Shown in pieces: positions 1-64,000 of a stretch of 64,000 nt of DNA (the stretch's first letter is position 1; the number at the start of each line of letters is the position of its first letter). Made by a program: the position numbers and the translations under genes. The notes beneath the pieces are model-generated. The model saw only the letters and a program-made list of their open reading frames with translations. It had not been told where the DNA came from and did no database searches. The DNA is from Aminobacterium sp. MB27-C1 (lineage in GTDB: Bacteria > Synergistota > Synergistia > Synergistales > Aminobacteriaceae). The stretch covers positions 2,232,001-2,296,000 of the forward strand of contig NZ_CP133089.1 in NCBI RefSeq assembly GCF_030908405.1, given 5' to 3'.

Positions 1-1531
1 TATCAATAAAGATAACACCTGCAGAAGGATTGCATTCCCCCCTGTTTAGCCGTCGAATATGGCTCTTTCGAAGGGTTTTTTCCTTTCTGTCCACTTCGAC
101 CTCTAAAACATCAATAACTTCGTGAGCTTTCTTTACATCTTCATCAGCAACCGATTCCAAACTCAATGTCACCGAAGTAAAGACGGTATTGAACATATCT
201 TCGAATTCCGCCATAGCGACAGGAGAGAAATCGAGTCGATGTTCCTTCTTGTAATCATAGAGCTCTATCAAGTTCTGACAATGGTCTCCCACGCGTTCTA
301 TGTCACTAATGCCATTTACATAAGCAGAAAGGACAACTGATAGCTCGCTTGACAGCCCTTCTTGCCATATTTCTGCGGAATATCTGGCTATGGCATGAGT
401 TAGTTCATTCAATATTTTTTCAGACTCATTCACTTGCTCAATCATTTTGGGATCGTCGTTCATAAAAGCTCTTTTTACATCCTGCAGCATTGAGAGCGCG
501 ATAGCTCCCATATGGGCAATTTCTTTTTTTATGGCGTCTATTGCTGCTGCTGGGGAGGCTGAAACAAGTTTGGGATCGAGAAACTGGGGACCGACACTGA
601 GCGCGCTGCTTTTCCCTGGAACAAGTTTTTGAATGAGTTTTACAAAAGGAGAAGTAAACGGAAGGAACAAACATGTATTTGTCACATTAAAAAGAGTATG
701 AGCATTGGCTAATTGCCTTGCAATATCTGGTGATGTTAGTGAAACTACTGTTTTAAAAAGAGGTAAGGCCATCATAAAAACGCTAACACCTATAAGGTTG
801 AACATTACGTGAGCGGCAGCCGCTTGTTTCGCAGATCTGTTTGACCCCAAAGAAGCAATGACTGCAGTGATTGTCGTTCCTATATTATCGCCAAGAAGAA
901 TCGGAATAGCAGCGTCTAATGATAAGAGACCTTGGCTCGCCATGGCTATTGTAAGGCCGATGGTAGCGGAACTTGCCTGAACAACCATAGTTACAATTGT
1001 TCCGACTAGAACTCCAAGAAGAGGATTATGACTAAACATCATGAAAAGGTCTTGTCTCCCCCTCAAGAAATCCATTGCCCCTTCCATTGTTTGCATGCCA
1101 AGGAACAAAAGACCAAAACCAACTAAACCATTGCCTATGTACTTCTGCTTTCTGGATTTGCCAAAAACAGCCAAAATCATTCCAATACCGATAACAGGAA
1201 GGGCGAAATTTTTAATCTTAAACGCTATAATCTGAGCGATAACCGTCGTTCCTATGTTGGCTCCCATAATAACGCCTACAGCTTGCTTCAGGGTCATGAG
1301 ACCCGCATGTACAAAGCTTACAGTCATTATGGTTGTTCCGCTACTGCTTTGAATAAGAACTGTTACCAATGTCCCAATAAGAACCCCACGAACAGGGGTG
1401 CTCGTGAGAGAACCTACTAACTGGCGCATTCTGTCTCCTGCCAGATCTTGCAAAGCATCGCTCATAAGCTTGATGCCAAACAAGAACAGACCAACGCCCC
1501 CTAAAACCTGAAATGCATTTGAGAGTGGCAC
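1..1531 (-). CDS. Na/Pi cotransporter family protein, C-terminal end cut by window
   Basis: This is a sodium-dependent phosphate symporter of the NptA/YjbB type (two PNaS/Na_Pi_cotrans repeats plus a PhoU-like helical domain) in the cytoplasmic membrane. The reading frame stays open to the left edge, so about 510 N-terminal residues are visible and the end is missing. Repeated QSSS- and QASSA-type motifs (LIQSSSGTT near residue 60, VVQASSATI near 190) with GANIGTT/GDNIGTT sequences mark the two inverted symport repeats. From about residue 330 the sequence turns helical and charged (ERVGDHCQN), as in PhoU. The start is a GTG 9 bases after GGAGGG; no ATG fits. A role in phosphate import or its control is inferred from family. 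Confidence 0.88.
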   Translation of the reverse strand, partial: MPLSNAFQVLGGVGLFLFGIKLMSDALQDLAGDRMRQLVGSLTSTPVRGVLIGTLVTVLIQSSSGTTIMTVSFVHAGLMTLKQAVGVIMGANIGTTVIAQIIAFKIKNFALPVIGIGMILAVFGKSRKQKYIGNGLVGFGLLFLGMQTMEGAMDFLRGRQDLFMMFSHNPLLGVLVGTIVTMVVQASSATIGLTIAMASQGLLSLDAAIPILLGDNIGTTITAVIASLGSNRSAKQAAAAHVMFNLIGVSVFMMALPLFKTVVSLTSPDIARQLANAHTLFNVTNTCLFLPFTSPFVKLIQKLVPGKSSALSVGPQFLDPKLVSASPAAAIDAIKKEIAHMGAIALSMLQDVKRAFMNDDPKMIEQVNESEKILNELTHAIARYSAEIWQEGLSSELSVVLSAYVNGISDIERVGDHCQNLIELYDYKKEHRLDFSPVAMAEFEDMFNTVFTSVTLSLESVADEDVKKAHEVIDVLEVEVDRKEKTLRKSHIRRLNRGECNPSAGVIFID

Positions 1532-1667
1532 CGCACAAATCCCTCCGAAAATAAAATTATAAAAACATCGCTTAGTGAACGTATAGTAAAAATCCACGCT
1601 AACTCTAACATACTCTACTCTAAGAATGCTAGTTTTTTCTGCTAAAAGCTACAAATCAAAAAAATTT

Positions 1668-2456
1668 CTACTTTAAAAATCTGCTGATAAAACTCTGCAA
1701 TTCTGTATGTATCAATTTATTTGTGCAAAGAATATGCTGGTTATCGAGATCTTGTATGGGTAATCCTTTCCAATTAGACGCTTTTCCGCCAGCTTCTTCC
1801 ATAAGCAAAAGTCCCGCATAAAAATCCCACGGTTTCAAATCCATTTCGAGATAGCCGTCCAAACGTCCACAAGCCACATAAGCCATGTCAAGGGAAGCAG
1901 CCCCTCGCCGCCGTACATCGTGGCACTTCTCGTAAATTTTTGTCACAATGGAAATTTCTTCTTTGCCCAATTTTTTATCGTAGGCAGTACCAAAGCCAAT
2001 AAGACTTTCTGAAAGAGAGCCAGTTTGAGATACGCAAATGGGATCCCCATTTAAATAAGCCCCCTTATCTTTTACTGCAGAAAAAAACTCTTCGTTTATG
2101 GGGTCATAAATATACCCTTGTTGGATTGTGTAATTTTCAATATAGGCAAGAGAAATGGCAAAAGCCGGATACCCGTGGTAAAAATTTACTGTTCCGTCAA
2201 TAGGATCAAGAACAAAAGCTTCTCTCTCCAATTGAAAGGAACTTCGAGACGAAGAAGACTCCTCTGCAATAATCATACTTCCAGGGAAAAATTTTCTTAG
2301 CTGTTCTGTGATAAAAGATTCAACCTTCATATCTGTAAACGTAGTGTAATCAGACTGAGAGCGGCGAGAAGCAATATGAGTGTCTCTCTCTTTCGTTATG
2401 ATTTCTCCTGCTTCATATAAAAGAGACGTTATTATTTTTACAGTAGAATTTTCCAC
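1668..2456 (-). CDS. suhB: inositol monophosphatase family protein
   Basis: A 262-residue Mg-dependent phosphatase of the inositol monophosphatase/SuhB/fructose-1,6-bisphosphatase superfamily. The metal site is visible: EES near residue 65, the DPIDGT motif followed by NF near residue 83, and WDFYAGLLLMEEAGG near 205 holding the third aspartate. Length is normal for the family. The GTG start lies behind GGAG. A small unknown gene begins just upstream on the same strand (20-base gap), so the two are probably co-transcribed. The substrate cannot be read from sequence: inositol phosphate, sugar bisphosphate and 3'-phosphoadenosine phosphate are all possible. The symbol is by family resemblance only. 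Confidence 0.85.
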   Translation of the reverse strand: MENSTVKIITSLLYEAGEIITKERDTHIASRRSQSDYTTFTDMKVESFITEQLRKFFPGSMIIAEESSSSRSSFQLEREAFVLDPIDGTVNFYHGYPAFAISLAYIENYTIQQGYIYDPINEEFFSAVKDKGAYLNGDPICVSQTGSLSESLIGFGTAYDKKLGKEEISIVTKIYEKCHDVRRRGAASLDMAYVACGRLDGYLEMDLKPWDFYAGLLLMEEAGGKASNWKGLPIQDLDNQHILCTNKLIHTELQSFISRFLK

Positions 2457-2476
2457 TCCTATTTTCTCCTTTAAAG

Positions 2477-2731
2477 TTACTTTTCCGTCAAAATAATAGA
2501 AACATGCTTATTTCTATGTTTTTCTGCTTTTTTTAAAAATTCAGTAACAATCTCAAAAGGCAAATTATATTCTACCGCTATCTCCGTTATATCATCCCCT
2601 ATTTTTTGCCAAAAAAGGTGAGGTTTCATGGCTCTTTTTTTCTCCTCTTCACTTGGCACAATTGAATAGACCAGCAATTTTTTTCCGTTGGGAGATTCTG
2701 TTGAAACTATAATTTCCCATGAATATCTCAT
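2477..2731 (-). CDS. small conserved-looking protein of unknown function (84 aa)
   Basis: An 84-residue soluble protein with no signal peptide or membrane segment. It has a strong ribosome site (GAGGAGG, 7 bases before ATG) and lies 20 bases upstream of the inositol-phosphatase gene, so it is very likely real. The N-terminal half looks like beta strands (SWEIIVSTES..LLVYSIV) and the C-terminal half is helical and charged. I do not recognise the family. Confidence 0.7.
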   Translation of the reverse strand: MRYSWEIIVSTESPNGKKLLVYSIVPSEEEKKRAMKPHLFWQKIGDDITEIAVEYNLPFEIVTEFLKKAEKHRNKHVSIILTEK

Positions 2732-2863
2732 TATTTTTCCTCCTCGTGCCGATCCTCTCTGAAAATTGAAGGCGACCTCGATAATATAATGAAACCCTTA
2801 GGAATGAAAGGGGTAAAAAAGTTTCAATAATGCACTACTTTTTCACAATTCAATCAATAAACC

Positions 2864-2892
2864 TTGACCTCAGTTTTATCACGTGTTATTAT
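2864..2892 (+). promoter_or_regulatory. sigma-70 promoter upstream of DUF6262-like gene
   Basis: TTGACC and TATTAT hexamers are separated by exactly 17 bases, about 65 bases before the predicted start of the small TnpC-like gene. Spacing and sequence are near consensus. Confidence 0.65.
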
Positions 2893-2959
2893 TTCCCCGC
2901 TACTTCTGTAGCGAAAATGACGCATAGAATACAGAATAAAAGGAGGAAGGTGAAAGAAG

Positions 2960-3256
2960 CTGGGAGATAAACAAACAACAAAAAAAGAGAAAATAGAGCT
3001 TATACAGGCAGTGCAAGAAGCTCTTAAAGAATTAAAGACATCGCAACAACATATTGATTTTAAGGCTGTTTCGCAAAAATTGGGCATAGCCCGTTCTACC
3101 CTTTATCGAAATCCCATTGTAAGGGAAGAAATCACTGCTGCTCGAGAAGCATCTCGGGCCACGTCAACGTCCTTATCGGAACTCCAGGAAGAAATACGAC
3201 ATCTCAAAGAAAGAGTTCAAAAGCTAGAAGAACTCTCTCGTCAATGGGAGCCCTAA
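2960..3256 (+). CDS. DUF6262/Tn554 TnpC-like small helix-turn-helix protein
   Basis: A short protein with an N-terminal helical stretch, a helix-turn-helix core (FKAVSQKLGIARSTLYRNP) and a C-terminal coiled coil (LQEEIRHLKERVQKLEEL). This architecture matches the small DUF6262/TnpC proteins that accompany tyrosine transposases of Tn554-type elements, but no transposase or integrase is near. An internal GTG at 3011 is available, but the family's N-terminal helix extends upstream. A CTG at 2960 sits 8 bases after AAGGTGA in a run beginning AAAGGAGG, so I place the start there (98 aa). It precedes proX by 100 bases on the same strand. It may have been captured as a regulator; that is inference. 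Confidence 0.6.
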   Translation: MGDKQTTKKEKIELIQAVQEALKELKTSQQHIDFKAVSQKLGIARSTLYRNPIVREEITAAREASRATSTSLSELQEEIRHLKERVQKLEELSRQWEP

Positions 3257-3299
3257 TAAACTCCCAATTCTTTCTATCAATACGTGCATGGCGCCACTG

Positions 3300-3316
3300 T
3301 CAGAAAATGTTTCTGA
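3300..3316. promoter_or_regulatory. perfect inverted repeat upstream of proX (candidate operator)
   Basis: TCAGAAA, three bases, then TTTCTGA: a perfect 7-3-7 palindrome about 40 bases before the proX start. It could bind a dimeric regulator, or form a small transcript hairpin at the end of the preceding gene. There is no T-run directly after it. Confidence 0.4.
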
Positions 3317-3356
3317 TGTTTAATTTTTATATTCCACGAAGGAGGTTAGAGTTTTA

Positions 3357-4376
3357 ATGAAAACTCATCTTTTGAAAAGAACCATCGTGGCTGCAGTTTG
3401 TATGGTATCTGTTATGTTCTTGGGATCAATCGGTGCAGAGGCGGCGCGCCCTGTAACTTTTATTGATTTCAGTTGGGACAGTGTGCAGGTGCATAATCGA
3501 ATTGTTGGCTATATCTTAACCTACGGTTATGAGAAGAAAGTCGACTACATGTTTGCTGAGTCTCTTCCAGGTCTTATGGGAATTGAACGAGGGGATGCAG
3601 ACATTACTATGGAACTTTGGGCAGACAATTTTCCTGAGTGGTGGCAAGAAGCTCAAGAAAAAGGAAAAGCAAAGAGTCTGGGACTAAACTACCCTGACGC
3701 ACCCCAAGGTTGGTATGTTCCTCGCTACATTGTTGAAGGAGATAAAGAAAAAGGCATAAAGCCACTTGCTCCAGACCTTAAAAGCGTCTTTGACCTCCCA
3801 AAATATTGGGAACTCTTCAAAGATCCAGAAAAACCTTCAAAAGGGCGCTTATATAACGGCCCTGCCGGCTGGAATATAAACTCCATCAATTCAGAGAAGG
3901 TAAAAGCCTACGGATTAGATGAAAAATTTACCGCCTTTGATCCAGGTTCTCAAACTGCTCTAGCCGCAGCTATTGCTTCCGCTTACGAGCGAGGAGAACC
4001 AGTTTTAGCCTATTATTGGGAACCTACAGCAATTATGGGCATGTACGATATGGTAAAACTTGAAGAACCGCCATACAGCAATGATTTATGGGGAACAACG
4101 TATCGCTGTGCTTGCCCCTCAGTCGAAGTACTTGTTCTGGTAAACACAAAATTTGCTGAAGCAAACCCCGAAATCACAAAATTCTTAGAACGTTATGAAA
4201 CAACTCTTGATCAAAACAATAAAGCCCTCGCTTATATGAAAACACATAACGTTGATGCTCACCAAGCAGCCATCTGGTTCCTTAAAACCTACAGTGATAA
4301 CTGGAAAAATTGGGTACAGGACGAAAACGTTATAGCAAATGTAGAAAAAGCTTTGCAAGAGGAGGCGATAAAATAG
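3357..4376 (+). CDS. proX: glycine betaine/proline-type ABC transporter substrate-binding protein
   Basis: A 339-residue secreted binding protein of the OpuAC/ProX family that would capture quaternary ammonium compounds or related ligands for the ProVW transporter. It has a typical signal peptide (KR, hydrophobic core, GAEA-A cleavage near residue 29). The mature part begins FIDFSWDSVQVHN and contains ITMELWADNFPEWW. These tryptophan/tyrosine-rich stretches supply the aromatic ligand cage in this family. ATG is placed 10 bases after GGAGG. Its stop codon overlaps the GTG start of proV by one base. The betaine specificity is family-based; choline or an amino-acid derivative cannot be excluded. 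Confidence 0.88.
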   Translation: MKTHLLKRTIVAAVCMVSVMFLGSIGAEAARPVTFIDFSWDSVQVHNRIVGYILTYGYEKKVDYMFAESLPGLMGIERGDADITMELWADNFPEWWQEAQEKGKAKSLGLNYPDAPQGWYVPRYIVEGDKEKGIKPLAPDLKSVFDLPKYWELFKDPEKPSKGRLYNGPAGWNINSINSEKVKAYGLDEKFTAFDPGSQTALAAAIASAYERGEPVLAYYWEPTAIMGMYDMVKLEEPPYSNDLWGTTYRCACPSVEVLVLVNTKFAEANPEITKFLERYETTLDQNNKALAYMKTHNVDAHQAAIWFLKTYSDNWKNWVQDENVIANVEKALQEEAIK

Positions 4377-5299
4377 TGAATTCCATCTCTAAAAAAAAGA
4401 AAATCTTAGAAATACATGATCTTTGGAAGGTCTATACAAAAACAGATATAGATATTGATGTAGAGAACGAAGATATTATTACGGAACTTGATGAATCTGA
4501 TGATGCTGTTGTGGCTGTAAGGGGTGTTTCTCTTACAGCCAGGCAAGGAGAAGTCTTCGTTATTATGGGACTTTCTGGAAGTGGAAAATCTACTCTTATT
4601 CGTTGCATTCTTCGCCTCATAGAGCCGACATCCGGCGAAATATGGGTTAATGGACAAGAAGTCACTTCTCTGTCTCAAAAAGGCCTCACGGAATTCAGAC
4701 GAAAACAGATCGCCATGGTCTTTCAGCACTACGGACTTCTGCCTCACAAAACAGTAATTAACAATGTAGAATTCGGACTGAAGCTCCAGGGAATCCCGGA
4801 AAAAGAACGAAGAGCGCGTTCTAAAATTTCACTTGAACGCGTCGGCCTTAAAGGATGGGAAAATTACTATCCTGGTTCGCTGAGCGGAGGGATGAGGCAG
4901 CGTGTCGGTATCGCAAGGGCTCTTGTTATGGATACACCTATCCTTCTTATGGACGAGCCTTTCAGTGGTCTTGATCCTTTGATCCGCCGAGAAATGCAAG
5001 ATGAATTAATTCGATTACAAAAAGAGCTTAAGAAAACTATTTTCTTTGTAACTCATGATCTTGATGAAGCAATGCGAATGGGAGACCGTATGGCTGTAAT
5101 GAAGAATGGATCTATCGTACAAATGGGAGCTCCTGCTCAAATTCTCGCAAATCCTGCAGATGAATACGTGGCCCGTTTTGTTCAGGATAAACGGCGCCAA
5201 ATACAGATGGCTGATGAAGGAGCCTTTATATCTGATGATGAAAGCATTGATGAAATACCTGATGAAGGAGTGATGAATCATATTTCCAGAAACGTTTGA
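4376..5299 (+). CDS. proV: glycine betaine/proline ABC transporter ATP-binding protein
   Basis: A 307-residue ATPase subunit of the ProU/OpuA importer. Walker A GLSGSGKST is near residue 65, the signature LSGGMRQR near 170, Walker B ILLMDEPFSGLDP near 190, and the switch histidine in FFVTHDLDEA. The chosen GTG start overlaps the proX stop and follows GAGGAGG. Two oddities are visible. An acidic linker rich in D/E (residues 20-42) separates the first strand from the rest. The protein also ends about 40 residues after the ATPase core without the tandem CBS domains that sense ionic strength in classical ProV/OpuAA. Osmotic gating, if any, must work differently. Confidence 0.9.
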   Translation: MNSISKKKKILEIHDLWKVYTKTDIDIDVENEDIITELDESDDAVVAVRGVSLTARQGEVFVIMGLSGSGKSTLIRCILRLIEPTSGEIWVNGQEVTSLSQKGLTEFRRKQIAMVFQHYGLLPHKTVINNVEFGLKLQGIPEKERRARSKISLERVGLKGWENYYPGSLSGGMRQRVGIARALVMDTPILLMDEPFSGLDPLIRREMQDELIRLQKELKKTIFFVTHDLDEAMRMGDRMAVMKNGSIVQMGAPAQILANPADEYVARFVQDKRRQIQMADEGAFISDDESIDEIPDEGVMNHISRNV

Positions 5300-6131
5300 A
5301 TTTCATGTTGCAAGTCATGTTAATAACGGCGTAGACTGGCTTCTTCAAGCCTTAGCCCCAACTTTTGATAGTATTTCCAGCGGAATTCTTACTATACTTT
5401 TAGGAATTGAGAATTTCTTGCACATCATCCCCTGGTGGATATATATAGTTGTAATTGCTCTCCTCGCATGGAAAGCAACACAGCGTCTCAGTACGACAAT
5501 TACATTGCCGATAAGCATATTGTTCATAGGGATATTCGGCCTTTGGGATTTAGCAATAGGAACACTTGCCGTTGTCATTGCCGCAGTGTTTATTTCCTTA
5601 CTTATTGGCATTCCCCTTGGTATCCTCATGGCAGAAACCAAGGGAGTGGAACCCGTTATGAGACCAATTCTAGACGCCATGCAGACAATGCCAAGCTTTG
5701 TCTATCTTATTCCGGCCATGATGTTTTTCGGTCTCGGGAAAGTCCCAGCTGTTCTTGCAACCTTAATTTACTCTCTTCCTCCTGTTATACGCTTAACGAA
5801 TCTTGGGTTGCGGCAAGTACCTAAGCCGGCTCAAGAAGCAGCGATCGCATATGGAGCAACAAAATGGCAATTGCTAAAAGAAGTGCGAGTTCCTTTAGCT
5901 ATGCCTACGATTATGGCAGGAGTCAACCAAACAACAATGATGGCTCTATCAATGGTTGTCGTAGCATCTATGATCGGAGCCAGAGGACTGGGACAGGAAG
6001 TTTTACTTTCTATTAACCGTATTGATGTGGGACGTGGTTTTGAAGCCGGAATCTCTATCGTTATTATGGCAATTACCATTGACCGTATAACACAAGGTTT
6101 CGCCAAAAAATGGGACCCCATCAAAAGATAA
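5280..6131 (+). CDS. proW: glycine betaine/proline ABC transporter permease; apparent ATA start
   Basis: The membrane permease of the ProXVW importer, 283 residues if started at 5280. It has about six membrane segments and the EAA-type loop (QEAAIAYGATKWQLLKEVRVPLAMP) near residue 190. Homology requires the N-terminus FPETFEFHVASHVN..VDWLL, which is encoded from codon 5283 on, but no ATG, GTG or TTG precedes it: an in-frame TGA lies at 5274. The first standard start is TTG at 5418, which would delete about 46 conserved residues. ATA at 5280 (or ATC at 5277) follows AAGGAG at suitable spacing inside the end of proV. I therefore place initiation at ATA. The gene overlaps proV by 20 bases. Confidence 0.8.
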   Translation: MFPETFEFHVASHVNNGVDWLLQALAPTFDSISSGILTILLGIENFLHIIPWWIYIVVIALLAWKATQRLSTTITLPISILFIGIFGLWDLAIGTLAVVIAAVFISLLIGIPLGILMAETKGVEPVMRPILDAMQTMPSFVYLIPAMMFFGLGKVPAVLATLIYSLPPVIRLTNLGLRQVPKPAQEAAIAYGATKWQLLKEVRVPLAMPTIMAGVNQTTMMALSMVVVASMIGARGLGQEVLLSINRIDVGRGFEAGISIVIMAITIDRITQGFAKKWDPIKR

Positions 6132-6155
6132 ATATATGGCTCAGAAACCTATATT

Positions 6156-6187
6156 TAAGCCGTCTTCTCCTAAAAGAGGACGGCTTA
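6156..6187. terminator. hairpin after proW
   Basis: TAAGCCGTC pairs with GACGGCTTA around an interrupted inner stem, 25 bases after the proW stop. No T-run follows, so termination on the plus strand may be weak. It may instead be a processing or attenuation hairpin before the helicase gene. Confidence 0.4.
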
Positions 6188-6239
6188 TCCTATATAATAA
6201 GCATGTAAAAATTATGTACCTTTGAAAACGAGGATAAGA

Positions 6240-7826
6240 ATGGAACAAATATTTTATGATTGGCAATTTAAAGCATATACAAAAATAGAAGGGCAAAATG
6301 CTGTTCTTTCTGCTCCGACAGGGGCAGGTAAAACTCTTGTTGCATATCTTTGGGCAGGACTTTTAACAACAGAAGGAAAAATTCAAATGCCCAAAGATAC
6401 TTCGCGTATTATATTTACCGCTCCTATTAAAGCCTTAAGTAACGAACGATATATGGACCTTCGGCGCATGGGGTTTGATGTAGGAATAGAAACTGGCGAT
6501 TTCAAACGAAATGAAGAAGCTCCGATTATTTGCTGCACACAAGAAATCTATACGTTGAAATATACGAAAGATCCCGATCAAAAACTTATTATTGATGAAT
6601 TTCATTATATTTTTGAAGATCCGGACCGTGCCAGAACCTATATTGACGGCATTCGAGAAACAGCACCAACAACGTCTATTCTTGTTATGTCTGCGACCTT
6701 CAGCCAACCAAACGTTATAGGTCATTACCTCGAATCAATTACCGAGCGCAATTTTATTGTGTATGAAAGTCAAGAGCGAGCAACTGAGCTTGTTTTTACC
6801 CCTAAGAAACCTGCTCAACTCTTTTCTATTCATGATGCTCTCGTTTTTGTTTTCTCCCAACGTGGAACTATGGATTTGGCCTACAACATTGCTAGAACTA
6901 GGCGACGCCTTCCCAAAGAACAACGAAGTCGTCTCTATGAATTAGCAACTATTCTTGACGTTCCTAAAGTTCAAATGCCCCTTCTGTGTGGCGTAGGAAT
7001 TTATCATGGAGGAATGTTACCTAAAGAAAAGCTACTTGTAGAATCAGCTTTTCGTGAACGCATTCTTGATGTTGTTGTAGGAACAAACGCTCTGGCATTA
7101 GGTGTCAATCTACCTGCTGAAACAGCTATTTTTGCTCAACTAGTTCAATTTCACGATAACGCTCCCATAAGCAAAAATGAATTTCTCCAAATGTCGGGAC
7201 GAGCCGGAAGAAAAGGCCTTTTCGATACAGGCTATGTTACATGGTTAGCGAATTCCCCCTGCGAACATCGCGGATATAACACAGGGGAAGAATTTAAAAA
7301 TTTGCTTCATATGTCTCCAGAGGCAGCTTCTGTATCTCTTCGGCCAGCTTGGGGAGCCTTGTTACGACATGAAGTTCATATTGACGACGAAGCCGATTAT
7401 ATAAGCCGTTTTTCCTTACCTGAGATTGATCCTTATATTTTACGCAACGAACTGAGACAAGGATTAAAGCGCATAGATAGAGCATTACGCCGTATGGTAA
7501 AACCTCATCAAAGAAAACAGTTTAGGATTCTTTTAGCCAATATTTGGTATGAAGAGATGAGTGCTGATGAAAATCTTGAAATGGCTCGTCTTTTCTTTGC
7601 CGAAGAACGGCCAGAAGCTCTTTTCGCAGCCCAACTTGTTGCCCCTTATGAGCGGAATTATCTTCAAGCTCTACTCAAGATCAAAAGGTATGCTAATCAC
7701 CTTCCAAATGGGTATTTCTTTAGGGGGATGCGCTTTCTTAATCAAACTGTTGATGACATAGACCCAACTATTTATGGTTTTGAAGAAAAAATTAATGAAA
7801 TAGAAGGATCTTCGAAAAAAGCCTAA
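6240..7826 (+). CDS. Ski2-like DEAD/DEAH-box helicase
   Basis: A 528-residue superfamily 2 helicase. Motif I APTGAGKT lies at residues 25-32, motif Ia in TAPIKALSNERY, motif II is DEFH near 115, motif III SATF near 145, and the C-terminal motif VI region is QMSGRAGRKG near 320. This order and the short spacing resemble archaeal Hel308/Ski2-type and bacterial Lhr-core-like enzymes rather than RecQ or UvrD. The ATG at 6240 is chosen over an upstream TTG because GAGG sits 7 bases before it. The gene stands alone and converges on the HD-GYP gene, overlapping it by 4 bases. Substrate (RNA or branched DNA) is unknown. Confidence 0.82.
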   Translation: MEQIFYDWQFKAYTKIEGQNAVLSAPTGAGKTLVAYLWAGLLTTEGKIQMPKDTSRIIFTAPIKALSNERYMDLRRMGFDVGIETGDFKRNEEAPIICCTQEIYTLKYTKDPDQKLIIDEFHYIFEDPDRARTYIDGIRETAPTTSILVMSATFSQPNVIGHYLESITERNFIVYESQERATELVFTPKKPAQLFSIHDALVFVFSQRGTMDLAYNIARTRRRLPKEQRSRLYELATILDVPKVQMPLLCGVGIYHGGMLPKEKLLVESAFRERILDVVVGTNALALGVNLPAETAIFAQLVQFHDNAPISKNEFLQMSGRAGRKGLFDTGYVTWLANSPCEHRGYNTGEEFKNLLHMSPEAASVSLRPAWGALLRHEVHIDDEADYISRFSLPEIDPYILRNELRQGLKRIDRALRRMVKPHQRKQFRILLANIWYEEMSADENLEMARLFFAEERPEALFAAQLVAPYERNYLQALLKIKRYANHLPNGYFFRGMRFLNQTVDDIDPTIYGFEEKINEIEGSSKKA

Positions 7827-8974
7827 GCAGAGAAGGATTTGCCAATATCGCTGAGGCAACGACGTATAAAAAGATCTTTTTGACATGCTAAATCTACAAT
7901 CACAAGATCTCGTACAGCATCTCCATGAGTATTGATTCGAAGCATGAGCTTAGGGCGCAATATATCTCGGCCTGCAGAGGCAATAACAATTCCGATGCTG
8001 TAATCTGAAAGTTCGACAATCGTTCCAGGCGGATAAAGCCCTAGGGAGCATAGAAGGACCCCAACGATTTTTTTATCAAAATGAGTATCAGCGTTTTGTA
8101 TAATCATTGAGAGGGCCTGGCGAGTTTCTAGAGAATCACGATATATACGCTTTGTGGTAAGAGCATCGAAAACATCGGCAACAGCCGCAATACGGGCTTC
8201 AAAAGGAATCTGTTCTCCTCTTAACTTATCAGGGTAACCATTTCCTTTCCATCGTTCATGATGATGGCGTACTATAGCAAGAACACGTTTATCAGAGACC
8301 CCAGACTCTCGGAGCAACCTTTCTCCTTCTTCTGGGTGTCTGTTTATAATACTGAATTCACGCGGAGTGAGAGGGCCAGGCTTGTTAAGGATATCAAGAC
8401 TTATACATGCCTTGCCCACATCATGTAGCAGTCCCCCCATTACTTGCCTTTCAACCACTTGTATTTGATTTGGAAAGAGACGAGACGTAATAAACCCACT
8501 AAGAAGAGCTACGTTCAACGAATGAATAAAGGTATACTCATCCCAATTTCTTACCCTGGCCATAACAAGAAGAACTTGCGGAGTGCTCATCAGCGTTTTG
8601 GCAAGAGAGCGACTATTTGATATAAGAGATGATAACTCCTCAGAACTAGGCTCCCTACCTGAACGAAAGCGTTCATATACATCTTGAATCTGTTGAATTG
8701 TCACTTTCGCCAAATGTCTATCAAGAGCAACGAGATTCAGATCAGAATCTTGAAGAGCCATCTGGAAATCTTCTTTTGAAAAATGTATCTCCTTCTGAAT
8801 AGGAACTGAGCGAATGCCCCATTGTATTAACGTATCAGGTAAACGTGGAAAATTCTGCATAACAACTTTGATATCGCTATGTTTTGGGAGCAAAAGAAGA
8901 CCACCGGGGGCAATTATATCCTCCGCCAAATGTCCCCATATATGATGAAGCTCTGAGACAGCTATCTGCTGTAT
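7823..8974 (-). CDS. HD-GYP domain cyclic-di-GMP phosphodiesterase-type protein; apparent ATA start
   Basis: A cytoplasmic c-di-GMP hydrolase of the HD-GYP class, last gene of the ODP/chemoreceptor operon. The HD motif (LLHDVGK) and the GYP motif (HHERWKGNGYP, then AAVADVFDAL) are intact, so activity is expected. The N-terminal region resembles the DUF3391-like start of this family, which normally reads M-x-x-I-x-V-x-E-L followed by the AEDI..GGLLLLPK hairpin. That start is encoded here as ATA CAG CAG ATA GCT GTC. The nearest standard codon (TTG at 8929) would cut into the domain. ATA at 8974 (or CTG at 8977) follows GGGGGGA at 6-10 bases. Gap to the chemoreceptor gene is about 28 bases. Confidence 0.83.
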   Translation of the reverse strand: MQQIAVSELHHIWGHLAEDIIAPGGLLLLPKHSDIKVVMQNFPRLPDTLIQWGIRSVPIQKEIHFSKEDFQMALQDSDLNLVALDRHLAKVTIQQIQDVYERFRSGREPSSEELSSLISNSRSLAKTLMSTPQVLLVMARVRNWDEYTFIHSLNVALLSGFITSRLFPNQIQVVERQVMGGLLHDVGKACISLDILNKPGPLTPREFSIINRHPEEGERLLRESGVSDKRVLAIVRHHHERWKGNGYPDKLRGEQIPFEARIAAVADVFDALTTKRIYRDSLETRQALSMIIQNADTHFDKKIVGVLLCSLGLYPPGTIVELSDYSIGIVIASAGRDILRPKLMLRINTHGDAVRDLVIVDLACQKDLFIRRCLSDIGKSFSA

Positions 8975-9002
8975 CAGAAAAAGTCCCCCCTTATATCCAA
9001 GA

Positions 9003-9848
9003 TTAAAGTTTAATATTTTTCAAATTCTTTTGGGCTGTCACAATAGCTGAAATAGTAGCTGTCATAGATTCAAACTTTTTTGAAGCATCATCCATAACTC
9101 CAATTGAACGTTCCATCTCTTCTGAACTTTCGCTAATTTGAAGTCCTGAATCTTTCATTGTCTGATGAATTTGTTCCATAAAGTTTTTATTTTTTATCAG
9201 ATAGTCAGAAAAAGAGACAAGAGTGCTCCGAATCATCTGAAACATGTCTCCCACTTTTTGAACGCTCTCCATTGCTTCGTTTACAGAGCTCGAAATCTCG
9301 CTGACCTTCGTCGTAATGTTCTCAGAAGCTCCTTTGGTTTCTGCTGCTAACTCCTGAACATTTTTAGCAACTATGGCAAAACCTCGTCCATGTTCACCAG
9401 CCCTTGCTGCTTCTATTGAAGCATTTAACGCCAAAAGATTGGTTTGCTTTGCTATACGCTGAATCTCTTTCGACATTTTTTCTACTTCGAGAAAAGACTC
9501 AAGAGTTCCATAGGTCGTCTGAACAGTATGCCGCACATCATCGCTCATACTCTCAAGATCCGTTCCTGAACGATCAAGATCTTCCATAAGCTTTTTATTC
9601 ATTGAATTGATTTCTTCAACACTCTGACTGGTCTGTTGGCTCTTCTGATCAAAATCCTGAACAACCATTTCCAGAGAGCGGCTTAAGCGCATAAATTCCT
9701 GAGCAGTCTGCTGTATTTCTCCCTCAACCCGCTGCACTCGTCGTACCAAGACATCATCAAGTTGGGCCATGAAAGAATTCATCATGGTATCAGCAAAAAA
9801 AGCCGACCCCAAACGACGAATCACTTCTTCGTACTTTTTATCGGCCAT
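9003..9848 (-). CDS. soluble methyl-accepting chemotaxis protein-like signalling protein
   Basis: A 281-residue all-helical protein with no membrane segment. The C-terminal half carries the receptor hairpin tip ([29 protein letters not shown]) that contacts CheA and CheW. No CheR/CheB-binding pentapeptide ends the protein. The N-terminal 60 residues are an unrecognised helical region that could receive a signal from a partner. The ATG at 9848 follows the ODP stop codon by one base (TAATATG), so the two proteins are translationally coupled. A receptor without its own sensor placed this tightly beside a diiron protein suggests the ODP is its sensor subunit; that is inference. Confidence 0.85.
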
Positions 9849-9849
9849 A

Positions 9850-10626
9850 TTAAGCACCAGCTCCATAAACAGTATCAAGGAGATCAGTTCCACATCGAAG
9901 ATTTTCAAACCACGAGAAAAATTTTTTTACGTTTTCTCCTTGAATAACTGCTCCATGTTGAGGGGCAATAGCCTGAATATCTAAAGATGACAATTGCTTT
10001 ACCCAGCGACGGCAGACAGCATTAGAAGCCATATAGCGCTTATGAAACCCTTCCATATATTGCAGATGATCCTCAAAGTTTTCGACAATCGCATATCTTT
10101 TCCCCTTTGGGAATATAGCTGCACCAATATCGCCAGTAAACAGAATCTTCGATATAGGATCGTATAGGGAAAAAGCCCCCGTAGAATGAAGAAAGTGTGA
10201 AGGGATGAGTTTCATCGTCTTTCCATTAGAAAAAGAGAGAGCCCCTCCTCGATCAGGAATCGCAGTGATTCTTTTATGGTCATAAATACCAAAATGAGGC
10301 AAAAATCGAGTCCAAAGAGAAGAAATATATACCTGAGCTCGATCGGTCATAGAGAGCCATAAAGTAATTCCTGAAGAAACATCAGGATCTTGATGGGAAT
10401 AAAAAATGTGGCGAATACGGTGTAAATCAAAAAGCTCTGCAACATTGGCCAATACCCGAGGAAAGACATGAGCTCCACCTGGATCAAGTAAAAGAACCTC
10501 TTTTCCTGAAACGATCACATATTGATTTGTCTGAACAACACCTTCCTCTTCCTGCTCTTCCCACGCTAGAAGGTAAAAACTATGATCGTCATGTTCATAT
10601 AGAGAAATCGAACTTCGATGCTCCAT
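9850..10626 (-). CDS. ODP-family diiron/metallo-beta-lactamase-fold protein
   Basis: A 258-residue stand-alone relative of the flavodiiron protein N-terminal domain. Metal-ligand motifs are [10 protein letters not shown] near residue 90 (in place of HxExDH), HFLHSTGAF near 150, FTGDIGA near 170 and PQHGA near 220. The HQDPD form is characteristic of the oxygen-binding diiron (ODP) branch; a Treponema denticola member serves as a chemotaxis oxygen sensor. No flavodoxin domain is attached, so reductase activity would need a separate partner. The start ATG at 10626 lies 8 bases after GGAGGAG. It is sandwiched between a GGDEF-EAL gene and a soluble chemoreceptor gene. Confidence 0.82.
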
Positions 10627-10665
10627 GGAGACATCTCCTCCGTTCATAATAGTGATCAAGGTACG

Positions 10666-13125
10666 TTAAATTGTATTATTAATTATAAAGGATACCAACT
10701 CTTTTTCCTCAAGAGGCTTACTAGTAACATATCCTTGAATAGCATCGCAATTGATATCTTTCAAAAAATCAAGCTGTTCATGTGTTTCCACACCCTCCGC
10801 AATGGTACCCAGCCCCAGAGAATGAGCCATATTAACCATTGTTTTTACGAGGACTTCTTTTCGGCGATCTATTCCTATTCCATCGATAAAAGATTTATCG
10901 ACCTTAATGACATCTATCGGAAATTGGCTTAAATAGGCAAGAGAAGAGTATCCCGTGCCAAAATCGTCCATATAAATACGGCATCCGAGAATCTTCATTT
11001 CTCGTAAAAGATCTAAAGAAGCGTCTACATTTCGCATAACACCAGATTCAGTAATTTCAAATCCTATTTCCCCAGGTTTGATAGAGTAGGCTTCAAGAAT
11101 ACGCCTTACCTCAGAAATAAAATTCTCCTGCAAAAGCTGCCGAGTTGAGATATTCACACTTATTTCAAGGGGAGGATTTCCCTGTTTCTTCCATTCCTGC
11201 TGATGTCTGCACGCCATCATAAGGATTTCCTCTCCAAGGGGCAATATCAAACCTGTTTCCTCTGCTACAGGAATAAAATATGAAGGCATAATAAGGCCTT
11301 TTTGGGGATGCTGCCAACGTACCAAAGATTCAAATCCATTGATCATACCTGTTTTAAGTTGAAGCTGTGGCTGATAAAAAAGTACAAAATTTTTATTCAA
11401 AAGACTCTCTCTCAGATCATTTTCAAGCAAAAGACGATAAGAGGCCCGCTCTCCAAGTTCCTCTTTAAAAAATTCGTAGGAATTTAACCCCGTTTCGCGG
11501 GCTTTATGAAGGGCAATATCTGCTTTTTGTAACAAGACTTCTGTAGTAGTGCCATCATCAGGAGCGATGGCAATTCCGATACGAGCTGTTAAAAATATTG
11601 GTCGCTCTGCCAAATGAAAGGGCTCTTTGAAACAATGAAGCAACGCCCGCGCCATATGCGCTATATCAGCCACTCGCTGCGCCTGATGAATTAAAATATA
11701 ATAATCATCCCCGCCTATTCTGGCCACAGTATTAGATTCCCCCACTGTCTTTTGAAGACGTTGGGCAACTTGCTGTAAAAGCTGATCCCCCGAAAAATGT
11801 CCCAAACTTTCATTTACATTTTTAAAGCGATTAATATCAAGAAAGAGAACCCCCGCAAAAAAACCTTTTTGTTCAATATTTTTCAACTCTCGATCCAATC
11901 TATCAAGAAACATTATTTTGTTAGGTAATCCTGTAAGCTGATCGTACAAAGATTTGAGACGAATCTGAGCATCTTTAGTTTTCATTTCAGAAAGATCGCT
12001 AAAGACCGAAATATATTCTGATATTTTCCCATTCCCATCATATACAGCTGCCACAGAAAGCCATTCAGGGTAAACTTCTCCACTTTTTCTACGGTTCCAA
12101 ATTTCTCCTTCCCAATAGCCCTTTTCAATAAGTTCCTTCCAAAAATTTACATAAAATTCTCTAGGGTGTTTTTGAGATTTTAAAATCCTGGGATTTTTCC
12201 CTATAGCCTCATGAGCTTCGTATCCAGTAATTGTCGTGAAAGCGGGGTTTACCGATTTAATTGTGGCATGAACATCGGTAACCACTATTCCCTCAAGAGT
12301 ATGTTTCATTACTGCCAAAGCAATCTGCAAGTCTTTTTCCCGCTTCTTCTCTTCTGATATATCTAGCAAAACACCTATAACACGAGATAGCTCTCCATTT
12401 TCATAAAAAGCTTTCGTTTTAGAAGCAATTATCTTTTGCTCTCCATCAGGCGTCACTATTTTGAATTCCTCGTTTTCGGAGTTTTCCCTGATTTCTCCGC
12501 CACGAAGAAGGTGATCAAGAAGATGGGCTACGTATAAACGATCTTCTACATGAATTCGTGAATAAAAAGATCTAAAACTAGGTGTAATTTCTTTACGCTC
12601 ATACCCAAGAATACGATAGAGATGGTCGCTCCAGGTTAATGTCATGGACGAAGGAATCCATTCCCAATACCCTAAGTGCACTAATTCCTGAGCATGAGAA
12701 AGAGAATTCTCCTTCTGAAGTAATTCTTCATTATGTTCTTTGTCTTTTGTTATATCCATGCCGACAAGCAAAACACATTTTCTCTTGTTGACGCTATCCT
12801 CAAAATACTTGGTATGAGTGGCAAAATACAACCTCTTTGAACCGTGAATATAAAAAGAAACATCCTCTATCTCTCTATCTTTTTCAAAAGAAGCGATATT
12901 ATTTCTTCTATACCAACCATCAAGCTGTTCAAATAAAAAACCATACACTTTAGTCAACTCAAAAAGCGAACGTTCTTGGCACTCTTCGTTTGTAACGTGG
13001 AACAACCGACATAAAAATTCGTTACCCCACACCCACCTTGCGGATGAATCAAGAATGAGGGCTATTCCTGAAAATTGACTAAAAATATTTTTAATTTCGC
13101 CGTATTCTATGCACTGAGTGTTCAT
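10666..13125 (-). CDS. PAS-PAS-PAS-GGDEF-EAL cyclic-di-GMP signalling protein
   Basis: An 819-residue cytoplasmic protein with three PAS/PAC sensor modules (about 10-125, 130-260, 265-385), a GGDEF domain (about 390-550) and an EAL domain (about 565-815). The cyclase signature reads GGDDY rather than GGDEF, so synthesis may be weak or lost. The EAL side keeps ESLVRW, ENDLRESL, DDFGTGYSSL and EGVET, consistent with an active phosphodiesterase. There is no transmembrane segment. PAS modules often bind haem or flavin, but no cofactor is evident. It starts 8 bases after the MOSC gene and is followed 39 bases later by the ODP gene, within one operon. Confidence 0.92.
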   Translation of the reverse strand: MNTQCIEYGEIKNIFSQFSGIALILDSSARWVWGNEFLCRLFHVTNEECQERSLFELTKVYGFLFEQLDGWYRRNNIASFEKDREIEDVSFYIHGSKRLYFATHTKYFEDSVNKRKCVLLVGMDITKDKEHNEELLQKENSLSHAQELVHLGYWEWIPSSMTLTWSDHLYRILGYERKEITPSFRSFYSRIHVEDRLYVAHLLDHLLRGGEIRENSENEEFKIVTPDGEQKIIASKTKAFYENGELSRVIGVLLDISEEKKREKDLQIALAVMKHTLEGIVVTDVHATIKSVNPAFTTITGYEAHEAIGKNPRILKSQKHPREFYVNFWKELIEKGYWEGEIWNRRKSGEVYPEWLSVAAVYDGNGKISEYISVFSDLSEMKTKDAQIRLKSLYDQLTGLPNKIMFLDRLDRELKNIEQKGFFAGVLFLDINRFKNVNESLGHFSGDQLLQQVAQRLQKTVGESNTVARIGGDDYYILIHQAQRVADIAHMARALLHCFKEPFHLAERPIFLTARIGIAIAPDDGTTTEVLLQKADIALHKARETGLNSYEFFKEELGERASYRLLLENDLRESLLNKNFVLFYQPQLQLKTGMINGFESLVRWQHPQKGLIMPSYFIPVAEETGLILPLGEEILMMACRHQQEWKKQGNPPLEISVNISTRQLLQENFISEVRRILEAYSIKPGEIGFEITESGVMRNVDASLDLLREMKILGCRIYMDDFGTGYSSLAYLSQFPIDVIKVDKSFIDGIGIDRRKEVLVKTMVNMAHSLGLGTIAEGVETHEQLDFLKDINCDAIQGYVTSKPLEEKELVSFIINNTI

Positions 13126-13133
13126 TTAGATAC

Positions 13134-13562
13134 CTAGGCTGAAATAGAAACGGGATCTCCAGGGAAGACATCCCCCTGTTGAATAACTTTGAGGAAATAG
13201 CCGCATATAGGCAATAGACACCATCCTTTATAATCATACGAATGGGGTTCTTCTGGTTTTTTGCCTTTTTCAATAACTTGAAGTTTAGCTGTCGCCCCTA
13301 CGTTAAGAATCGAACCAATAGGAAGCTCTTCGGGTAATCCTTCTATCAGGAGATTTTCAGCAAGAGAGCCAGGCGGAAATGCGAATTGAGCTTCTTGCTC
13401 TGCTTTTTCTACGTCTTCACGCCGAAGCAAACTAACTTCTCTTTCATTTATGTTAAAGTGAGAATCTCCTTCGATCCCACCAAAAGTAAAATGAGCTTTT
13501 TCCACTCTTTGTTTAGCTTCGTTTCGCCGATTACTTATACATATGGCAAGAACTTTTCCCAT
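13134..13562 (-). CDS. MOSC domain-containing protein
   Basis: A 142-residue stand-alone MOSC (molybdenum cofactor sulfurase C-terminal) protein, beta-rich. The family core includes GDSHF near residue 33, FPPGSLAENLLIEGLPEELPIG in the centre and KGWCLLPICGYFLKVIQQGDVFPGD at the end, where the cysteine is the presumed sulfur carrier. It opens the minus-strand operon that continues with c-di-GMP and oxygen-sensor genes. ATG follows AGGAGGG by 9 bases. Small MOSC proteins often sit in molybdopterin clusters, yet no moa/mob gene is in view, so its link to the rest of the operon is unexplained. Confidence 0.82.
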   Translation of the reverse strand: MGKVLAICISNRRNEAKQRVEKAHFTFGGIEGDSHFNINEREVSLLRREDVEKAEQEAQFAFPPGSLAENLLIEGLPEELPIGSILNVGATAKLQVIEKGKKPEEPHSYDYKGWCLLPICGYFLKVIQQGDVFPGDPVSISA

Positions 13563-13685
13563 TTTTTATGTCCCTCCTTACTCTTTTCTAATTTAACATA
13601 ATACACTAAAGCAAAAATGAGATAAAGAAACAAAGTTAAATATAGGAAGTGATACAATAAATAAAAATACTATAAAGGAGGGCTG

Positions 13686-14120
13686 ATGATGTTCGAAGTT
13701 AAAGATATTCTTGCACCGGGCCTTTTTGCCTCTGTGAAAAAAACAGTTGAAATAGATGATACCGTAGGGAATATGAATATACACCTCAACCAGCTTCTAT
13801 CCACTTCTGCCTGTGTTCAAGCTATAATCGGTGCCTGCATAAAGGCAGTAGATCACCTTTTACCGGAAGGATATATTACTATTGGGAAATCCATTGAAGT
13901 TGTTCATGAAGCAACCTCTATGTTAAATGTTACAGTAGAATTCAAAGCGATTCTTAAAAGAGTAGAAGGGAACCGCCTCTTTTTCGATATTACAGCCTCC
14001 GATGCCCTTGGGCAAATCCTTATAGCCCACCATGAACGGGTCGTTGTAAATCGTGTTGCCCTAATGGATCGTGCAGTAGAAAGGGCTGAACAGCTTAACA
14101 AAATACGAGAAATGCTTTAG
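13686..14120 (+). CDS. FlK-like hotdog-fold thioesterase
   Basis: A 144-residue single hotdog domain resembling fluoroacetyl-CoA thioesterase (FlK) and related acyl-CoA thioesterases. The expected catalytic positions are present as a threonine in LLSTSACVQ (near 40), a glutamate in SIEVVHEA (near 70) and a histidine in AHHERVVVN (near 118). Many anaerobes carry such a protein with unknown physiological substrate. It starts behind AAGGAGG and ends at a strong bidirectional hairpin. It is transcribed divergently from the MOSC operon. Confidence 0.78.
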   Translation: MMFEVKDILAPGLFASVKKTVEIDDTVGNMNIHLNQLLSTSACVQAIIGACIKAVDHLLPEGYITIGKSIEVVHEATSMLNVTVEFKAILKRVEGNRLFFDITASDALGQILIAHHERVVVNRVALMDRAVERAEQLNKIREML

Positions 14121-14137
14121 TCCATTTTTTATTTGCA

Positions 14138-14180
14138 TAAAAAGAGAGGGGCTTGTTTATAAATAAACCCCTCTCTTTTC
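14138..14180. terminator. bidirectional rho-independent terminator
   Basis: AAAAGAGAGGGG pairs with CCCCTCTCTTTT, enclosing a further TTTAT/ATAAA pair. T-runs on both strands let it end both the thioesterase gene and the convergent dehydrogenase gene. Confidence 0.9.
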
Positions 14181-14181
14181 T

Positions 14182-15054
14182 CTATTTTTTCTTCTCGTTA
14201 TAAAATCTGAAAAGAGCTTGCGTTCCATCATCCTCATACCCCTCATGTGCCAGTTTCTTATACATTGAAAGAGACATCTCAAGACCGGGAGTATCAAGTC
14301 CTAATCTGTCTGCCGATTCAAGGGCAATTCTCATGTCTTTTATAAAATGTTTAATATAAAATCCCGGATTGAAATCACCGGCAATCATGCGAGGGGCAAG
14401 ATTTGAAAGTGACCAACTTCCAGCGGCTCCCTGAGCAATACTTTCAAGAACCTTATCTGGATCAAGACCTGCTTTAATAGCATAAGATACGGCTTCACAA
14501 ACACCAATCATATTTGAAGCAATAGCAATTTGGTTCGCCATCTTTGTATGTTGTCCACTTCCTGCCGCCCCTTGATAGACGATATTTTTACCCATTACCT
14601 CAAAAAGAGGACGAACAACTTCAAAATCTTCTAACTCTCCACCAACCATTATTGATAACGTTCCCTCTCTCGCACCTCTATCTCCACCTGAAACGGGAGC
14701 ATCTAAAGCTTTCAAGCCTTTTTTCTGAGCCGCCGCATGAATGCGCACTGCTAAATCTGGACTCGAAGTTGTCATATCTATAAGATAGGTTCCTGTTTTC
14801 GCATTTTCTAGAAGCCCCTTAGCTCCTAAATACACCTCTTCAACATCTCTGGGAAAACCTACAATCGTAATAACACATTCGCACTTTTCTGCAAGGGAAG
14901 CAACATTTTCTTCCCATATAGCCCCTTTCTCAACCAATGATTTTGCTTTTTCGCTGGTTCTGTTGTAAACATGAAGGGTGTATCCTGCTTCAAGTATATG
15001 CCGAGCCATACTTCCTCCCATGACTCCAAGACCTATAAAACCTATATTCTTCAT
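14182..15054 (-). CDS. NAD(P)-dependent 3-hydroxyisobutyrate dehydrogenase/tartronate semialdehyde reductase family protein
   Basis: A 290-residue beta-hydroxyacid dehydrogenase. The Rossmann motif is GFIGLGVMGGSMA at the N-terminus, the substrate-binding DAPVSGG lies near residue 118, and the catalytic lysine is in GSGQHTKMANQ near residue 170. ATG at 15054 is chosen because the upstream TTG at 15075 would add residues not found in the family; AAAGGGGG lies 10 bases before the ATG. Possible substrates include 3-hydroxyisobutyrate, tartronate semialdehyde and succinic semialdehyde; sequence alone does not decide. It is divergent from the aldolase gene. Confidence 0.86.
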   Translation of the reverse strand: MKNIGFIGLGVMGGSMARHILEAGYTLHVYNRTSEKAKSLVEKGAIWEENVASLAEKCECVITIVGFPRDVEEVYLGAKGLLENAKTGTYLIDMTTSSPDLAVRIHAAAQKKGLKALDAPVSGGDRGAREGTLSIMVGGELEDFEVVRPLFEVMGKNIVYQGAAGSGQHTKMANQIAIASNMIGVCEAVSYAIKAGLDPDKVLESIAQGAAGSWSLSNLAPRMIAGDFNPGFYIKHFIKDMRIALESADRLGLDTPGLEMSLSMYKKLAHEGYEDDGTQALFRFYNEKKK

Positions 15055-15150
15055 TGAACAAGTTCCCCCTTTCAAAATTCTTCAATACGAGTATAACGTA
15101 TGATACGATTGGTATAATAGCTTTACCAAATAGGAAAGAAGGGATTTACC

Positions 15151-16215
15151 ATGTCGAAGTATCTAGACGATATTAAAGAAATACTTGGATCCGACGCGGA
15201 CTCTCTTCTCAATTATACGTGCTGGGGAATTCCAACTGAAATGCTTACTCCGCCAAGCCCTGATTTTGTCGATCATCTCGCCGCAAATACGAATCGTCCT
15301 ATCCCTGTGTTACGTTCATTACAAACGCTCTTTGACACAGGAAGATTAAAAGGAACCGGGTACCTCTCCATTCTTCCCGTTGATCAGGGAGTGGAACATT
15401 CCGCTGGTGCAAGCTTTGCCCTCAATCCAATATACTTTGATCCCGAACATATTGTCAGGCTTGCATTGGAGGCTGAATGCAGCGCTGTAGTGAGTACCCT
15501 AGGAGTTCTTGGTTCCGTAGCCAGGAAATATGCCCACCGTATTCCTTTTATTCTAAAAATCAACCACAACGAACTTTTATCATATCCTAATACATACGAT
15601 CAAATTCTTTTCGCATCAGTCAAACAAGCCCAAGATATGGGAGCCGTAGCCATAGGTGCCACAATCTATTTTGGAAGTCCGGAATCAAGACGACAAATTC
15701 AAGAAGTATCGACGGCCTTTCACATAGCGCATGAAATGGGGATGGCTACTATTCTATGGTGTTATTTACGTAATAAAGCCTTTAAAACAAAAGAAAACGA
15801 CTATCATTTAGCAGCAGATCTCACTGGGCAGGCTAATTATCTAGGCGCAACTATAGAGGCAGATATCGTGAAACAAAAGTTGCCCTGTATCAATGGAGGT
15901 TTTCGTGATCTTCATTTTGGAAAAACTTCTCCTGAAGTATACGATAAATTAGTGCCTAATAATCCGATAGATTTACTCCGCTATCAGGTGGCTAATTGTT
16001 ATATGGGACGAGTAGGCCTGATTAGCTCCGGTGGGGCATCAGTCGGGTCTAATGATCTGAAAGAAGCCGTTAAAACAGCAGTCATCAACAAAAGAGGAGG
16101 AGGCATGGGGCTTATTCTTGGAAGAAAAGCTTTCCAGCGTCCTTTTAGGGAGGGCATTCACATTATACAAAACGTTCAAAATGTCTATCTTGAAAAAGAG
16201 ATTACTTTAGCATGA
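15151..16215 (+). CDS. fbaB: class I fructose-bisphosphate aldolase (DhnA/FbaB type)
   Basis: A 354-residue archaeal/DhnA-type class I aldolase, cleaving fructose-1,6-bisphosphate through a Schiff-base lysine. The family core is visible: [15 protein letters not shown] near residue 75, [11 protein letters not shown] near 135 with the lysine, [13 protein letters not shown] near 165, and [15 protein letters not shown] near 290 for phosphate binding, followed by [12 protein letters not shown]. The gene starts behind AAGAAGGG. Its stop overlaps the start of the deacetylase gene (ATGA), so they are translationally coupled. In a peptide fermenter this enzyme most likely serves gluconeogenesis. Confidence 0.9.
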
Positions 16216-16982
16216 TCAAAAGAGAAAAATATTGTAGCGTTCTTGTAAAGGTCCTTCTATTCTCTGCACTCCTATGGGGAGGAATGGCTTTTGCTTCGTC
16301 TTCACAAGAAACAGTTCCTCTCTTATGGGGTGAAGATATTCCTGGCGTCATGACACACTTCAATACTCGGGAACCAGTCTTGGCCCTGACACTCGATGCT
16401 TGCGGAGGGAAACGAGGAAGTGGTTTTGATAAAAAGCTTATAACCTGGCTTAAAAAACATAACATACCTGCAACACTATTTCTTACAGGACGCTGGATTG
16501 ATGCCAATAAAAAACATGCTCAAGAGTTAGCTTCTTGTTCTCTCTTTGAGATAGAAAATCATGGAATGAATCACCGTCCATGTTCTGTATCTGGACGTTT
16601 AGCATATGGTATTCCAGGAACAAAAAATGTATCGGAAGTCATAAATGAGGTTCAAGATGGAGCCGATACTATAAAAGAGATCATAGATCGCAAAACTCGT
16701 TTCTTCAGATCTGGGACAAATTATTATGATGAAATCGCCATTGCCACTATAGAAAAGCTAGGATATAACGCCGTAGGCTATTCAATAGCAGGAGATGAAG
16801 GGGCAACACTCTCTAAAGAAGCTATTATTATAAAACTTCTTAAAGCAAAACCAGGAGACATTATTCTCTGCCATATGAACCATCCTGAAAGCGATACAGC
16901 TGAAGGGCTGATTGAAGTGATTCCCATACTCCAAGAACGCGGTTTTCGTTTTGTCACTTTAAAGGAATATCCGTTGCAATAA
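16212..16982 (+). CDS. secreted polysaccharide deacetylase
   Basis: A 256-residue exported carbohydrate esterase 4 (NodB) enzyme. It has an N-terminal signal peptide ([26 protein letters not shown]). The first NodB motif is [15 protein letters not shown], with the catalytic aspartate followed by a second residue shifted from the usual TFDD. The metal-binding step is ENHGMNHRP in place of H(S/T)xx[10 protein letters not shown] takes the RxPY position, and [11 protein letters not shown] is motif 5. This variant is typical of predicted periplasmic deacetylases acting on peptidoglycan or envelope glycans. It is coupled to the aldolase gene and followed 30 bases later by a membrane-kinase-like gene. 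Confidence 0.82.
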
Positions 16983-17012
16983 TGATCATATCCTTATAGA
17001 GGAAGGGGAAAA

Positions 17013-17888
17013 ATGATAGGATCAGCTATTTTATTAGGGGGGGTTTCTTTTATATTGCTTCCTCTTGAAATGGCAGCAGGCCTTTTTGCTGCCATAACTC
17101 TTTGGCTGACTATTTATGCTGCTCCTTTTTTCTGTCTTTACATAGGGTGGCTTTTTGGTATGTTTCTCGGTTTTGTTCGTGCCGAAACCAATCTCTGGAG
17201 TATTCTTGCACTGATCCCTGTAGGAATATGGTTTCTTGTAAATTGGCGCCTCACACTAGCTAAAGAGATGCCTCTTTTCGTTAAGGGACTCAAAGAGCCT
17301 CTCGCTCGTCGAAAGATGTTCAGATATTGCGGTCTTATTTTCCCATGTGTAATTTATCCCCTTTGGGGGCCAGGCGCTCTGAATAAATATCTTATGATTG
17401 CAACAGTCGCTGCATTTATCATCGAGAAGATTACCAATTACGTACCATTCTTGAAAAAATGGTTCAAGTCGATCTCCTCTCAAAAAGAAGAAAGAGATGA
17501 ACGGTCTATATCATCAACAACATGTTACTTACTTGGAGCATTCATTGCTTCTCTCTTTCCTGACCCTGCTTCTGTACAAGCTCTTATGATGGCAACCATG
17601 GGAGATGCCTGGGCCGTTCTTGTCGGCAAACGTTGGGGAAAATTAAACTGGCTTGAAGGGAAAACACTCGAAGGAAGTCTTGCTTGCTTAGCCGCCGCTC
17701 TTATGAGCGGTTTTATTTATGGAGCTCTTGTCCCGGAAGCGCAGATCCCATGGCTCATTCTTCTGTGGGGGGGATTGGCCACTCTGTTTACAGAAGGGTT
17801 TTTCAGGTTCGAACTCGATAACCTTTTAGTAGCTCCAGTCAGCGCAGCAATAATGACCGCCGTTATATGGATCGCTTACCTTTTCTAA
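17013..17888 (+). CDS. dolichol/polyprenol kinase-like or CTP-transferase-like membrane protein
   Basis: A 291-residue integral membrane protein with about eight hydrophobic segments. The C-terminal half carries the signature of the SEC59/phytol-kinase/CdsA-like group: GDAWAVLVGKRWGK, then GKTLEGSLACL near residue 200-220. These residues bind CTP and metal in that family. The N-terminal half is a hydrophobic extension with no recognisable motif. A role in phosphorylating a polyprenol or other lipid for envelope synthesis is a family-based inference, in keeping with the adjacent secreted deacetylase. It overlaps the convergent PHP gene by 4 bases. Confidence 0.72.
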   Translation: MIGSAILLGGVSFILLPLEMAAGLFAAITLWLTIYAAPFFCLYIGWLFGMFLGFVRAETNLWSILALIPVGIWFLVNWRLTLAKEMPLFVKGLKEPLARRKMFRYCGLIFPCVIYPLWGPGALNKYLMIATVAAFIIEKITNYVPFLKKWFKSISSQKEERDERSISSTTCYLLGAFIASLFPDPASVQALMMATMGDAWAVLVGKRWGKLNWLEGKTLEGSLACLAAALMSGFIYGALVPEAQIPWLILLWGGLATLFTEGFFRFELDNLLVAPVSAAIMTAVIWIAYLF

Positions 17889-18508
17889 ACCTTGATAAAC
17901 CGATCTACATCATAAACAACTGGATAGACATTACCTGTGCGGATAGCACCTATAAAATCTTCTTCAGTGTGTACCACTCCAGGGAAAGCAGTAGCATAAC
18001 GTCCTACTCGCTCAACAAGATGGGCATCACTACCACCAAGACGAGGTAAACGCAGTTCCTCAGCAAGAACGTGTGCTTTAAAATTATGAGTCAGGCGGGT
18101 ACTCCCGTTGAAAGCCTCTATTCCGCTCAAGCCAGGAAGCGAACGTATAAAATTGCCCATTCCACGCCCGTTATCCCGAAAAGGATGAGCACTTACAGCA
18201 ACGCCTCCCTGCTCTTCCACAAGAGAAAGAACGTCAAGCGCATGCATCTTTTTCTCAGGAACAGCATCAAGACCAAAAATTAACAGATCTCCCTCGTATG
18301 TAAGCAACTCAAGACCAACAAGAACCAGGAAATTGTGTTTCATGCTCAATTCCTGAGCATAAGAACGCATACCCATACTTTCATGATCTGTAACACAAAT
18401 TCCATCAAGCCCCATTTTTTTGCCTTGTTGAATTGCCTTCTCTATAGGTAAAAAACTATCTGAAGAAAATTCTTCAGTGTGAAGATGCGTATCGATAACC
18501 AGGGTCAT
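17885..18508 (-). CDS. PHP domain metal-dependent phosphoesterase
   Basis: A 207-residue stand-alone PHP protein. Metal ligands are visible as DTHLHTEEFSSDS at the N-terminus, DHESMG near 40, a conserved glutamate in GLELLTYEGD near 68, SAHPFRD near 102, and GGSDAH near 155. Such short PHP proteins hydrolyse small phosphate esters (for example 3',5'-nucleoside bisphosphates or histidinol phosphate); the substrate is not evident. ATG is 3 bases after AAGGAGGA, a close spacing. The gene stands between two plus-strand units. Confidence 0.82.
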   Translation of the reverse strand: MTLVIDTHLHTEEFSSDSFLPIEKAIQQGKKMGLDGICVTDHESMGMRSYAQELSMKHNFLVLVGLELLTYEGDLLIFGLDAVPEKKMHALDVLSLVEEQGGVAVSAHPFRDNGRGMGNFIRSLPGLSGIEAFNGSTRLTHNFKAHVLAEELRLPRLGGSDAHLVERVGRYATAFPGVVHTEEDFIGAIRTGNVYPVVYDVDRFIKV

Positions 18509-18686
18509 TTCCTCCTTACTTTTTATTCATTATATCTATTATAAAAATATGTTATGTCCATAAGAATTATAAAGCAGCCTGTCTTCATGTCAATAGATAA
18601 AATTGAACACGCAAATAACCTTGAATTCGTTACTGTATGTTAATATGTTTTCGCAAAGAGATTGTGGCGAATAGGGAGGAGAGGTC

Positions 18687-19397
18687 GTGGCAGAAAAGAA
18701 AGGAGCTAGCGACAGAGCTTTTCAAAAAATAATTAATCTTGTTTTATCCCATGAACTTAAACCGGGAGATCGAATATATGAAACAAACCTGGTGGATGAA
18801 CTACACATGAGCCGAACGCCCATACGTGAAGCACTTTCACGCTTAGTTTCTACAGGATTTTTAGAAAAAACCTCCGGGCAAAAAGGTTACGTTGTCCCTC
18901 TTTTATCTCCAGACGATATGGAACAAGTTTACTATTCAAGAATTGTTATTGAAGGGAAAGCTGCACGTAGAGCGGCCCAAAACGCCGATCAAAAAGCAAC
19001 AGAGGATTTAGTTCGCCTTAATGAGGAAGAAAAAAGGAAATACCAGGCGAATGCGAAAGACGAATATGCAGCTCTTAATGAAAAATTTCATATGGCTATC
19101 GCCGAAATGTCTGGGAATACATATCTTTATCGATATATTCAACAGCTCTTTTGGCGTTCTAATCTCTATGTTTTCTTTTTCATGAGCTTCTACAATTTAA
19201 AACAACCAGAAAGTAATGGGACAGAGACAGATATTCGATTAAGCTATAAAGAACATGAAAAAATAATAGAAGCTATTCTGGCAAAGGATGGATTTGCCGC
19301 AGAAAAAGCAATGCAAGAGCACTTGATCACAGCATATAATTCAATGCTCAACCCTCAGAGCAAGCCTTTATTGACATTTGAAGAATTTAAAGACTAA
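18687..19397 (+). CDS. GntR-family transcriptional regulator with FCD domain
   Basis: A 236-residue repressor-type protein: an N-terminal winged helix (LKPGDRIYETNLVDELHMSRTPIREALSRL) and a C-terminal all-helical FCD ligand domain from about residue 85. The metal-binding style histidines FHMAI and KEHEKI are present. The GTG start follows GGGAGGAGAGG. It precedes a strong terminator and faces iadA and the peptide-scavenging genes. Control of those genes by an amino-acid or hydroxyacid ligand is a guess from position. Confidence 0.87.
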   Translation: MAEKKGASDRAFQKIINLVLSHELKPGDRIYETNLVDELHMSRTPIREALSRLVSTGFLEKTSGQKGYVVPLLSPDDMEQVYYSRIVIEGKAARRAAQNADQKATEDLVRLNEEEKRKYQANAKDEYAALNEKFHMAIAEMSGNTYLYRYIQQLFWRSNLYVFFFMSFYNLKQPESNGTETDIRLSYKEHEKIIEAILAKDGFAAEKAMQEHLITAYNSMLNPQSKPLLTFEEFKD

Positions 19398-19406
19398 GAT
19401 GAAACT

Positions 19407-19450
19407 CAAGAAAAAAGGAAGGATTAGTTAATCCTTCCTTTTTTCTTGAA
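19407..19450. terminator. bidirectional terminator between gntR-type gene and iadA
   Basis: CAAGAAAAAAGGAAGGATT pairs perfectly with AATCCTTCCTTTTTTCTTG around a 4-base loop. A and T runs in the arms make it work for both converging genes. Confidence 0.9.
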
Positions 19451-19471
19451 CTAAACACTTTATATCTTCCA

Positions 19472-20650
19472 TTAAATCTCTTCAAAAATTCCTTTTTTAA
19501 CAATTTTTCCTTCACTCATCATAACTTCACCCTTAGCTATGACATATTCTAACCTAAAAGATGTAGGTGAAATAACAAGAACGTCACCGTCAACGCCAGG
19601 AGCAATGTGCCCCTTATTCAATAGTTTCAATCGTTCCGCTACATTTTGTGTCACTAGCTTTAAAGCAACCTCAAGACTTATTTTTTCTTCGCAGACACAA
19701 TCTTTTAGCTCTCTAAACAACGAAAAAGGTTCTCCTATACCCATTTTTACAAGCTCTCCCGAAGAATCAAACTCTGGCATACTTCCGTTGCCATCAGTAC
19801 TCATCGTGAGATGAGAGATAGGAACTTGTTCTTTCATAGCTCTTGCTATTCCCTCACTTGGTTTTACTGAGTTACCATCATTTCCCATACTCGTAGTGAG
19901 ATCTATAACGCCACCATTATTACAATAATTCAACGCCTGAGTATAAAGTTTTCCATTCCGGTTAACGTGGGTAGGAATAATTTGGCCCAGAGGGATATCG
20001 GTTCCTTCAAGAGCTTGTTCTATTATATGTAACCCTATGGATTCTCCTCCCATATGAGCCTCAACAACGCCTGCCTTTCCAGATAGCATTCCGCCTACTC
20101 GAGCATCTGAAATAATGCGTCGTAATTCTTCTACAGTTGGATGTGACGAACGATGATCTGAAAGAGCTATTTTAGTCCCAATGATCTTGTCTATAAGAAC
20201 AATATCAGACATTACGCTCTCTGTAATAGTTACGGAAGGAACACCGTACGCCCCCGTATACATGTATGTAGAAATGCCTTCGTTTTCAAGAGAACGAGCC
20301 TTTGCCAATAATTCTTTCAGCGATCGTGATATTCCGTCAGTACCTAAAGGTGCTACCGCAGTTGTAATACCTGCACTAATAAAACGACTCAGTTGCAAAG
20401 GAGGTGTTCTGAAATGGGGACCCCCTTCTCCTCCTGCTCCATTAAAGTGAACATGGCTATCAATGAGCCCAGGAACAACAAAAGCACTTTGAACGTCAAT
20501 TATGATTGCTTCAGGATCAATAGCTAAAACAGCCTCTTTTGAAATTGTTGTTTCAAGTGCAAGAATAGATTTGCCCGCTATTAAAATATCGTGCTTCCCT
20601 AAATGAACAGGGGTATATATTTCTGCGTTTTGAATTAATAAGAGTCTCAT
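19472..20650 (-). CDS. iadA: beta-aspartyl (isoaspartyl) dipeptidase
   Basis: A 392-residue amidohydrolase-superfamily zinc enzyme that hydrolyses isoaspartyl dipeptides. The N-terminal metal pair is GLIDSHVHF. The region after it (GAGGEGGPHFRTPPLQ) is characteristic of IadA and binds substrate. HMGG near residue 200 and PTHVNRN near 228 supply histidines. STDGNGSMPEF near 285 holds the catalytic aspartate. ATG at 20650 is preferred over an upstream TTG. A clear promoter lies about 140 bases upstream, and a 31-codon reading frame with an excellent ribosome site lies in its leader. It fits the surrounding peptide-degradation genes. Confidence 0.92.
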   Translation of the reverse strand: MRLLLIQNAEIYTPVHLGKHDILIAGKSILALETTISKEAVLAIDPEAIIIDVQSAFVVPGLIDSHVHFNGAGGEGGPHFRTPPLQLSRFISAGITTAVAPLGTDGISRSLKELLAKARSLENEGISTYMYTGAYGVPSVTITESVMSDIVLIDKIIGTKIALSDHRSSHPTVEELRRIISDARVGGMLSGKAGVVEAHMGGESIGLHIIEQALEGTDIPLGQIIPTHVNRNGKLYTQALNYCNNGGVIDLTTSMGNDGNSVKPSEGIARAMKEQVPISHLTMSTDGNGSMPEFDSSGELVKMGIGEPFSLFRELKDCVCEEKISLEVALKLVTQNVAERLKLLNKGHIAPGVDGDVLVISPTSFRLEYVIAKGEVMMSEGKIVKKGIFEEI

Positions 20651-20665
20651 TATAACCAACCTACT

Positions 20666-20761
20666 TTATCTAAAATTACACATTGGTATTCTTAAATTTA
20701 ATACGTAAGGGAAATATTGAAAAACTTTTTTACTTCGTAGAGGGCAACAATACACGTGCAT
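20666..20761 (-). CDS. possible 31-aa upstream open reading frame in the iadA leader
   Basis: ATG is preceded by GAGGAGGAAATATAAA, one of the best ribosome sites in the window, and lies shortly after a good promoter. The peptide is MHVYCCPLRSKK and onward, basic and Cys/Phe rich, ending 15 bases before iadA. No family is recognised. It could be a leader peptide coupling translation to iadA, or the relic of a lost gene. Confidence 0.35.
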   Translation of the reverse strand: MHVYCCPLRSKKVFQYFPYVLNLRIPMCNFR

Positions 20762-20787
20762 TTTATATTTCCTCCTCATTCAAATCG

Positions 20788-20816
20788 ATAATATGTACAT
20801 TTAAACGTATACGCAA
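20788..20816 (-). promoter_or_regulatory. sigma-70 promoter for iadA
   Basis: On the minus strand TTGCGT and TATTAT are separated by 17 bases, about 140 bases before the iadA start and 27 bases before the 31-codon frame. Confidence 0.55.
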
Positions 20817-20905
20817 AATATCGATAAATTTTAAAACAGATATATTGTATCAAAAAAATACAGATATAAGAAAGTGTCAAATGAAGCTTGTTTTAAAGGT
20901 TTTAC

Positions 20906-20934
20906 TTGCAATAAAAAAAGAATAGCGATAAAAT
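20906..20934 (+). promoter_or_regulatory. sigma-70 promoter for the small membrane protein/symporter operon
   Basis: TTGCAA and TAAAAT are 17 bases apart. Transcription would begin near 20942, leaving an untranslated leader of about 250 bases before the 79-residue protein. Confidence 0.5.
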
Positions 20935-21190
20935 ATTTTTGTTCTTGGATATTTTTATGTATCCATAAAAACATGGGGATGTAAAAAAACATATATACTC
21001 TTTTTATGTACTTTTTCTTTTTTTTCATCGCTCTTTATATTTCTTTTTACGTTCCAACGAATGACGCTTACACGTCCCCATTTTTCCCTTAAAAATCAGA
21101 AGGGAGTGGTGCCTGCTGAAGAAACGACAAACTAAAAACATTGACGCTCATTACTAGTATTGCAACAAATAGAAAAGGAGGTCGTTTTTT

Positions 21191-21430
21191 ATGGATGTCT
21201 TCAGCAACGCCTTTGAAAAAAAGTGGTTTTTTATTTTTATGTTTATGTACGTACTTATTATGCTCCCGCTTCCCTTTTTCTTTTCTACAACATATATTCC
21301 CTCTTTGGGCGGTCTTCCGTCTTTTATTATTGGTTGGACAGTTCACACCGCAGCAACAATGGCGCTCATCTTTATTTTCTATAAACAGGCCATGAGTCGC
21401 CCTGAATATCACGAATTCGACGAAGATTAG
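21191..21430 (+). CDS. small two-helix membrane protein paired with sodium symporter (DUF3311/YhdT-like)
   Basis: A 79-residue protein with two hydrophobic segments (about 12-32 and 42-65) and an acidic tail (EYHEFDED). It starts behind AAAAGGAGG and ends 12 bases before the sodium:solute symporter gene. Many SSS-family transporters are preceded by such a small membrane partner of the DUF3311 or YhdT kind. Family assignment is by size, topology and position, not by a firm motif. Confidence 0.65.
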   Translation: MDVFSNAFEKKWFFIFMFMYVLIMLPLPFFFSTTYIPSLGGLPSFIIGWTVHTAATMALIFIFYKQAMSRPEYHEFDED

Positions 21431-21442
21431 GGGGGAAAGTTT

Positions 21443-22921
21443 ATGGATGCCGTATCAAGTTTGATTCATCCCATTCCAGGTATTTTTTACACAGTTTTAG
21501 GTGGTTACTTTGTAATTATGGCACTTATTGGTTACTACTCAGCAAAAAATACATCTACATTAAGTGACTTCTTTGTTATGAGTGGTAAAGCCGGTGCTAT
21601 CGTCAGTGGTCTTGCTTATTTTTCCACACAATATAGCATGAGTACTTTTATGGGATGTCCAGCAACATGTTATAAAGTAGGCTTTGCAGGACTGACCATT
21701 TCTGTCCCCGGCCTTGTCTTTAGTATGATCATTCCCGCCCTTTTTGTTGGACGGAAACTAGTTCGACTCGGTCACAAGCACGGATTTCTCACGATGGCCG
21801 ATTACCTTGGCGACCGATACGAATCAGATGGTCTTCGGGTTCTTCTCGCTGTACTCATGATCATTTTCCTCATCCCAATGATGGGAGCTCAGACCATTGG
21901 TGCCGGCATTATTTTGAGAACCTTTACAGGTGCTCCTGAATGGGTTGGCATTGTAGCCATGGGTATCATCGTCATTCTTTATTGCATGAGCGGTGGTATA
22001 AGAGGAGCTATGCTTACAGACGTTATACAGGGTTCTCTTATGGTTTTAACCGCTATTATCACCTTTATTATTTCTGTTAAGATTGGTGGCGGTTTTTCGG
22101 CCATTTCTGAAAAACTTCACGCATTGAATCCGGCTTATATGAGTCACCCTGGCGTGGGCGGATCGTATGGTTGGGGAAACTACGTGTCGATGATCGTTAT
22201 GTGGAGCTTTTTCTCTATTGGTCAACCTGGTCTTTTCACCAAATTCTTTGCCATGAAAGACTACAAAGTCATGTTCAAAGCCGTTCTTCTTGGAACTCTG
22301 GGCATGTGGCTAGCCGCAACTCTTATAGAGTGGTCTGGTGTTAATGCCATTGTTTCTATTCCAGGACTTGCCGGAAAACAAATTGACTTTGTTGTGCCTC
22401 TTATCTTGCAGCAGGGTGTTTCTCCGATAGTATCAACTCTTCTCATCGCTGGAATCATGGCGGCAGGAATGTCAACAATCGACAGTTTGCTCATCGTTTC
22501 GACAGGCGCTGTAACCCGCGATATTTATCAGAAGCTCATCAATAAGGATGCCACTGACGCTCAAATATTCCGTCTCTCTCGAATTGTTACAGTGATTATT
22601 GGTGTCATTGCCATTCTTTTTGGAATATCCCGACCAGCTACCATCTTCAAACTGATTCTTTTTGCCTTTGGTGGTTTGGGAATTTGGTCTGCTCCTATCA
22701 TTATGGGTATGTATTGGAAAGGAGCTACAAAAGCCGGAGCTTTTGCTTCCGTTATTGTAGGTGAAATTCTTTTCGTCTTAATGACCCTCAAATTCAGATC
22801 ATGGGCTTTTGGGTTCAATCCACTCATCATATGCTGGATTTATGCTATGTTGGTTATGGTTATCGTTAGTAAATTTACCCAACCGGCCTCTACAGCTACA
22901 ATAAAGAAACATTTCGCTTAA
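21443..22921 (+). CDS. sodium:solute symporter (SSS family)
   Basis: A 492-residue transporter with about 13 membrane helices. SSS hallmarks are the N-terminal SDFFVMSGKAG loop, YFSTQYSMSTFMG in the unwound first core helix, GRKLVRLG, and the sodium-site region AGIMAAGMSTIDSLLIVSTGAVTRDIYQ near residue 345. It would import an organic solute with Na+, plausibly an amino acid, pantothenate or peptide-derived acid. The preceding small membrane gene and the following creatininase-like and peptidase genes suggest nitrogen-compound scavenging. A strong terminator separates it from the downstream unit. Confidence 0.9.
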   Translation: MDAVSSLIHPIPGIFYTVLGGYFVIMALIGYYSAKNTSTLSDFFVMSGKAGAIVSGLAYFSTQYSMSTFMGCPATCYKVGFAGLTISVPGLVFSMIIPALFVGRKLVRLGHKHGFLTMADYLGDRYESDGLRVLLAVLMIIFLIPMMGAQTIGAGIILRTFTGAPEWVGIVAMGIIVILYCMSGGIRGAMLTDVIQGSLMVLTAIITFIISVKIGGGFSAISEKLHALNPAYMSHPGVGGSYGWGNYVSMIVMWSFFSIGQPGLFTKFFAMKDYKVMFKAVLLGTLGMWLAATLIEWSGVNAIVSIPGLAGKQIDFVVPLILQQGVSPIVSTLLIAGIMAAGMSTIDSLLIVSTGAVTRDIYQKLINKDATDAQIFRLSRIVTVIIGVIAILFGISRPATIFKLILFAFGGLGIWSAPIIMGMYWKGATKAGAFASVIVGEILFVLMTLKFRSWAFGFNPLIICWIYAMLVMVIVSKFTQPASTATIKKHFA

Positions 22922-22929
22922 AGTACACT

Positions 22930-22966
22930 AAGGCCCCGGCCGAGTTCTGAGGTCGGGGCCTTTTTA
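22930..22966 (+). terminator. rho-independent terminator after the symporter
   Basis: AAGGCCCCGGCC pairs with GGTCGGGGCCTT (one mismatch) around GAGTTCTGA, followed by a T-run. Confidence 0.92.
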
Positions 22967-22998
22967 TATCTATTTCTTTTCTTAAAGGAGTGTCCAAA

Positions 22999-23778
22999 AT
23001 GTACTTAGCGTCTCTTTCTTGGAAAAAACTTGAAGAAAAAATTACAAAAGAAACTGTTGCCCTTGTACCCCTTGGAAGTGTTGAACAGCATGGTCCTCTT
23101 GGTCCTTTAGGAACCGACTACATCATTCCTGAAGAATTCGCAAAGAAAATCGAAGCTGCTTATCCAGAAGAAATTCTTTTACTTCCTACAATGCCTTACG
23201 GTGTATGTCCATATCACGGGTCATTCTCAGGAACAATTGACATGGGACTTGAAACGCTCGCTGAAGTTATGACTAGAATTGCCATGGGTCTTATGAATGC
23301 AGGAATTAAAAAAATAATATTCCTGAATGGCCACGGTGGAAATGGTCCCTCTCTTGATAAGGCCGCCCTTGCCGTTTACAAAAGAGGGGGGCTGGCTGCT
23401 ATTGTAGATTGGTGGGTTCTTGCAGGCCAACTTAATCCTTCTTGGGCAGGCGGGCATGGAGCCGGTCAGGAGACATCTGTAATGATGGCTTTAAAACCAG
23501 ATTGGGTTAACATGAAAGACTTTTTCCCTGCCCAGATCCATCATCTTAGCGAAACACTAAGAAATACTCATATCAGCACTGTTGCTTTTGAAAAAGGTTC
23601 TGTCAGAATCATTCGTGACGTTAAAGATGTAACATCCAATGGGGCTTACGGTGGAACAGACGCACCGGAAGATGCAAATATGGAATGGGGAAGTGAAATT
23701 TTCAACGGTGTAACCGAGTATCTTCTTCGATTTGTCGCGGAATATCTGAAAGTTTCCCTTCCAACACAAGGAGAATAA
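22999..23778 (+). CDS. creatininase-family amidohydrolase
   Basis: A 259-residue metal-dependent amidohydrolase of the creatininase/MftE/ArfB family. Metal ligands are visible in GSVEQHGPLGPLGTDY near residue 28, FSGTIDMGLET near 80, GHGGNG near 110, and GAGQETSVMMAL near 155. ATG at 22999 is placed 8 bases after AAAGGAG rather than at the GTG nine bases earlier, which overlaps that site. It ends 2 bases before the M28 peptidase gene, so they form one unit. The substrate is a cyclic or linear amide, not determined. Confidence 0.86.
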   Translation: MYLASLSWKKLEEKITKETVALVPLGSVEQHGPLGPLGTDYIIPEEFAKKIEAAYPEEILLLPTMPYGVCPYHGSFSGTIDMGLETLAEVMTRIAMGLMNAGIKKIIFLNGHGGNGPSLDKAALAVYKRGGLAAIVDWWVLAGQLNPSWAGGHGAGQETSVMMALKPDWVNMKDFFPAQIHHLSETLRNTHISTVAFEKGSVRIIRDVKDVTSNGAYGGTDAPEDANMEWGSEIFNGVTEYLLRFVAEYLKVSLPTQGE

Positions 23779-23780
23779 AA

Positions 23781-25457
23781 ATGCTTAACGACGCAGAAAT
23801 GGAGTTATGCAAGTCACTTTCTGCTACAACCTTGTTTGATGATATGAAGAATCTTTCTCAATTCAATCGTCTTTCAGGAAGCGATGGAGAGAAAGATGCC
23901 GTCAATTTTTTAAAAGAGAGACTTACAAAGGCAGGAATAGAATGGAAACTTCATTCATATCCTGCTCTTCTTAGTAATCCTCAACGAGCCGAGCTTCTAT
24001 GCAAATATAGCCAGAAGGAAGAGATCGTTCCGTGCAAAACGTGGAGTTTCACCTCTTCCACACCTAAAGAAGGAATTGAGGCTTATTTACAATTCGTAGA
24101 AAAAGATCTTTTAGAGCACCATCCTCTGACATTTCTTGCAGACTACACTGCCAACAATAAAGATTTTCAAAACGTTATCGTAGTATCAAGAACGTCAAAT
24201 CCAGTAGCTATTATGGAAGCCGAACGGCGAGGTGCTGTCGCCTTCATTTCTGTTTGGGAACAGGGAGATGAATCAATAGTTCACGAAGGAAACGTCAATA
24301 TGATATGGGGAACTCCTGAACCTGAACAAAATCACATATATCCTCATATTCCAGTGGTCATTCTCTGTCGTCCTACAGGGGAAAAACTTATAGCCAACAT
24401 TAAAAAAGATAGAGTGTTAGGAAAGATCACAACACAAGTTCAAGAAGGAATCACAACGATCCCTGTACTCGAAGCGTTGATTCCAGCAGAGGAAGAAAAT
24501 GGAAACTATCTTCTCGTTGGAAACCACCTTGATTCATGGCACTATGGATCAGCAGATAATGCTACAGGTAATGCTATTGCTTTAAACCTCGCGGAAAAAA
24601 CGATAAAAATGACAGGAAAAAAATTTGGGCTCAAAATATGTTGGTGGTCTGGACATTCCAATGGACGATATGCAGGATCTTCCACATATGCTTCTCGAAA
24701 TTTCCTTGATCTTGAAAGAAACTGCCTTGCATACACAAATATCGACATGCCTGGCATGAGAGGGGCAACTGATTTTTCCAGAATATCTGCTGGGCCTGAC
24801 CTTATGGAGATAGCTTCTCAAACTATACATGACATAACGGGACAAAAAGGTGAATGGAATCATCATGTTCGAGGATGGGACCAATCTTTTCAAAATATAG
24901 GAATATCACCATATTTTATCTGGTCTTCAACTTTGCCTGAAAACAATCAAGATACCACTGCCAATAGCTTTATGAGTTGGTGGTGGCATACGGAAGAAGA
25001 CCTTCCTACATATGTAAGTCGTGATATCCTTGAAAAAGATGCTCAACTCTATTTAACCGCAGCCTCTCGGGTTCTTTGTAATCAATCTTTTTCCTTTAAT
25101 ATTAGGGCTTTGATTCAACAAATCAAAAAATGTTTTGCAACACCTCTCTTCTCTTCTCATCTAACATATATCAAAGAAATCACAGAAATGCTTGAGGATA
25201 TTGAGAGGGTTGACACAACGAAGCTTTCTCTTCAAAAACAACTGTTTTATGTACGTCAGTTAAATAAAATCCTCTATGCTTTTAAAGCTCCTATGCTACA
25301 AGATTGGGCCATTAGCCTGGAATACATTCCCGGCCTTTCTCTTGCTTTTTCTTCTCTCCCTCAAACTGCGAGAGGAAAACTCATTATTGACCGCTTTGCC
25401 GAAACACAGAAAAATAGAATTCTCCTTCTCTTAGAAAAAATAAAAAATTGTGGATAA
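23781..25457 (+). CDS. M28-family metallopeptidase-like protein with altered catalytic loop
   Basis: A 558-residue cytoplasmic protein combining an inserted PA-like region (about 130-215) and an M28 zinc aminopeptidase core. The first metal motif GNHLDSWHYGSADNATG (near 240) is normal. The next loop, where classical M28 enzymes read GAEExGLxGS with the catalytic and metal-binding glutamates, is instead SGHSNGRYAGSS. The distal DxP and H positions appear in NIDMPGMRG and WWWHTEEDLPTY. This GHS variant seems to be a natural subgroup; its activity is uncertain. It is transcribed with the creatininase-like gene and followed by a terminator. Confidence 0.8.
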   Translation: MLNDAEMELCKSLSATTLFDDMKNLSQFNRLSGSDGEKDAVNFLKERLTKAGIEWKLHSYPALLSNPQRAELLCKYSQKEEIVPCKTWSFTSSTPKEGIEAYLQFVEKDLLEHHPLTFLADYTANNKDFQNVIVVSRTSNPVAIMEAERRGAVAFISVWEQGDESIVHEGNVNMIWGTPEPEQNHIYPHIPVVILCRPTGEKLIANIKKDRVLGKITTQVQEGITTIPVLEALIPAEEENGNYLLVGNHLDSWHYGSADNATGNAIALNLAEKTIKMTGKKFGLKICWWSGHSNGRYAGSSTYASRNFLDLERNCLAYTNIDMPGMRGATDFSRISAGPDLMEIASQTIHDITGQKGEWNHHVRGWDQSFQNIGISPYFIWSSTLPENNQDTTANSFMSWWWHTEEDLPTYVSRDILEKDAQLYLTAASRVLCNQSFSFNIRALIQQIKKCFATPLFSSHLTYIKEITEMLEDIERVDTTKLSLQKQLFYVRQLNKILYAFKAPMLQDWAISLEYIPGLSLAFSSLPQTARGKLIIDRFAETQKNRILLLLEKIKNCG

Positions 25458-25482
25458 CATACCCACACATGTGGAAATATTA

Positions 25483-25524
25483 TTTTAAAAGGGGTTAAGA
25501 TTCATTTCTTAACCCCTTTTAAAA
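25483..25524 (+). terminator. rho-independent terminator after M28 peptidase
   Basis: TTTTAAAAGGGGTTAAG pairs perfectly with CTTAACCCCTTTTAAAA around an 8-base loop. Confidence 0.9.
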
Positions 25525-25533
25525 ATAAAAGAC

Positions 25534-25562
25534 TTGACGAAATATTCAACCTTCGATATAAG
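25534..25562 (+). promoter_or_regulatory. sigma-70 promoter for first AbgT gene
   Basis: TTGACG and TATAAG separated by 17 bases, directly after the peptidase terminator and about 90 bases before the first AbgT start. Confidence 0.65.
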
Positions 25563-25654
25563 CATTACTACACAGTTTGGTTTGCAACGATTAACACCTC
25601 ATATTCCCCCCTGTAACACAATAGAAACACAATTTTTATTGAGGAGGGTTACGA

Positions 25655-27238
25655 ATGGTGAACAACAAGAAAGAATCGCGAGCAAACAGTCCCGGTTTTT
25701 TTGAACGTTTCATCAAAGGTATCGAAGTTGTAGGCAACAAATTACCTCACCCTTTCTGGCTTTTCGTTATTCTCGCTCTCATTGTTATTGCTCTTTCGTA
25801 CATACTATCGAAAGCTGGAGTATCCGTTACCTATCTTGCCGCCGCCCGCGGCGGTGGGGAAGCAAAACAAACCACAGTTGAAGTCGCAAACCTGTTAAGT
25901 TACAAAGCTCTTCGCCCCTTTATGGCCAATTTTGTCAAAACCTACGTTGGTTTTGCACCTCTCGGCCTTATTATGACCATGATGCTGGGTATCGGACTCG
26001 TAGAACAGACTGGTCTTATTTCAGCCCTCATGCGAAAAACCATAATGGGGGCCCCACCCTACTTAGTTACAGCCGTCCTTGCCATTGTTGGTATTAACGC
26101 CAACCTCGCTTCTGACGCAGGTATTATTTTCACCCCTGCTATAGGAGCTGCCGTATTCAAAGCTCTGGGACGAAATCCATGGGTCGGCATTATTGCAGGC
26201 TTTGCAGCTGCTTCTGGAGGATTCACCGCCAACTTCTTCATTGCCGGAACAGACGCTCTCTTGGCAGGTATTACAGAATCAGCAGCTAAGGGAATGAACA
26301 TTGTTGGTCCTACCCACCCCCTTATTAATTGGTATTTTCTTATAGTAGCAACCGTTACTGTCACCTTTGTTACAACCTTTGTTACAGAACGATTTACCGT
26401 GAAAATTCTTGGAGATACAGGTGGACATAAAGACGAATCTGAACTCTTAAAACACGTCGTAACTCCTGAAGAAAATAGAGGACTTCGATGGGCTCTTATT
26501 GCCGCAGTTTTATGTATCGGATTTTTGCTCTATTTGACAATTCCGCAAGGTTCTTTCTTCAGATCTGACAATGGAACAATTGTTCCAAGCTCTCCCTTAC
26601 TTTCAAGCGTTGTTGCTATTTTGTTTTTCATCTTCTTCTTTGTCGGAATCGCTTACGGATACGGCTCTGGTACCATAAAAGAAGCTTCAGATGTGCCCAA
26701 ACTCATGCAGAAAGGGCTTCAAGGCAGTCTTAGCTTCCTTGTCGTAGCTCTGCCAGCAGCCTTATTCATTAATCTCTTTAATTCAAGTAACCTAACAACA
26801 ATCCTTGCCGTTAAAGGTGCAGAGGGTCTTAAAGCGCTCAATTTAGGCGGCATTCCACTCATTTTGATGTTTATTCTTCTTTGCACGTTTATCAACCTAT
26901 TCATTACAAGCGGATCTGCAAAATGGCTAATTCTGGCTCCTATTTTTGTTCCCATGTTCTCAATCATTGGTTTTTCACCGGCACTCACACAGATCGCTTA
27001 TCGAATCGGAGACTCGTCATCGAATATTATCTCACCTCTCTCATACTACATTCCTGTCATGATAGGTCTTTTGGAGCAATATAAACCTGAAGGTGATACA
27101 AAACCTGTAGGAATAGGAACTGTCATCTCCCTGGAGATGCCTTACACTATTGCTTATCTTATCTGTTTCTCAATCCAGCTCATTATTTGGTATTTGCTCA
27201 AACTGCCACTTGGCCCAGGAGCAGGATTATTTATGTAA
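25655..27238 (+). CDS. AbgT-family transporter, copy 1
   Basis: A 527-residue membrane protein of the AbgT (p-aminobenzoyl-glutamate/aminoacyl transporter) family, also linked to drug or dipeptide transport. It has about ten helices, an N-terminal LPHPFWLFV segment and the characteristic core GINANLASDAGIIFTPAIGAAVFKALG..PWVGI near residue 145, plus SGSAKWLILAPIFVPMF near 425. It is nearly identical to the next gene over long tracts. It has its own promoter and terminator. Supply of N-acyl or dipeptide substrates to the neighbouring hydrolases is a reasonable inference. Confidence 0.92.
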   Translation: MVNNKKESRANSPGFFERFIKGIEVVGNKLPHPFWLFVILALIVIALSYILSKAGVSVTYLAAARGGGEAKQTTVEVANLLSYKALRPFMANFVKTYVGFAPLGLIMTMMLGIGLVEQTGLISALMRKTIMGAPPYLVTAVLAIVGINANLASDAGIIFTPAIGAAVFKALGRNPWVGIIAGFAAASGGFTANFFIAGTDALLAGITESAAKGMNIVGPTHPLINWYFLIVATVTVTFVTTFVTERFTVKILGDTGGHKDESELLKHVVTPEENRGLRWALIAAVLCIGFLLYLTIPQGSFFRSDNGTIVPSSPLLSSVVAILFFIFFFVGIAYGYGSGTIKEASDVPKLMQKGLQGSLSFLVVALPAALFINLFNSSNLTTILAVKGAEGLKALNLGGIPLILMFILLCTFINLFITSGSAKWLILAPIFVPMFSIIGFSPALTQIAYRIGDSSSNIISPLSYYIPVMIGLLEQYKPEGDTKPVGIGTVISLEMPYTIAYLICFSIQLIIWYLLKLPLGPGAGLFM

Positions 27239-27291
27239 AAAAGTAAAAAAGCAAGATCATCGTTAAAACATAAAGATAAACGGGGGGAAAC

Positions 27292-27332
27292 AACAATCCT
27301 AGCCATGTGTTTGATGGCTAGGATTGTTTATG
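27292..27332 (+). terminator. terminator after AbgT copy 1
   Basis: AACAATCCTAGCCAT pairs perfectly (15 bp) with ATGGCTAGGATTGTT around GTGTTTG. Confidence 0.85.
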
Positions 27333-27555
27333 TGCCTATTTATATTCATAAAAAATAATATAAATCAATAATTTAAAATTTATTTGAAAAATAAAATATA
27401 AAAATCTTTTAATTACAATAAAAAACACTAATATAGTATTAAATCTAATTTTTAATCCCTTACAAATACTCTGACTGACATTCTCTTTCTTATCCGTTGC
27501 ATATATTCCTCAACTTTAACGCTATATCACACATATCAAAGGAGGTACATTATAC
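27333..27555. other. very AT-rich spacer between AbgT copies
   Basis: Almost pure A/T from about 27340 to 27460, then the leader of the second AbgT gene with AAAGGAGG before its ATG. Nothing else was recognised. It is not similar to the leader of the first copy, so duplication did not include the promoter or the spacer has since been replaced. Confidence 0.5.
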
Positions 27556-29142
27556 ATGGCAAAAAAACAAAAACGATCAGAAACAACGCACAGTCCCGGG
27601 CTATTTGAACGTTTCATCAAAGGTATCGAAATTATAGGCAACAAGTTACCTCACCCTTTCTGGCTTTTCGTTACTCTCGCTCTCATTGTTATTGCTCTTT
27701 CGTACATACTATCGAAAGCTGGAGTATCCGTTACCTATCTTGCCGCCGCCCGCGGCGGTGGGGAAGCAAAACAAACCACAGTTGAAGTCGCAAACCTGTT
27801 AAGTTTTGAAGCTCTGCGTCCCTTTATGGCCAATTTTGTCAAAACCTACGTTGGTTTTGCACCTCTCGGCCTTATTATGACCATGATGCTGGGTATCGGA
27901 CTCGTAGAACAGACTGGTCTTATTTCAGCTCTCATGCGAAAAACCATAATGGGAGCTCCATCTTATTTAGTAACAGCCGTCCTTGCCATTGTTGGTATTA
28001 ACGCCAACCTCGCTTCTGACGCAGGTATTATTTTCACCCCTGCCATAGGAGCTGCCGTATTCAAAGCCCTGGGGCGAAATCCATGGGTCGGCATTATTGC
28101 AGGCTTTGCAGCTGCTTCTGGAGGATTCACCGCCAACTTCTTCATTGCCGGAACAGACGCTCTCTTGGCAGGTATTACAGAATCAGTAACTAAAGGAATG
28201 AATATTGCAGGACCTACGCATCCCCTTATAAACTGGTACTTTCTTATTATGGCAACTCTAACTGTTACTTTTGTTACAACCTTTGTCACAGAACGATTTA
28301 CCGTGAAAATTCTTGGAGATACAGGTGGACATAAAGATGAATCTGAACTCTTAAAACACGTCGTAACTCCTGAGGAAAATAGAGGACTTCGATGGGCTCT
28401 TATCGCAACAATTCTATGCATCGCGTTCTTACTCGTTCTAACAATTCCCGAAGGTTCATTCTTCAGGGCTAATGACGGAAGCATCGTTCCTAAATCTCCA
28501 TTACTTTCAAGCGTTGTCGCTATTTTGTTTTTCATCTTCTTCTTTGTCGGAATCGCCTATGGATACGGCTCTGGTACCATAAAAGAAGCTTCAGATGTGC
28601 CCAAACTCATGCAGAAAGGGCTTCAAGGCAGTTTAAGTTTTTTAGTAGTGGCACTACCTGCATCTCTTTTTATTAATCTTTTTAACACAAGTAATATGGC
28701 TACTATCTTATCTGTACGTGGAGCTGAATGGCTGCAATCAATGAACCTTGGAGGAATTCCTCTCATTCTTATGTTCATATTACTTTGTTCAATACTTAAC
28801 CTTTTCATCATGAGCGGATCTGCAAAATGGTTAATTCTGGCTCCTATTTTTGTCCCCATGTTCTCAATCATTGGTTTTTCACCAGCACTCACACAGATTG
28901 CTTATCGAATCGGAGACTCGTCATCGAATATTATCTCACCTCTCTCATACTACATTCCTGTAATCATTGGTTTGCTAGAACAATACAAACCTGAAGGAAA
29001 CAAACAATCTGTAGGAATAGGAACTGTCATCTCTCTGGAGATGCCTTACACTATCGCGTACCTTATCTGCTTCTCGATCCAGCTCATTATTTGGTATTTG
29101 CTCAAACTGCCACTGGGTCCAGGTGCAGGATTATTCATGTAA
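27556..29142 (+). CDS. AbgT-family transporter, copy 2
   Basis: A 528-residue paralogue of the preceding gene with the same family motifs and topology. Identity is extremely high, including silent sites, over roughly residues 10-190 and several later blocks. It is clearly lower around residues 285-315 and 345-405, where many silent and replacement changes cluster. That mosaic looks like gene conversion between the two copies. The divergent blocks (for example PEGSFFRANDGSIVPK, ATILSVRGAEWLQSMNLGG) could carry substrate differences. It ends at its own terminator. Confidence 0.92.
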   Translation: MAKKQKRSETTHSPGLFERFIKGIEIIGNKLPHPFWLFVTLALIVIALSYILSKAGVSVTYLAAARGGGEAKQTTVEVANLLSFEALRPFMANFVKTYVGFAPLGLIMTMMLGIGLVEQTGLISALMRKTIMGAPSYLVTAVLAIVGINANLASDAGIIFTPAIGAAVFKALGRNPWVGIIAGFAAASGGFTANFFIAGTDALLAGITESVTKGMNIAGPTHPLINWYFLIMATLTVTFVTTFVTERFTVKILGDTGGHKDESELLKHVVTPEENRGLRWALIATILCIAFLLVLTIPEGSFFRANDGSIVPKSPLLSSVVAILFFIFFFVGIAYGYGSGTIKEASDVPKLMQKGLQGSLSFLVVALPASLFINLFNTSNMATILSVRGAEWLQSMNLGGIPLILMFILLCSILNLFIMSGSAKWLILAPIFVPMFSIIGFSPALTQIAYRIGDSSSNIISPLSYYIPVIIGLLEQYKPEGNKQSVGIGTVISLEMPYTIAYLICFSIQLIIWYLLKLPLGPGAGLFM

Positions 29143-29153
29143 GAAAAAATGTC

Positions 29154-29188
29154 AGAGGCTGCCATTTTAAATGGCAGCCTCTCTTTTA
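29154..29188 (+). terminator. terminator after AbgT copy 2
   Basis: AGAGGCTGCCATTT pairs with AAATGGCAGCCTCT, followed by CTTTTAAAA. Confidence 0.9.
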
Positions 29189-29236
29189 AAAAGGACAATA
29201 AAGGTCATCTCTTTAGCCCTCTTTTAATTGCAATCT

Positions 29237-29671
29237 TCATGTTAGATGAGTAATAGTAATCCATAAATTTTCAAACGACATAAGCACGCCAAGATATTTT
29301 TGACCTGACATAGGCTTTTCTATAAAACGAACCATATAATCAGCAGTTTCGAAGGGAGCAGATTTATTGACAGATGTAATGAAAAGAATTGGGGTAGTAT
29401 AGAGAGCAGGATCATTACGTATTTCAGACAAAAGCATTTCACAACAATGGTCTGGAAGATCACAATCGGCCATAACAATATCTGGTTTGGAACGATCCCA
29501 ATATTTGCCTACTTGTCGAAGATAATCTAAAGCTTCATAACGATTGTTAACAACGTGAACTGTATTGAAAATTTTCCAATCATTTAGGCTTTGAATGATC
29601 TTTAAAGCTTCTTTCTCATCTTTTTCTACAAGTAGAATTTCTACCGGTTTCATACACTTTTCTACCATCAT
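29237..29671 (-). CDS. single-domain response regulator receiver protein
   Basis: A 144-residue CheY-like receiver with no output domain. The acidic pocket is seen as LLVEKDEKEA (near residue 15), the phospho-acceptor as MADCDLPD (near 65), the threonine/serine switch as FITSVN and the lysine as RFIEKPMSG. This variant resembles Rcp1-type receivers (insertion YWDRSKPD before the acceptor strand). The start ATG lies 7 bases after AAGGGGGA. No histidine kinase is nearby. It is followed by a 100-base gap up to the alcohol dehydrogenase terminator, so it is a separate transcript. Confidence 0.82.
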   Translation of the reverse strand: MMVEKCMKPVEILLVEKDEKEALKIIQSLNDWKIFNTVHVVNNRYEALDYLRQVGKYWDRSKPDIVMADCDLPDHCCEMLLSEIRNDPALYTTPILFITSVNKSAPFETADYMVRFIEKPMSGQKYLGVLMSFENLWITITHLT

Positions 29672-29790
29672 AAAACATTCCCCCTTCCTCGTGCATGTTA
29701 TATGGGGGTGACGATAAATGGCAGCGAATATGCGCGTTACATATACTAGCATTACTTTACGAATTTTGCGAAAAGTTTTTCGAAAAAAAT

Positions 29791-29820
29791 AAAGGGACTT
29801 TTTTAAAGAAAAGTCCCTTT
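29791..29820 (-). terminator. terminator for the alcohol dehydrogenase gene
   Basis: AAAGGGACTTTT pairs with AAAAGTCCCTTT; read on the minus strand it is followed by ATTTTTTTCG. Confidence 0.85.
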
Positions 29821-29833
29821 ATAAAACAAAAGA

Positions 29834-30922
29834 TTATAAGAGGCTAGAATCAGGAGTAACAAGAACTTTTACTTGTTTTTTCTTTTCAGGACCAGTAAGA
29901 GTTCCAAAACCTTCTTCTACGATATTTTCGAGAGCTACTTTTTTCGTTATCCAGCCATCCCCCTTGATACGACCATCAGCCAACATAGTTATAGCCGCAG
30001 GGAAAAGATGGCGATATGCAATAGTTCCCACGACTTTCTTTTCTTGGAAAACAACAGCATTGGGATTAAAAGAAATAGCTCCTTCCCAAATGCTTGTAAT
30101 AACAGCTGTTCCACCTGGTTTAACGCTTTCGATAGCTTTATCAAAACCACTCTGAGAACCTGTCGTTTCAAAGCTTACATCAACACCATACCCATCCGTC
30201 AATTTTTTCACTTCTGAAGGGACATCAACTTCGTTGGGATCAAGAACAACATCTGCCCCAGATCGCAATGCATATTCCTGACGGATAGACTTTCTCTGCA
30301 TAACGATAACTAAACGAGCACCTGCCGCTTTTAAAGACTCAATAGTAGCAAGTCCGATCGGGCCAGCTCCAAGAACTAAAGCAGTTTGTCCAATTGAGAA
30401 ATCTCCCTGCTTAAGAGACTGCAAAGCAACAGCAAGAGGTTCTACAAGAGCAGCTTTATCAAATGGGAGTGTATCAGGAATTTTATGAACGAACTCTTCA
30501 TAAAATGTCGTATATTCCGCAAATCCGCCGCCACCACCGCAAAGTCCATGAAACCCCAATCGAGTGCAGAGATTATATTTCCCTTCTCTGCAGGCAGGAC
30601 ACATATCAGGATCGTCAGGACGACAAACTCGCATAGGTTCAACGACAACTCTGTCACCTGCTTTTAGAGAGGTAACGTCCTCACCTACTTCCACAACTTC
30701 ACCAGAAAACTCGTGGCCTAAGACAACAGGAGCTTTTTCTCCACTCAAAGGATGAGGTTTATCGACAGGAATAAAGATAGGACCACCAAGAAATTCATGA
30801 AGGTCAGAGCCACAAATTCCACACCATTTTACACGCACCTTAACCATTCCTCGTGCAGGAACTGGTTCAGGAATATCTTCAACACGAACATCATGTCGCG
30901 CATACCAAAGAGCTGCCTTCAT
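29834..30922 (-). CDS. zinc-dependent medium-chain alcohol dehydrogenase, butanediol-dehydrogenase-like
   Basis: A 362-residue MDR-family enzyme. The catalytic zinc ligands are CGICGSD (near 35) and GHEFSG (near 70). The structural zinc loop is a Cys-rich CRPDDPDMCPACREGKYNLC near 97-118. The NAD-binding motif is LGAGPIGL near 185. The sequence is closest in style to (R,R)-2,3-butanediol, threonine or sorbitol dehydrogenases. It stands alone, with a terminator at its end and a palindrome (AAAGTGA-6-TCACTTT) upstream. The physiological substrate, a polyol or hydroxy-ketone, is not determined. Confidence 0.88.
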   Translation of the reverse strand: MKAALWYARHDVRVEDIPEPVPARGMVKVRVKWCGICGSDLHEFLGGPIFIPVDKPHPLSGEKAPVVLGHEFSGEVVEVGEDVTSLKAGDRVVVEPMRVCRPDDPDMCPACREGKYNLCTRLGFHGLCGGGGGFAEYTTFYEEFVHKIPDTLPFDKAALVEPLAVALQSLKQGDFSIGQTALVLGAGPIGLATIESLKAAGARLVIVMQRKSIRQEYALRSGADVVLDPNEVDVPSEVKKLTDGYGVDVSFETTGSQSGFDKAIESVKPGGTAVITSIWEGAISFNPNAVVFQEKKVVGTIAYRHLFPAAITMLADGRIKGDGWITKKVALENIVEEGFGTLTGPEKKKQVKVLVTPDSSLL

Positions 30923-30966
30923 CTGTATCCCCTCACTTGTATAAAGTATACATATAAATTGAAGCT

Positions 30967-30986
30967 AAAGTGAATAATATCACTTT
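30967..30986. promoter_or_regulatory. inverted repeat between alcohol dehydrogenase and mgsA remnant
   Basis: AAAGTGA, six bases (ATAATA), then TCACTTT: a perfect 7-6-7 palindrome 45 bases upstream of the dehydrogenase start. It is a candidate repressor site. Confidence 0.4.
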
Positions 30987-31044
30987 TTATCTTTTTATGC
31001 AAATGTCATCTCTTTGTTACGTTAAAGAAAGGAGTAAAATACCA

Positions 31045-31092
31045 ATGAAAGCTCAAAAAAGGCTAGCTTTAGTCGCTCATGATGGCATGTAA
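31045..31092 (+). pseudogene. 15-codon remnant resembling the start of methylglyoxal synthase
   Basis: An ATG with AAAGGAG at good spacing opens a reading frame of 15 codons ending ..RLALVAHDGM then TAA TAA. The segment RLALVAHD matches the conserved first strand of methylglyoxal synthase (MgsA), where AHD begins the phosphate-binding site and about 120 more residues should follow. None of them is present: the frame stops and a 19-bp terminator hairpin follows 12 bases later. I read this as the 5' end of a deleted mgsA. A real short leader peptide is the alternative. Confidence 0.5.
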
Positions 31093-31104
31093 TAAAGCCT
31101 CTGC

Positions 31105-31149
31105 AGATATGCAAAAGAGCCGTTGTGATGACGGCTCTTTTGCATATCT
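31105..31149. terminator. bidirectional terminator with 19-bp perfect stem
   Basis: AGATATGCAAAAGAGCCGT pairs perfectly with ACGGCTCTTTTGCATATCT around TGTGATG. It lies downstream of the mgsA remnant on the plus strand and of the CGGC gene on the minus strand. Confidence 0.85.
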
Positions 31150-31174
31150 AATCTTTAAACAAACGTTTGGTTTT

Positions 31175-31621
31175 TTAATTATAAGCCAAACGTATTTTTT
31201 CATCGCCAATAACGTCAGAGATCAGCTCTTGCCACATTGGGGAATTCCATGTACCAAGAGCGGAATGAACAGTATAGTACTTTTCAGGAATGGGGTGGGT
31301 TCCTACTACAACCTCAAGACCGAAAGCCTCTTTTATATACCTTCTAAAATAATCAATTCGAGGACATGGAGGGTAACCTACGATCATCCCAGTCGCCAGA
31401 TGTATAACTTCGGCACCATTTTTTTTCATTTCGGCAGGGGCATATTCGACATTTCCACCAGGACAACCATTACACGTCGTATACCCTACAAGTTCCACCT
31501 CTTTGTCTTTGTAACGAGCAAAACCACCTTCTCTGTTACGGAGTGCTTTCAAACATTTTCCTCCTGCACAGGTTCCGTATCTGTTACAAATAATAATACC
31601 GACACGTACAACATCTTTCAT
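31175..31621 (-). CDS. CGGC domain-containing protein
   Basis: A 148-residue small cysteine-rich protein of the CGGC (PF08821-like) family. It has clusters NRYGTCAGGKCLKAL near residue 15 and TTCNGCPGGNVEY near 48, plus GYPPCPRIDYF near 83. Together these could hold a metal or Fe-S cluster. ATG at 31621 lies behind GGAGGGGG. It sits downstream of the fur-type gene on the same strand (about 40 bases), so it may share iron-responsive transcription. The biochemical role of the family is unknown. Confidence 0.8.
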   Translation of the reverse strand: MKDVVRVGIIICNRYGTCAGGKCLKALRNREGGFARYKDKEVELVGYTTCNGCPGGNVEYAPAEMKKNGAEVIHLATGMIVGYPPCPRIDYFRRYIKEAFGLEVVVGTHPIPEKYYTVHSALGTWNSPMWQELISDVIGDEKIRLAYN

Positions 31622-31658
31622 AACCAATTCCCCCTCCGTTTTTATATGTCATCGTCTT

Positions 31659-32216
31659 TTACATGTCATCATCGTGACGAAAACATCCCTTTCGACGACC
31701 GCAATGTCCTCTTCTCCATCCTTTCCCCAAAACAGTACATGGAAGGTCTTTCGTTTTTTTATGTTCTTTGACTTTCGTTGCACAATCACTGCATATGCCA
31801 GCCATTTCAAGACTTTGTGGAATTGGTTCGAAACCAGCTTCTTCTAGCCATTCCCTAATAATTTTCTCTTTTTCCTCTTCCTCTTTCAGATGCAAAACTT
31901 TACCGCAACAACGACAATATAAGTGAAAATGAATTGATGATGAGGGTAACTCGAAACGCTCAAACCCTTCGTCGAGGGAAAAACGGTAAAGAAGCCCCAT
32001 ATCAGAAAGAAGACCTACAGTTCTATACACTGTAGCAATACCTATAGACGGATCTTTTTCATGTGCTTTTTCCCAAATAAGCTGTATATTGCCATGTTCT
32101 GCTTCTCCTTCAATAAGCACATCTATAATTGTCTGTCTCTGATTTGTTAATCGAAATCCAGCCTTTTTAAGAATTTCAAAAAACTCTTCTCGTCTCATAT
32201 CATCATTTTGTTTCAT
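31659..32216 (-). CDS. Fur-family transcriptional regulator with Cys/His tail
   Basis: A 185-residue metal-dependent repressor. The winged helix covers residues 5-85 (FRLTNQRQTIIDVL, ATVYRTVGLLSDMGLL). The regulatory histidine cluster is SIHFHLYC, and two CxxC pairs (CRCCG, CSDC) form the structural zinc site. An unusual tail of about 35 residues follows, ending HCGRRKGCFRHDDDM, rich in Cys, His and basic residues. The ATG at 32216 follows AGGAG. It is transcribed divergently from a six-gene metal-cluster operon and shares an intergenic Fur-box palindrome with it, so it likely represses both. Confidence 0.9.
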   Translation of the reverse strand: MKQNDDMRREEFFEILKKAGFRLTNQRQTIIDVLIEGEAEHGNIQLIWEKAHEKDPSIGIATVYRTVGLLSDMGLLYRFSLDEGFERFELPSSSIHFHLYCRCCGKVLHLKEEEEKEKIIREWLEEAGFEPIPQSLEMAGICSDCATKVKEHKKTKDLPCTVLGKGWRRGHCGRRKGCFRHDDDM

Positions 32217-32244
32217 AAGGTGAGAACTCCTTTTTATATATGCC

Positions 32245-32273
32245 TTGACAATTATCTTAGCAGAGAATAGTAT
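32245..32273 (+). promoter_or_regulatory. sigma-70 promoter for the DUF5320/NifX/ATPase operon
   Basis: TTGACA and TAGTAT are exactly 17 bases apart. Transcription should begin around 32280, at the edge of the Fur-box palindrome. Confidence 0.75.
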
Positions 32274-32284
32274 ATATATGCAAA

Positions 32285-32299
32285 TGATAATCATTATCA
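32285..32299. promoter_or_regulatory. Fur box
   Basis: TGATAATCATTATCA, a perfect 7-1-7 palindrome that matches the core of the classical Fur site (GATAATGATAATCATTATC). It covers the presumed transcription start of the plus-strand operon and lies just upstream of the divergent fur-type gene. Confidence 0.88.
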
Positions 32300-32316
32300 A
32301 TAAGGAGGAAAATAAC

Positions 32317-32610
32317 ATGCCTGGTTATGATAGAACAGGACCGCGCGGAATGGGGCCAATGACAGGTGGCGGAAGAGGTTTATGTCGCTTGGGATATGCG
32401 CGTAGAAGATTCCCACGATGGGGTCGTTGCTTCTTCGGTTTCGGCCGTGGCATGGGAAGAGGTTGGGGCATCTATGAGGCTCCGGAAGAATGGTATTCTA
32501 CACCTTCAACTGATGAAGAACGAAGTATGCTCAAAGAAGAGTTATCTATGCTTGAAAATGAAATGGAACATATTCGTAAACGCATAGCAGAACTTGAAGA
32601 AAATAAATAA
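32317..32610 (+). CDS. DUF5320 domain-containing protein
   Basis: A 97-residue protein with the typical start MPGYDRTGPRGMGPMTGGGRG, a glycine/arginine-rich middle, and a C-terminal coiled coil (SMLKEELSMLENEMEHIRKRIAELEE). Proteins of this kind habitually precede NifX-type and Mrp-type genes in anaerobes. Their function is unknown. The start lies 8 bases after AAGGAGG. It is the first gene of the Fur-box-controlled operon. Confidence 0.85.
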   Translation: MPGYDRTGPRGMGPMTGGGRGLCRLGYARRRFPRWGRCFFGFGRGMGRGWGIYEAPEEWYSTPSTDEERSMLKEELSMLENEMEHIRKRIAELEENK

Positions 32611-32624
32611 AAAGGAGCTTTCCC

Positions 32625-32975
32625 ATGAAAATCGCAATCGCTAAAAATGGAGACGTTGTATCAGAACATTTTGGACACGCAAAAGAGTTTCTCGTTGTTA
32701 ACGTAGAAAATCAAAAGGAAATATCACGGGAAATTGCTATACCTCCAGAAGGAGAACATATACCTGGAGCCATGCCTCGTTGGATTGCATCTTTAGGTGC
32801 CAACCTTCTCATCACCGGTGGTATTGGACAAAGGGCATCTCAAATGTTGAGAGATGGAGGAGTAGATGTAGCTTGCGTTCAACCCCTCTCTGTAGAAAAG
32901 ATACTCGGCGAATTTCTTGATAATTCCCTTGAGATTGTTGGCGACCAATGTAGTCACGATCATTCTTCTCATTAG
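32625..32975 (+). CDS. NifX/orange-protein-like cofactor-binding protein, first copy
   Basis: A 116-residue protein of the dinitrogenase iron-molybdenum cofactor biosynthesis family (NifX/NafY/ORP fold). It begins MKIAIAKNGDVVSEHFGHA, whose HFG segment is the family's cofactor-binding loop. The tail QCSHDHSSH is Cys/His rich and could bind metal. In Desulfovibrio, members of this family are orange proteins carrying a Mo-Cu-sulfide cluster and lie beside ferredoxin-type ATPases as here. No nif genes are present, so nitrogen fixation is not implied. Confidence 0.86.
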   Translation: MKIAIAKNGDVVSEHFGHAKEFLVVNVENQKEISREIAIPPEGEHIPGAMPRWIASLGANLLITGGIGQRASQMLRDGGVDVACVQPLSVEKILGEFLDNSLEIVGDQCSHDHSSH

Positions 32976-32984
32976 GAGGAGAAG

Positions 32985-33830
32985 ATGTTTCGATTAACTA
33001 TAGTTAGCGGCAAGGGAGGAACAGGCAAAACATGTGTTGCCTCCTCTCTTGCTTCTGCTCTTCAAGAAGGAACAATTATTGATCTCGACGTCGATGAACC
33101 AGATCTTGGCTTGGTTTTAAACATTCAAAATCCAGAAAAAGAATCTATTTACAAGGTTATTCCTAAGATAGATATTCAACGATGTATCGGATGCGGCATA
33201 TGTGCTGATAATTGTGCTTTTGGAGCTCTTAATCAATTTGGCAATAAGCCTCCCCTAGTTAACGAAAAACTGTGCCATGGATGTGGCGTATGCGAATATG
33301 TATGTCCTCAAAAAGCTATTAAAGACTTCCAAACACAAATAGGGGATTTAAATATTAAACATACAAAAAATTGGTGGTTTATCGAAGGAAGATTAACTAT
33401 AGGAGAACCTAATCCAGTTCCCGTTATCCATGCTGCTCTTGAAAAGGCAAATTCTTTACCCTTTCCGCAAATTGTAGACGGACCTCCGGGAACAGCATGC
33501 CCAATGGTTGCAGCTGTCGAACAATCACATTTCGTTGTTTTAGTTACAGAACCGACGCCTTTCGGCCTTTCTGACCTTGCTTTAGCGGCAGAAACGGTTC
33601 AAGAGCTTCGGATTCCTGCAGCTGTTGTTATTAACCGATCTGATCTCGGTAATAAAGAAGAGACAGAAGCATTTTGCAAGAAGATAAATATACCGATACT
33701 TGCTTGTTTGCCATTTTCAAAAAAAGTTGCACATGCTTATGCCGAGGGAATAGCTCCCTTTTGTGTAGATCAAAGATGGCAAGAAGCAACATATACTATT
33801 CTCGGCCATGTTAAAGAGGTGCTCTCATGA
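32985..33830 (+). CDS. ParA/MinD-type ATPase with internal 2[4Fe-4S] ferredoxin domain, first copy
   Basis: A 281-residue ATPase of the Mrp/NBP35/ParA superfamily. The deviant Walker A is SGKGGTGKT near residue 7. Between the nucleotide-binding strands lies a two-cluster ferredoxin insert: CIGCGICADNC and CHGCGVCEYVCP (about 65-110). Switch II appears as DGPPGTACPM. Such proteins load or deliver Fe-S or mixed-metal clusters. The stop overlaps the start of the second ATPase by four bases (ATGA), so the two are translationally coupled and probably form a heterodimer. Confidence 0.9.
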   Translation: MFRLTIVSGKGGTGKTCVASSLASALQEGTIIDLDVDEPDLGLVLNIQNPEKESIYKVIPKIDIQRCIGCGICADNCAFGALNQFGNKPPLVNEKLCHGCGVCEYVCPQKAIKDFQTQIGDLNIKHTKNWWFIEGRLTIGEPNPVPVIHAALEKANSLPFPQIVDGPPGTACPMVAAVEQSHFVVLVTEPTPFGLSDLALAAETVQELRIPAAVVINRSDLGNKEETEAFCKKINIPILACLPFSKKVAHAYAEGIAPFCVDQRWQEATYTILGHVKEVLS

Positions 33831-34705
33831 TTCCCAAAGAAATCGTTGTTGTCAGTGGCAAAGGAGGCACAGGTAAAACATCAGTTGTGTCAGCATTATG
33901 TGCTCTCTTCAGCAAGAAAGCCCTCTTTTGTGATGTAGATGTAGATGCACCTAACCTCCAGCTTTTACTTCATCCTAACGATGGACAATCCTTTTCATTT
34001 AGCGGCAGAAAAGTACCTGAAATAGATTCTAACCTTTGCAATTTGTGCGGAGCATGTGTCAATTTCTGTCGTTTTGATGCTATCAAGAAAGAAATCAATG
34101 GCATCACTTCATTGTTATGGAAATGTGAGGGATGTGGTGGTTGCGCTCTTGTATGCCCTAAAAATGCTATTACTATGAATTCATATGAACAGGGCCAATA
34201 TTGGCGGGGAGAAACATCTTTGGGGCCCCTCTGGCATGCTCGTCTTCATGCTGGAGAAGAAAATTCTGGAATGCTTGTTGCCAAGCTTCGCCGAGAAGTT
34301 CGTCAGGAAGCAATCAAAAATAATTACCCTCTTATTATTGTTGACGGACCTCCTGGAATATCTTGCCCGGCAATTTCGGCGCTAACAGGGGCAACATTGG
34401 CTGTAGCTGTTACAGAGCCTTCTCTATCAGGTCTTCATGATCTTCTTCGTCTTGGTGATTTGTGTTCCTCTTTGGAAGTTCCCTTAGCTGTTATTCTCAA
34501 TAAAGCAGATCTTTCAGAAATAAGAAATGCAGAAATACAAGACCAGATCAAAAACAAAAATTGGCAATTTCTGGGTTCTATTCCTTTCAGGCCTAGTGTT
34601 GTAGAAGCGATATCGAGTGAAGAAATTCCTTTAGACTCTTTGCATCCGGAAATAGAAACTATTTATACAAACTTGCTTCAAATAATCAATAACATAAAAA
34701 TGTGA
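33827..34705 (+). CDS. ParA/MinD-type ATPase with internal 2[4Fe-4S] ferredoxin domain, second copy
   Basis: A 292-residue paralogue of the preceding ATPase: SGKGGTGKT near residue 10, ferredoxin clusters CNLCGACVNFC and CEGCGGCALVCP (about 65-115), and DGPPGISCPAI near 175. Sequence between copies has drifted considerably, so the duplication is old. Paired ATPases of this type accompany ORP genes in Desulfovibrio, where they are reported to interact with the orange-protein complex. It is coupled to its neighbour upstream and ends 11 bases before the second NifX-type gene. Confidence 0.9.
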   Translation: MIPKEIVVVSGKGGTGKTSVVSALCALFSKKALFCDVDVDAPNLQLLLHPNDGQSFSFSGRKVPEIDSNLCNLCGACVNFCRFDAIKKEINGITSLLWKCEGCGGCALVCPKNAITMNSYEQGQYWRGETSLGPLWHARLHAGEENSGMLVAKLRREVRQEAIKNNYPLIIVDGPPGISCPAISALTGATLAVAVTEPSLSGLHDLLRLGDLCSSLEVPLAVILNKADLSEIRNAEIQDQIKNKNWQFLGSIPFRPSVVEAISSEEIPLDSLHPEIETIYTNLLQIINNIKM

Positions 34706-34716
34706 GGTGTACACAT

Positions 34717-35034
34717 ATGCGTATTGCTGCAGCTGTTAATGAACCAAATATAAAAAGCCTTATAGCTGAACGTTTTGCCCGGGCTCCTTATTTTGTAATT
34801 CTTAATGATAATGGACAAATTATCGAAACTATTGAAAACTCTCTATCGGAACAAGGGCATGGAGCTGGGGGAGCCGCTGTTCGTCTGCTTTCAAAATATA
34901 ATATTGATGCCGTTATTGTTCCTCGTTTAGGACCAAATGCTGAAGATGCTTTAGCACAAGCTGGCATTAAATATTTCAAAGCAGAGGGACTTACACTCGA
35001 AGAAGCTCTTAACAACATTAAAAAAACTCTATAG
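34717..35034 (+). CDS. NifX/orange-protein-like cofactor-binding protein, second copy
   Basis: A 105-residue NifX/ORP-family protein (MRIAAAVNEPNIKSLIAERFARAPYFVI). It keeps the family fold pattern, including QGHGAGGAAVRLLSKYNIDAVIV. The HFG loop of the first copy is replaced by ERFARA, so ligand binding may differ. ATG at 34717 follows GAGGTG by 7 bases. It lies between the ATPase pair and the Mrp gene. Confidence 0.84.
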   Translation: MRIAAAVNEPNIKSLIAERFARAPYFVILNDNGQIIETIENSLSEQGHGAGGAAVRLLSKYNIDAVIVPRLGPNAEDALAQAGIKYFKAEGLTLEEALNNIKKTL

Positions 35035-35051
35035 TTGTGAAGGAGAAAAAA

Positions 35052-35837
35052 ATGGCAAAACCTGCTACAGAATTTGTGTCCAAAAATGTTAAATATGTTA
35101 TTGCTGTAGGGAGTGGAAAAGGGGGGGTTGGTAAAAGTTCCGTCTCGTGCCTTCTTGCCATAGCTCTTGCCAAAAAAGGTTATTCTGTAGGTATTTTAGA
35201 CGCAGATATTACAGGCCCTTCAATACCTAAACTTATGGGAGTTCATGACGCTCCTTATGGAACTCCAGAAGGGCTTATTCCGCCAGCTTCTCCTATTTTT
35301 AACATTAAGGTTATTTCTATTAACCTGCTTCTTGACGAGCCGACAAAACCTGTTGTTTGGCGAGGACCGATAATAAGTAACGTAATAAAACAGTTTTGGA
35401 AAGATGTTGCTTGGGAAAATACTGATTTTGTTATCGTCGACCTACCTCCAGGAACAGCTGACGCTCCTCTTACTGTAATGCAAACAATCCATCTTGATGG
35501 ATTCGTCGTTGTAACTTCACCTCAAGATCTTGCTGTTATGGTTGTTGAAAAAGCCCTTAATATGACTCAAATGATGGATGTTCCGCTCTTAGGCGCTATT
35601 GAAAATATGTGCTCTTTTACATGCCCTTATTGTGGCAAGGTTATGGAAATTTTTGGACCTAGCCATATTGATGAAATCAAAGAAAAATTTGCTATCCCTG
35701 TATTAATGCGCCTCCCAATTGATCCTAAATTAGGTCAACTTGCAGATAAAAGCGAGATTGAAAGTTACAAAAATGATGAGATGTTTAAAAAACTTGCAGA
35801 AAGTCTACTCGAACAATTAAATATTACAAAAAGATAA
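35052..35837 (+). CDS. mrp: Mrp/NBP35-family iron-sulfur carrier ATPase
   Basis: A 261-residue P-loop ATPase of the Mrp/ApbC family that carries and transfers Fe-S clusters. Walker A is GSGKGGVGKS near residue 23, the family signature VVWRGP appears near 103, switch II is DLPPGTAD near 130, and the cluster-binding CPYC lies near 198. ATG at 35052 follows AAGGAG by 7 bases. It is the last gene of the Fur-box operon and is followed by a bidirectional terminator. Confidence 0.92.
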   Translation: MAKPATEFVSKNVKYVIAVGSGKGGVGKSSVSCLLAIALAKKGYSVGILDADITGPSIPKLMGVHDAPYGTPEGLIPPASPIFNIKVISINLLLDEPTKPVVWRGPIISNVIKQFWKDVAWENTDFVIVDLPPGTADAPLTVMQTIHLDGFVVVTSPQDLAVMVVEKALNMTQMMDVPLLGAIENMCSFTCPYCGKVMEIFGPSHIDEIKEKFAIPVLMRLPIDPKLGQLADKSEIESYKNDEMFKKLAESLLEQLNITKR

Positions 35838-35869
35838 ATCAAGAGCCGCAAAAGCGGCTCTTGATTTAT
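35836..35869. terminator. bidirectional terminator between mrp and lysine operon
   Basis: AAATCAAGAGCCGC pairs perfectly with GCGGCTCTTGATTT around AAAA. It serves both converging operons. Confidence 0.92.
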
Positions 35870-36966
35870 TAAAAGGTAAGACGTCTTATAATTTCGTCGA
35901 TCTCTTCATGTGTAATATTTAAAGCTGGCAAAAGACGAACGCTGCCTCCTGCTACATTGAGCAAGACTTTACGCTCATAGGCTTTTTGGCGAATTTCCTG
36001 AGCATCTCCTTCAGTGGAGACACCAATCATCAAGCCAAGCTGACGAATATCCATAGCCCATGAGAGACGTTGTAATTGCTCTTTAAAATAGGCACCCTTT
36101 TCCCTCACTTCAGCTAAAAAGGATTCTGTCAGAGCGTTCAATATAACTTTTCCAGCTGCTAAAGAAACAGGATTGGGAGCAAATGTAGATCCGTGATCAC
36201 CCTCAGCAAAAGGGGACCAGTCACAAAAGATGGCAGCACCCAGTGGTAAACCACCGCCAATACCTTTCCCACACGTAATAATATCAGGTTCTATGTCCCA
36301 ATTCTGAAATGAAAAGAATTGTCCGGTTCGTCCAAATCCAGCCTGTATTTCATCGGCTACAATAAGATAATCTTTGCTATCTCGCAAATCTGAAACAGCC
36401 TCAATAAGAGCATCGGGAAGAGGCAATACACCGGAATTTCCTTGAACGCATTCAAGAAAGACACCGGCTATATCATGAGAAGCTGCGTATTCTCTAAAAG
36501 CGTTGGCATCTTTAGGAAGAAAAGCAACGTTAGGCAATAATGGCTCAAAGGGTTCACGAATGACAGGATTCCATGTAACCGAAAGAGAACCACAAGTACG
36601 TCCATGGAAATTTCCCATAAAAGAAACTAAAGATCCCTTCCTGTTCTTAATAATCGCTTTAATTGCCGCTTCAGATGCTTCAGCTCCTGAATTTGAAAAA
36701 TAGACATGCCCGTCTTCTGTTTCCGCCATTTTGCAAAGGAGCTCTGCAACTTTCACCGCATCAGGATCAAGAAAATAATTTGACAGATGAGAAAAACGTT
36801 TTACTTTCTCCGTTATTGCGTGAACAACGTCTGGATGACTATGCCCCAGAGGTAACACGCCTATTCCGGCAAAGGTATCGAGGAAAACCCCTTCATTTGT
36901 ACTAATTTCAATGCCTAGGGCAGATTGAACCGTAAGATTATAGGGATGATAGACAGGACAAAGCAT
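35869..36966 (-). CDS. class III aminotransferase (acetylornithine/N-acetyl-diaminopimelate aminotransferase type)
   Basis: A 365-residue PLP enzyme of the ArgD/LysJ class. Landmarks are NSGAEASEAAIK near residue 95, FHGRTCGSLS near 118, DEIQAGFGRTG near 205, and the Schiff-base lysine in TCGKGIGGGLPLGA near 235. As last gene of the lysine operon, and given the acetyl-type dapH, it most likely transaminates N-acetyl-2-amino-6-oxopimelate. That step is usually credited to class I enzymes, so this assignment is inferred from context. Acetylornithine aminotransferase activity is the main alternative. Its ATG overlaps the lysC stop (TAATG). Confidence 0.85.
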   Translation of the reverse strand: MLCPVYHPYNLTVQSALGIEISTNEGVFLDTFAGIGVLPLGHSHPDVVHAITEKVKRFSHLSNYFLDPDAVKVAELLCKMAETEDGHVYFSNSGAEASEAAIKAIIKNRKGSLVSFMGNFHGRTCGSLSVTWNPVIREPFEPLLPNVAFLPKDANAFREYAASHDIAGVFLECVQGNSGVLPLPDALIEAVSDLRDSKDYLIVADEIQAGFGRTGQFFSFQNWDIEPDIITCGKGIGGGLPLGAAIFCDWSPFAEGDHGSTFAPNPVSLAAGKVILNALTESFLAEVREKGAYFKEQLQRLSWAMDIRQLGLMIGVSTEGDAQEIRQKAYERKVLLNVAGGSVRLLPALNITHEEIDEIIRRLTF

Positions 36967-38177
36967 TATAAGCTCTCCGTTAAGCCAAATTCATGTACCA
37001 ATGCCTGAACAGCCCGATCCGCTTCCGTCCGTGCTACAAGAGTCGATATTTTTATCTCTGAGGTACTCGTTCCATACATACGAATTTTTTCTCTGCAAAG
37101 AGCTGAAAAGAATCTAGCTGCAACACCAGGTGACGATTCCATACCAACACCAACAGCAGATATTTTCGCAACGTCATCCTCTTCTGAGAGACGCCAGTTT
37201 TCATATGGAGAAAGTACCTTCTCAACTGTACGTTGTACAACGGCACTCTTTCCTTCAACAACAGTAAAAGTCAGATAAGAATGGCCACTATCGTTTACTG
37301 TGGATATCATATCCACATTTACACCTTCGTCAGCAAGAGCTGTGAACAGTGCGCTCATCGCTTCAATGCCTCCGGGCATAGGACTAATTGTCACTTTTCT
37401 CTGGTTTTTATCAGAAGTAACACCTGTAACGACAGGCTGTTCCAGCCATTCAGGTAATGTACTCACCACAAGAGTCCCCCTTTCATCTGAAAATGTAGAG
37501 GCACAATAAAGTTCAACGTTATATTTCTTCGCTATTTCCACAGCCCTTGAATGAAGAACTTTAGCTCCCATTGATGATAGTTCTAACACTTCATCATATG
37601 TAACATACTGAAGTTTCTTAGCGTTAGGACATACCTTGGGATCACATGTATAAATTCCAGCAACATCACTGTATATCTCACATCGGGCACTGGCTTTTGC
37701 CGCAATGGCAACTGCTGATGTATCTGACCCGCCACGGCCTAAAGTCGTGATTTCTCCCTCTGGAGTAATTCCTTGAAATCCTGTAACAACGATAACATGA
37801 CGCCGCTGAAATTCTCGCTCCAATTTCTTCATGTCTATATCTACAATACGGGCGTTGCAGAATGCTCCCGTGGTGATCATACCGAGCTGGAAGGCATTAT
37901 ACGATACAGCTGGAACACCAAGGTCATTAAGCGACATGGAAAGAAGAGCCGCAGACGTCTGTTCACCAGTAGCCAATAACATATCAAGCTCACGCGGCAA
38001 AGGATCTGATGAAACCTGGCTTGCAAGTTCAATAAGATTATTCGTTGTCTTTCCCATAGCTGAAACAACAACAACGAGTTTTTCGCCTTCCTCTACGCGT
38101 TTCTTTATTTTTTCTGCTATAGCTCGAATCTTCTCTGGTGTTGCAACTGACGACCCACCATATTTCTGTACGATCAC
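36966..38177 (-). CDS. lysC: aspartate kinase
   Basis: A 403-residue monofunctional aspartokinase. The kinase core starts IVQKYGGSSVATPEKI, with GRGGSDTSAVA near residue 155 and two C-terminal ACT domains (about 260-330 and 340-400; GVTSDKNQRKVTI, ISAVGVGMESSPGVAARFF). The GTG start follows AGGAGG. It phosphorylates aspartate in the first step to lysine, methionine and threonine. ACT domains suggest lysine or threonine feedback. It is flanked by dapH (18 bases upstream) and the aminotransferase gene in the T-box operon. Confidence 0.95.
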   Translation of the reverse strand: MIVQKYGGSSVATPEKIRAIAEKIKKRVEEGEKLVVVVSAMGKTTNNLIELASQVSSDPLPRELDMLLATGEQTSAALLSMSLNDLGVPAVSYNAFQLGMITTGAFCNARIVDIDMKKLEREFQRRHVIVVTGFQGITPEGEITTLGRGGSDTSAVAIAAKASARCEIYSDVAGIYTCDPKVCPNAKKLQYVTYDEVLELSSMGAKVLHSRAVEIAKKYNVELYCASTFSDERGTLVVSTLPEWLEQPVVTGVTSDKNQRKVTISPMPGGIEAMSALFTALADEGVNVDMISTVNDSGHSYLTFTVVEGKSAVVQRTVEKVLSPYENWRLSEEDDVAKISAVGVGMESSPGVAARFFSALCREKIRMYGTSTSEIKISTLVARTEADRAVQALVHEFGLTESL

Positions 38178-38195
38178 TTTGTAAAGCCTCCTAAA

Positions 38196-40410
<2,215 letters not shown>

Positions 40411-40427
40411 GGGTCATACACCTCCTG

Positions 40428-41405
40428 TTAAATGTTGCGGGCATTGAGTGCCCGATGTTTTTTTAATATCCGAACGGCATTCGTAGCCGCTCCAACACGA
40501 ATGTTATCCGCGACATTCCACATTAAGAAACGTCTATCGTCAAAGGCGCGAAGACGAGAAACGTACACAAAATCGGTTCCTGCACCCTCAAGGGGGGAAA
40601 TTACGCTATCTGTTAAAACCACATCTTCACTTGATTCAATAGCTCCACGCAAATCCTCAAGGGAAGCTGCATCGCGAGTTTCTATCCATATAGCCTCTGA
40701 ATGACCATATAAGACAGGAACACGAACAGTAGTAGGCCATATACTAATAGAGTCATCCCGTAATATCTTATGGGTTTCATGAACCATTTTCATTTCTTCA
40801 TCAGAAAAACCGTTGTCTAAAATAGTTCCAATGTGGGGAATAACGTTAAGATGAATTTGACGAACAAATTTTTGAGGGTGTATATGTCCTTCGATCTGAC
40901 TCTGAAGTTCGTTCATTCCCTTTTTCCCAGCTCCAGAAACAGATTGATACGTACTCACTACTATAGATTTTATTCCAAAACGGCGATGAATTTCATAGAG
41001 CCCAAGAACCATTTGAATAGTTGAACAGTTAGGATTGGCAACAATCCCTCTGTATCCTTCAAGAATATCTCCGTTGATCTCGGGAACGATAAGAGGAATA
41101 GTAGCGTCTCTTCTAAAAGCAGAGGAATTATCAATGACAACAGATCCCGCTTCTGCCGCAGTGGGAGCATACTCTTTAGCAACATCGGAACCAGCGGAAA
41201 AAAGAACGTAATCAAAACCTTCTCGAAGAACGTCATGAGTAAGTTCTTCAACAGTATAGGACTTTCCGCCAAAAAGAAGCGACATTCCTGCTGTTCGCGC
41301 AGAAGCAAAAAGGCGAAGTTCATCTGGCTGAACTTTATGTTCTTCAAGCACCTTTATCATCATACGTCCCACTTCTCCTGTAGCTCCTACCACTGCAATT
41401 CTCAT
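40428..41405 (-). CDS. asd: aspartate-semialdehyde dehydrogenase
   Basis: A 325-residue enzyme reducing aspartyl phosphate to aspartate semialdehyde. The nucleotide motif is VVGATGEVGRMM, the catalytic cysteine is in VANPNCSTIQM near residue 125, and VSTYQSVSGAGKKGM follows near 155. RVPVLYGHSEAIWIET carries the distal catalytic histidine and the substrate-binding residues. It is the first gene after the T-box leader and so leads the asd-dapA-dapB-dapH-lysC-aminotransferase operon. ATG follows AGGAGG by 6 bases. Confidence 0.95.
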   Translation of the reverse strand: MRIAVVGATGEVGRMMIKVLEEHKVQPDELRLFASARTAGMSLLFGGKSYTVEELTHDVLREGFDYVLFSAGSDVAKEYAPTAAEAGSVVIDNSSAFRRDATIPLIVPEINGDILEGYRGIVANPNCSTIQMVLGLYEIHRRFGIKSIVVSTYQSVSGAGKKGMNELQSQIEGHIHPQKFVRQIHLNVIPHIGTILDNGFSDEEMKMVHETHKILRDDSISIWPTTVRVPVLYGHSEAIWIETRDAASLEDLRGAIESSEDVVLTDSVISPLEGAGTDFVYVSRLRAFDDRRFLMWNVADNIRVGAATNAVRILKKHRALNARNI

Positions 41406-41433
41406 TATAATTCCTCCTTTACCTCTTCATACA

Positions 41434-41745
41434 TAAAAAAAGAGACCCGTCCCCGAAGGGACGAGCCTCTTGAAATTCAAATGCCCGCGGTACCACCCTG
41501 CTTGAACACATCTATATTGTGTTCCGCCTCGATCTTCGTAACGTGAAGATAAGTCCGTGAGTGTACTTCAGCTCTATGCCTTTCCACCCCAGCTCAACAG
41601 GTTTTAAGATTTTCCCGCCTCCTTAAGGATGTCTCTCAGCCGGTGAACATCCATCTCTGGTAAGGAATAATAGATCAGAAAAAACGCCCTGTTTCATTGC
41701 CTTTAGCGTAGTAATATTATAAAGTTCCAGTTTCCATAGATTGGG
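41434..41745 (-). ncRNA. T-box riboswitch leader of the asd-dap-lysC operon
   Basis: On the minus strand the leader contains the canonical antiterminator element AGGGTGGTACCGCG (41499-41486). It is followed by a terminator hairpin (41471-41434, GTCCC-TTCG-GGGAC stem with a T-run). A Stem I of about 98 bases is closed by AACAGG (41693) and CCTGTT (41596). T-boxes read the charging state of one tRNA. The bulge TGGT implies a tRNA with discriminator A, which argues against tRNA-Asp (discriminator G). Lysine fits the operon, and the specifier side is rich in AAA, but I could not fix the specifier codon. Confidence 0.92.
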
Positions 41746-41749
41746 ACGG

Positions 41750-41778
41750 ATTATACGAAACAAATAGAAAACTGTCAA
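41750..41778 (-). promoter_or_regulatory. consensus sigma-70 promoter of the lysine operon
   Basis: A perfect TTGACA and a perfect TATAAT are separated by 17 bases on the minus strand, directly upstream of the T-box leader. It is the strongest promoter in the window by sequence. Confidence 0.92.
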
Positions 41779-41825
41779 GGGATATAAACACTATCTGTTA
41801 CATTATATGCAATATAATGCCTTTT

Positions 41826-42671
41826 CTATACGGTAATGATTACATTATCAATAAGACGTGTTGCACCAAATTTAACGGCCAAAGCAATGAGTATGTCTCC
41901 AGAAAGCACTGTAAGAGGCTGTAAGTTATGCAAGCTTACAAGAGCTACATAATCTATGTAAGCTTTTTCCATAGTGCAAATCTGTTTTTCTATCGCTTTT
42001 GTTATCGTTTTAGCGTCACGCTCCCCTTCATCGATCATTTTTTGGGCCATTTCGAGAGATTTATGAAGAACAGCCGCCTGCATCCGTTCCTCATTTGTAA
42101 GATAGGTATTACGAGAACTCATCGCGATGCCATCTTTTTCCCTGACAATAGGACATACGCAAATTTTTACGTTTTGGTTGAGATCTCTTACCATTTTTTG
42201 AATCACAATAGCCTGTTGAGCATCTTTTTGACCAAAGTACGCCCGATCCGGCTGAATAATATTAAAAAGTTTTGTTACGACTGTTGTAACCCCACGAAAA
42301 TGCCCTGGCCGAGAACGACCACATAAAACCTTGGTCAAATCTGTAACTTCAACATATGTCTCATAATTCTCCGGATACATTTCTTCAACTGATGGATGGA
42401 AAATAAAAGTAGCACCTGCCTCTTCAGCTAAAAGAGCGTCCCTTTCAACATTCCGTGGGTATTCTTCATAATCCTCTTGAGGGCCAAATTGCGTAGGATT
42501 GACAAAGACACTAACAACAACAATGTCATTTTCTTGAGCTGCCTTACGAATAAGAGAAAGATGTCCATCATGTAAGAAACCCATTGTGGGTACCAGCCCT
42601 ATTTTCTGACCAACCTGTCTGCTGCTAATTAACTTTTCACGCATTGTGTCTATTCTGGTAATTACTTCCAT
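41826..42671 (-). CDS. panC: pantothenate synthetase
   Basis: A 281-residue ATP-dependent ligase joining pantoate and beta-alanine. Family motifs are PTMGFLHDGHLSLI near residue 28 (nucleotide-binding HxGH form), FVNPTQFGPQEDYEEYPR near 60, CGRSRPGHFRGVTTVVTKLFN near 120, GQKDAQQAIVI near 150 and SSRNTYL near 185. The start follows AGGAGG at a long spacing of 14 bases. No panB or panD is nearby. It ends about 50 bases upstream of the lysine-operon promoter. Confidence 0.95.
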   Translation of the reverse strand: MEVITRIDTMREKLISSRQVGQKIGLVPTMGFLHDGHLSLIRKAAQENDIVVVSVFVNPTQFGPQEDYEEYPRNVERDALLAEEAGATFIFHPSVEEMYPENYETYVEVTDLTKVLCGRSRPGHFRGVTTVVTKLFNIIQPDRAYFGQKDAQQAIVIQKMVRDLNQNVKICVCPIVREKDGIAMSSRNTYLTNEERMQAAVLHKSLEMAQKMIDEGERDAKTITKAIEKQICTMEKAYIDYVALVSLHNLQPLTVLSGDILIALAVKFGATRLIDNVIITV

Positions 42672-42716
42672 TTGGAGAATCTCAACCTCCTTATGACAAG
42701 CCTTTTTAAAGAAAAA

Positions 42717-43595
42717 CTAAATATTCTTCCAGTGTTTAAAACCACAGCCGACAACTTCCGAAACATCGGAAAGAATGATAAAAGCCGTTGGATCAATAGA
42801 AACAGTATAGCGTTTAAGCTCCATAGCCTGTCTTCTTGTTAAAACCACCATCAGCATATTTTTATATTCTCCTGAATAGGCGCCTTTTGCATCAATTATT
42901 GTGGCACTACGATCAAGATCATCAATAATGAATTGTTTAACATCGTCAGTGTGATTCGTAATAATCATCAATTGCTTTCTACGATCAAATGATTTTAAAA
43001 CATTATCAATAGTGAGGCTCTCAATATAGAGAAGAACTCCTCCCATAAGAAGCTGTTCTAAATCAACAACAAACCACGATGTAAGAAGAATAGCTATATT
43101 GATGTAAAAAGAGTACATTCCTACATCTATACCATATTTTTTTCTCGCCGCCATAACAATGACATCCGTTCCTCCAGTGGATCCTCCTCCTCTGAAAACA
43201 AGTCCCATTCCCAAGCCTCCTAGCACTCCTCCTAGAATTGCCGCTAAAAAAATATTATGGAGTACCGGATATGTAAAAAGCTCAAAAAACATGATTGAAA
43301 TTGTCATCAGAGAAGAAACGTAGAGTGTAAGAAACACAAAACGTGGCGATAATACTCTCCATCCCCAAAGAAGCAAAATAATATTACCAAAGGCAAGAAT
43401 CCAAGCTGGAGAAATTCCCCAGGCGTAGTGACTTATAAGCGCTATTCCTGTGAGGCCAGTACTAGCAAATTTATAAGGCACAGTAAGAGCAATGATAGCA
43501 AAACTCATGATAATTGTGCCTATAGTCATATAGAGCAACGTTCCCCATTCACGGCGAATCCATTGTTTTGTTTCAGAAAGCAAAAGAGTGAACAT
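42717..43595 (-). CDS. YitT family membrane protein (DUF161 plus DUF2179)
   Basis: A 292-residue protein with five or six N-terminal membrane helices (DUF161, FRGGGSTGGTDVIVM near residue 135) and a cytoplasmic C-terminal DUF2179 domain (about 205-285, GAYSGEYKNMLMVVLTRRQ). The glycine-rich motif is diagnostic. The function of this widespread family is unresolved; transport of a small molecule is often suggested. It lies between a secreted unknown protein and panC on the same strand. Confidence 0.88.
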   Translation of the reverse strand: MFTLLLSETKQWIRREWGTLLYMTIGTIIMSFAIIALTVPYKFASTGLTGIALISHYAWGISPAWILAFGNIILLLWGWRVLSPRFVFLTLYVSSLMTISIMFFELFTYPVLHNIFLAAILGGVLGGLGMGLVFRGGGSTGGTDVIVMAARKKYGIDVGMYSFYINIAILLTSWFVVDLEQLLMGGVLLYIESLTIDNVLKSFDRRKQLMIITNHTDDVKQFIIDDLDRSATIIDAKGAYSGEYKNMLMVVLTRRQAMELKRYTVSIDPTAFIILSDVSEVVGCGFKHWKNI

Positions 43596-43632
43596 AGTTA
43601 ATATATTGGCCTCCGTACGAAATATAAAATAA

Positions 43633-44385
43633 TTAATTCCAAGGAATAAAAATACGTCTTCGCTCCCTTGTAGCTATTTCATAAATAAACCCTGTGTCTC
43701 GATCCCACGCATAATATCCGTTTGATGCAGGCCGACCAACGCTGTCAAGAAAAACCATATTTTTAAAAAGGACATTATTATAACTGATCCACCCTCGAAA
43801 GGAACGAACAAGAGGCAATCTTCCCCTCTTTATAAATTCAAACCAATGGGGAGGAACAGGAACACCACGTTTCTCCAAACGTTTAAGTATAAGCTCGTAT
43901 TCCGCAGGAGCTGTTTCTAAAAAATAGAATTTACCTCTCGATGAAGAACGCAAATCATGAATGAGGTTGTAAGCAAGCCACGGAGCAGGTTCATCAGAAA
44001 GTTCAGTAAGAGATAAAACAAGAATATAAAAACCATCTATCACTGCCAATGATTGAGGTATAAGCGTCGGATACCAGAATCCTTTAACATTTTCCCATTT
44101 CCCTATATTTCCTGAACATAGTTTTTCTAAAAGAGAAAGACCATTAGCTGCCTTTTGTCGTGGAGTCAAATCTTGGTATAACGATCTCCACAAATCCTCT
44201 GCAGAAAGATTATAAGCTTCCTGAAGTAATTTCTCACTGTATTCATTAACCTCTTTTGTCATATCTGACTTTAAATTGTAAAAACGAACGAGATCGTCCC
44301 ATTCACTTGCACACAAGCGACAACTCATAATTCCTATTAAGATTAAACTTATACAAATTTTTTTAATAAATTTACTCTTTTGCAT
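43633..44385 (-). CDS. secreted protein of unknown function (250 aa)
   Basis: An N-terminal signal peptide (KSKFIKKICISLILIGIMSCRLCAS) could be cleaved near residue 27. The SCRLC stretch has no convincing lipobox. The mature part is Trp/Tyr rich with helical segments (LRSLYQDLTPRQKAANGLSLLEKL-like) and ends in a beta-like section (NGYYAWDRDTGFIYEIATRERR). ATG is 7 bases after AGGAG. I do not recognise the family. It is the first gene of the minus-strand run containing yitT-type and panC genes. Confidence 0.65.
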   Translation of the reverse strand: MQKSKFIKKICISLILIGIMSCRLCASEWDDLVRFYNLKSDMTKEVNEYSEKLLQEAYNLSAEDLWRSLYQDLTPRQKAANGLSLLEKLCSGNIGKWENVKGFWYPTLIPQSLAVIDGFYILVLSLTELSDEPAPWLAYNLIHDLRSSSRGKFYFLETAPAEYELILKRLEKRGVPVPPHWFEFIKRGRLPLVRSFRGWISYNNVLFKNMVFLDSVGRPASNGYYAWDRDTGFIYEIATRERRRIFIPWN

Positions 44386-44549
44386 ACAATATCCACTCCT
44401 TTCTTTTGGCCTTTTTGCTCTTTATCGAAGTAAAATCCTTGATTTATATGATGAAATTAGATAATCTTCTATCAAGGTTTATTTTTTTAAATTATCAATA
44501 TAATTTTCACTATCAAAATATGTCTTTTTGTAAAAAAGGAGGAACAATT

Positions 44550-45755
44550 ATGTACAATACCATCTCTCAACTCGCTGAAAAATATGAAGACGAAATTATT
44601 AAACTCCGCCGACATTTTCATGCTCATCCTGAATTATCCTGGAAAGAGGTAGAAACCACACAAAAAATTATCGAAATATTAAAAGAATTAGGGTATTCTA
44701 TTATCCAAGTCGGCTTTGGCGACACAGAGTCTGGCGTTGTAGCTGAAATAGGCGGCGCAGAAAATTCAACGTGTATCGCTTTGAGAGCTGATATTGATTG
44801 CCTTCCCCTGAAAGAAGAAACAGGTCTTCCTTTTGCTTCGATAAATGATTACATGCATGCTTGTGGCCACGATGCTCACACAGCAATGCTCCTTGGTGCT
44901 GCATATATTTTAGCTGATATGAAGAATGAGCTCAAAGGACGCGTTCGACTTATATTCCAGCCTGCGGAAGAACATGGCATAAAGTCTGGAGCTTTAGCAA
45001 TGATCAAAGAAGGAGCTTTAGAGAATGTAAATGCTGCCGTTGGTCTCCATATATGGGCCCCCATTCCAGCAGGAAAAGTTGCTTATCGAAAAGGAGCTAT
45101 TATGGCTTCCGCTGACGGATGGTATCTCAGAATTAAAGGAAAGGGCGGACATGGTTCATCACCTGAACTTTCAGTCGATCCGACTATAGCCGCTTCAAAA
45201 ATTGTCACTGCCCTTCATACTATTGTCAGTCGAGAAATAGATCCTCAGGAAACAGCAGTCGTAAGTCTCGGCGGACTCCAAACAAATTCAAACAGTTTCA
45301 ATATCATTCCAGACTCAGTCACCATGAATGGAACAGTCAGAACATTTAATCCAGAAGTTCAGGATCACATTGAAGAAGCCATTCATCGAATTGTTGAAGG
45401 AGAGTGTCTCGCTTCCCGATGTGAAGGCAAACTTGATTATAAACGATTTTTACCCGCAACAATAAACGACCCCGATATGATTTCCATGGCAATGGATGTA
45501 GCAGCAGAATTAATAGGTAAGGAAAATGTAGAAGAGTGCCGCCTTGTTATGGGATCGGAAGATTTTAGCTATTTTGGTCAACATGTTCCATCGGCATTTT
45601 TCTTCCTCGGAGCCGGTAACCCTGAAAAAGGAATAAATTTTCCACATCATCACCCCAAGTTCCAAATAGATGAAGATGTTCTCAAGACAGGCTCTGCTCT
45701 TTTAGCTGGTATTGCTTGTCATTATTTGTCGCACCAGTCGAACCATACGAAGTAA
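44550..45755 (+). CDS. M20-family amidohydrolase (hippurate hydrolase/N-acyl amino acid deacylase type)
   Basis: A 401-residue dinuclear metal amidohydrolase. The landmarks are HFHAHPELSW near residue 22, LRADIDCLPL near 80, MHACGHDAHTAMLLGAA near 105, FQPAEEHGIKSGA near 140 and GHGSSPELSVDP near 190, then VMGSEDFSYF near 335. The ATG at 44550 lies 7 bases after AAAGGAGG. It ends 23 bases before a membrane transporter gene, so the pair may import and cleave an N-acyl amino acid. Since the lysine operon lacks a deacetylase, this protein could also be N-acetyl-diaminopimelate deacetylase (DapL-like); the transporter link argues against it. Confidence 0.88.
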   Translation: MYNTISQLAEKYEDEIIKLRRHFHAHPELSWKEVETTQKIIEILKELGYSIIQVGFGDTESGVVAEIGGAENSTCIALRADIDCLPLKEETGLPFASINDYMHACGHDAHTAMLLGAAYILADMKNELKGRVRLIFQPAEEHGIKSGALAMIKEGALENVNAAVGLHIWAPIPAGKVAYRKGAIMASADGWYLRIKGKGGHGSSPELSVDPTIAASKIVTALHTIVSREIDPQETAVVSLGGLQTNSNSFNIIPDSVTMNGTVRTFNPEVQDHIEEAIHRIVEGECLASRCEGKLDYKRFLPATINDPDMISMAMDVAAELIGKENVEECRLVMGSEDFSYFGQHVPSAFFFLGAGNPEKGINFPHHHPKFQIDEDVLKTGSALLAGIACHYLSHQSNHTK

Positions 45756-45778
45756 AAAATTCAGGGAGGTGTCTGCGT

Positions 45779-46984
45779 ATGCAACAAATGAGCGTCATAA
45801 TGTCTTTTTGTGTTATTACTGTTTTTATGGCCATTGGGGATGTTGTTTCAAATAAGACGAAAGCTTTTGTACCCTCTGTTTTTGTCGCCGCTACGCTTTT
45901 TCTTTTTGGTTTCTGGACTTTTGTTCCAAGCAATGTTGATATCATCGCTGGTCTTGGTATGCCTGTTGCTCTCATGGCAATGTACTTGCTATTGGTTCAT
46001 ATGGGAACTTTAATGAGTCTCAAAGAATTGGTATCTGAATGGAAAACTATTACCATTGCGTTATGCGGAATTGGAGGTATGGTTGGCGTATTATTAACTT
46101 TAGGTCGTCTTTTTGTAGCGAAGGAGGCCATTATTGTTGGAACACCTCCTCTCACAGGAGGAATCGTTGCTGCTATCATGATGAATCAAGCAGCTACAGA
46201 AAAAGGGTTAACAACTCTTGCTATTCTTGCCATCGTTATGTACGTTATGCAAGGATTCGTTGGATATCCATTAACAGCCTTAGCTCTGAAAAAAGAAGGA
46301 AAACGTTTGCTCAGTATTTATCATAATGGAGGAGAAGAACTCGAAAAACTTCAAGTAAATTCGAAATCAAATAAACAAACAGCTGAAACTCGAGGCCGTT
46401 TTCAATTTATTCCCCCTCTTCCTGATTCATATCAAACTACTTTCATGCTTTTGGCAAAAACAGGCCTTGTAGCATGGGCTGCTGTAGGAGCCTCCGCATT
46501 GATGAATGATTTTATTTCCAAATTCGTTCTCTGCCTTATTTTTGGTGTCATTGCTGCAGAAATAGGTTTCCTCGAAAGAAAGCCTTTAAATAAATCTGGA
46601 TCGTTTGGATATTTAATGCTTTCATTAATGGCTTATGTTTTTGTAGCGTTAGCAAAAGCAACACCGGCTATGTTGACACAAATGGCAGGAGATCTTGTCA
46701 TTATTATTATCATTGGCGTTATAGGTATGGGAATTGCTTCAATGATCGTCGGCAAACTACTTGGATATTCAAAAGCTATGGCGTTTGCCCTTACTCTTAC
46801 TGCACTCTATGGTTTCCCTCCCAATTACATTCTTACCGAAGAAGCTGCCAGAGCTCTAGCAGATAACCCAGAAGAATTTAATTTTCTTATGGACCATATG
46901 TTACCTAAAATGCTTGTCGGTGGATTTACGACTGTTACCGTCGCATCAGTTATTATTGCCGGCATTTTTGTAAAAATGCTCTAA
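45779..46984 (+). CDS. polytopic membrane protein, putative transporter paired with M20 hydrolase
   Basis: A 401-residue protein with about ten hydrophobic helices and a central cytoplasmic loop (about 190-220, charged). Glycine-rich segments such as PPLTGGIVAAIMMNQAATEKG near residue 120 and a second-half repeat suggest an inverted-repeat ion-coupled carrier of the glutamate-symporter kind. I do not firmly recognise the family. ATG follows GGGAGG. It is co-transcribed with the amidohydrolase upstream and ends at a strong terminator. Import of the hydrolase substrate is inferred from this pairing. Confidence 0.7.
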   Translation: MQQMSVIMSFCVITVFMAIGDVVSNKTKAFVPSVFVAATLFLFGFWTFVPSNVDIIAGLGMPVALMAMYLLLVHMGTLMSLKELVSEWKTITIALCGIGGMVGVLLTLGRLFVAKEAIIVGTPPLTGGIVAAIMMNQAATEKGLTTLAILAIVMYVMQGFVGYPLTALALKKEGKRLLSIYHNGGEELEKLQVNSKSNKQTAETRGRFQFIPPLPDSYQTTFMLLAKTGLVAWAAVGASALMNDFISKFVLCLIFGVIAAEIGFLERKPLNKSGSFGYLMLSLMAYVFVALAKATPAMLTQMAGDLVIIIIIGVIGMGIASMIVGKLLGYSKAMAFALTLTALYGFPPNYILTEEAARALADNPEEFNFLMDHMLPKMLVGGFTTVTVASVIIAGIFVKML

Positions 46985-47008
46985 TCTATAAAAAATAGAT
47001 GCACAAGA

Positions 47009-47042
47009 AAGCCCTGGAAGTTATTCTCCAGGGCTTTTTATT
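47009..47042 (+). terminator. terminator after the transporter gene
   Basis: AAGCCCTGGA pairs with TCCAGGGCTT around AGTTATTC, then TTTATTATG. Confidence 0.92.
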
Positions 47043-47055
47043 ATGAACTAAAAAA

Positions 47056-47538
47056 TCATCTTTTGTTCTTTTGTCCAAAACGACGACTCCATGTAGCCAT
47101 TAAAGACGCTAAAGACAATGCAATATCCGGATCATCAATCCTATCTTTCACTCGCTCTAAATTTTTTGAAATATCTTCAGTTCTCGGAGATATATATTCT
47201 CTTTTTCGTTGCGCCGTTTTTATTGTCTTTTGACGAACATTGCCAACAATAACTTTAACCTCACATACAGGGAGATCCCATCCATCTCTCACTTTTTTAG
47301 CTACTATGGCTCCCATCATGGAAAGACGCTGTGCAGCTATGGGACTTTCTGCACGTATGCAGAGCTGCGTACCTTCTAAAGCAAAAGGTTGGCTTTTCTT
47401 TGCCAGTGTTTTACCAACAACTTCTTCCCAGCGTTGAGCGACATGAGAGAGAAGAATATTTTTTTTTGCTGCAGGCGAAAAAGACCTACCAAGCAAAGCT
47501 GCAATAGAACTCGCTTCGTTACGACGCCGTAACCTCAC
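47056..47538 (-). CDS. DciA/DUF721 family protein, putative replicative helicase loader
   Basis: A 160-residue protein whose N-terminal half matches the DUF721 domain (VAQRWEEVVGKTLAKKSQPFAL..LCIRAESPIAAQRLSMM), a KH-like fold. DciA proteins load DnaB in bacteria lacking DnaC/DnaI. The GTG start follows AGGAGGCGG and lies within the end of mnmG (20-base overlap). Position at the end of the dnaA-dnaN-recF cluster supports the assignment. The C-terminal half is basic and unrecognised. Confidence 0.82.
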   Translation of the reverse strand: MRLRRRNEASSIAALLGRSFSPAAKKNILLSHVAQRWEEVVGKTLAKKSQPFALEGTQLCIRAESPIAAQRLSMMGAIVAKKVRDGWDLPVCEVKVIVGNVRQKTIKTAQRKREYISPRTEDISKNLERVKDRIDDPDIALSLASLMATWSRRFGQKNKR

Positions 47539-49414
47539 TTTTTTTCCGCCTCCTTCTTGTCTCAAGATAGACAGACAGAAGTTGAATATCTGCCGGAGTA
47601 ACACCAGAAATACGACTGGCTTGAGCAAGATTTTGGGGCTTTATCTTTTCTAGTTTTTGACGGCTTTCAGCAAGGAGCCCAGGAACTTCATCGTAAGAAA
47701 AATCATCAGGAATATAGATTTTTTCCCCTTTATGAAGCCGAAGAACCTGTCTCTTCTGGCGTTCAATATACCCTGCATATTTAATCTCAATAGTAAGACT
47801 TTGAGCCTCTTCATCAGTTAATGTATAGTCAAGAGCAGGCAAAAATGGTTGCAGACCTCCATATGTTACTTCAGGCCTGCACAAAAGATCTTTTGCACGT
47901 ACCCCCTCTTCAAGAGGAGAAGAACCTATGCTATTTAACCAACCATTAACTTCACTTGACGGAGTAATTCTAATCTGTGAAAGCCTTTCTATTTCTTGAT
48001 CGACAACGTTCCATTTTTTCTGTATTTGATTCCATCGGTCATCATCAATAAGCCCTAATTTTCTTCCTATAGGTGCAAGCCGACGGTCAGCATTGTCAAA
48101 ACGAAGAAGAAGACGATATTCGCAACGACTCGTCAACATACGATAGGGTTCATTTGTACCTTTAGTAACCAAATCATCGATAAGCACCCCAATATATGCA
48201 TCAGATCTTCTAAGAATAAGAGGTTCCTCATTACGAACAGACAACGTGGCATTAATACCCGCCATAAGCCCCTGAGCAGCAGCCTCTTCATAACCTGACG
48301 TTCCATTAATCTGTCCGGCACAAAATAGCCCTTTAACTTTTTTGGTTTCAAGAGATGAATAAAGTTGTGTGGGAATAACATAATCATACTCAATAGCGTA
48401 GCCAGCTCTCGTAATTTGAGCCCTCTCGCATCCTGGCAGAGCATGAACAATGGCTACCTGGACATCATAAGGTAAGCTAGTGGAAAAATTCTGAACGTAT
48501 ACTTCTTTATTTTTCCATGAAACAGGTTCCAAAAAAACAGGATGACTATCCTTATCTGGAAATTTAATGACTTTATCTTCTATAGAAGGGCAATATCTTG
48601 GTCCAAAACCATGCATCCGCCCTGTCCAAAGAGGAGAACGTTCAAGATTTTCTCTGATAATGTCATGAAGATGCCTATTAGTTCGCGTTAAATAACATGA
48701 ATATCCCTTATATGTTTTCTTTTCGCCCCAAATATCAAAACATAGGGGATCTTCGGCACTTTTTTGTTCGACAAGAGAAGGTGTATCTATAGTATCAAGG
48801 TGAAGACGCGGCGTTGTGTCTGTTCTCATTCGGCTTAATTCTATTCCATTTTCAATAAGTGAACGACTTAACTCTGTAGCAGGCATCTGCCCCATAGGGC
48901 CCGAATCATAACTTAAAAGGCCAATGTGTACTTGTCCCTTTAAGTATGTTCCTGTTGTCAGAACCACAGCTTTTGCTTCATATGTAAAACCATATTTCGT
49001 TTTAACCCCACGTACGCGGCCATTTTCAACCCACAAATCGGTAACGATATCCTGATGTACTTCAAGATTAGGTGTCGTTTGTATAGCCCATATAAAATGA
49101 TCTCTATAATCATGAAGATCACATTGAGCCCGTAAAGCCTGTACAGCTGGACCTTTTGACGTATTAAGCCAACGAACAAGCATAGTTGAACGATCCGCCG
49201 CTCTTGCCTGTTCGCCTCCCAGAGCATTTCCTTCTCGAACGAGATGACCTTTTGCAGGACCACCAATGGAAGGATTACAAGGCATGAGAGCTGTGTTATC
49301 AAGATATAGATTTAACATGAGGGTTTTTGCTCCCATGCGAGCTGCCGCTAAAGAAGCCTCACACCCGGCATGACCACCACCTACAACTATAACATCGTAC
49401 TTATTTTGCACCAT
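47519..49414 (-). CDS. mnmG: tRNA uridine-5-carboxymethylaminomethyl modification enzyme MnmG
   Basis: A 631-residue FAD enzyme that, with MnmE, modifies U34 of certain tRNAs. The FAD motif GGGHAGCEASLAAARMG lies at residues 12-28, followed by NPSIGGPAKGHLVRE near 48, the GTYLKGQVHIG segment near 155, GLFCAGQINGTSGYEEAAAQGL near 360, and the C-terminal helical domain. The length is normal. It lies 35 bases after recF in the replication cluster, a common arrangement. Confidence 0.96.
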   Translation of the reverse strand: MVQNKYDVIVVGGGHAGCEASLAAARMGAKTLMLNLYLDNTALMPCNPSIGGPAKGHLVREGNALGGEQARAADRSTMLVRWLNTSKGPAVQALRAQCDLHDYRDHFIWAIQTTPNLEVHQDIVTDLWVENGRVRGVKTKYGFTYEAKAVVLTTGTYLKGQVHIGLLSYDSGPMGQMPATELSRSLIENGIELSRMRTDTTPRLHLDTIDTPSLVEQKSAEDPLCFDIWGEKKTYKGYSCYLTRTNRHLHDIIRENLERSPLWTGRMHGFGPRYCPSIEDKVIKFPDKDSHPVFLEPVSWKNKEVYVQNFSTSLPYDVQVAIVHALPGCERAQITRAGYAIEYDYVIPTQLYSSLETKKVKGLFCAGQINGTSGYEEAAAQGLMAGINATLSVRNEEPLILRRSDAYIGVLIDDLVTKGTNEPYRMLTSRCEYRLLLRFDNADRRLAPIGRKLGLIDDDRWNQIQKKWNVVDQEIERLSQIRITPSSEVNGWLNSIGSSPLEEGVRAKDLLCRPEVTYGGLQPFLPALDYTLTDEEAQSLTIEIKYAGYIERQKRQVLRLHKGEKIYIPDDFSYDEVPGLLAESRQKLEKIKPQNLAQASRISGVTPADIQLLSVYLETRRRRKKSEVTAS

Positions 49415-49449
49415 TTCTCCAATCTCACCTTTTCTTTTCTCTTAAATCT

Positions 49450-50517
49450 CTATGAATTTTTTCTCTCAATATCTCCTTGGTGAACGTTCCAAATAGCTCC
49501 CGGCCAATGTCCCATAGAACTCTCAGCAGTCGCAGCAAAAACCTGCCATGACGATTGAACAAGGGTTTCAATAAGAAGCTGTCTTCCATAATCATCAAGT
49601 TCAGCTGCAATTTCATCAAGAATCAAAATAGGTTTTCGACGCATCTTTCTCTCTACAGCCCATCCTGCAGCAAGCATTAATGAAGCTGCTGTTCTCCGTC
49701 TCTGTCCACGACTCATCGTCATCGTCACAGGTTGTCCCTTCGACGTAATAATCATATCATCCCGTTGTGGCCCCACTTGGGGAACTGTTGTGATACGCTC
49801 TTTATCTCTCCATTTTTTAACAGATCGCCAATAATCTTCGAGTGGATCTTGTAAATCAAAAGCTCCTCCCCTCTGAAAAGTAAGTTCTATTTCTGCAGGA
49901 AGAAGTGCATAAAATTCTTTTATTCCTATATTTAAAAGATCAACAGCAGCGGCTCGAGTCGACCATATCCACGAAACAAGAGGAGCAAGAACTTTTGAAG
50001 TTAGAGAAGGATCTTTTCTTTCTTTTAGCAAGATAGCACGATGGCGTAATGTCTTACGACAATCACTCATCTTCCGAACATACAAAGGAAAAAGTAAAGC
50101 ACATAGACGATCAAGAAACTGACGTCGAACTGACGGAGCTCCATCTACTATAGCCAAATCCCCAGGAAGAAAAGCCAACGTTGGAATGTTAGAACGTATT
50201 GTTCCATACGTCGTTCGTTTTCCATCACACTGGATAACATTTTTCTCTCCTACAGTTGCCACAATATCTATATCGCCTTCTCCAGAAAAAAAACCTCTTA
50301 AAAAAGCCTGTTTTTCTTCTATATTCCAGTTCACAAGAACGCTTTTCCTTTGAGAACGAAAAGGGCCCCACCCAGAAAGAAAATGAAGAGCCTCCAGTGC
50401 ATTTGTCTTTCCAGAGCCGTTATTTCCAATAAGCAAATTAAGCCCCGCAGCCCATTCAAGACGGCGAGGCGTTAAATTTCTAAAATTATGCCACGAAGTC
50501 AGTCTGCAATAGACTAT
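49450..50517 (-). CDS. recF: DNA replication/repair protein RecF; apparent ATA start overlapping dnaN stop
   Basis: An SMC-like ATPase for gap repair, 355 residues if started at 50517. Walker A is GNNGSGKTN, the signature MTMSRGQRRR lies near residue 265 and Walker B appears as ILILDEIAAELD near 300. The conserved N-terminal strand (family pattern M-x-L-x-x-L-x-L-x-N-FRN) is encoded here as VYCRLTSWHNFRN, but no ATG/GTG/TTG precedes it. The first standard codon, TTG at 50436, would remove that strand. ATA at 50517 sits exactly at the family's first residue and overlaps the dnaN stop as ATAG, mimicking the common ATGA coupling. Confidence 0.88.
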   Translation of the reverse strand: MVYCRLTSWHNFRNLTPRRLEWAAGLNLLIGNNGSGKTNALEALHFLSGWGPFRSQRKSVLVNWNIEEKQAFLRGFFSGEGDIDIVATVGEKNVIQCDGKRTTYGTIRSNIPTLAFLPGDLAIVDGAPSVRRQFLDRLCALLFPLYVRKMSDCRKTLRHRAILLKERKDPSLTSKVLAPLVSWIWSTRAAAVDLLNIGIKEFYALLPAEIELTFQRGGAFDLQDPLEDYWRSVKKWRDKERITTVPQVGPQRDDMIITSKGQPVTMTMSRGQRRRTAASLMLAAGWAVERKMRRKPILILDEIAAELDDYGRQLLIETLVQSSWQVFAATAESSMGHWPGAIWNVHQGDIERKNS

Positions 50518-51665
50518 TCTTCTTCGTTCCTTTCATATGCAAGTTCAGATTCGTTGAGCTTAATAGGCATAAGCATATAAAGGAAATCATTTCCGCCTGG
50601 TCGAAGCATGCTCATTTGCCCTTCTGGTCCGTTGAATGTAACGTATACATTTTCACTATGTAAAGCTTTTAATCCATCTAGAAGGTAAGAAACATTAAAA
50701 GCAATCAATAAAGGTTCACCATCAATTTGTGCATCTAATATTTCTTCAGCCTCGCCTATTTCAGGGGCTCGTCCAATCATACGAAGATCTCCATTAGGAG
50801 AAAGTTTTAAAATAACCATACGACTATGGTCTTTAACAACAACATCAACTCTTTCAAGAGCTTCTGTTAATGCGTTTCTTGAGACTGTTAATGTTGTTGT
50901 ACTTTGAGGATTTAAAATTTTCTCGTAATTAGGAAAAGAAGATTCTATTTTCCGAATTGAAAATTCTACATCACCCATCTGAAAATACGCAAGTGTATTA
51001 TCGTGAAGAATTCGAACTGGCTTATCGGCTTCTAAAGATGAAAGTTGACGCAGAAGCTCTTTTAGTCCTGCTAAAGGAAGAAGCATTTTTTCTGTTTCAC
51101 CATAATCATCAAGTAATGCTTTTGATAAAGAAAGTCGTCGTCCATCAGTGGAAACTACTCGAAGTTCACTCTCTTTAAGTTCAAGAAGGGCTGCACCTAA
51201 GTACTTGGGAAACTCTTCTCCAAGGGTACTGGCAACTGTTCCTTCACTTAAAATTTGAGAGAGTTTTTCTGCTTTAGCAGTGCAGAAAAATTGCGCATTA
51301 TCTGCTGAGGGGAGATGTGGAAATTCTTCAACAGGGTATGTAGAAAAACGATATGTATTTCTTCCTGCAAAAATAATTCCTTTTCCTTCTTTCACCGAAA
51401 CAGTAAATGTTTCAGTAGGAGCTTTTTTAAAAAGTTCTCCGACAATTTTAACAGGAAGAATAGCTTCTCCGCTTTCTTCGATATTTACCCCAGTGGCAAT
51501 ACACTTAATAGATGTTTTGAGATCTGTAGCTTCAAGTATTACAGAAGTGTCATCAACACGACATAAAATTCCAGAAAGAGAGCTTATAGTACTTTTTGTG
51601 CTTGTTACTCTTTCTGCTGTTTGCCAACTTTTCATGAAATCGGGTTTGCTCACCTGGAGTCTCAT
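50514..51665 (-). CDS. dnaN: DNA polymerase III sliding clamp beta subunit
   Basis: A 383-residue clamp with three repeated domains. Recognisable segments include RVTSTKSTISSLSGILCRV in domain I, GRRLSLSKA near residue 175 and the C-terminal YMLMPIKLNE tail, close to the usual MPMRL ending. ATG follows GGGAGGGAA. It lies downstream of dnaA across a 227-base spacer with DnaA boxes, and its stop overlaps the presumed ATA start of recF. Confidence 0.96.
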   Translation of the reverse strand: MRLQVSKPDFMKSWQTAERVTSTKSTISSLSGILCRVDDTSVILEATDLKTSIKCIATGVNIEESGEAILPVKIVGELFKKAPTETFTVSVKEGKGIIFAGRNTYRFSTYPVEEFPHLPSADNAQFFCTAKAEKLSQILSEGTVASTLGEEFPKYLGAALLELKESELRVVSTDGRRLSLSKALLDDYGETEKMLLPLAGLKELLRQLSSLEADKPVRILHDNTLAYFQMGDVEFSIRKIESSFPNYEKILNPQSTTTLTVSRNALTEALERVDVVVKDHSRMVILKLSPNGDLRMIGRAPEIGEAEEILDAQIDGEPLLIAFNVSYLLDGLKALHSENVYVTFNGPEGQMSMLRPGGNDFLYMLMPIKLNESELAYERNEEE

Positions 51666-51892
51666 AACATATTCCCTCCCGTTGTTATTATCTTTATTAT
51701 TTATGTATATAGGTAATAATGATAGTAATAGGTACTGTGGATAGTGTGGAAATCGTCGTCAGCCATTCTAAAATGTAACTTTCTTTGGTGGATAAATACT
51801 CACAACTTCTCCCCGAGTTATACACATTGTCCACAGTAGAATTGTGAAAAACTTGAATAATTTACTTATTCACATCCTATTCAGAGCTATTT
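51666..51892. other. dnaA-dnaN spacer with DnaA boxes (second half of a bipartite origin)
   Basis: Near-consensus boxes are TGTGGATAG (51736-51744), TTATACACA (51818-51826) and TTGTCCACA (51827-51835). A perfect TTATCCACA lies just inside the dnaA end (51912-51920). AT-rich sequence lies between 51838 and 51870, a candidate unwinding site. Confidence 0.7.
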
Positions 51893-53221
51893 TCACAGCT
51901 TATTCTCTATGTTATCCACAATTTCTTTCATTCGTGGCTGCTCTTCTATGAGTTTGGATATTTTTCTTTGGGCGTGGAGAACTGTAGTGTGATCCTTTTT
52001 ATTAAAGGAAAGTCCCACCTGTTGTAGACTTGCGTCAGTAAGTTTTCGACAAAGATACATTGCGACTTGTCGAGCTAAGGCAATATCCGAAGTACGTCGA
52101 TTTCCTACAAGATCTTCAACTCTCAGACTGAAATTCTCGGCAACTATCTGTTGAATAGTATCAACACTAATGGGCCCCTTGGAGTTGTGGCGAATAATAT
52201 CTTTTAGCCATTGGGCAGCATTTTCCTCAGTAATAGGCTCACTATTGAGTTCTGCACAAGCGACAACTCTATTAAGAGCTCCTTCCAACTCTCTGATATT
52301 ACTTGGAACGTTTTGCGCAAGAAAAGAAATAACGTTTTCTGGAACCTCGTAGTTACGAATTTGTGCCTTTTTTTCGAGAATGGCAATACGTGTTTCAAGG
52401 TCAGGCATTTGAATGTCGGTAACTAAGCCCCATTCAAAGCGGCTCACAAGACGATCTTCTATATTTTGTATCTCTTTAGGAGGACGGTCGGAACAGATAA
52501 CAATCTGTTTTTTGCTTACATGAAGCTGATTGAATGTGTGGAAAAATTCTTCCTGGCTGCTTCCCTTGTTTCCTAAAAATTGAATATCATCAATGAGAAG
52601 AATATCCACATTTCTATATTTAGATTTAAACTCTTGAGTTCTGTTATTTTTTATAGATTGTATAAATTCGTTAATGAACTTTTCGGAACTTACATATGTT
52701 ACTTTAAGTGAATTGTTTTTATTAAGAACATAATGCCCAATAGCATGCATGAGGTGGGTCTTTCCTAAACCGACACCTCCCCATATAAATAAAGGGTTAT
52801 ACGCTTCTCCTGGAGTTTCTGCTACAGCAAGACTCGCGGCATGAGCGAGTCGATTAGATTTACCAACGACAAAACTATTAAAAATATAATTTGGGTTTAA
52901 GCCGCTTCTAGAGAGAGTACCTGTTTGTTGAACAGCCCTCTCTGCTCGTTGTTGTTCATCTTTTCGTGTTTCTGAAGCTAATTTTAATTCAATAGATTGC
53001 GCATATCCCTTATCGTCAAGAATATCTTCGATAAGATTTTGAAACCTTTTAGAAATTTGTTCTTTAACAAAAACATTTGGAACATCAATAATAAAGACAC
53101 CGTCCACAATTGAGAGAGGAACGCAGGTTTTCAACCATAAATCTGCAGTCCCTTCAGGCATTGCTTTTTCAATGCTGTTGAGAACATCATCCCAGATGTC
53201 ACTAATTTTTTTATCCACCAA
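51893..53221 (-). CDS. dnaA: chromosomal replication initiator protein DnaA
   Basis: A 442-residue initiator when begun at TTG 53221; a GTG nine codons upstream is the alternative. Domain I is ISDIWDDVLNSIEKAMP. Domain III has Walker A GGVGLGKTHLMHAIGHY near residue 140 and Walker B ILLIDDIQFLGNKGSSQEEFFHTFN near 205. Domain IV carries the DnaA signature around DHTTVLHAQRKI near 415. The TTG is preferred because GAGGTGA lies 5 bases before it. DnaA boxes flank the gene on both sides, so autoregulation and origin function are expected. Confidence 0.96.
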   Translation of the reverse strand: MVDKKISDIWDDVLNSIEKAMPEGTADLWLKTCVPLSIVDGVFIIDVPNVFVKEQISKRFQNLIEDILDDKGYAQSIELKLASETRKDEQQRAERAVQQTGTLSRSGLNPNYIFNSFVVGKSNRLAHAASLAVAETPGEAYNPLFIWGGVGLGKTHLMHAIGHYVLNKNNSLKVTYVSSEKFINEFIQSIKNNRTQEFKSKYRNVDILLIDDIQFLGNKGSSQEEFFHTFNQLHVSKKQIVICSDRPPKEIQNIEDRLVSRFEWGLVTDIQMPDLETRIAILEKKAQIRNYEVPENVISFLAQNVPSNIRELEGALNRVVACAELNSEPITEENAAQWLKDIIRHNSKGPISVDTIQQIVAENFSLRVEDLVGNRRTSDIALARQVAMYLCRKLTDASLQQVGLSFNKKDHTTVLHAQRKISKLIEEQPRMKEIVDNIENKL

Positions 53222-53248
53222 TTTATTCACCTCGACCGATGGATTCAC

Positions 53249-53618
53249 CTCATCTTACCACAGCGTATCCACAAAAGTTATCCACATATCCACACTATAT
53301 CCACGATTTATTCAAAGGAGAACAAGCCCCATGTTACCTAAAGTACTCGAATTTCAAAAATAAACTGTCAAAATGACTAATCTTTACCAAAGGGTCGTAC
53401 AGGAGTTTTGCCAACTATCCACATACTATTCACAACTTGTGGATAGTTGGGGAAAATTTATGTTTTTTACCCACAAGGGATGACCTAAACTCTTGCAGAG
53501 GGAATCATATCATATTTTTATCCATCGTTTGTGGATAATTTCTACACATCTTTAGAAAACTCCGGTTAAAATAAGAAATACACACGTATCATGATTTTTA
53601 TCTTTAGGGGGAATGTTT
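53249..53618. other. putative chromosomal origin (oriC) upstream of dnaA
   Basis: No gene fits here. DnaA boxes include a perfect TTATCCACA (53278-53286), variants at 53265-53273, 53286-53294 and 53298-53306, and TGTGGATAA in reverse at 53530-53538. A perfect 13-bp inverted repeat, CCAACTATCCACA with TGTGGATAGTTGG, spans 53411-53450 around a 14-base spacer. Together with the dnaA-dnaN spacer this gives a two-part origin like that of Bacillus subtilis. Confidence 0.85.
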
Positions 53619-54629
53619 ATGGCATATATGTGTCATATTATCAGCCATACAGATTTAGACGGCATTACTGCTGCTGCCGTGGCATGGCATCATTTTCGTA
53701 ATGAGTTTCCTGTGAAAGTTTCTCTTGTTGGGTATGGTAGTGTGGATAGTCTTATTCTCGAAAATTTAAAGGCACAAATCCCTACAATAGTTCTCGACCT
53801 TTTTTGTCAAAAAGAAAAAACTATAGAAGAGATTGATCATTCTTACGATATAAACACCCTTCCTTTCAATTGTCCCTTTGTTTTTGATCATCATGAGACA
53901 ACGGCTCAACGTTATGCCAATCGTCCATGGCTAGTTGTCGACACATCAAAATGTGCAGCAAAAGTCTACTTTGAATGGCTACTTGAACACGCTCCTCGTA
54001 CGGCATCCCAATGTTTGTCTGACATGGTGGATATTGCTAACGATAGAGATTTATGGTTAAACCAGCGGGAAGAAAGCAGATTATGGCAGGCTATGATTAC
54101 ATTATGTGGTCCTGAAAGTGTTTTAACACGTTTGGCAGCTTCTCCTTCATCGCATTTGAAGCCTTTTGAAGAAGAGGCTGCTCGTGATTTTATTAAAAGG
54201 CAAGAGATCCGGTTTGAAAAAGCTCTTGCAACTATAAATCGGTTCAAGGATATTGCATTTGTTGAAGATGGAATTCTCGAATTTGGAGATGTTTCAGATT
54301 TCGGTGGCCTCATTCTTGATCGACGTGATAATCCCCCGTTAATCGTTGCTGTTGCTGCTCGTCGTGCTCTTGGAGATTGGGTTTTGTCTCTACGTAGTCG
54401 AAATGCTATTGCAGGTAGTGTAGTTGGTATTCTTCGAGATGGTAAAAAAGTGCGAGGTGGCGGCCATGATGATTCTGCTGCTCTTTATTTTCCCCCATAT
54501 TATACGCAAGAACAGATTAGAAGTTCTCTTGAAGCTGCAGTTCGTACAATTCAAGAGCGGAATGAATCTGCCAGTCTCAATCTTGGGAATTTATTAAAAG
54601 ATGCAATGAAGTTGGAAGAAGAATCTTAG
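53619..54629 (+). CDS. DHH-family phosphoesterase
   Basis: A 336-residue cytoplasmic phosphoesterase of the DHH superfamily (NrnA/RecJ-like). Catalytic motifs are SHTDLDGITAAA near residue 8, a loop VLDLF near 50, FDHHET near 88, and DIANDRDLW near 140. The C-terminal DHHA1-like section contains GSVVGILRDGKKVRGGGHDDSAAL. The second ATG at 53619 is chosen, 7 bases after AGGGGGA. It might degrade short oligonucleotides or cyclic dinucleotides; the substrate is unproven. It is divergent from dnaA across the origin. Confidence 0.85.
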   Translation: MAYMCHIISHTDLDGITAAAVAWHHFRNEFPVKVSLVGYGSVDSLILENLKAQIPTIVLDLFCQKEKTIEEIDHSYDINTLPFNCPFVFDHHETTAQRYANRPWLVVDTSKCAAKVYFEWLLEHAPRTASQCLSDMVDIANDRDLWLNQREESRLWQAMITLCGPESVLTRLAASPSSHLKPFEEEAARDFIKRQEIRFEKALATINRFKDIAFVEDGILEFGDVSDFGGLILDRRDNPPLIVAVAARRALGDWVLSLRSRNAIAGSVVGILRDGKKVRGGGHDDSAALYFPPYYTQEQIRSSLEAAVRTIQERNESASLNLGNLLKDAMKLEEES

Positions 54630-54656
54630 AACAGAATAGAGGTAAAATTAAATAAA

Positions 54657-55883
54657 ATGTTTAAAGTTACATATTTAAAGAAAAGGTTTTTAAACTTTTT
54701 AGCTTTGGAACGAAGTATGATCGGGCTTCTTTCCATGGTTATATTAGTCGGTCTTGGAGAAAGATTAGCAGAACGCTTTCTACCTATATACCTGATTGCT
54801 CTTGGAGGAGGTCCTCTGTCTATTGGCCTTCTTAATGGGCTTGATAATTTACTTTCTGCCTTATACTCATATCCGGGAGGCTATCTTGCCGACCGTTTAG
54901 GAACAAAAACGTCCCTCTTTCTCTTCAATATCTTGGCAATGATCGGTTTTCTTATCGTTATTTTGTTTCCTTTTTGGTGGGCTGTTATAGGGGCTTCCTT
55001 TTTGTTTTTGTCATGGTCTGCTATTTCTTTACCAGCGACAATGAAGCTTATAGCTCAGGTTTTACCTTCTAACAGGCGAACTATGGGTGTTTCTATGCAT
55101 TCCTTTATTAGACGCATTCCTATGGCTCTAGGACCTATTATAGGGGGAATAATGATAGGCTTTTGGGGAGAAAGAACAGGGGTCAGACTTGCATTTGTTA
55201 TTGCGTTCATACTGGCTGGATTTGCCCTTTTTTTACAACAAATTCTTATTACCCCTGATCGGGAAATCATAGAACGCCCTGAAAAAAATCCTTTTATTGT
55301 TTTTCAGCTTATGCCTACAGACCTTAAAAATTTACTGATTTCAGATATATTGATTCGTTTTTGTGAACAAATTCCTTATGCATTTGTTGTCGTTTGGGCG
55401 ATGAAGACTATTGCTAATCCTGTTTCAGCCTTTCAATTTGGGATTCTTACAACTATAGAGATGGTTGTTGCCATGTTTATTTATATTCCAGTGGCGTGGC
55501 TAGCTGATAGGGGAAATAAAAAAATTTTCGTTGCAATAACTTTCTGCTTTTTTACTATTTTTCCTATCGCACTTTATCATTCTCATTCTTTTTGGCCGCT
55601 GGCAGGAGCATTTGTTATTCGCGGATTTAAAGAGTTTGGTGAACCAACGAGGAAATCGCTTATTCTCGATTTAGCTCCGGCAGACCGTCGTGCAGCCATG
55701 TTTGGCTTATACTACATGATACGCGATATCATTGTTTCAGTAGCGGCTTTCAGCGGAGCTTTGTTATGGATGGTGAGTCCTGCTGCTAATTTCTACACGG
55801 CATTTTTTTGTGGAATAGTGGGAACAGGATGGTTTATAGTAAAAGGGAAAAGTAGCAAACAACTCTTGTCGCAAAACAGATAA
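54657..55883 (+). CDS. MFS transporter
   Basis: A 408-residue, 12-helix major facilitator protein. The family loop between helices 2 and 3 appears as GGYLADRLGTKTS near residue 80, and its second-half echo is AWLADRGNKK near 285. The N-terminus KKRFLNFLALERSMIG is basic. Substrate unknown. A weak AGAGG lies 14 bases before the ATG, and the gene follows the DHH gene by 27 bases, so it probably shares that transcript. Confidence 0.85.
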   Translation: MFKVTYLKKRFLNFLALERSMIGLLSMVILVGLGERLAERFLPIYLIALGGGPLSIGLLNGLDNLLSALYSYPGGYLADRLGTKTSLFLFNILAMIGFLIVILFPFWWAVIGASFLFLSWSAISLPATMKLIAQVLPSNRRTMGVSMHSFIRRIPMALGPIIGGIMIGFWGERTGVRLAFVIAFILAGFALFLQQILITPDREIIERPEKNPFIVFQLMPTDLKNLLISDILIRFCEQIPYAFVVVWAMKTIANPVSAFQFGILTTIEMVVAMFIYIPVAWLADRGNKKIFVAITFCFFTIFPIALYHSHSFWPLAGAFVIRGFKEFGEPTRKSLILDLAPADRRAAMFGLYYMIRDIIVSVAAFSGALLWMVSPAANFYTAFFCGIVGTGWFIVKGKSSKQLLSQNR

Positions 55884-55932
55884 ACTGGTAGAAAAGATAC
55901 ATATAAAACCATGACGATAGGTGTGATCATCA

Positions 55933-57180
55933 ATGGGAGTTATAAAAGTTGTCGAGTATAACGGACCCGATCCTCACGACGTTTTTGCCTGGAAATTTGT
56001 AGATGGGACTGGTCGTTCCGATGAATTGTCCACATGGACACAACTTGTAGTTCGAGAGTCACAGGAGGCTATTTTATTTAAAAATGGACAGGCCTTTGAT
56101 CTTTTCCCAGCTGGACGTCATACATTAAGCACAAATAACATTCCTCTTATTTCGACTTTTATGAACCTTCCTTATGGGGGGAAATCGCCTTTTAAGGCAG
56201 AAGTATGGTATGTCAATAAGCTCTATTCCCTTGATATTAAATGGGGAACGCCAACTCCTATTCAGATTCAAGATCCTCGATATGGAGTGTGGCTGCCTGT
56301 TCGTTCCTATGGACAATTTGGAATACGAATCGCTGATTCTCGCAAATTTCTACTTAAACTTGTAGGTAATGTTGCTCTCTTTACCAAAGAGAATCTGACC
56401 CGTTTTTTCAGGGGTCTTCTTACTACACGTATTAAAGATCTAATTTCGAGTTACATTGTTATTGAGAAAAAGACTATTCTTGAGCTAAATGCATATCTCA
56501 ATGAAATATCAGCTCATATGGAAGAGGAAATTCGTCCCATCTTGGGAGATTATGGCATTGAACTCGTTAATTTTTTTGCTAATTCAGTGAACGTACCAGA
56601 CGATGACCCAGTGGTCATTCAACTTAAAAATGCCCTTGTTAAAAAGGCCGAAATGGATATTTTAGGGTATTCCTATCAGCAGGAACGAAGTTTTGACACT
56701 CTCGAAAAGGCTGCGGAAAATGAAGGCAATGGCGCTGGCCTTATGCAGGCTGGAATAGGCTTGGGAATGGGTGTTGGCGTTGGAGGTGCTTTTGGACAGA
56801 CGGCAGCTCGTATGACGGAGGAGTTGCGTACCGATGGTTCGAAAGAACAAGCAAAGACGAGTGGCATTACCTGTTCTAATTGTGGAGCTTTTCTTCCTAA
56901 CGATGCTCAATTTTGCTCTCAGTGTGGACGTAAAATACGGTTATGCCAATCATGTGGCAATGATATTCCCGATGAAGCCATGAGATGTCCAGTATGTGGG
57001 GCATCTGTTCCCGTTCAGTGTTCTCAGTGTGGCAATATGGTAGGAGCTGATATGCGTTTTTGTCCTTTCTGTGGCCGGGAAATGAAACGTACCTGTCCTT
57101 CATGTGGAAAAAACGTAGATCTAAATGCTCGTTTTTGTCCTTCCTGCGGGCAGAAACTAGATGAAAATCCTATCCAGTAA
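55933..57180 (+). CDS. SPFH-domain protein with four C-terminal zinc ribbons (YdjI-like)
   Basis: A 415-residue fusion. Residues 1-240 form an SPFH/flotillin-like domain of the COG4260 (virion core protein-like, Bacillus YdjI) group. A short glycine-rich linker (about 275-300: GIGLGMGVGVGGAFG) follows. From about 315 to the end lie four tandem CxxC...CxxC zinc ribbons (CSNC/CSQC, CQSC/CPVC, CSQC/CPFC, CPSC/CPSC). In Bacillus, YdjI recruits a PspA-like protein to the membrane with a separate zinc-ribbon partner. Here the ribbons are fused on, and two small membrane genes follow within 15 and 23 bases. Confidence 0.86.
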   Translation: MGVIKVVEYNGPDPHDVFAWKFVDGTGRSDELSTWTQLVVRESQEAILFKNGQAFDLFPAGRHTLSTNNIPLISTFMNLPYGGKSPFKAEVWYVNKLYSLDIKWGTPTPIQIQDPRYGVWLPVRSYGQFGIRIADSRKFLLKLVGNVALFTKENLTRFFRGLLTTRIKDLISSYIVIEKKTILELNAYLNEISAHMEEEIRPILGDYGIELVNFFANSVNVPDDDPVVIQLKNALVKKAEMDILGYSYQQERSFDTLEKAAENEGNGAGLMQAGIGLGMGVGVGGAFGQTAARMTEELRTDGSKEQAKTSGITCSNCGAFLPNDAQFCSQCGRKIRLCQSCGNDIPDEAMRCPVCGASVPVQCSQCGNMVGADMRFCPFCGREMKRTCPSCGKNVDLNARFCPSCGQKLDENPIQ

Positions 57181-57195
57181 GGGAAGGAGTTTCTA

Positions 57196-57936
57196 ATGAA
57201 AATGAAAAATAAATTGAGTCTCGCTCTCCTTTTTGTTATGGCGGTAGTTCTTAGTGCTGTTATTGCTGTTTCCTTCATGACGACAGAGCCCGATGCACGA
57301 AGTGCTTATTTTTGGATAACGTTTTTCTTCCTCCTAGTTGGTATCGTTATCTCTTTCTTGTTTGGTTTATTACAGATTCGTATAGATCTTGATAAGGGGC
57401 TTCCTACGCCAGCTTTTTTTGGTCTTGGAACACTTATAATTCTTTACGACCTTTTTTTGATTGTTAATCCTCTCCTTTTCTGGAAGGGGTTTGAATTCTC
57501 AGTTACAGGATATGCTGTAACGCACATTATTGGATTAGCTGCTTTTTTGTCATTAAGCGGAACGACGCTTATGTCGGCTGTTTCTATTACGGCAAGGGAA
57601 AAAGAAGAGAAGGAAGATATCTATACTATTCGTCTTTGGACAGATCGTTTGAACCGAGTCCTTACCCAAGCTCGAGATAACGAATTGAGCGATGATGTTT
57701 TGCTAGAGATCCAAAAGCTTGTAGGAAAAATCAGATACACTGATCCTGTAAGTTGTCAGGATGCCCTTCCCATTGAAAAGAAAATAAGCGAAATGATCGA
57801 GAAAATTTCAGACGGAATTGATCTTTTTACCGTAGAAGAACAAGGTTCTTCTGAGGAGGAGAAGATTTTAGAAAATCTTAAACAACTTATGGAATATGTA
57901 ACAGACAGAGAAGAGCTTATCGCTCGTATGAAATAG
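57196..57936 (+). CDS. four-helix membrane protein with coiled-coil tail, unknown function
   Basis: A 246-residue protein with four hydrophobic segments in the first 130 residues (about 8-28, 37-58, 70-92, 103-125). A charged helical cytoplasmic domain of about 115 residues follows (TAREKEEKEDIYTIRL..EEKILENLKQLMEYVTDREEL). I do not recognise the family. It starts 15 bases after the SPFH/zinc-ribbon gene behind GGGAAGGAG and is followed 23 bases later by a DUF4234 gene. The three are very likely one membrane-associated complex or stress unit. Confidence 0.72.
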   Translation: MKMKNKLSLALLFVMAVVLSAVIAVSFMTTEPDARSAYFWITFFFLLVGIVISFLFGLLQIRIDLDKGLPTPAFFGLGTLIILYDLFLIVNPLLFWKGFEFSVTGYAVTHIIGLAAFLSLSGTTLMSAVSITAREKEEKEDIYTIRLWTDRLNRVLTQARDNELSDDVLLEIQKLVGKIRYTDPVSCQDALPIEKKISEMIEKISDGIDLFTVEEQGSSEEEKILENLKQLMEYVTDREELIARMK

Positions 57937-57959
57937 TTTATATTTGAGGAGGAAATGGA

Positions 57960-58544
57960 ATGGCAGCAGACAATGTTGAAAGGGAACTGACATGTGCGTC
58001 ATGTGGTGCTAACAATGAGCCAGGTTCCACATATTGTGCATATTGTGGAACGCTTCTGCCGGAAAAGAAAATAGAAAAAGAATCAGTCTCTTCAACAGTT
58101 TTTACACCAGTATCGATTTCGGGTGAAAAAATTGCTTTTAAGAGGGTTAGTGTTGGTATAGCAGTTCTTTTTACCATCCTTACTTTCGGTATATATCCAG
58201 TAGTATGGGTTTTGTTGAGAAAAAAGGCTTTTAATGAATTAAAAGGAACAGAAAAAATTGCCGGATGGTTGGCATCTTTACCTCTTATTCTGTGGGGGCT
58301 TTCCATTGCAATTCAAGATCCGGAAATACAAGGCATTATGAGGATAGCATCATGGATTACATGGATTATTCTTGCTTTTAAGATGAGAAAAATGCTTCGT
58401 GAATATATTGCGAGTTTTGGAGATGAAGATGTTCTTCCTAACATTGCTCCATCAAAGATAATGACGTTCTTTTTTACTTTTTTCTATATTCAGTATCATA
58501 TAAATCGCCTTATCGATATCGGGGTTTTCAAGCGAGCAAATTAA
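57960..58544 (+). CDS. zinc-ribbon DUF4234 membrane protein
   Basis: A 194-residue protein with an N-terminal zinc ribbon (CASCGANNEPGSTYCAYCG, residues 11-29), a linker, and a DUF4234-type membrane domain with three or four helices (ILTFGIYPVVWVLLRKK near 70; FFYIQYHINRLIDI near the end). The role of DUF4234 is unknown. It closes the SPFH/zinc-ribbon unit and ends at a strong terminator. Ribbon domains in both outer genes suggest a shared binding partner. Confidence 0.78.
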   Translation: MAADNVERELTCASCGANNEPGSTYCAYCGTLLPEKKIEKESVSSTVFTPVSISGEKIAFKRVSVGIAVLFTILTFGIYPVVWVLLRKKAFNELKGTEKIAGWLASLPLILWGLSIAIQDPEIQGIMRIASWITWIILAFKMRKMLREYIASFGDEDVLPNIAPSKIMTFFFTFFYIQYHINRLIDIGVFKRAN

Positions 58545-58557
58545 AGTTATAAATTTG

Positions 58558-58587
58558 AGGTTGCTTCTTAAGAAGCAACCTTTTTTC
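58558..58587 (+). terminator. terminator after the SPFH/DUF4234 unit
   Basis: AGGTTGCTTCTT pairs perfectly with AAGAAGCAACCT, followed by TTTTTCTTG. Confidence 0.93.
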
Positions 58588-58650
58588 TTGCGTCAAAAAG
58601 ATTTAGTGATAATATATTTTTATAATAAATATAACGGAAGGTGAAGTCAT

Positions 58651-59838
58651 ATGCCCATATATTTGAATAATGCGGCGACAACATGGCCGAAACCTCAGGT
58701 TGTTCCAGAGGCAATGTATGATTTTTTGGTCAATTCAGGGGCAAATTTGGCCCGGGGGACAACAGCAAAACGTGATCTCGGGACGATGGACCTTGTCTTA
58801 AATTGTCGAGAATTGTTGGCTGAATTTTTTCATGGATATGAAGATGCGGATCCTAGATATGTAACCTTCACATCTAATATAACCGAATCGCTAAACGTTG
58901 TTCTTAAAGGTTTTCTCAAACCTGGAATGAGAGTGTTAACGAGTAGCATGGAACATAATGCTTCCATGCGGCCTCTTCGACGCCTTGAACAGCAGCTCGG
59001 AGTGGAAATTAGAGTTCTCCAATGCGACAGTGAAGGTGTTCTTCCTCTTGATGTTTTGGGTGAGGCTTTAACTGAAAAGAAATACGATCTTATGGTTATG
59101 ACCCATGCAAGTAACGTGTGTGGAACGATTCAAGATATAGAAGGAATAGCTCGTCTTTGTCGTTCCGCTGGCGTTCCCCTTGTTATCGATTCTGCCCAGA
59201 CAGCAGGAGTATTGCCCATTCATGTGACAGATTTAGGCTTGGCAGCTCTCTGTTTTACGGGGCATAAAGGACTTATGGGACCTCAAGGAACAGGTGGCAT
59301 TGTCTGGAATCCTGATTTTGCCGAGAAAGTTGATTGGTTTATTGAAGGGGGAACGGGGAGTTTTTCTCACCTTGAATATCAACCTGATTGTATGCCTGAT
59401 AAATTTGAAGCTGGAACGCCTAATCTTCCAGGCATAGCTGGCTTGAGAGCTGCATTACAATGGCTCATTAAAGAGGGTCCGGCGAAGATACATGCGCGCG
59501 AGATAGAGTTGGGAGCTCGTTTTCTTGAGGGAATAAATAAAAATCCTTCCATTCTTCTTGCGGGCAAAAAAACTATGGAAGGACGGCTGCCTGTTTTCCC
59601 TCTTAACTTTGAAGGACACGATCACGCTATTATTGCTGCGGAACTCGTGGATAGAGCAGGTATAGAGACTCGGCCAGGGCTCCATTGCGCTCCGATTGCA
59701 CATAAAACACTTGGTACTGAAGCAATGGGAGGAGCATTACGTGTCTCTGTTGGATATTTCAACACAGAGGAAGAAATTGATTCTTGCCTTACGGCTCTTA
59801 ATAGTATTCTTTCACACCCAGTGAAGGCGAAAGCTTAA
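58651..59838 (+). CDS. cysteine desulfurase-family class V aminotransferase
   Basis: A 395-residue PLP enzyme of the class V (NifS/SufS/EF2568-like) family. The start YLNNAATTWPKP is typical, followed by THASNVCGTIQ near residue 150, DSAQTAGVLPI near 180, and the PLP lysine in FTGHKGLMGPQGTGG near 207. The mobile-loop cysteine is in RPGLHCAPIAHKTLGT near 345. It may provide sulfur for Fe-S clusters, selenium, or another thio-modification. No IscU or SufU scaffold is adjacent. It converges on the GGDEF sensor gene with a 4-base overlap. Confidence 0.87.
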   Translation: MPIYLNNAATTWPKPQVVPEAMYDFLVNSGANLARGTTAKRDLGTMDLVLNCRELLAEFFHGYEDADPRYVTFTSNITESLNVVLKGFLKPGMRVLTSSMEHNASMRPLRRLEQQLGVEIRVLQCDSEGVLPLDVLGEALTEKKYDLMVMTHASNVCGTIQDIEGIARLCRSAGVPLVIDSAQTAGVLPIHVTDLGLAALCFTGHKGLMGPQGTGGIVWNPDFAEKVDWFIEGGTGSFSHLEYQPDCMPDKFEAGTPNLPGIAGLRAALQWLIKEGPAKIHAREIELGARFLEGINKNPSILLAGKKTMEGRLPVFPLNFEGHDHAIIAAELVDRAGIETRPGLHCAPIAHKTLGTEAMGGALRVSVGYFNTEEEIDSCLTALNSILSHPVKAKA

Positions 59839-61739
59839 AAACGAATAACTCTGTTCCCTGCTTCCTGTCCATGTATCCCCTCTTGCGGGCAGGAAGCTTT
59901 CTTTATCCCTCCATTAAAAAAGACAGCAGTATTTCCTCCTAGACGTTTCGCTTCGTACAATGCCACATCGCAATCTCTAAAGAGGTCTGTAATAGAATTG
60001 TAGCACTCTGCTTTGGTGATAATCCCCATGCTGAAAGAGAGAGTTATTGAAACATTTTTTATTTTCAGGGGGTCCTTCATTACCTCTTTGACTTTCTCTG
60101 CAAAAGCCATACCATCTTCCTTATCTTTATGCAGCAAAAGTAGAACGAATTCATCTCCTCCCAGACGAGCAAAAACATCATTTTCGGAGAGCAGAAAATG
60201 AAGGCGTTTTCCTACTTCCCGTAAAACACGATCTCCATAAAGATGGCCACATGTATCATTAATATTTTTAAAGTGATCTACATCCATCATAATAAAAAGG
60301 AAGGGGATACTTTTTCCTCGCTTATTTGCTCCGAGAATACGGTGAAGGCGCTCCATAAAACTTGCCCTGTTTGGAAGGCCTGTTAGAGAATCTCTGTAGG
60401 CCATATGATAAAGGCGATTTTCAAGATCTTTACGATGAGAAATATCTCTTGCTATTGAAAGAATAAGTTTTCTGTTACCGAGAGAGAGTTTCTGAGCTTG
60501 AAATTCAACGGGAATTCTATCTCCGTTTTTTCTCACAAGAGCTGTCTCTTTTTGTGCAAAAACAGGCAACGGATTTCGACCGATAAAGGCGTTGAGCGGA
60601 TGACCAACGAGATCTTCTTTTTCATAATCAAGAAGTTGACAAGCTCGTGTATTAGACAAAATAATATTTCCGTTTATATCGCATATAAAAAACATGTCTG
60701 GAGCCGCATCTAGTATTTTTTGAATGTTGTCGATCATGTTGTTTATAGTATGAGATAAAAAAGTAATTTCATCTTTTCCCTCATCGGATACTCTGAGGTC
60801 TAAATTAGTGGTATGTGATATTTCTTTAACTTTATTAGCCATACGATGAAGGCGAAAAAGTATCGTTTTATTTAAGAAAAGGAGAATAAAAGTTGCCAAA
60901 ACTCCCTGTGCTCCGAGGAAAAGAAAAAGAACAATAATAACAGTGTGATGTCCATAATGAAAAAGGGTACGTTCTTTTGCTGTTGCAAGAAGAAAGATGG
61001 GATTTCCTGCTATATCAGGTATGAGTGTTTGGGCCTCTAAAAACGAAGAAGAGAGCGAATTATATTTTGTATGCCAAGGCTTGAGTTCTTTCAATTCACT
61101 GTTAAATTCTTCATTATCGATTTCTGTTGGTAAAATCTTCAAAGAAATGTCAAGATATGTTGAAACCTGTTTCAGCGCACTATCATCAAAATAACGTCCA
61201 ACGACAAGAAATCCTTTGGAAGGCCCTGAGAAATCACTTTTTAATATAGGGTGAAGCGCAATAATCATAGGTTTGTCCATATAGATAAGCCCCGAAAAGG
61301 AACCGTCTTTTTCCCCATTTTGAATACTTTCCTTTATGGTATCTGCATACTCTTGAATCAATGGTTTTTTTTGAAAAGTTGATGTGTCGAAAAGAGTGCT
61401 ATATAGAATTTTTCCGTCATTGTTAAGGAGAAGAAAAAGATTAAGGTTGAGATTTGTAAAGGTTTCATCCATGAGGTTGTCTGTAATATATTTTTCATTA
61501 TACTGTGAAGCAAAGGTATAAGTTTCGTTCCATGGTGCCCAATCGCTTGCGATTGATTCAAGATTTTCTCTGAAATAATTTACCGTTTCAAGAACTCTTT
61601 GATTATCTTTTTCGAAAGTCTGCTCTTCAAAATCAATAAATCTTTTTAAAATGAAGCGATCAGCAATACAGAACGCCGCAAAGGCATTAACAATAAAGGC
61701 AATGATTATAATAAGCAGCGTTTTTGTGCGTATCGACAC
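59835..61739 (-). CDS. membrane CHASE4-HAMP-PAS-GGDEF diguanylate cyclase
   Basis: A 634-residue sensor. An N-terminal membrane helix (TLLIIIIAFIVNAFAAF) is followed by an extracytoplasmic CHASE4-type domain (DWAPWNETYTFA near residue 65), a second membrane helix near 265-290, HAMP, PAS (about 345-450; DMFFICDINGNIILSN) and a GGDEF domain (about 465-620) with the intact motif RLGGDEFVLLL. It should make c-di-GMP in response to an external ligand. The start is the GTG at 61739, 5 bases after AGGTGA, rather than the ATG 19 codons upstream, which lacks such a site. Confidence 0.9.
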   Translation of the reverse strand: MSIRTKTLLIIIIAFIVNAFAAFCIADRFILKRFIDFEEQTFEKDNQRVLETVNYFRENLESIASDWAPWNETYTFASQYNEKYITDNLMDETFTNLNLNLFLLLNNDGKILYSTLFDTSTFQKKPLIQEYADTIKESIQNGEKDGSFSGLIYMDKPMIIALHPILKSDFSGPSKGFLVVGRYFDDSALKQVSTYLDISLKILPTEIDNEEFNSELKELKPWHTKYNSLSSSFLEAQTLIPDIAGNPIFLLATAKERTLFHYGHHTVIIVLFLFLGAQGVLATFILLFLNKTILFRLHRMANKVKEISHTTNLDLRVSDEGKDEITFLSHTINNMIDNIQKILDAAPDMFFICDINGNIILSNTRACQLLDYEKEDLVGHPLNAFIGRNPLPVFAQKETALVRKNGDRIPVEFQAQKLSLGNRKLILSIARDISHRKDLENRLYHMAYRDSLTGLPNRASFMERLHRILGANKRGKSIPFLFIMMDVDHFKNINDTCGHLYGDRVLREVGKRLHFLLSENDVFARLGGDEFVLLLLHKDKEDGMAFAEKVKEVMKDPLKIKNVSITLSFSMGIITKAECYNSITDLFRDCDVALYEAKRLGGNTAVFFNGGIKKASCPQEGIHGQEAGNRVIRF

Positions 61740-61845
61740 GAGCTTCACCTGTCCTTTATACGTATCTACTATACGTAAAATATTACTTATCACCAACTTA
61801 TTATCGTAAGTTTAATCGTCAATATAAAGGCTGTCAAAAAATGCC

Positions 61846-61880
61846 TTGACAAATAAAGGAATTCAGGTACTATAATTCCT
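61846..61880 (+). promoter_or_regulatory. Rrf2 promoter with overlapping palindromic operator
   Basis: TTGACA (61846-61851) and TATAAT (61871-61876) are 19 bases apart. Overlapping them is AGGAATT-10-AATTCCT (61857-61880), a perfect inverted repeat in the place where Rrf2 regulators such as IscR or NsrR bind their own promoters. Autoregulation is likely. Confidence 0.6.
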
Positions 61881-61904
61881 GATTTTAAAAATTGGAGGCA
61901 CATA

Positions 61905-62345
61905 ATGCATTCGATAGTTTCTATTTCTGAAGCGGCATCCCTTGCTTTTCATGGGATGGGACTTTTAGCTGTTACTGGTAAACGAATGAGCATAAAAGAA
62001 ATGGCGGAAATTATTAATGTTTCAGAGGCTCATTTAGCGAAAGTTTTTCAACGTTTGGTCAAAGCAGGTTTTGTCGAGTCTTCACGGGGGCCTGGCGGTG
62101 GTTTTGAATTGGCTCGGTCAGCTGAAAGTATATCATTACTTGAGATATACGAAGAGATAGAGGGTAAAACTGAGGAAAATTATTGTTTGCTCCATTGCGA
62201 AGAGTGCCCCTTTCATATCTGTATTTTCGGAAGTCTGTTGCAGAAAATGACGCAAGAATTTTTAGGGTATTTGCGGGATAAGTTGTTATCAGATCTGGTA
62301 AGAGGTGAAGTGTATGAGTCATATGGTGAAAAGGAAGATTATTAA
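61905..62345 (+). CDS. Rrf2-family transcriptional regulator
   Basis: A 146-residue winged-helix regulator. The DNA-binding part covers MSIKEMAEIINVSEAHLAKVFQRLVKAGFVESSRGPGGGFEL. The signal region holds cysteines in YCLLHCEECPFHICIF (about 105-120), suitable for an Fe-S cluster as in NsrR/IscR, but with an altered spacing. It leads an operon with a ferredoxin-type protein and hybrid cluster protein. Together with hcp this suggests response to nitric oxide or oxidative damage. It overlaps the next gene by 32 bases. Confidence 0.88.
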   Translation: MHSIVSISEAASLAFHGMGLLAVTGKRMSIKEMAEIINVSEAHLAKVFQRLVKAGFVESSRGPGGGFELARSAESISLLEIYEEIEGKTEENYCLLHCEECPFHICIFGSLLQKMTQEFLGYLRDKLLSDLVRGEVYESYGEKEDY

Positions 62346-63060
62346 GATTGATGAAGAAAAGTGCAATGGTTGTGGTTTATGTGCCCAAGCATGTCATGAA
62401 GGTGCGATCCAGATTATTGACGGAAAGGCAAAGCTTGTCAGCGAATCTTATTGTGATGGTTTAGGTGATTGTATTGGAAAATGTCCTCAGGAAGCAATAT
62501 TTTTTGAAGAAAGAGAGGCTGCTCCTTACGATGAAGACGCTGTAAAACGCCATATGGCGAGGTGTCCTGGCTCTATGGCAACAGATTTGAGAAAGACAAG
62601 TACATCAAGTAGAATTGAAAAAGCATCTGAAAAGAAACTGAAAACAGATCTTCAAAAATCACAATTGGGGAATTGGCCAGTTCAGATTCGTTTAGTGCCA
62701 ATAAATGCTCCATACCTTCATCATGCCAACCTTATTATTGCTGCTGATTGTACTGCTTACGCCTTTGCTGATTTTCACAGACAATTTCTTCTGGAAGAAA
62801 ATTCTGTTTGTTTAATAGGATGTCCTAAACTTGATGATGCTCAAGCCTATATAGATAAAATATCCCAACTTATTGTTGCCAATGAACCCAAGTCTATCTC
62901 TGCCATATATATGGAAGTTCCATGTTGTGGTGGTCTAGTTCGTCTTATCTCCCATGCCATAGAACATGCTAAGGTCAATATAACGCTCAAGCTTATAAAA
63001 ATAAGCATAGGTGGAAAAATTATAGATAAAGAAACGACAAAATATGTGTTCTCAAAGTAG
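62314..63060 (+). CDS. 4Fe-4S dicluster ferredoxin-type protein
   Basis: A 248-residue protein. Residues 8-65 are a ferredoxin domain with CNGCGLCAQAC and the unusual second motif YCDGLGDCIGKCPQEA. The C-terminal half is a separate domain with cysteine motifs LIGCPKLDD near 160 and VPCCGG near 205. This arrangement is frequently found next to hcp and Rrf2-type regulators in anaerobes and probably passes electrons to the hybrid cluster protein. The ATG at 62314 follows AGAGGTGA by 5 bases. It ends 29 bases before hcp. Confidence 0.87.
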   Translation: MSHMVKRKIIKIDEEKCNGCGLCAQACHEGAIQIIDGKAKLVSESYCDGLGDCIGKCPQEAIFFEEREAAPYDEDAVKRHMARCPGSMATDLRKTSTSSRIEKASEKKLKTDLQKSQLGNWPVQIRLVPINAPYLHHANLIIAADCTAYAFADFHRQFLLEENSVCLIGCPKLDDAQAYIDKISQLIVANEPKSISAIYMEVPCCGGLVRLISHAIEHAKVNITLKLIKISIGGKIIDKETTKYVFSK

Positions 63061-63089
63061 CGTTATAAAGAAGAGGAGGGATTGATAGT

Positions 63090-64000
63090 ATGTATTGCTA
63101 CCAGTGTGAACAGACTGCGAAAGGGACGGGTTGCACGGCTTTTGGTGTTTGTGGCAAATCTCCAGAGGTTTCCGATCTTCAAGATCTTCTCATCCATATA
63201 ACAAAAGGTATTTCCATGTACGCCAGTAAGGCGCGAGAAATGGGAACTATTGATCGCAATATAGATGTGTTTGTTATAAAGGCTCTTTTTACAACGATTA
63301 CGAATGTCAACTTTGATGAAGAACGTATGGAAAAAATGCTTAAAGAAGCAGCTTCCATGAAAGAAAAAGCGAGAGATTTATATGAGCAGGCTTGTGTGAA
63401 ATCAGGGAAAAAACCTGAGGAACTTAAAGGGCCAGCCTCTTATATGCTTCCCGATAGTCGAGATGAAATGATTCGTGATGGTGAAAAAGTGACACCTGAA
63501 GCTTGGGCTGCAAAATATGGTGAGGTTATGCAGGGTCTTCGGGATCTTATACTTTTCGGGCTAAAGGGAAGTGCTGCCTATACAGATCATGCTCATGTTT
63601 TAGGATACGATGATGACGATATTTACGGATTTTTTCACGACTTTCTGACATACCTGAGCGACGAAACTTTTACAGTAGATGATTTGGTTGCGAGAGCTCT
63701 TGATGCAGGAAGATGGAATATTTCGGTTATGGAGCTTCTCGATAGAGCCAATACATCTCGTTATGGACATCCCGAACCAACAAAAGTACGTGTCACTCCT
63801 CTTAAGGGAAAAGCTATTGTGGTTTCTGGGCACGATCTTCGTGACCTTGAGCTTTTGCTGAAGCAGACAGAAGGAAAGGGTATCAATATCTATACTCATG
63901 GCGAAATGCTGCCCTGTCTTGCCTATCCAGAATTGAAAAAATATAAGCATCTTGTTGGGAATTATGGAGGTGCGTGGCAAGATCAGCGAGAAGAGTTTGA
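63090..64000 (+). CDS. hcp: hydroxylamine reductase/hybrid cluster protein, C-terminal part cut by window
   Basis: The first 303 residues of a prismane protein, open to the right edge. The N-terminal cluster motif is YCYQCEQTAKGTGCTAFGVCGK. Further landmarks are HAHVLGYDDDDIYGF near residue 170 and SGHDLRDLELLLKQ near 250, with GEMLPCLAYPELKKY holding later hybrid-cluster ligands. Hcp reduces nitric oxide or hydroxylamine and protects anaerobes from nitrosative stress. ATG follows GAGGAGGG by 9 bases. It is third in the Rrf2-ferredoxin-hcp operon. Confidence 0.95.
   Translation, partial: MYCYQCEQTAKGTGCTAFGVCGKSPEVSDLQDLLIHITKGISMYASKAREMGTIDRNIDVFVIKALFTTITNVNFDEERMEKMLKEAASMKEKARDLYEQACVKSGKKPEELKGPASYMLPDSRDEMIRDGEKVTPEAWAAKYGEVMQGLRDLILFGLKGSAAYTDHAHVLGYDDDDIYGFFHDFLTYLSDETFTVDDLVARALDAGRWNISVMELLDRANTSRYGHPEPTKVRVTPLKGKAIVVSGHDLRDLELLLKQTEGKGINIYTHGEMLPCLAYPELKKYKHLVGNYGGAWQDQREEF

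Follow-up and report, generated by a model that had tools for sequence, protein, structure and literature searches.

Within the window, the 64,000-nucleotide stretch of the Aminobacterium sp. MB27-C1 genome (Synergistota; complete, 2.43 Mb) that was analysed here, five genes run on the minus strand toward a convergent helicase gene. The features of this region are as follows:

6222..7826, plus strand: DEAD-type helicase, convergent with the run and marking the 3' boundary of the cassette (gene position)
7823..8977, minus strand: predicted stand-alone HD-GYP phosphodiesterase, start probably CTG 8977 (Pfam HD_5/HD, E 5e-33)
9003..9848, minus strand: soluble sensorless MCP, 281 aa (Pfam MCPsignal, E 9e-28)
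9850..10626, minus strand: ODP, 258 aa, metallo-beta-lactamase fold, diiron (Pfam PF19583, E 5e-78)
10666..13125, minus strand: PAS(2-3)-GGDEF-EAL protein, 819 aa (Pfam EAL, E 2e-74; GGDEF, E 7e-43)
13134..13562, minus strand: MOSC-domain protein, upstream neighbor in the same-strand run, outside the cassette (Pfam)

Every domain that the preliminary description had placed in this single-strand run was confirmed by Pfam, and the spacing it gave (8, 39, 1, and about 28 bases) holds as well, with 8 bases between the MOSC and EAL genes, 39 between EAL and ODP, 1 from the ODP stop to the MCP ATG, and about 25–28 between MCP and HD-GYP. The last of these gaps is about 25 bases if CTG 8977 is taken as the HD-GYP start. 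The HD-GYP frame holds no ATG, GTG, or TTG before TTG 8929 (window 8929-8977). Because orthologues align upstream of TTG 8929, where a start would remove a conserved N-terminal stretch, and because a strong ribosome site (AAGGGGGG) precedes CTG 8977, this non-standard codon is probably the start. A scan of the locus for promoters and terminators gave no count above shuffled sequence, so it is the spacing of the genes that suggests transcription as a single unit; a search for RNA elements at the locus found none. The chance of finding c-di-GMP genes on both flanks of a gene pair is about 8e-5, a rough figure that takes ~20 c-di-GMP genes in 2300 and assumes independent loci, and together with the conservation of the order in relatives it argues that the arrangement exceeds chance.

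The ODP protein scores 262 bits against PF19583 (cut-off 27.2), and its PDB matches, 6qrq (“Oxygen-binding diiron protein,” E 8e-112, the best match) and 6qnm (E 1e-84), identify it as an orthologue of the crystallised ODPs. We take 6qrq to be the Treponema denticola ODP, while 6qnm and the MCP structures 3g67/3g6b are presumably Thermotoga proteins. Alignments reveal the same ODP-type metal-site pattern (HxDxD, H, D, H) in the window ODP and the solved ODPs, and the site residues H78, D80, D82, H147, D166, and H224 are identical in 39/39 orthologues. By Pfam the protein consists of the ODP domain alone, with no flavodoxin or rubredoxin domain. By analogy with T. denticola, we infer that it binds Fe and O2 and alters CheA via the MCP.

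The partner MCP was modelled by AlphaFold2 as a pure helical hairpin, helices only (mean pLDDT 85), with 3g67 as its best PDB match (E 3e-32). Pfam finds no sensor domain in it and no long hydrophobic stretch was seen by eye in its sequence; domain search and model thus agree with the earlier reading of a receptor that lacks a sensor domain and begins one base past the ODP stop. MCPs paired with ODP share an N-terminal motif, SFM-x-QLD-x-VLV-x-RV (residues 25–38), in which S25, F26, M27, D31, L34, and R37 are invariant across 30 paired-MCP sequences. The SFM element is present in 39/39 readable loci and sits ~22–24 residues from the MCP start in most, and 15 residues from it in family f3. A profile of the motif region recovered none of the 10 other MCPs of the host genome, and the motif was searched for and not found in ODP partners outside Synergistota. 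As it is common to the ODP-paired MCPs and absent from the host's ten others, we read it as a candidate ODP dock.

Both enzymes encoded at the flanks are predicted from their motifs to be c-di-GMP phosphodiesterases. In the PAS-GGDEF-EAL protein, the EAL catalytic motifs are intact (E[AS]L, DDFGTG, and ExVE as AEGVET), as is E[AS]LxRW in all 11 cassette relatives, and the GGDEF motif, RIGGDDY, does not match the GG[DE]EF active-site pattern of diguanylate cyclases; the RxGGDD[FY] variant recurs in 10/11 cassette relatives, with RISGDIF in the remaining one (L100). Intact EAL motifs alongside a degenerate GGDEF motif predict a protein that degrades c-di-GMP and does not make it. The HD-GYP protein likewise carries intact HDVGK and HHERxxGNGYP motifs, the latter matching HHExxGxGYP, and its model (mean pLDDT 71) matches the folds of Bd1817, 4r8z (PA4781), and 4mcw. 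Its N-terminal domain was considered as an ODP-specific dock and rejected, since related domains occur in 68/188 genomes, many without ODP, and the model matches ordinary HD-GYP structures.

Across 188 Synergistota genomes, an ODP orthologue (E < 1e-25, kept apart from flavodiiron-type hits) was found in 41. A soluble MCP lies directly downstream, 1–46 bp away, in 39/39 loci with a readable next gene, and the pairwise identities of ODP and MCP are correlated (r 0.87, 37 genomes), as expected if the two are co-inherited. CheW is present in all 41 ODP genomes and ODP in none of the 44 CheW-less genomes (Fisher p 5e-6, phylogeny not corrected). The proposal that ODP and a sensorless MCP feed CheA is therefore supported by the conserved pair, the constant chemotaxis genes, and the CheA/CheW/flagellar operon of the host. 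The ODP-MCP pair itself is a known system, characterised in T. denticola, and the window pair is a further member of it; the original ODP paper, in PNAS in 2019, reportedly described ODP-MCP coupling in several phyla. A c-di-GMP gene is an immediate neighbor in 14/41 ODP loci, with the remaining majority having none; other neighbors of Synergistota ODP-MCP pairs encode, for example, a PPDK_N-domain protein, a histidine kinase, or an epimerase. In family f5 (L119 10474-12966; L120; L121; L124), a CHASE4-PAS-GGDEF-HD_5 gene, its domains assigned by a Pfam run on L119, lies just upstream of ODP-MCP, and in L119 it overlaps ODP by 4 bp.

The order ODP-receptor-HD-GYP was sought across Synergistota and found, preceded by EAL, in four genera of one family (g1, g2, g6, and g8). 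All four genes are contiguous and face the convergent helicase in the window, in three g2 genomes, and in two g8 genomes; in another g2 genome (G027; L104 and L155) and in a g6 genome (G037; L138 and L154) the cassette is split over two contigs, and at a third g8 locus (L102) the contig ends at ODP. Gene order is kept even though MCP identity between the window and g2/g8 is only ~62–64%. The operon that joins ODP-MCP with two phosphodiesterase genes adds a new version to the known system, one conserved within a single family. Both points on which the preliminary description depended, conservation of the order in relatives and retention of chemotaxis and flagellar genes in the genome, are borne out. 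Its five-gene operon survives in part: EAL, ODP, MCP, and HD-GYP form a conserved cassette, and MOSC is only a neighbor, one that is retained in Aminobacterium colombiense (G030) without the other four genes and was not found upstream of EAL in g2 and g8.

Relatives in which genes are absent delimit the cassette further. In A. colombiense, of the same genus, exactly EAL, ODP, MCP, and HD-GYP are absent, 63 bp separate MOSC from the helicase, and the rest is syntenic; the helicase, which adjoins MOSC at this empty site, occupies the same position in g2, g6, g8, and g18 relatives. This genome has neither CheW nor FliG, and A. colombiense is non-motile (PMC3035294). Another genome of the genus (G031), with FliG and CheW, keeps EAL-ODP-MCP and has, at the place expected for HD-GYP, unrelated genes, including one for a DctM transporter component. 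Two g8 genomes with CheW and FliG (G040, G041) have the EAL gene next to the HD-GYP gene and lack the intervening ODP-MCP pair, and in G103 HD-GYP faces the helicase without EAL or ODP. Such relatives, carrying parts alone, show that ODP-MCP and EAL-HD-GYP are separable modules, which the cassette joins. In HD-GYP trees, ODP-less and ODP-bearing g8 genomes group together.

Outside Synergistota, an HD-GYP protein comes next after ODP on the same strand in 4/39 ODP loci from one scan (L061, L066, L072, L073), and further ODP partners are Roadblock/LC7 proteins and degenerate MCP-like proteins. Oceanospirillum multiglobuliferum has two tandem ODP genes followed by the HD-GYP gene, with no adjoining MCP (L061 10001-12795). 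A tandem HD/HD-GYP protein comes after ODP in Desulfobacterales (Desulfobacterota; L066 2715-3920), in Desulfatibacillum (Desulfobacterota; L072 10771-13524), where it runs on into PAS and histidine kinase, and in Nitrospirae (L073 9600-12069), where a Roadblock/LC7 protein stands before ODP. Degenerate or short MCP-like proteins precede ODP with a 4-base overlap in three loci (L071 9195-9998, L085 3166-4014, L148 4381-4998), and on an Eleftheria terrae plasmid an ODP-like gene is convergent with a GGDEF gene (L150 3995-5608). As far as gene neighborhood goes, family f5 and the HD-GYP neighbors outside the phylum suggest that the link between ODP and c-di-GMP is more than a one-off.

The host genome encodes 11 MCPs, one CheA, two further CheW-domain proteins, and FliG. 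Its flagellar/chemotaxis operon, at 436–474 kb, includes MotA, a CheY-like regulator, FlhG, PilZ, CheB, CheA, CheC, CheD, and a sigma factor. No other PilZ protein is encoded in the genome; this one is of the YcgR type (PilZNR plus PilZ), and its gene (G000:C1 464102-464941; L142 9102-9941) stands between those for FlhG and CheB. About 20 c-di-GMP proteins were counted, with 12 matches to GGDEF and 10, including partial ones, to HD_5.

We put at roughly 60% the reading in which the cassette is a two-module motility operon, its ODP-MCP receptor and its phosphodiesterase pair coordinated mainly by co-expression. Cytoplasmic ODP would bind O2 at its diiron site, sensing O2 or iron status, and might dock on the sensorless MCP at its N-terminal helices; the MCP would sit in the CheA/CheW array and, if it behaves as its T. 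denticola counterpart does, change CheA activity. The EAL protein, with its degenerate GGDEF domain in a regulatory role, and the HD-GYP protein, presumably made from the same transcript, would keep c-di-GMP low, which could relieve braking by the single YcgR-type PilZ protein during the response, and both modules would then converge on the flagellar motor. This explanation draws on the ODP metal site, the pairing with an MCP in 39/39 loci, the co-occurrence with CheW, the MCP motif, the YcgR-type PilZ protein, the joint absence from A. colombiense, and the order shared by four genera. Against it stand G040 and G041, which keep the phosphodiesterases without ODP-MCP, G031, which is without HD-GYP, the figure of 14/41 for c-di-GMP neighbors, promoter and terminator counts no higher than in shuffled sequence, and the fact that ODP goes unseen in the array in T. 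denticola tomograms. For the earlier claim that oxygen or NO acting via ODP lowers c-di-GMP, we find nothing beyond co-occurrence, as the phosphodiesterases persist without ODP-MCP and most pairs are without a c-di-GMP neighbor; we retain oxygen lowering c-di-GMP via ODP as a hypothesis. The effect could even be opposite in sign, since a hemerythrin HD-GYP, a diiron sensor, works in its reduced state and is inactive in its oxidised one (PMC8846402).

Closer to the preliminary description, oxygen-loaded ODP might instead contact the MCP and also at least one of the phosphodiesterases, steering chemotaxis and setting c-di-GMP directly. The loci outside the phylum in which ODP is followed by HD-GYP with no adjoining MCP fit such contact, as do the overlapping f5 gene and the lack of a recognised sensor domain (Pfam) in the window HD-GYP, but the EAL protein has PAS domains of its own, and domains related to the HD-GYP N-terminus also occur without ODP. 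We consider direct control less likely than co-expression because EAL and HD-GYP persist without ODP in G040 and G041. The same separate occurrence of the modules, together with the other neighbors of most Synergistota ODP-MCP pairs, would suit an account in which chance placed ODP-MCP between two phosphodiesterase genes whose promoter it uses but to which it is unrelated in function. That account seems unlikely given an order kept in four genera despite the divergence of the MCPs, ODP/c-di-GMP neighborhoods that recur in other lineages, and the absence of all four genes together with flagella in A. colombiense. Nor does ODP look like an enzyme scavenging O2 or NO to protect an anaerobe: though related to the diiron domain of flavodiiron proteins, it has no flavodoxin or rubredoxin domain as electron supply, the genome already has a flavodiiron-like frame of 408 aa elsewhere, and ODP is strictly paired with an MCP and with CheW, all of which makes this role very improbable.

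Beyond the two-module operon, we tentatively entertain a broader possibility, that lineages share ODP as an exchangeable diiron sensor, which serves chemotaxis via an MCP or c-di-GMP turnover via HD-GYP depending on the lineage, and both here. If true, this would make ODP the first known metallo-beta-lactamase-fold input to c-di-GMP signalling; we know of no earlier one, and a term search found no diiron sensor of metallo-beta-lactamase type in a 2022 census of c-di-GMP inputs. In this strict anaerobe an oxygen sensor module is encoded alongside c-di-GMP turnover, a testable case in which oxygen sensing and release of the flagellar brake may come on at the same time; natural genomes without each module can serve as controls.

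Among solved structures, the closest MCP relatives are 3g67/3g6b, and 6qnm is a second ODP structure, all from Thermotoga. The nearest characterised system is that of T. denticola, where ODP (TDE2498) is coupled to an MCP (TDE2496) that is without transmembrane and sensing modules and modulates CheA (PMC7666581). The window likewise has an ODP orthologue gene-coupled to a sensorless MCP, and differs in the EAL and HD-GYP genes that flank the pair. ODP deletion in T. denticola changes CheA order in the array, in which tomograms offered no visible place for ODP (PMC7666581), and the MCP motif provides a concrete candidate for the contact between ODP and receptor. Nonheme diiron sensors also tie O2 or redox sensing to chemotaxis or c-di-GMP (PMC9388753, PMC8846402), but with another fold and in a single fused chain, whereas the window has separate genes with both outputs adjacent. 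Aerotaxis is joined with c-di-GMP in the PilZ aerotaxis receptors Tlp1 and Aer of A. brasilense as well; there c-di-GMP binds the receptor (PMC13401364), whereas in the window the link lies in phosphodiesterase genes within the operon.
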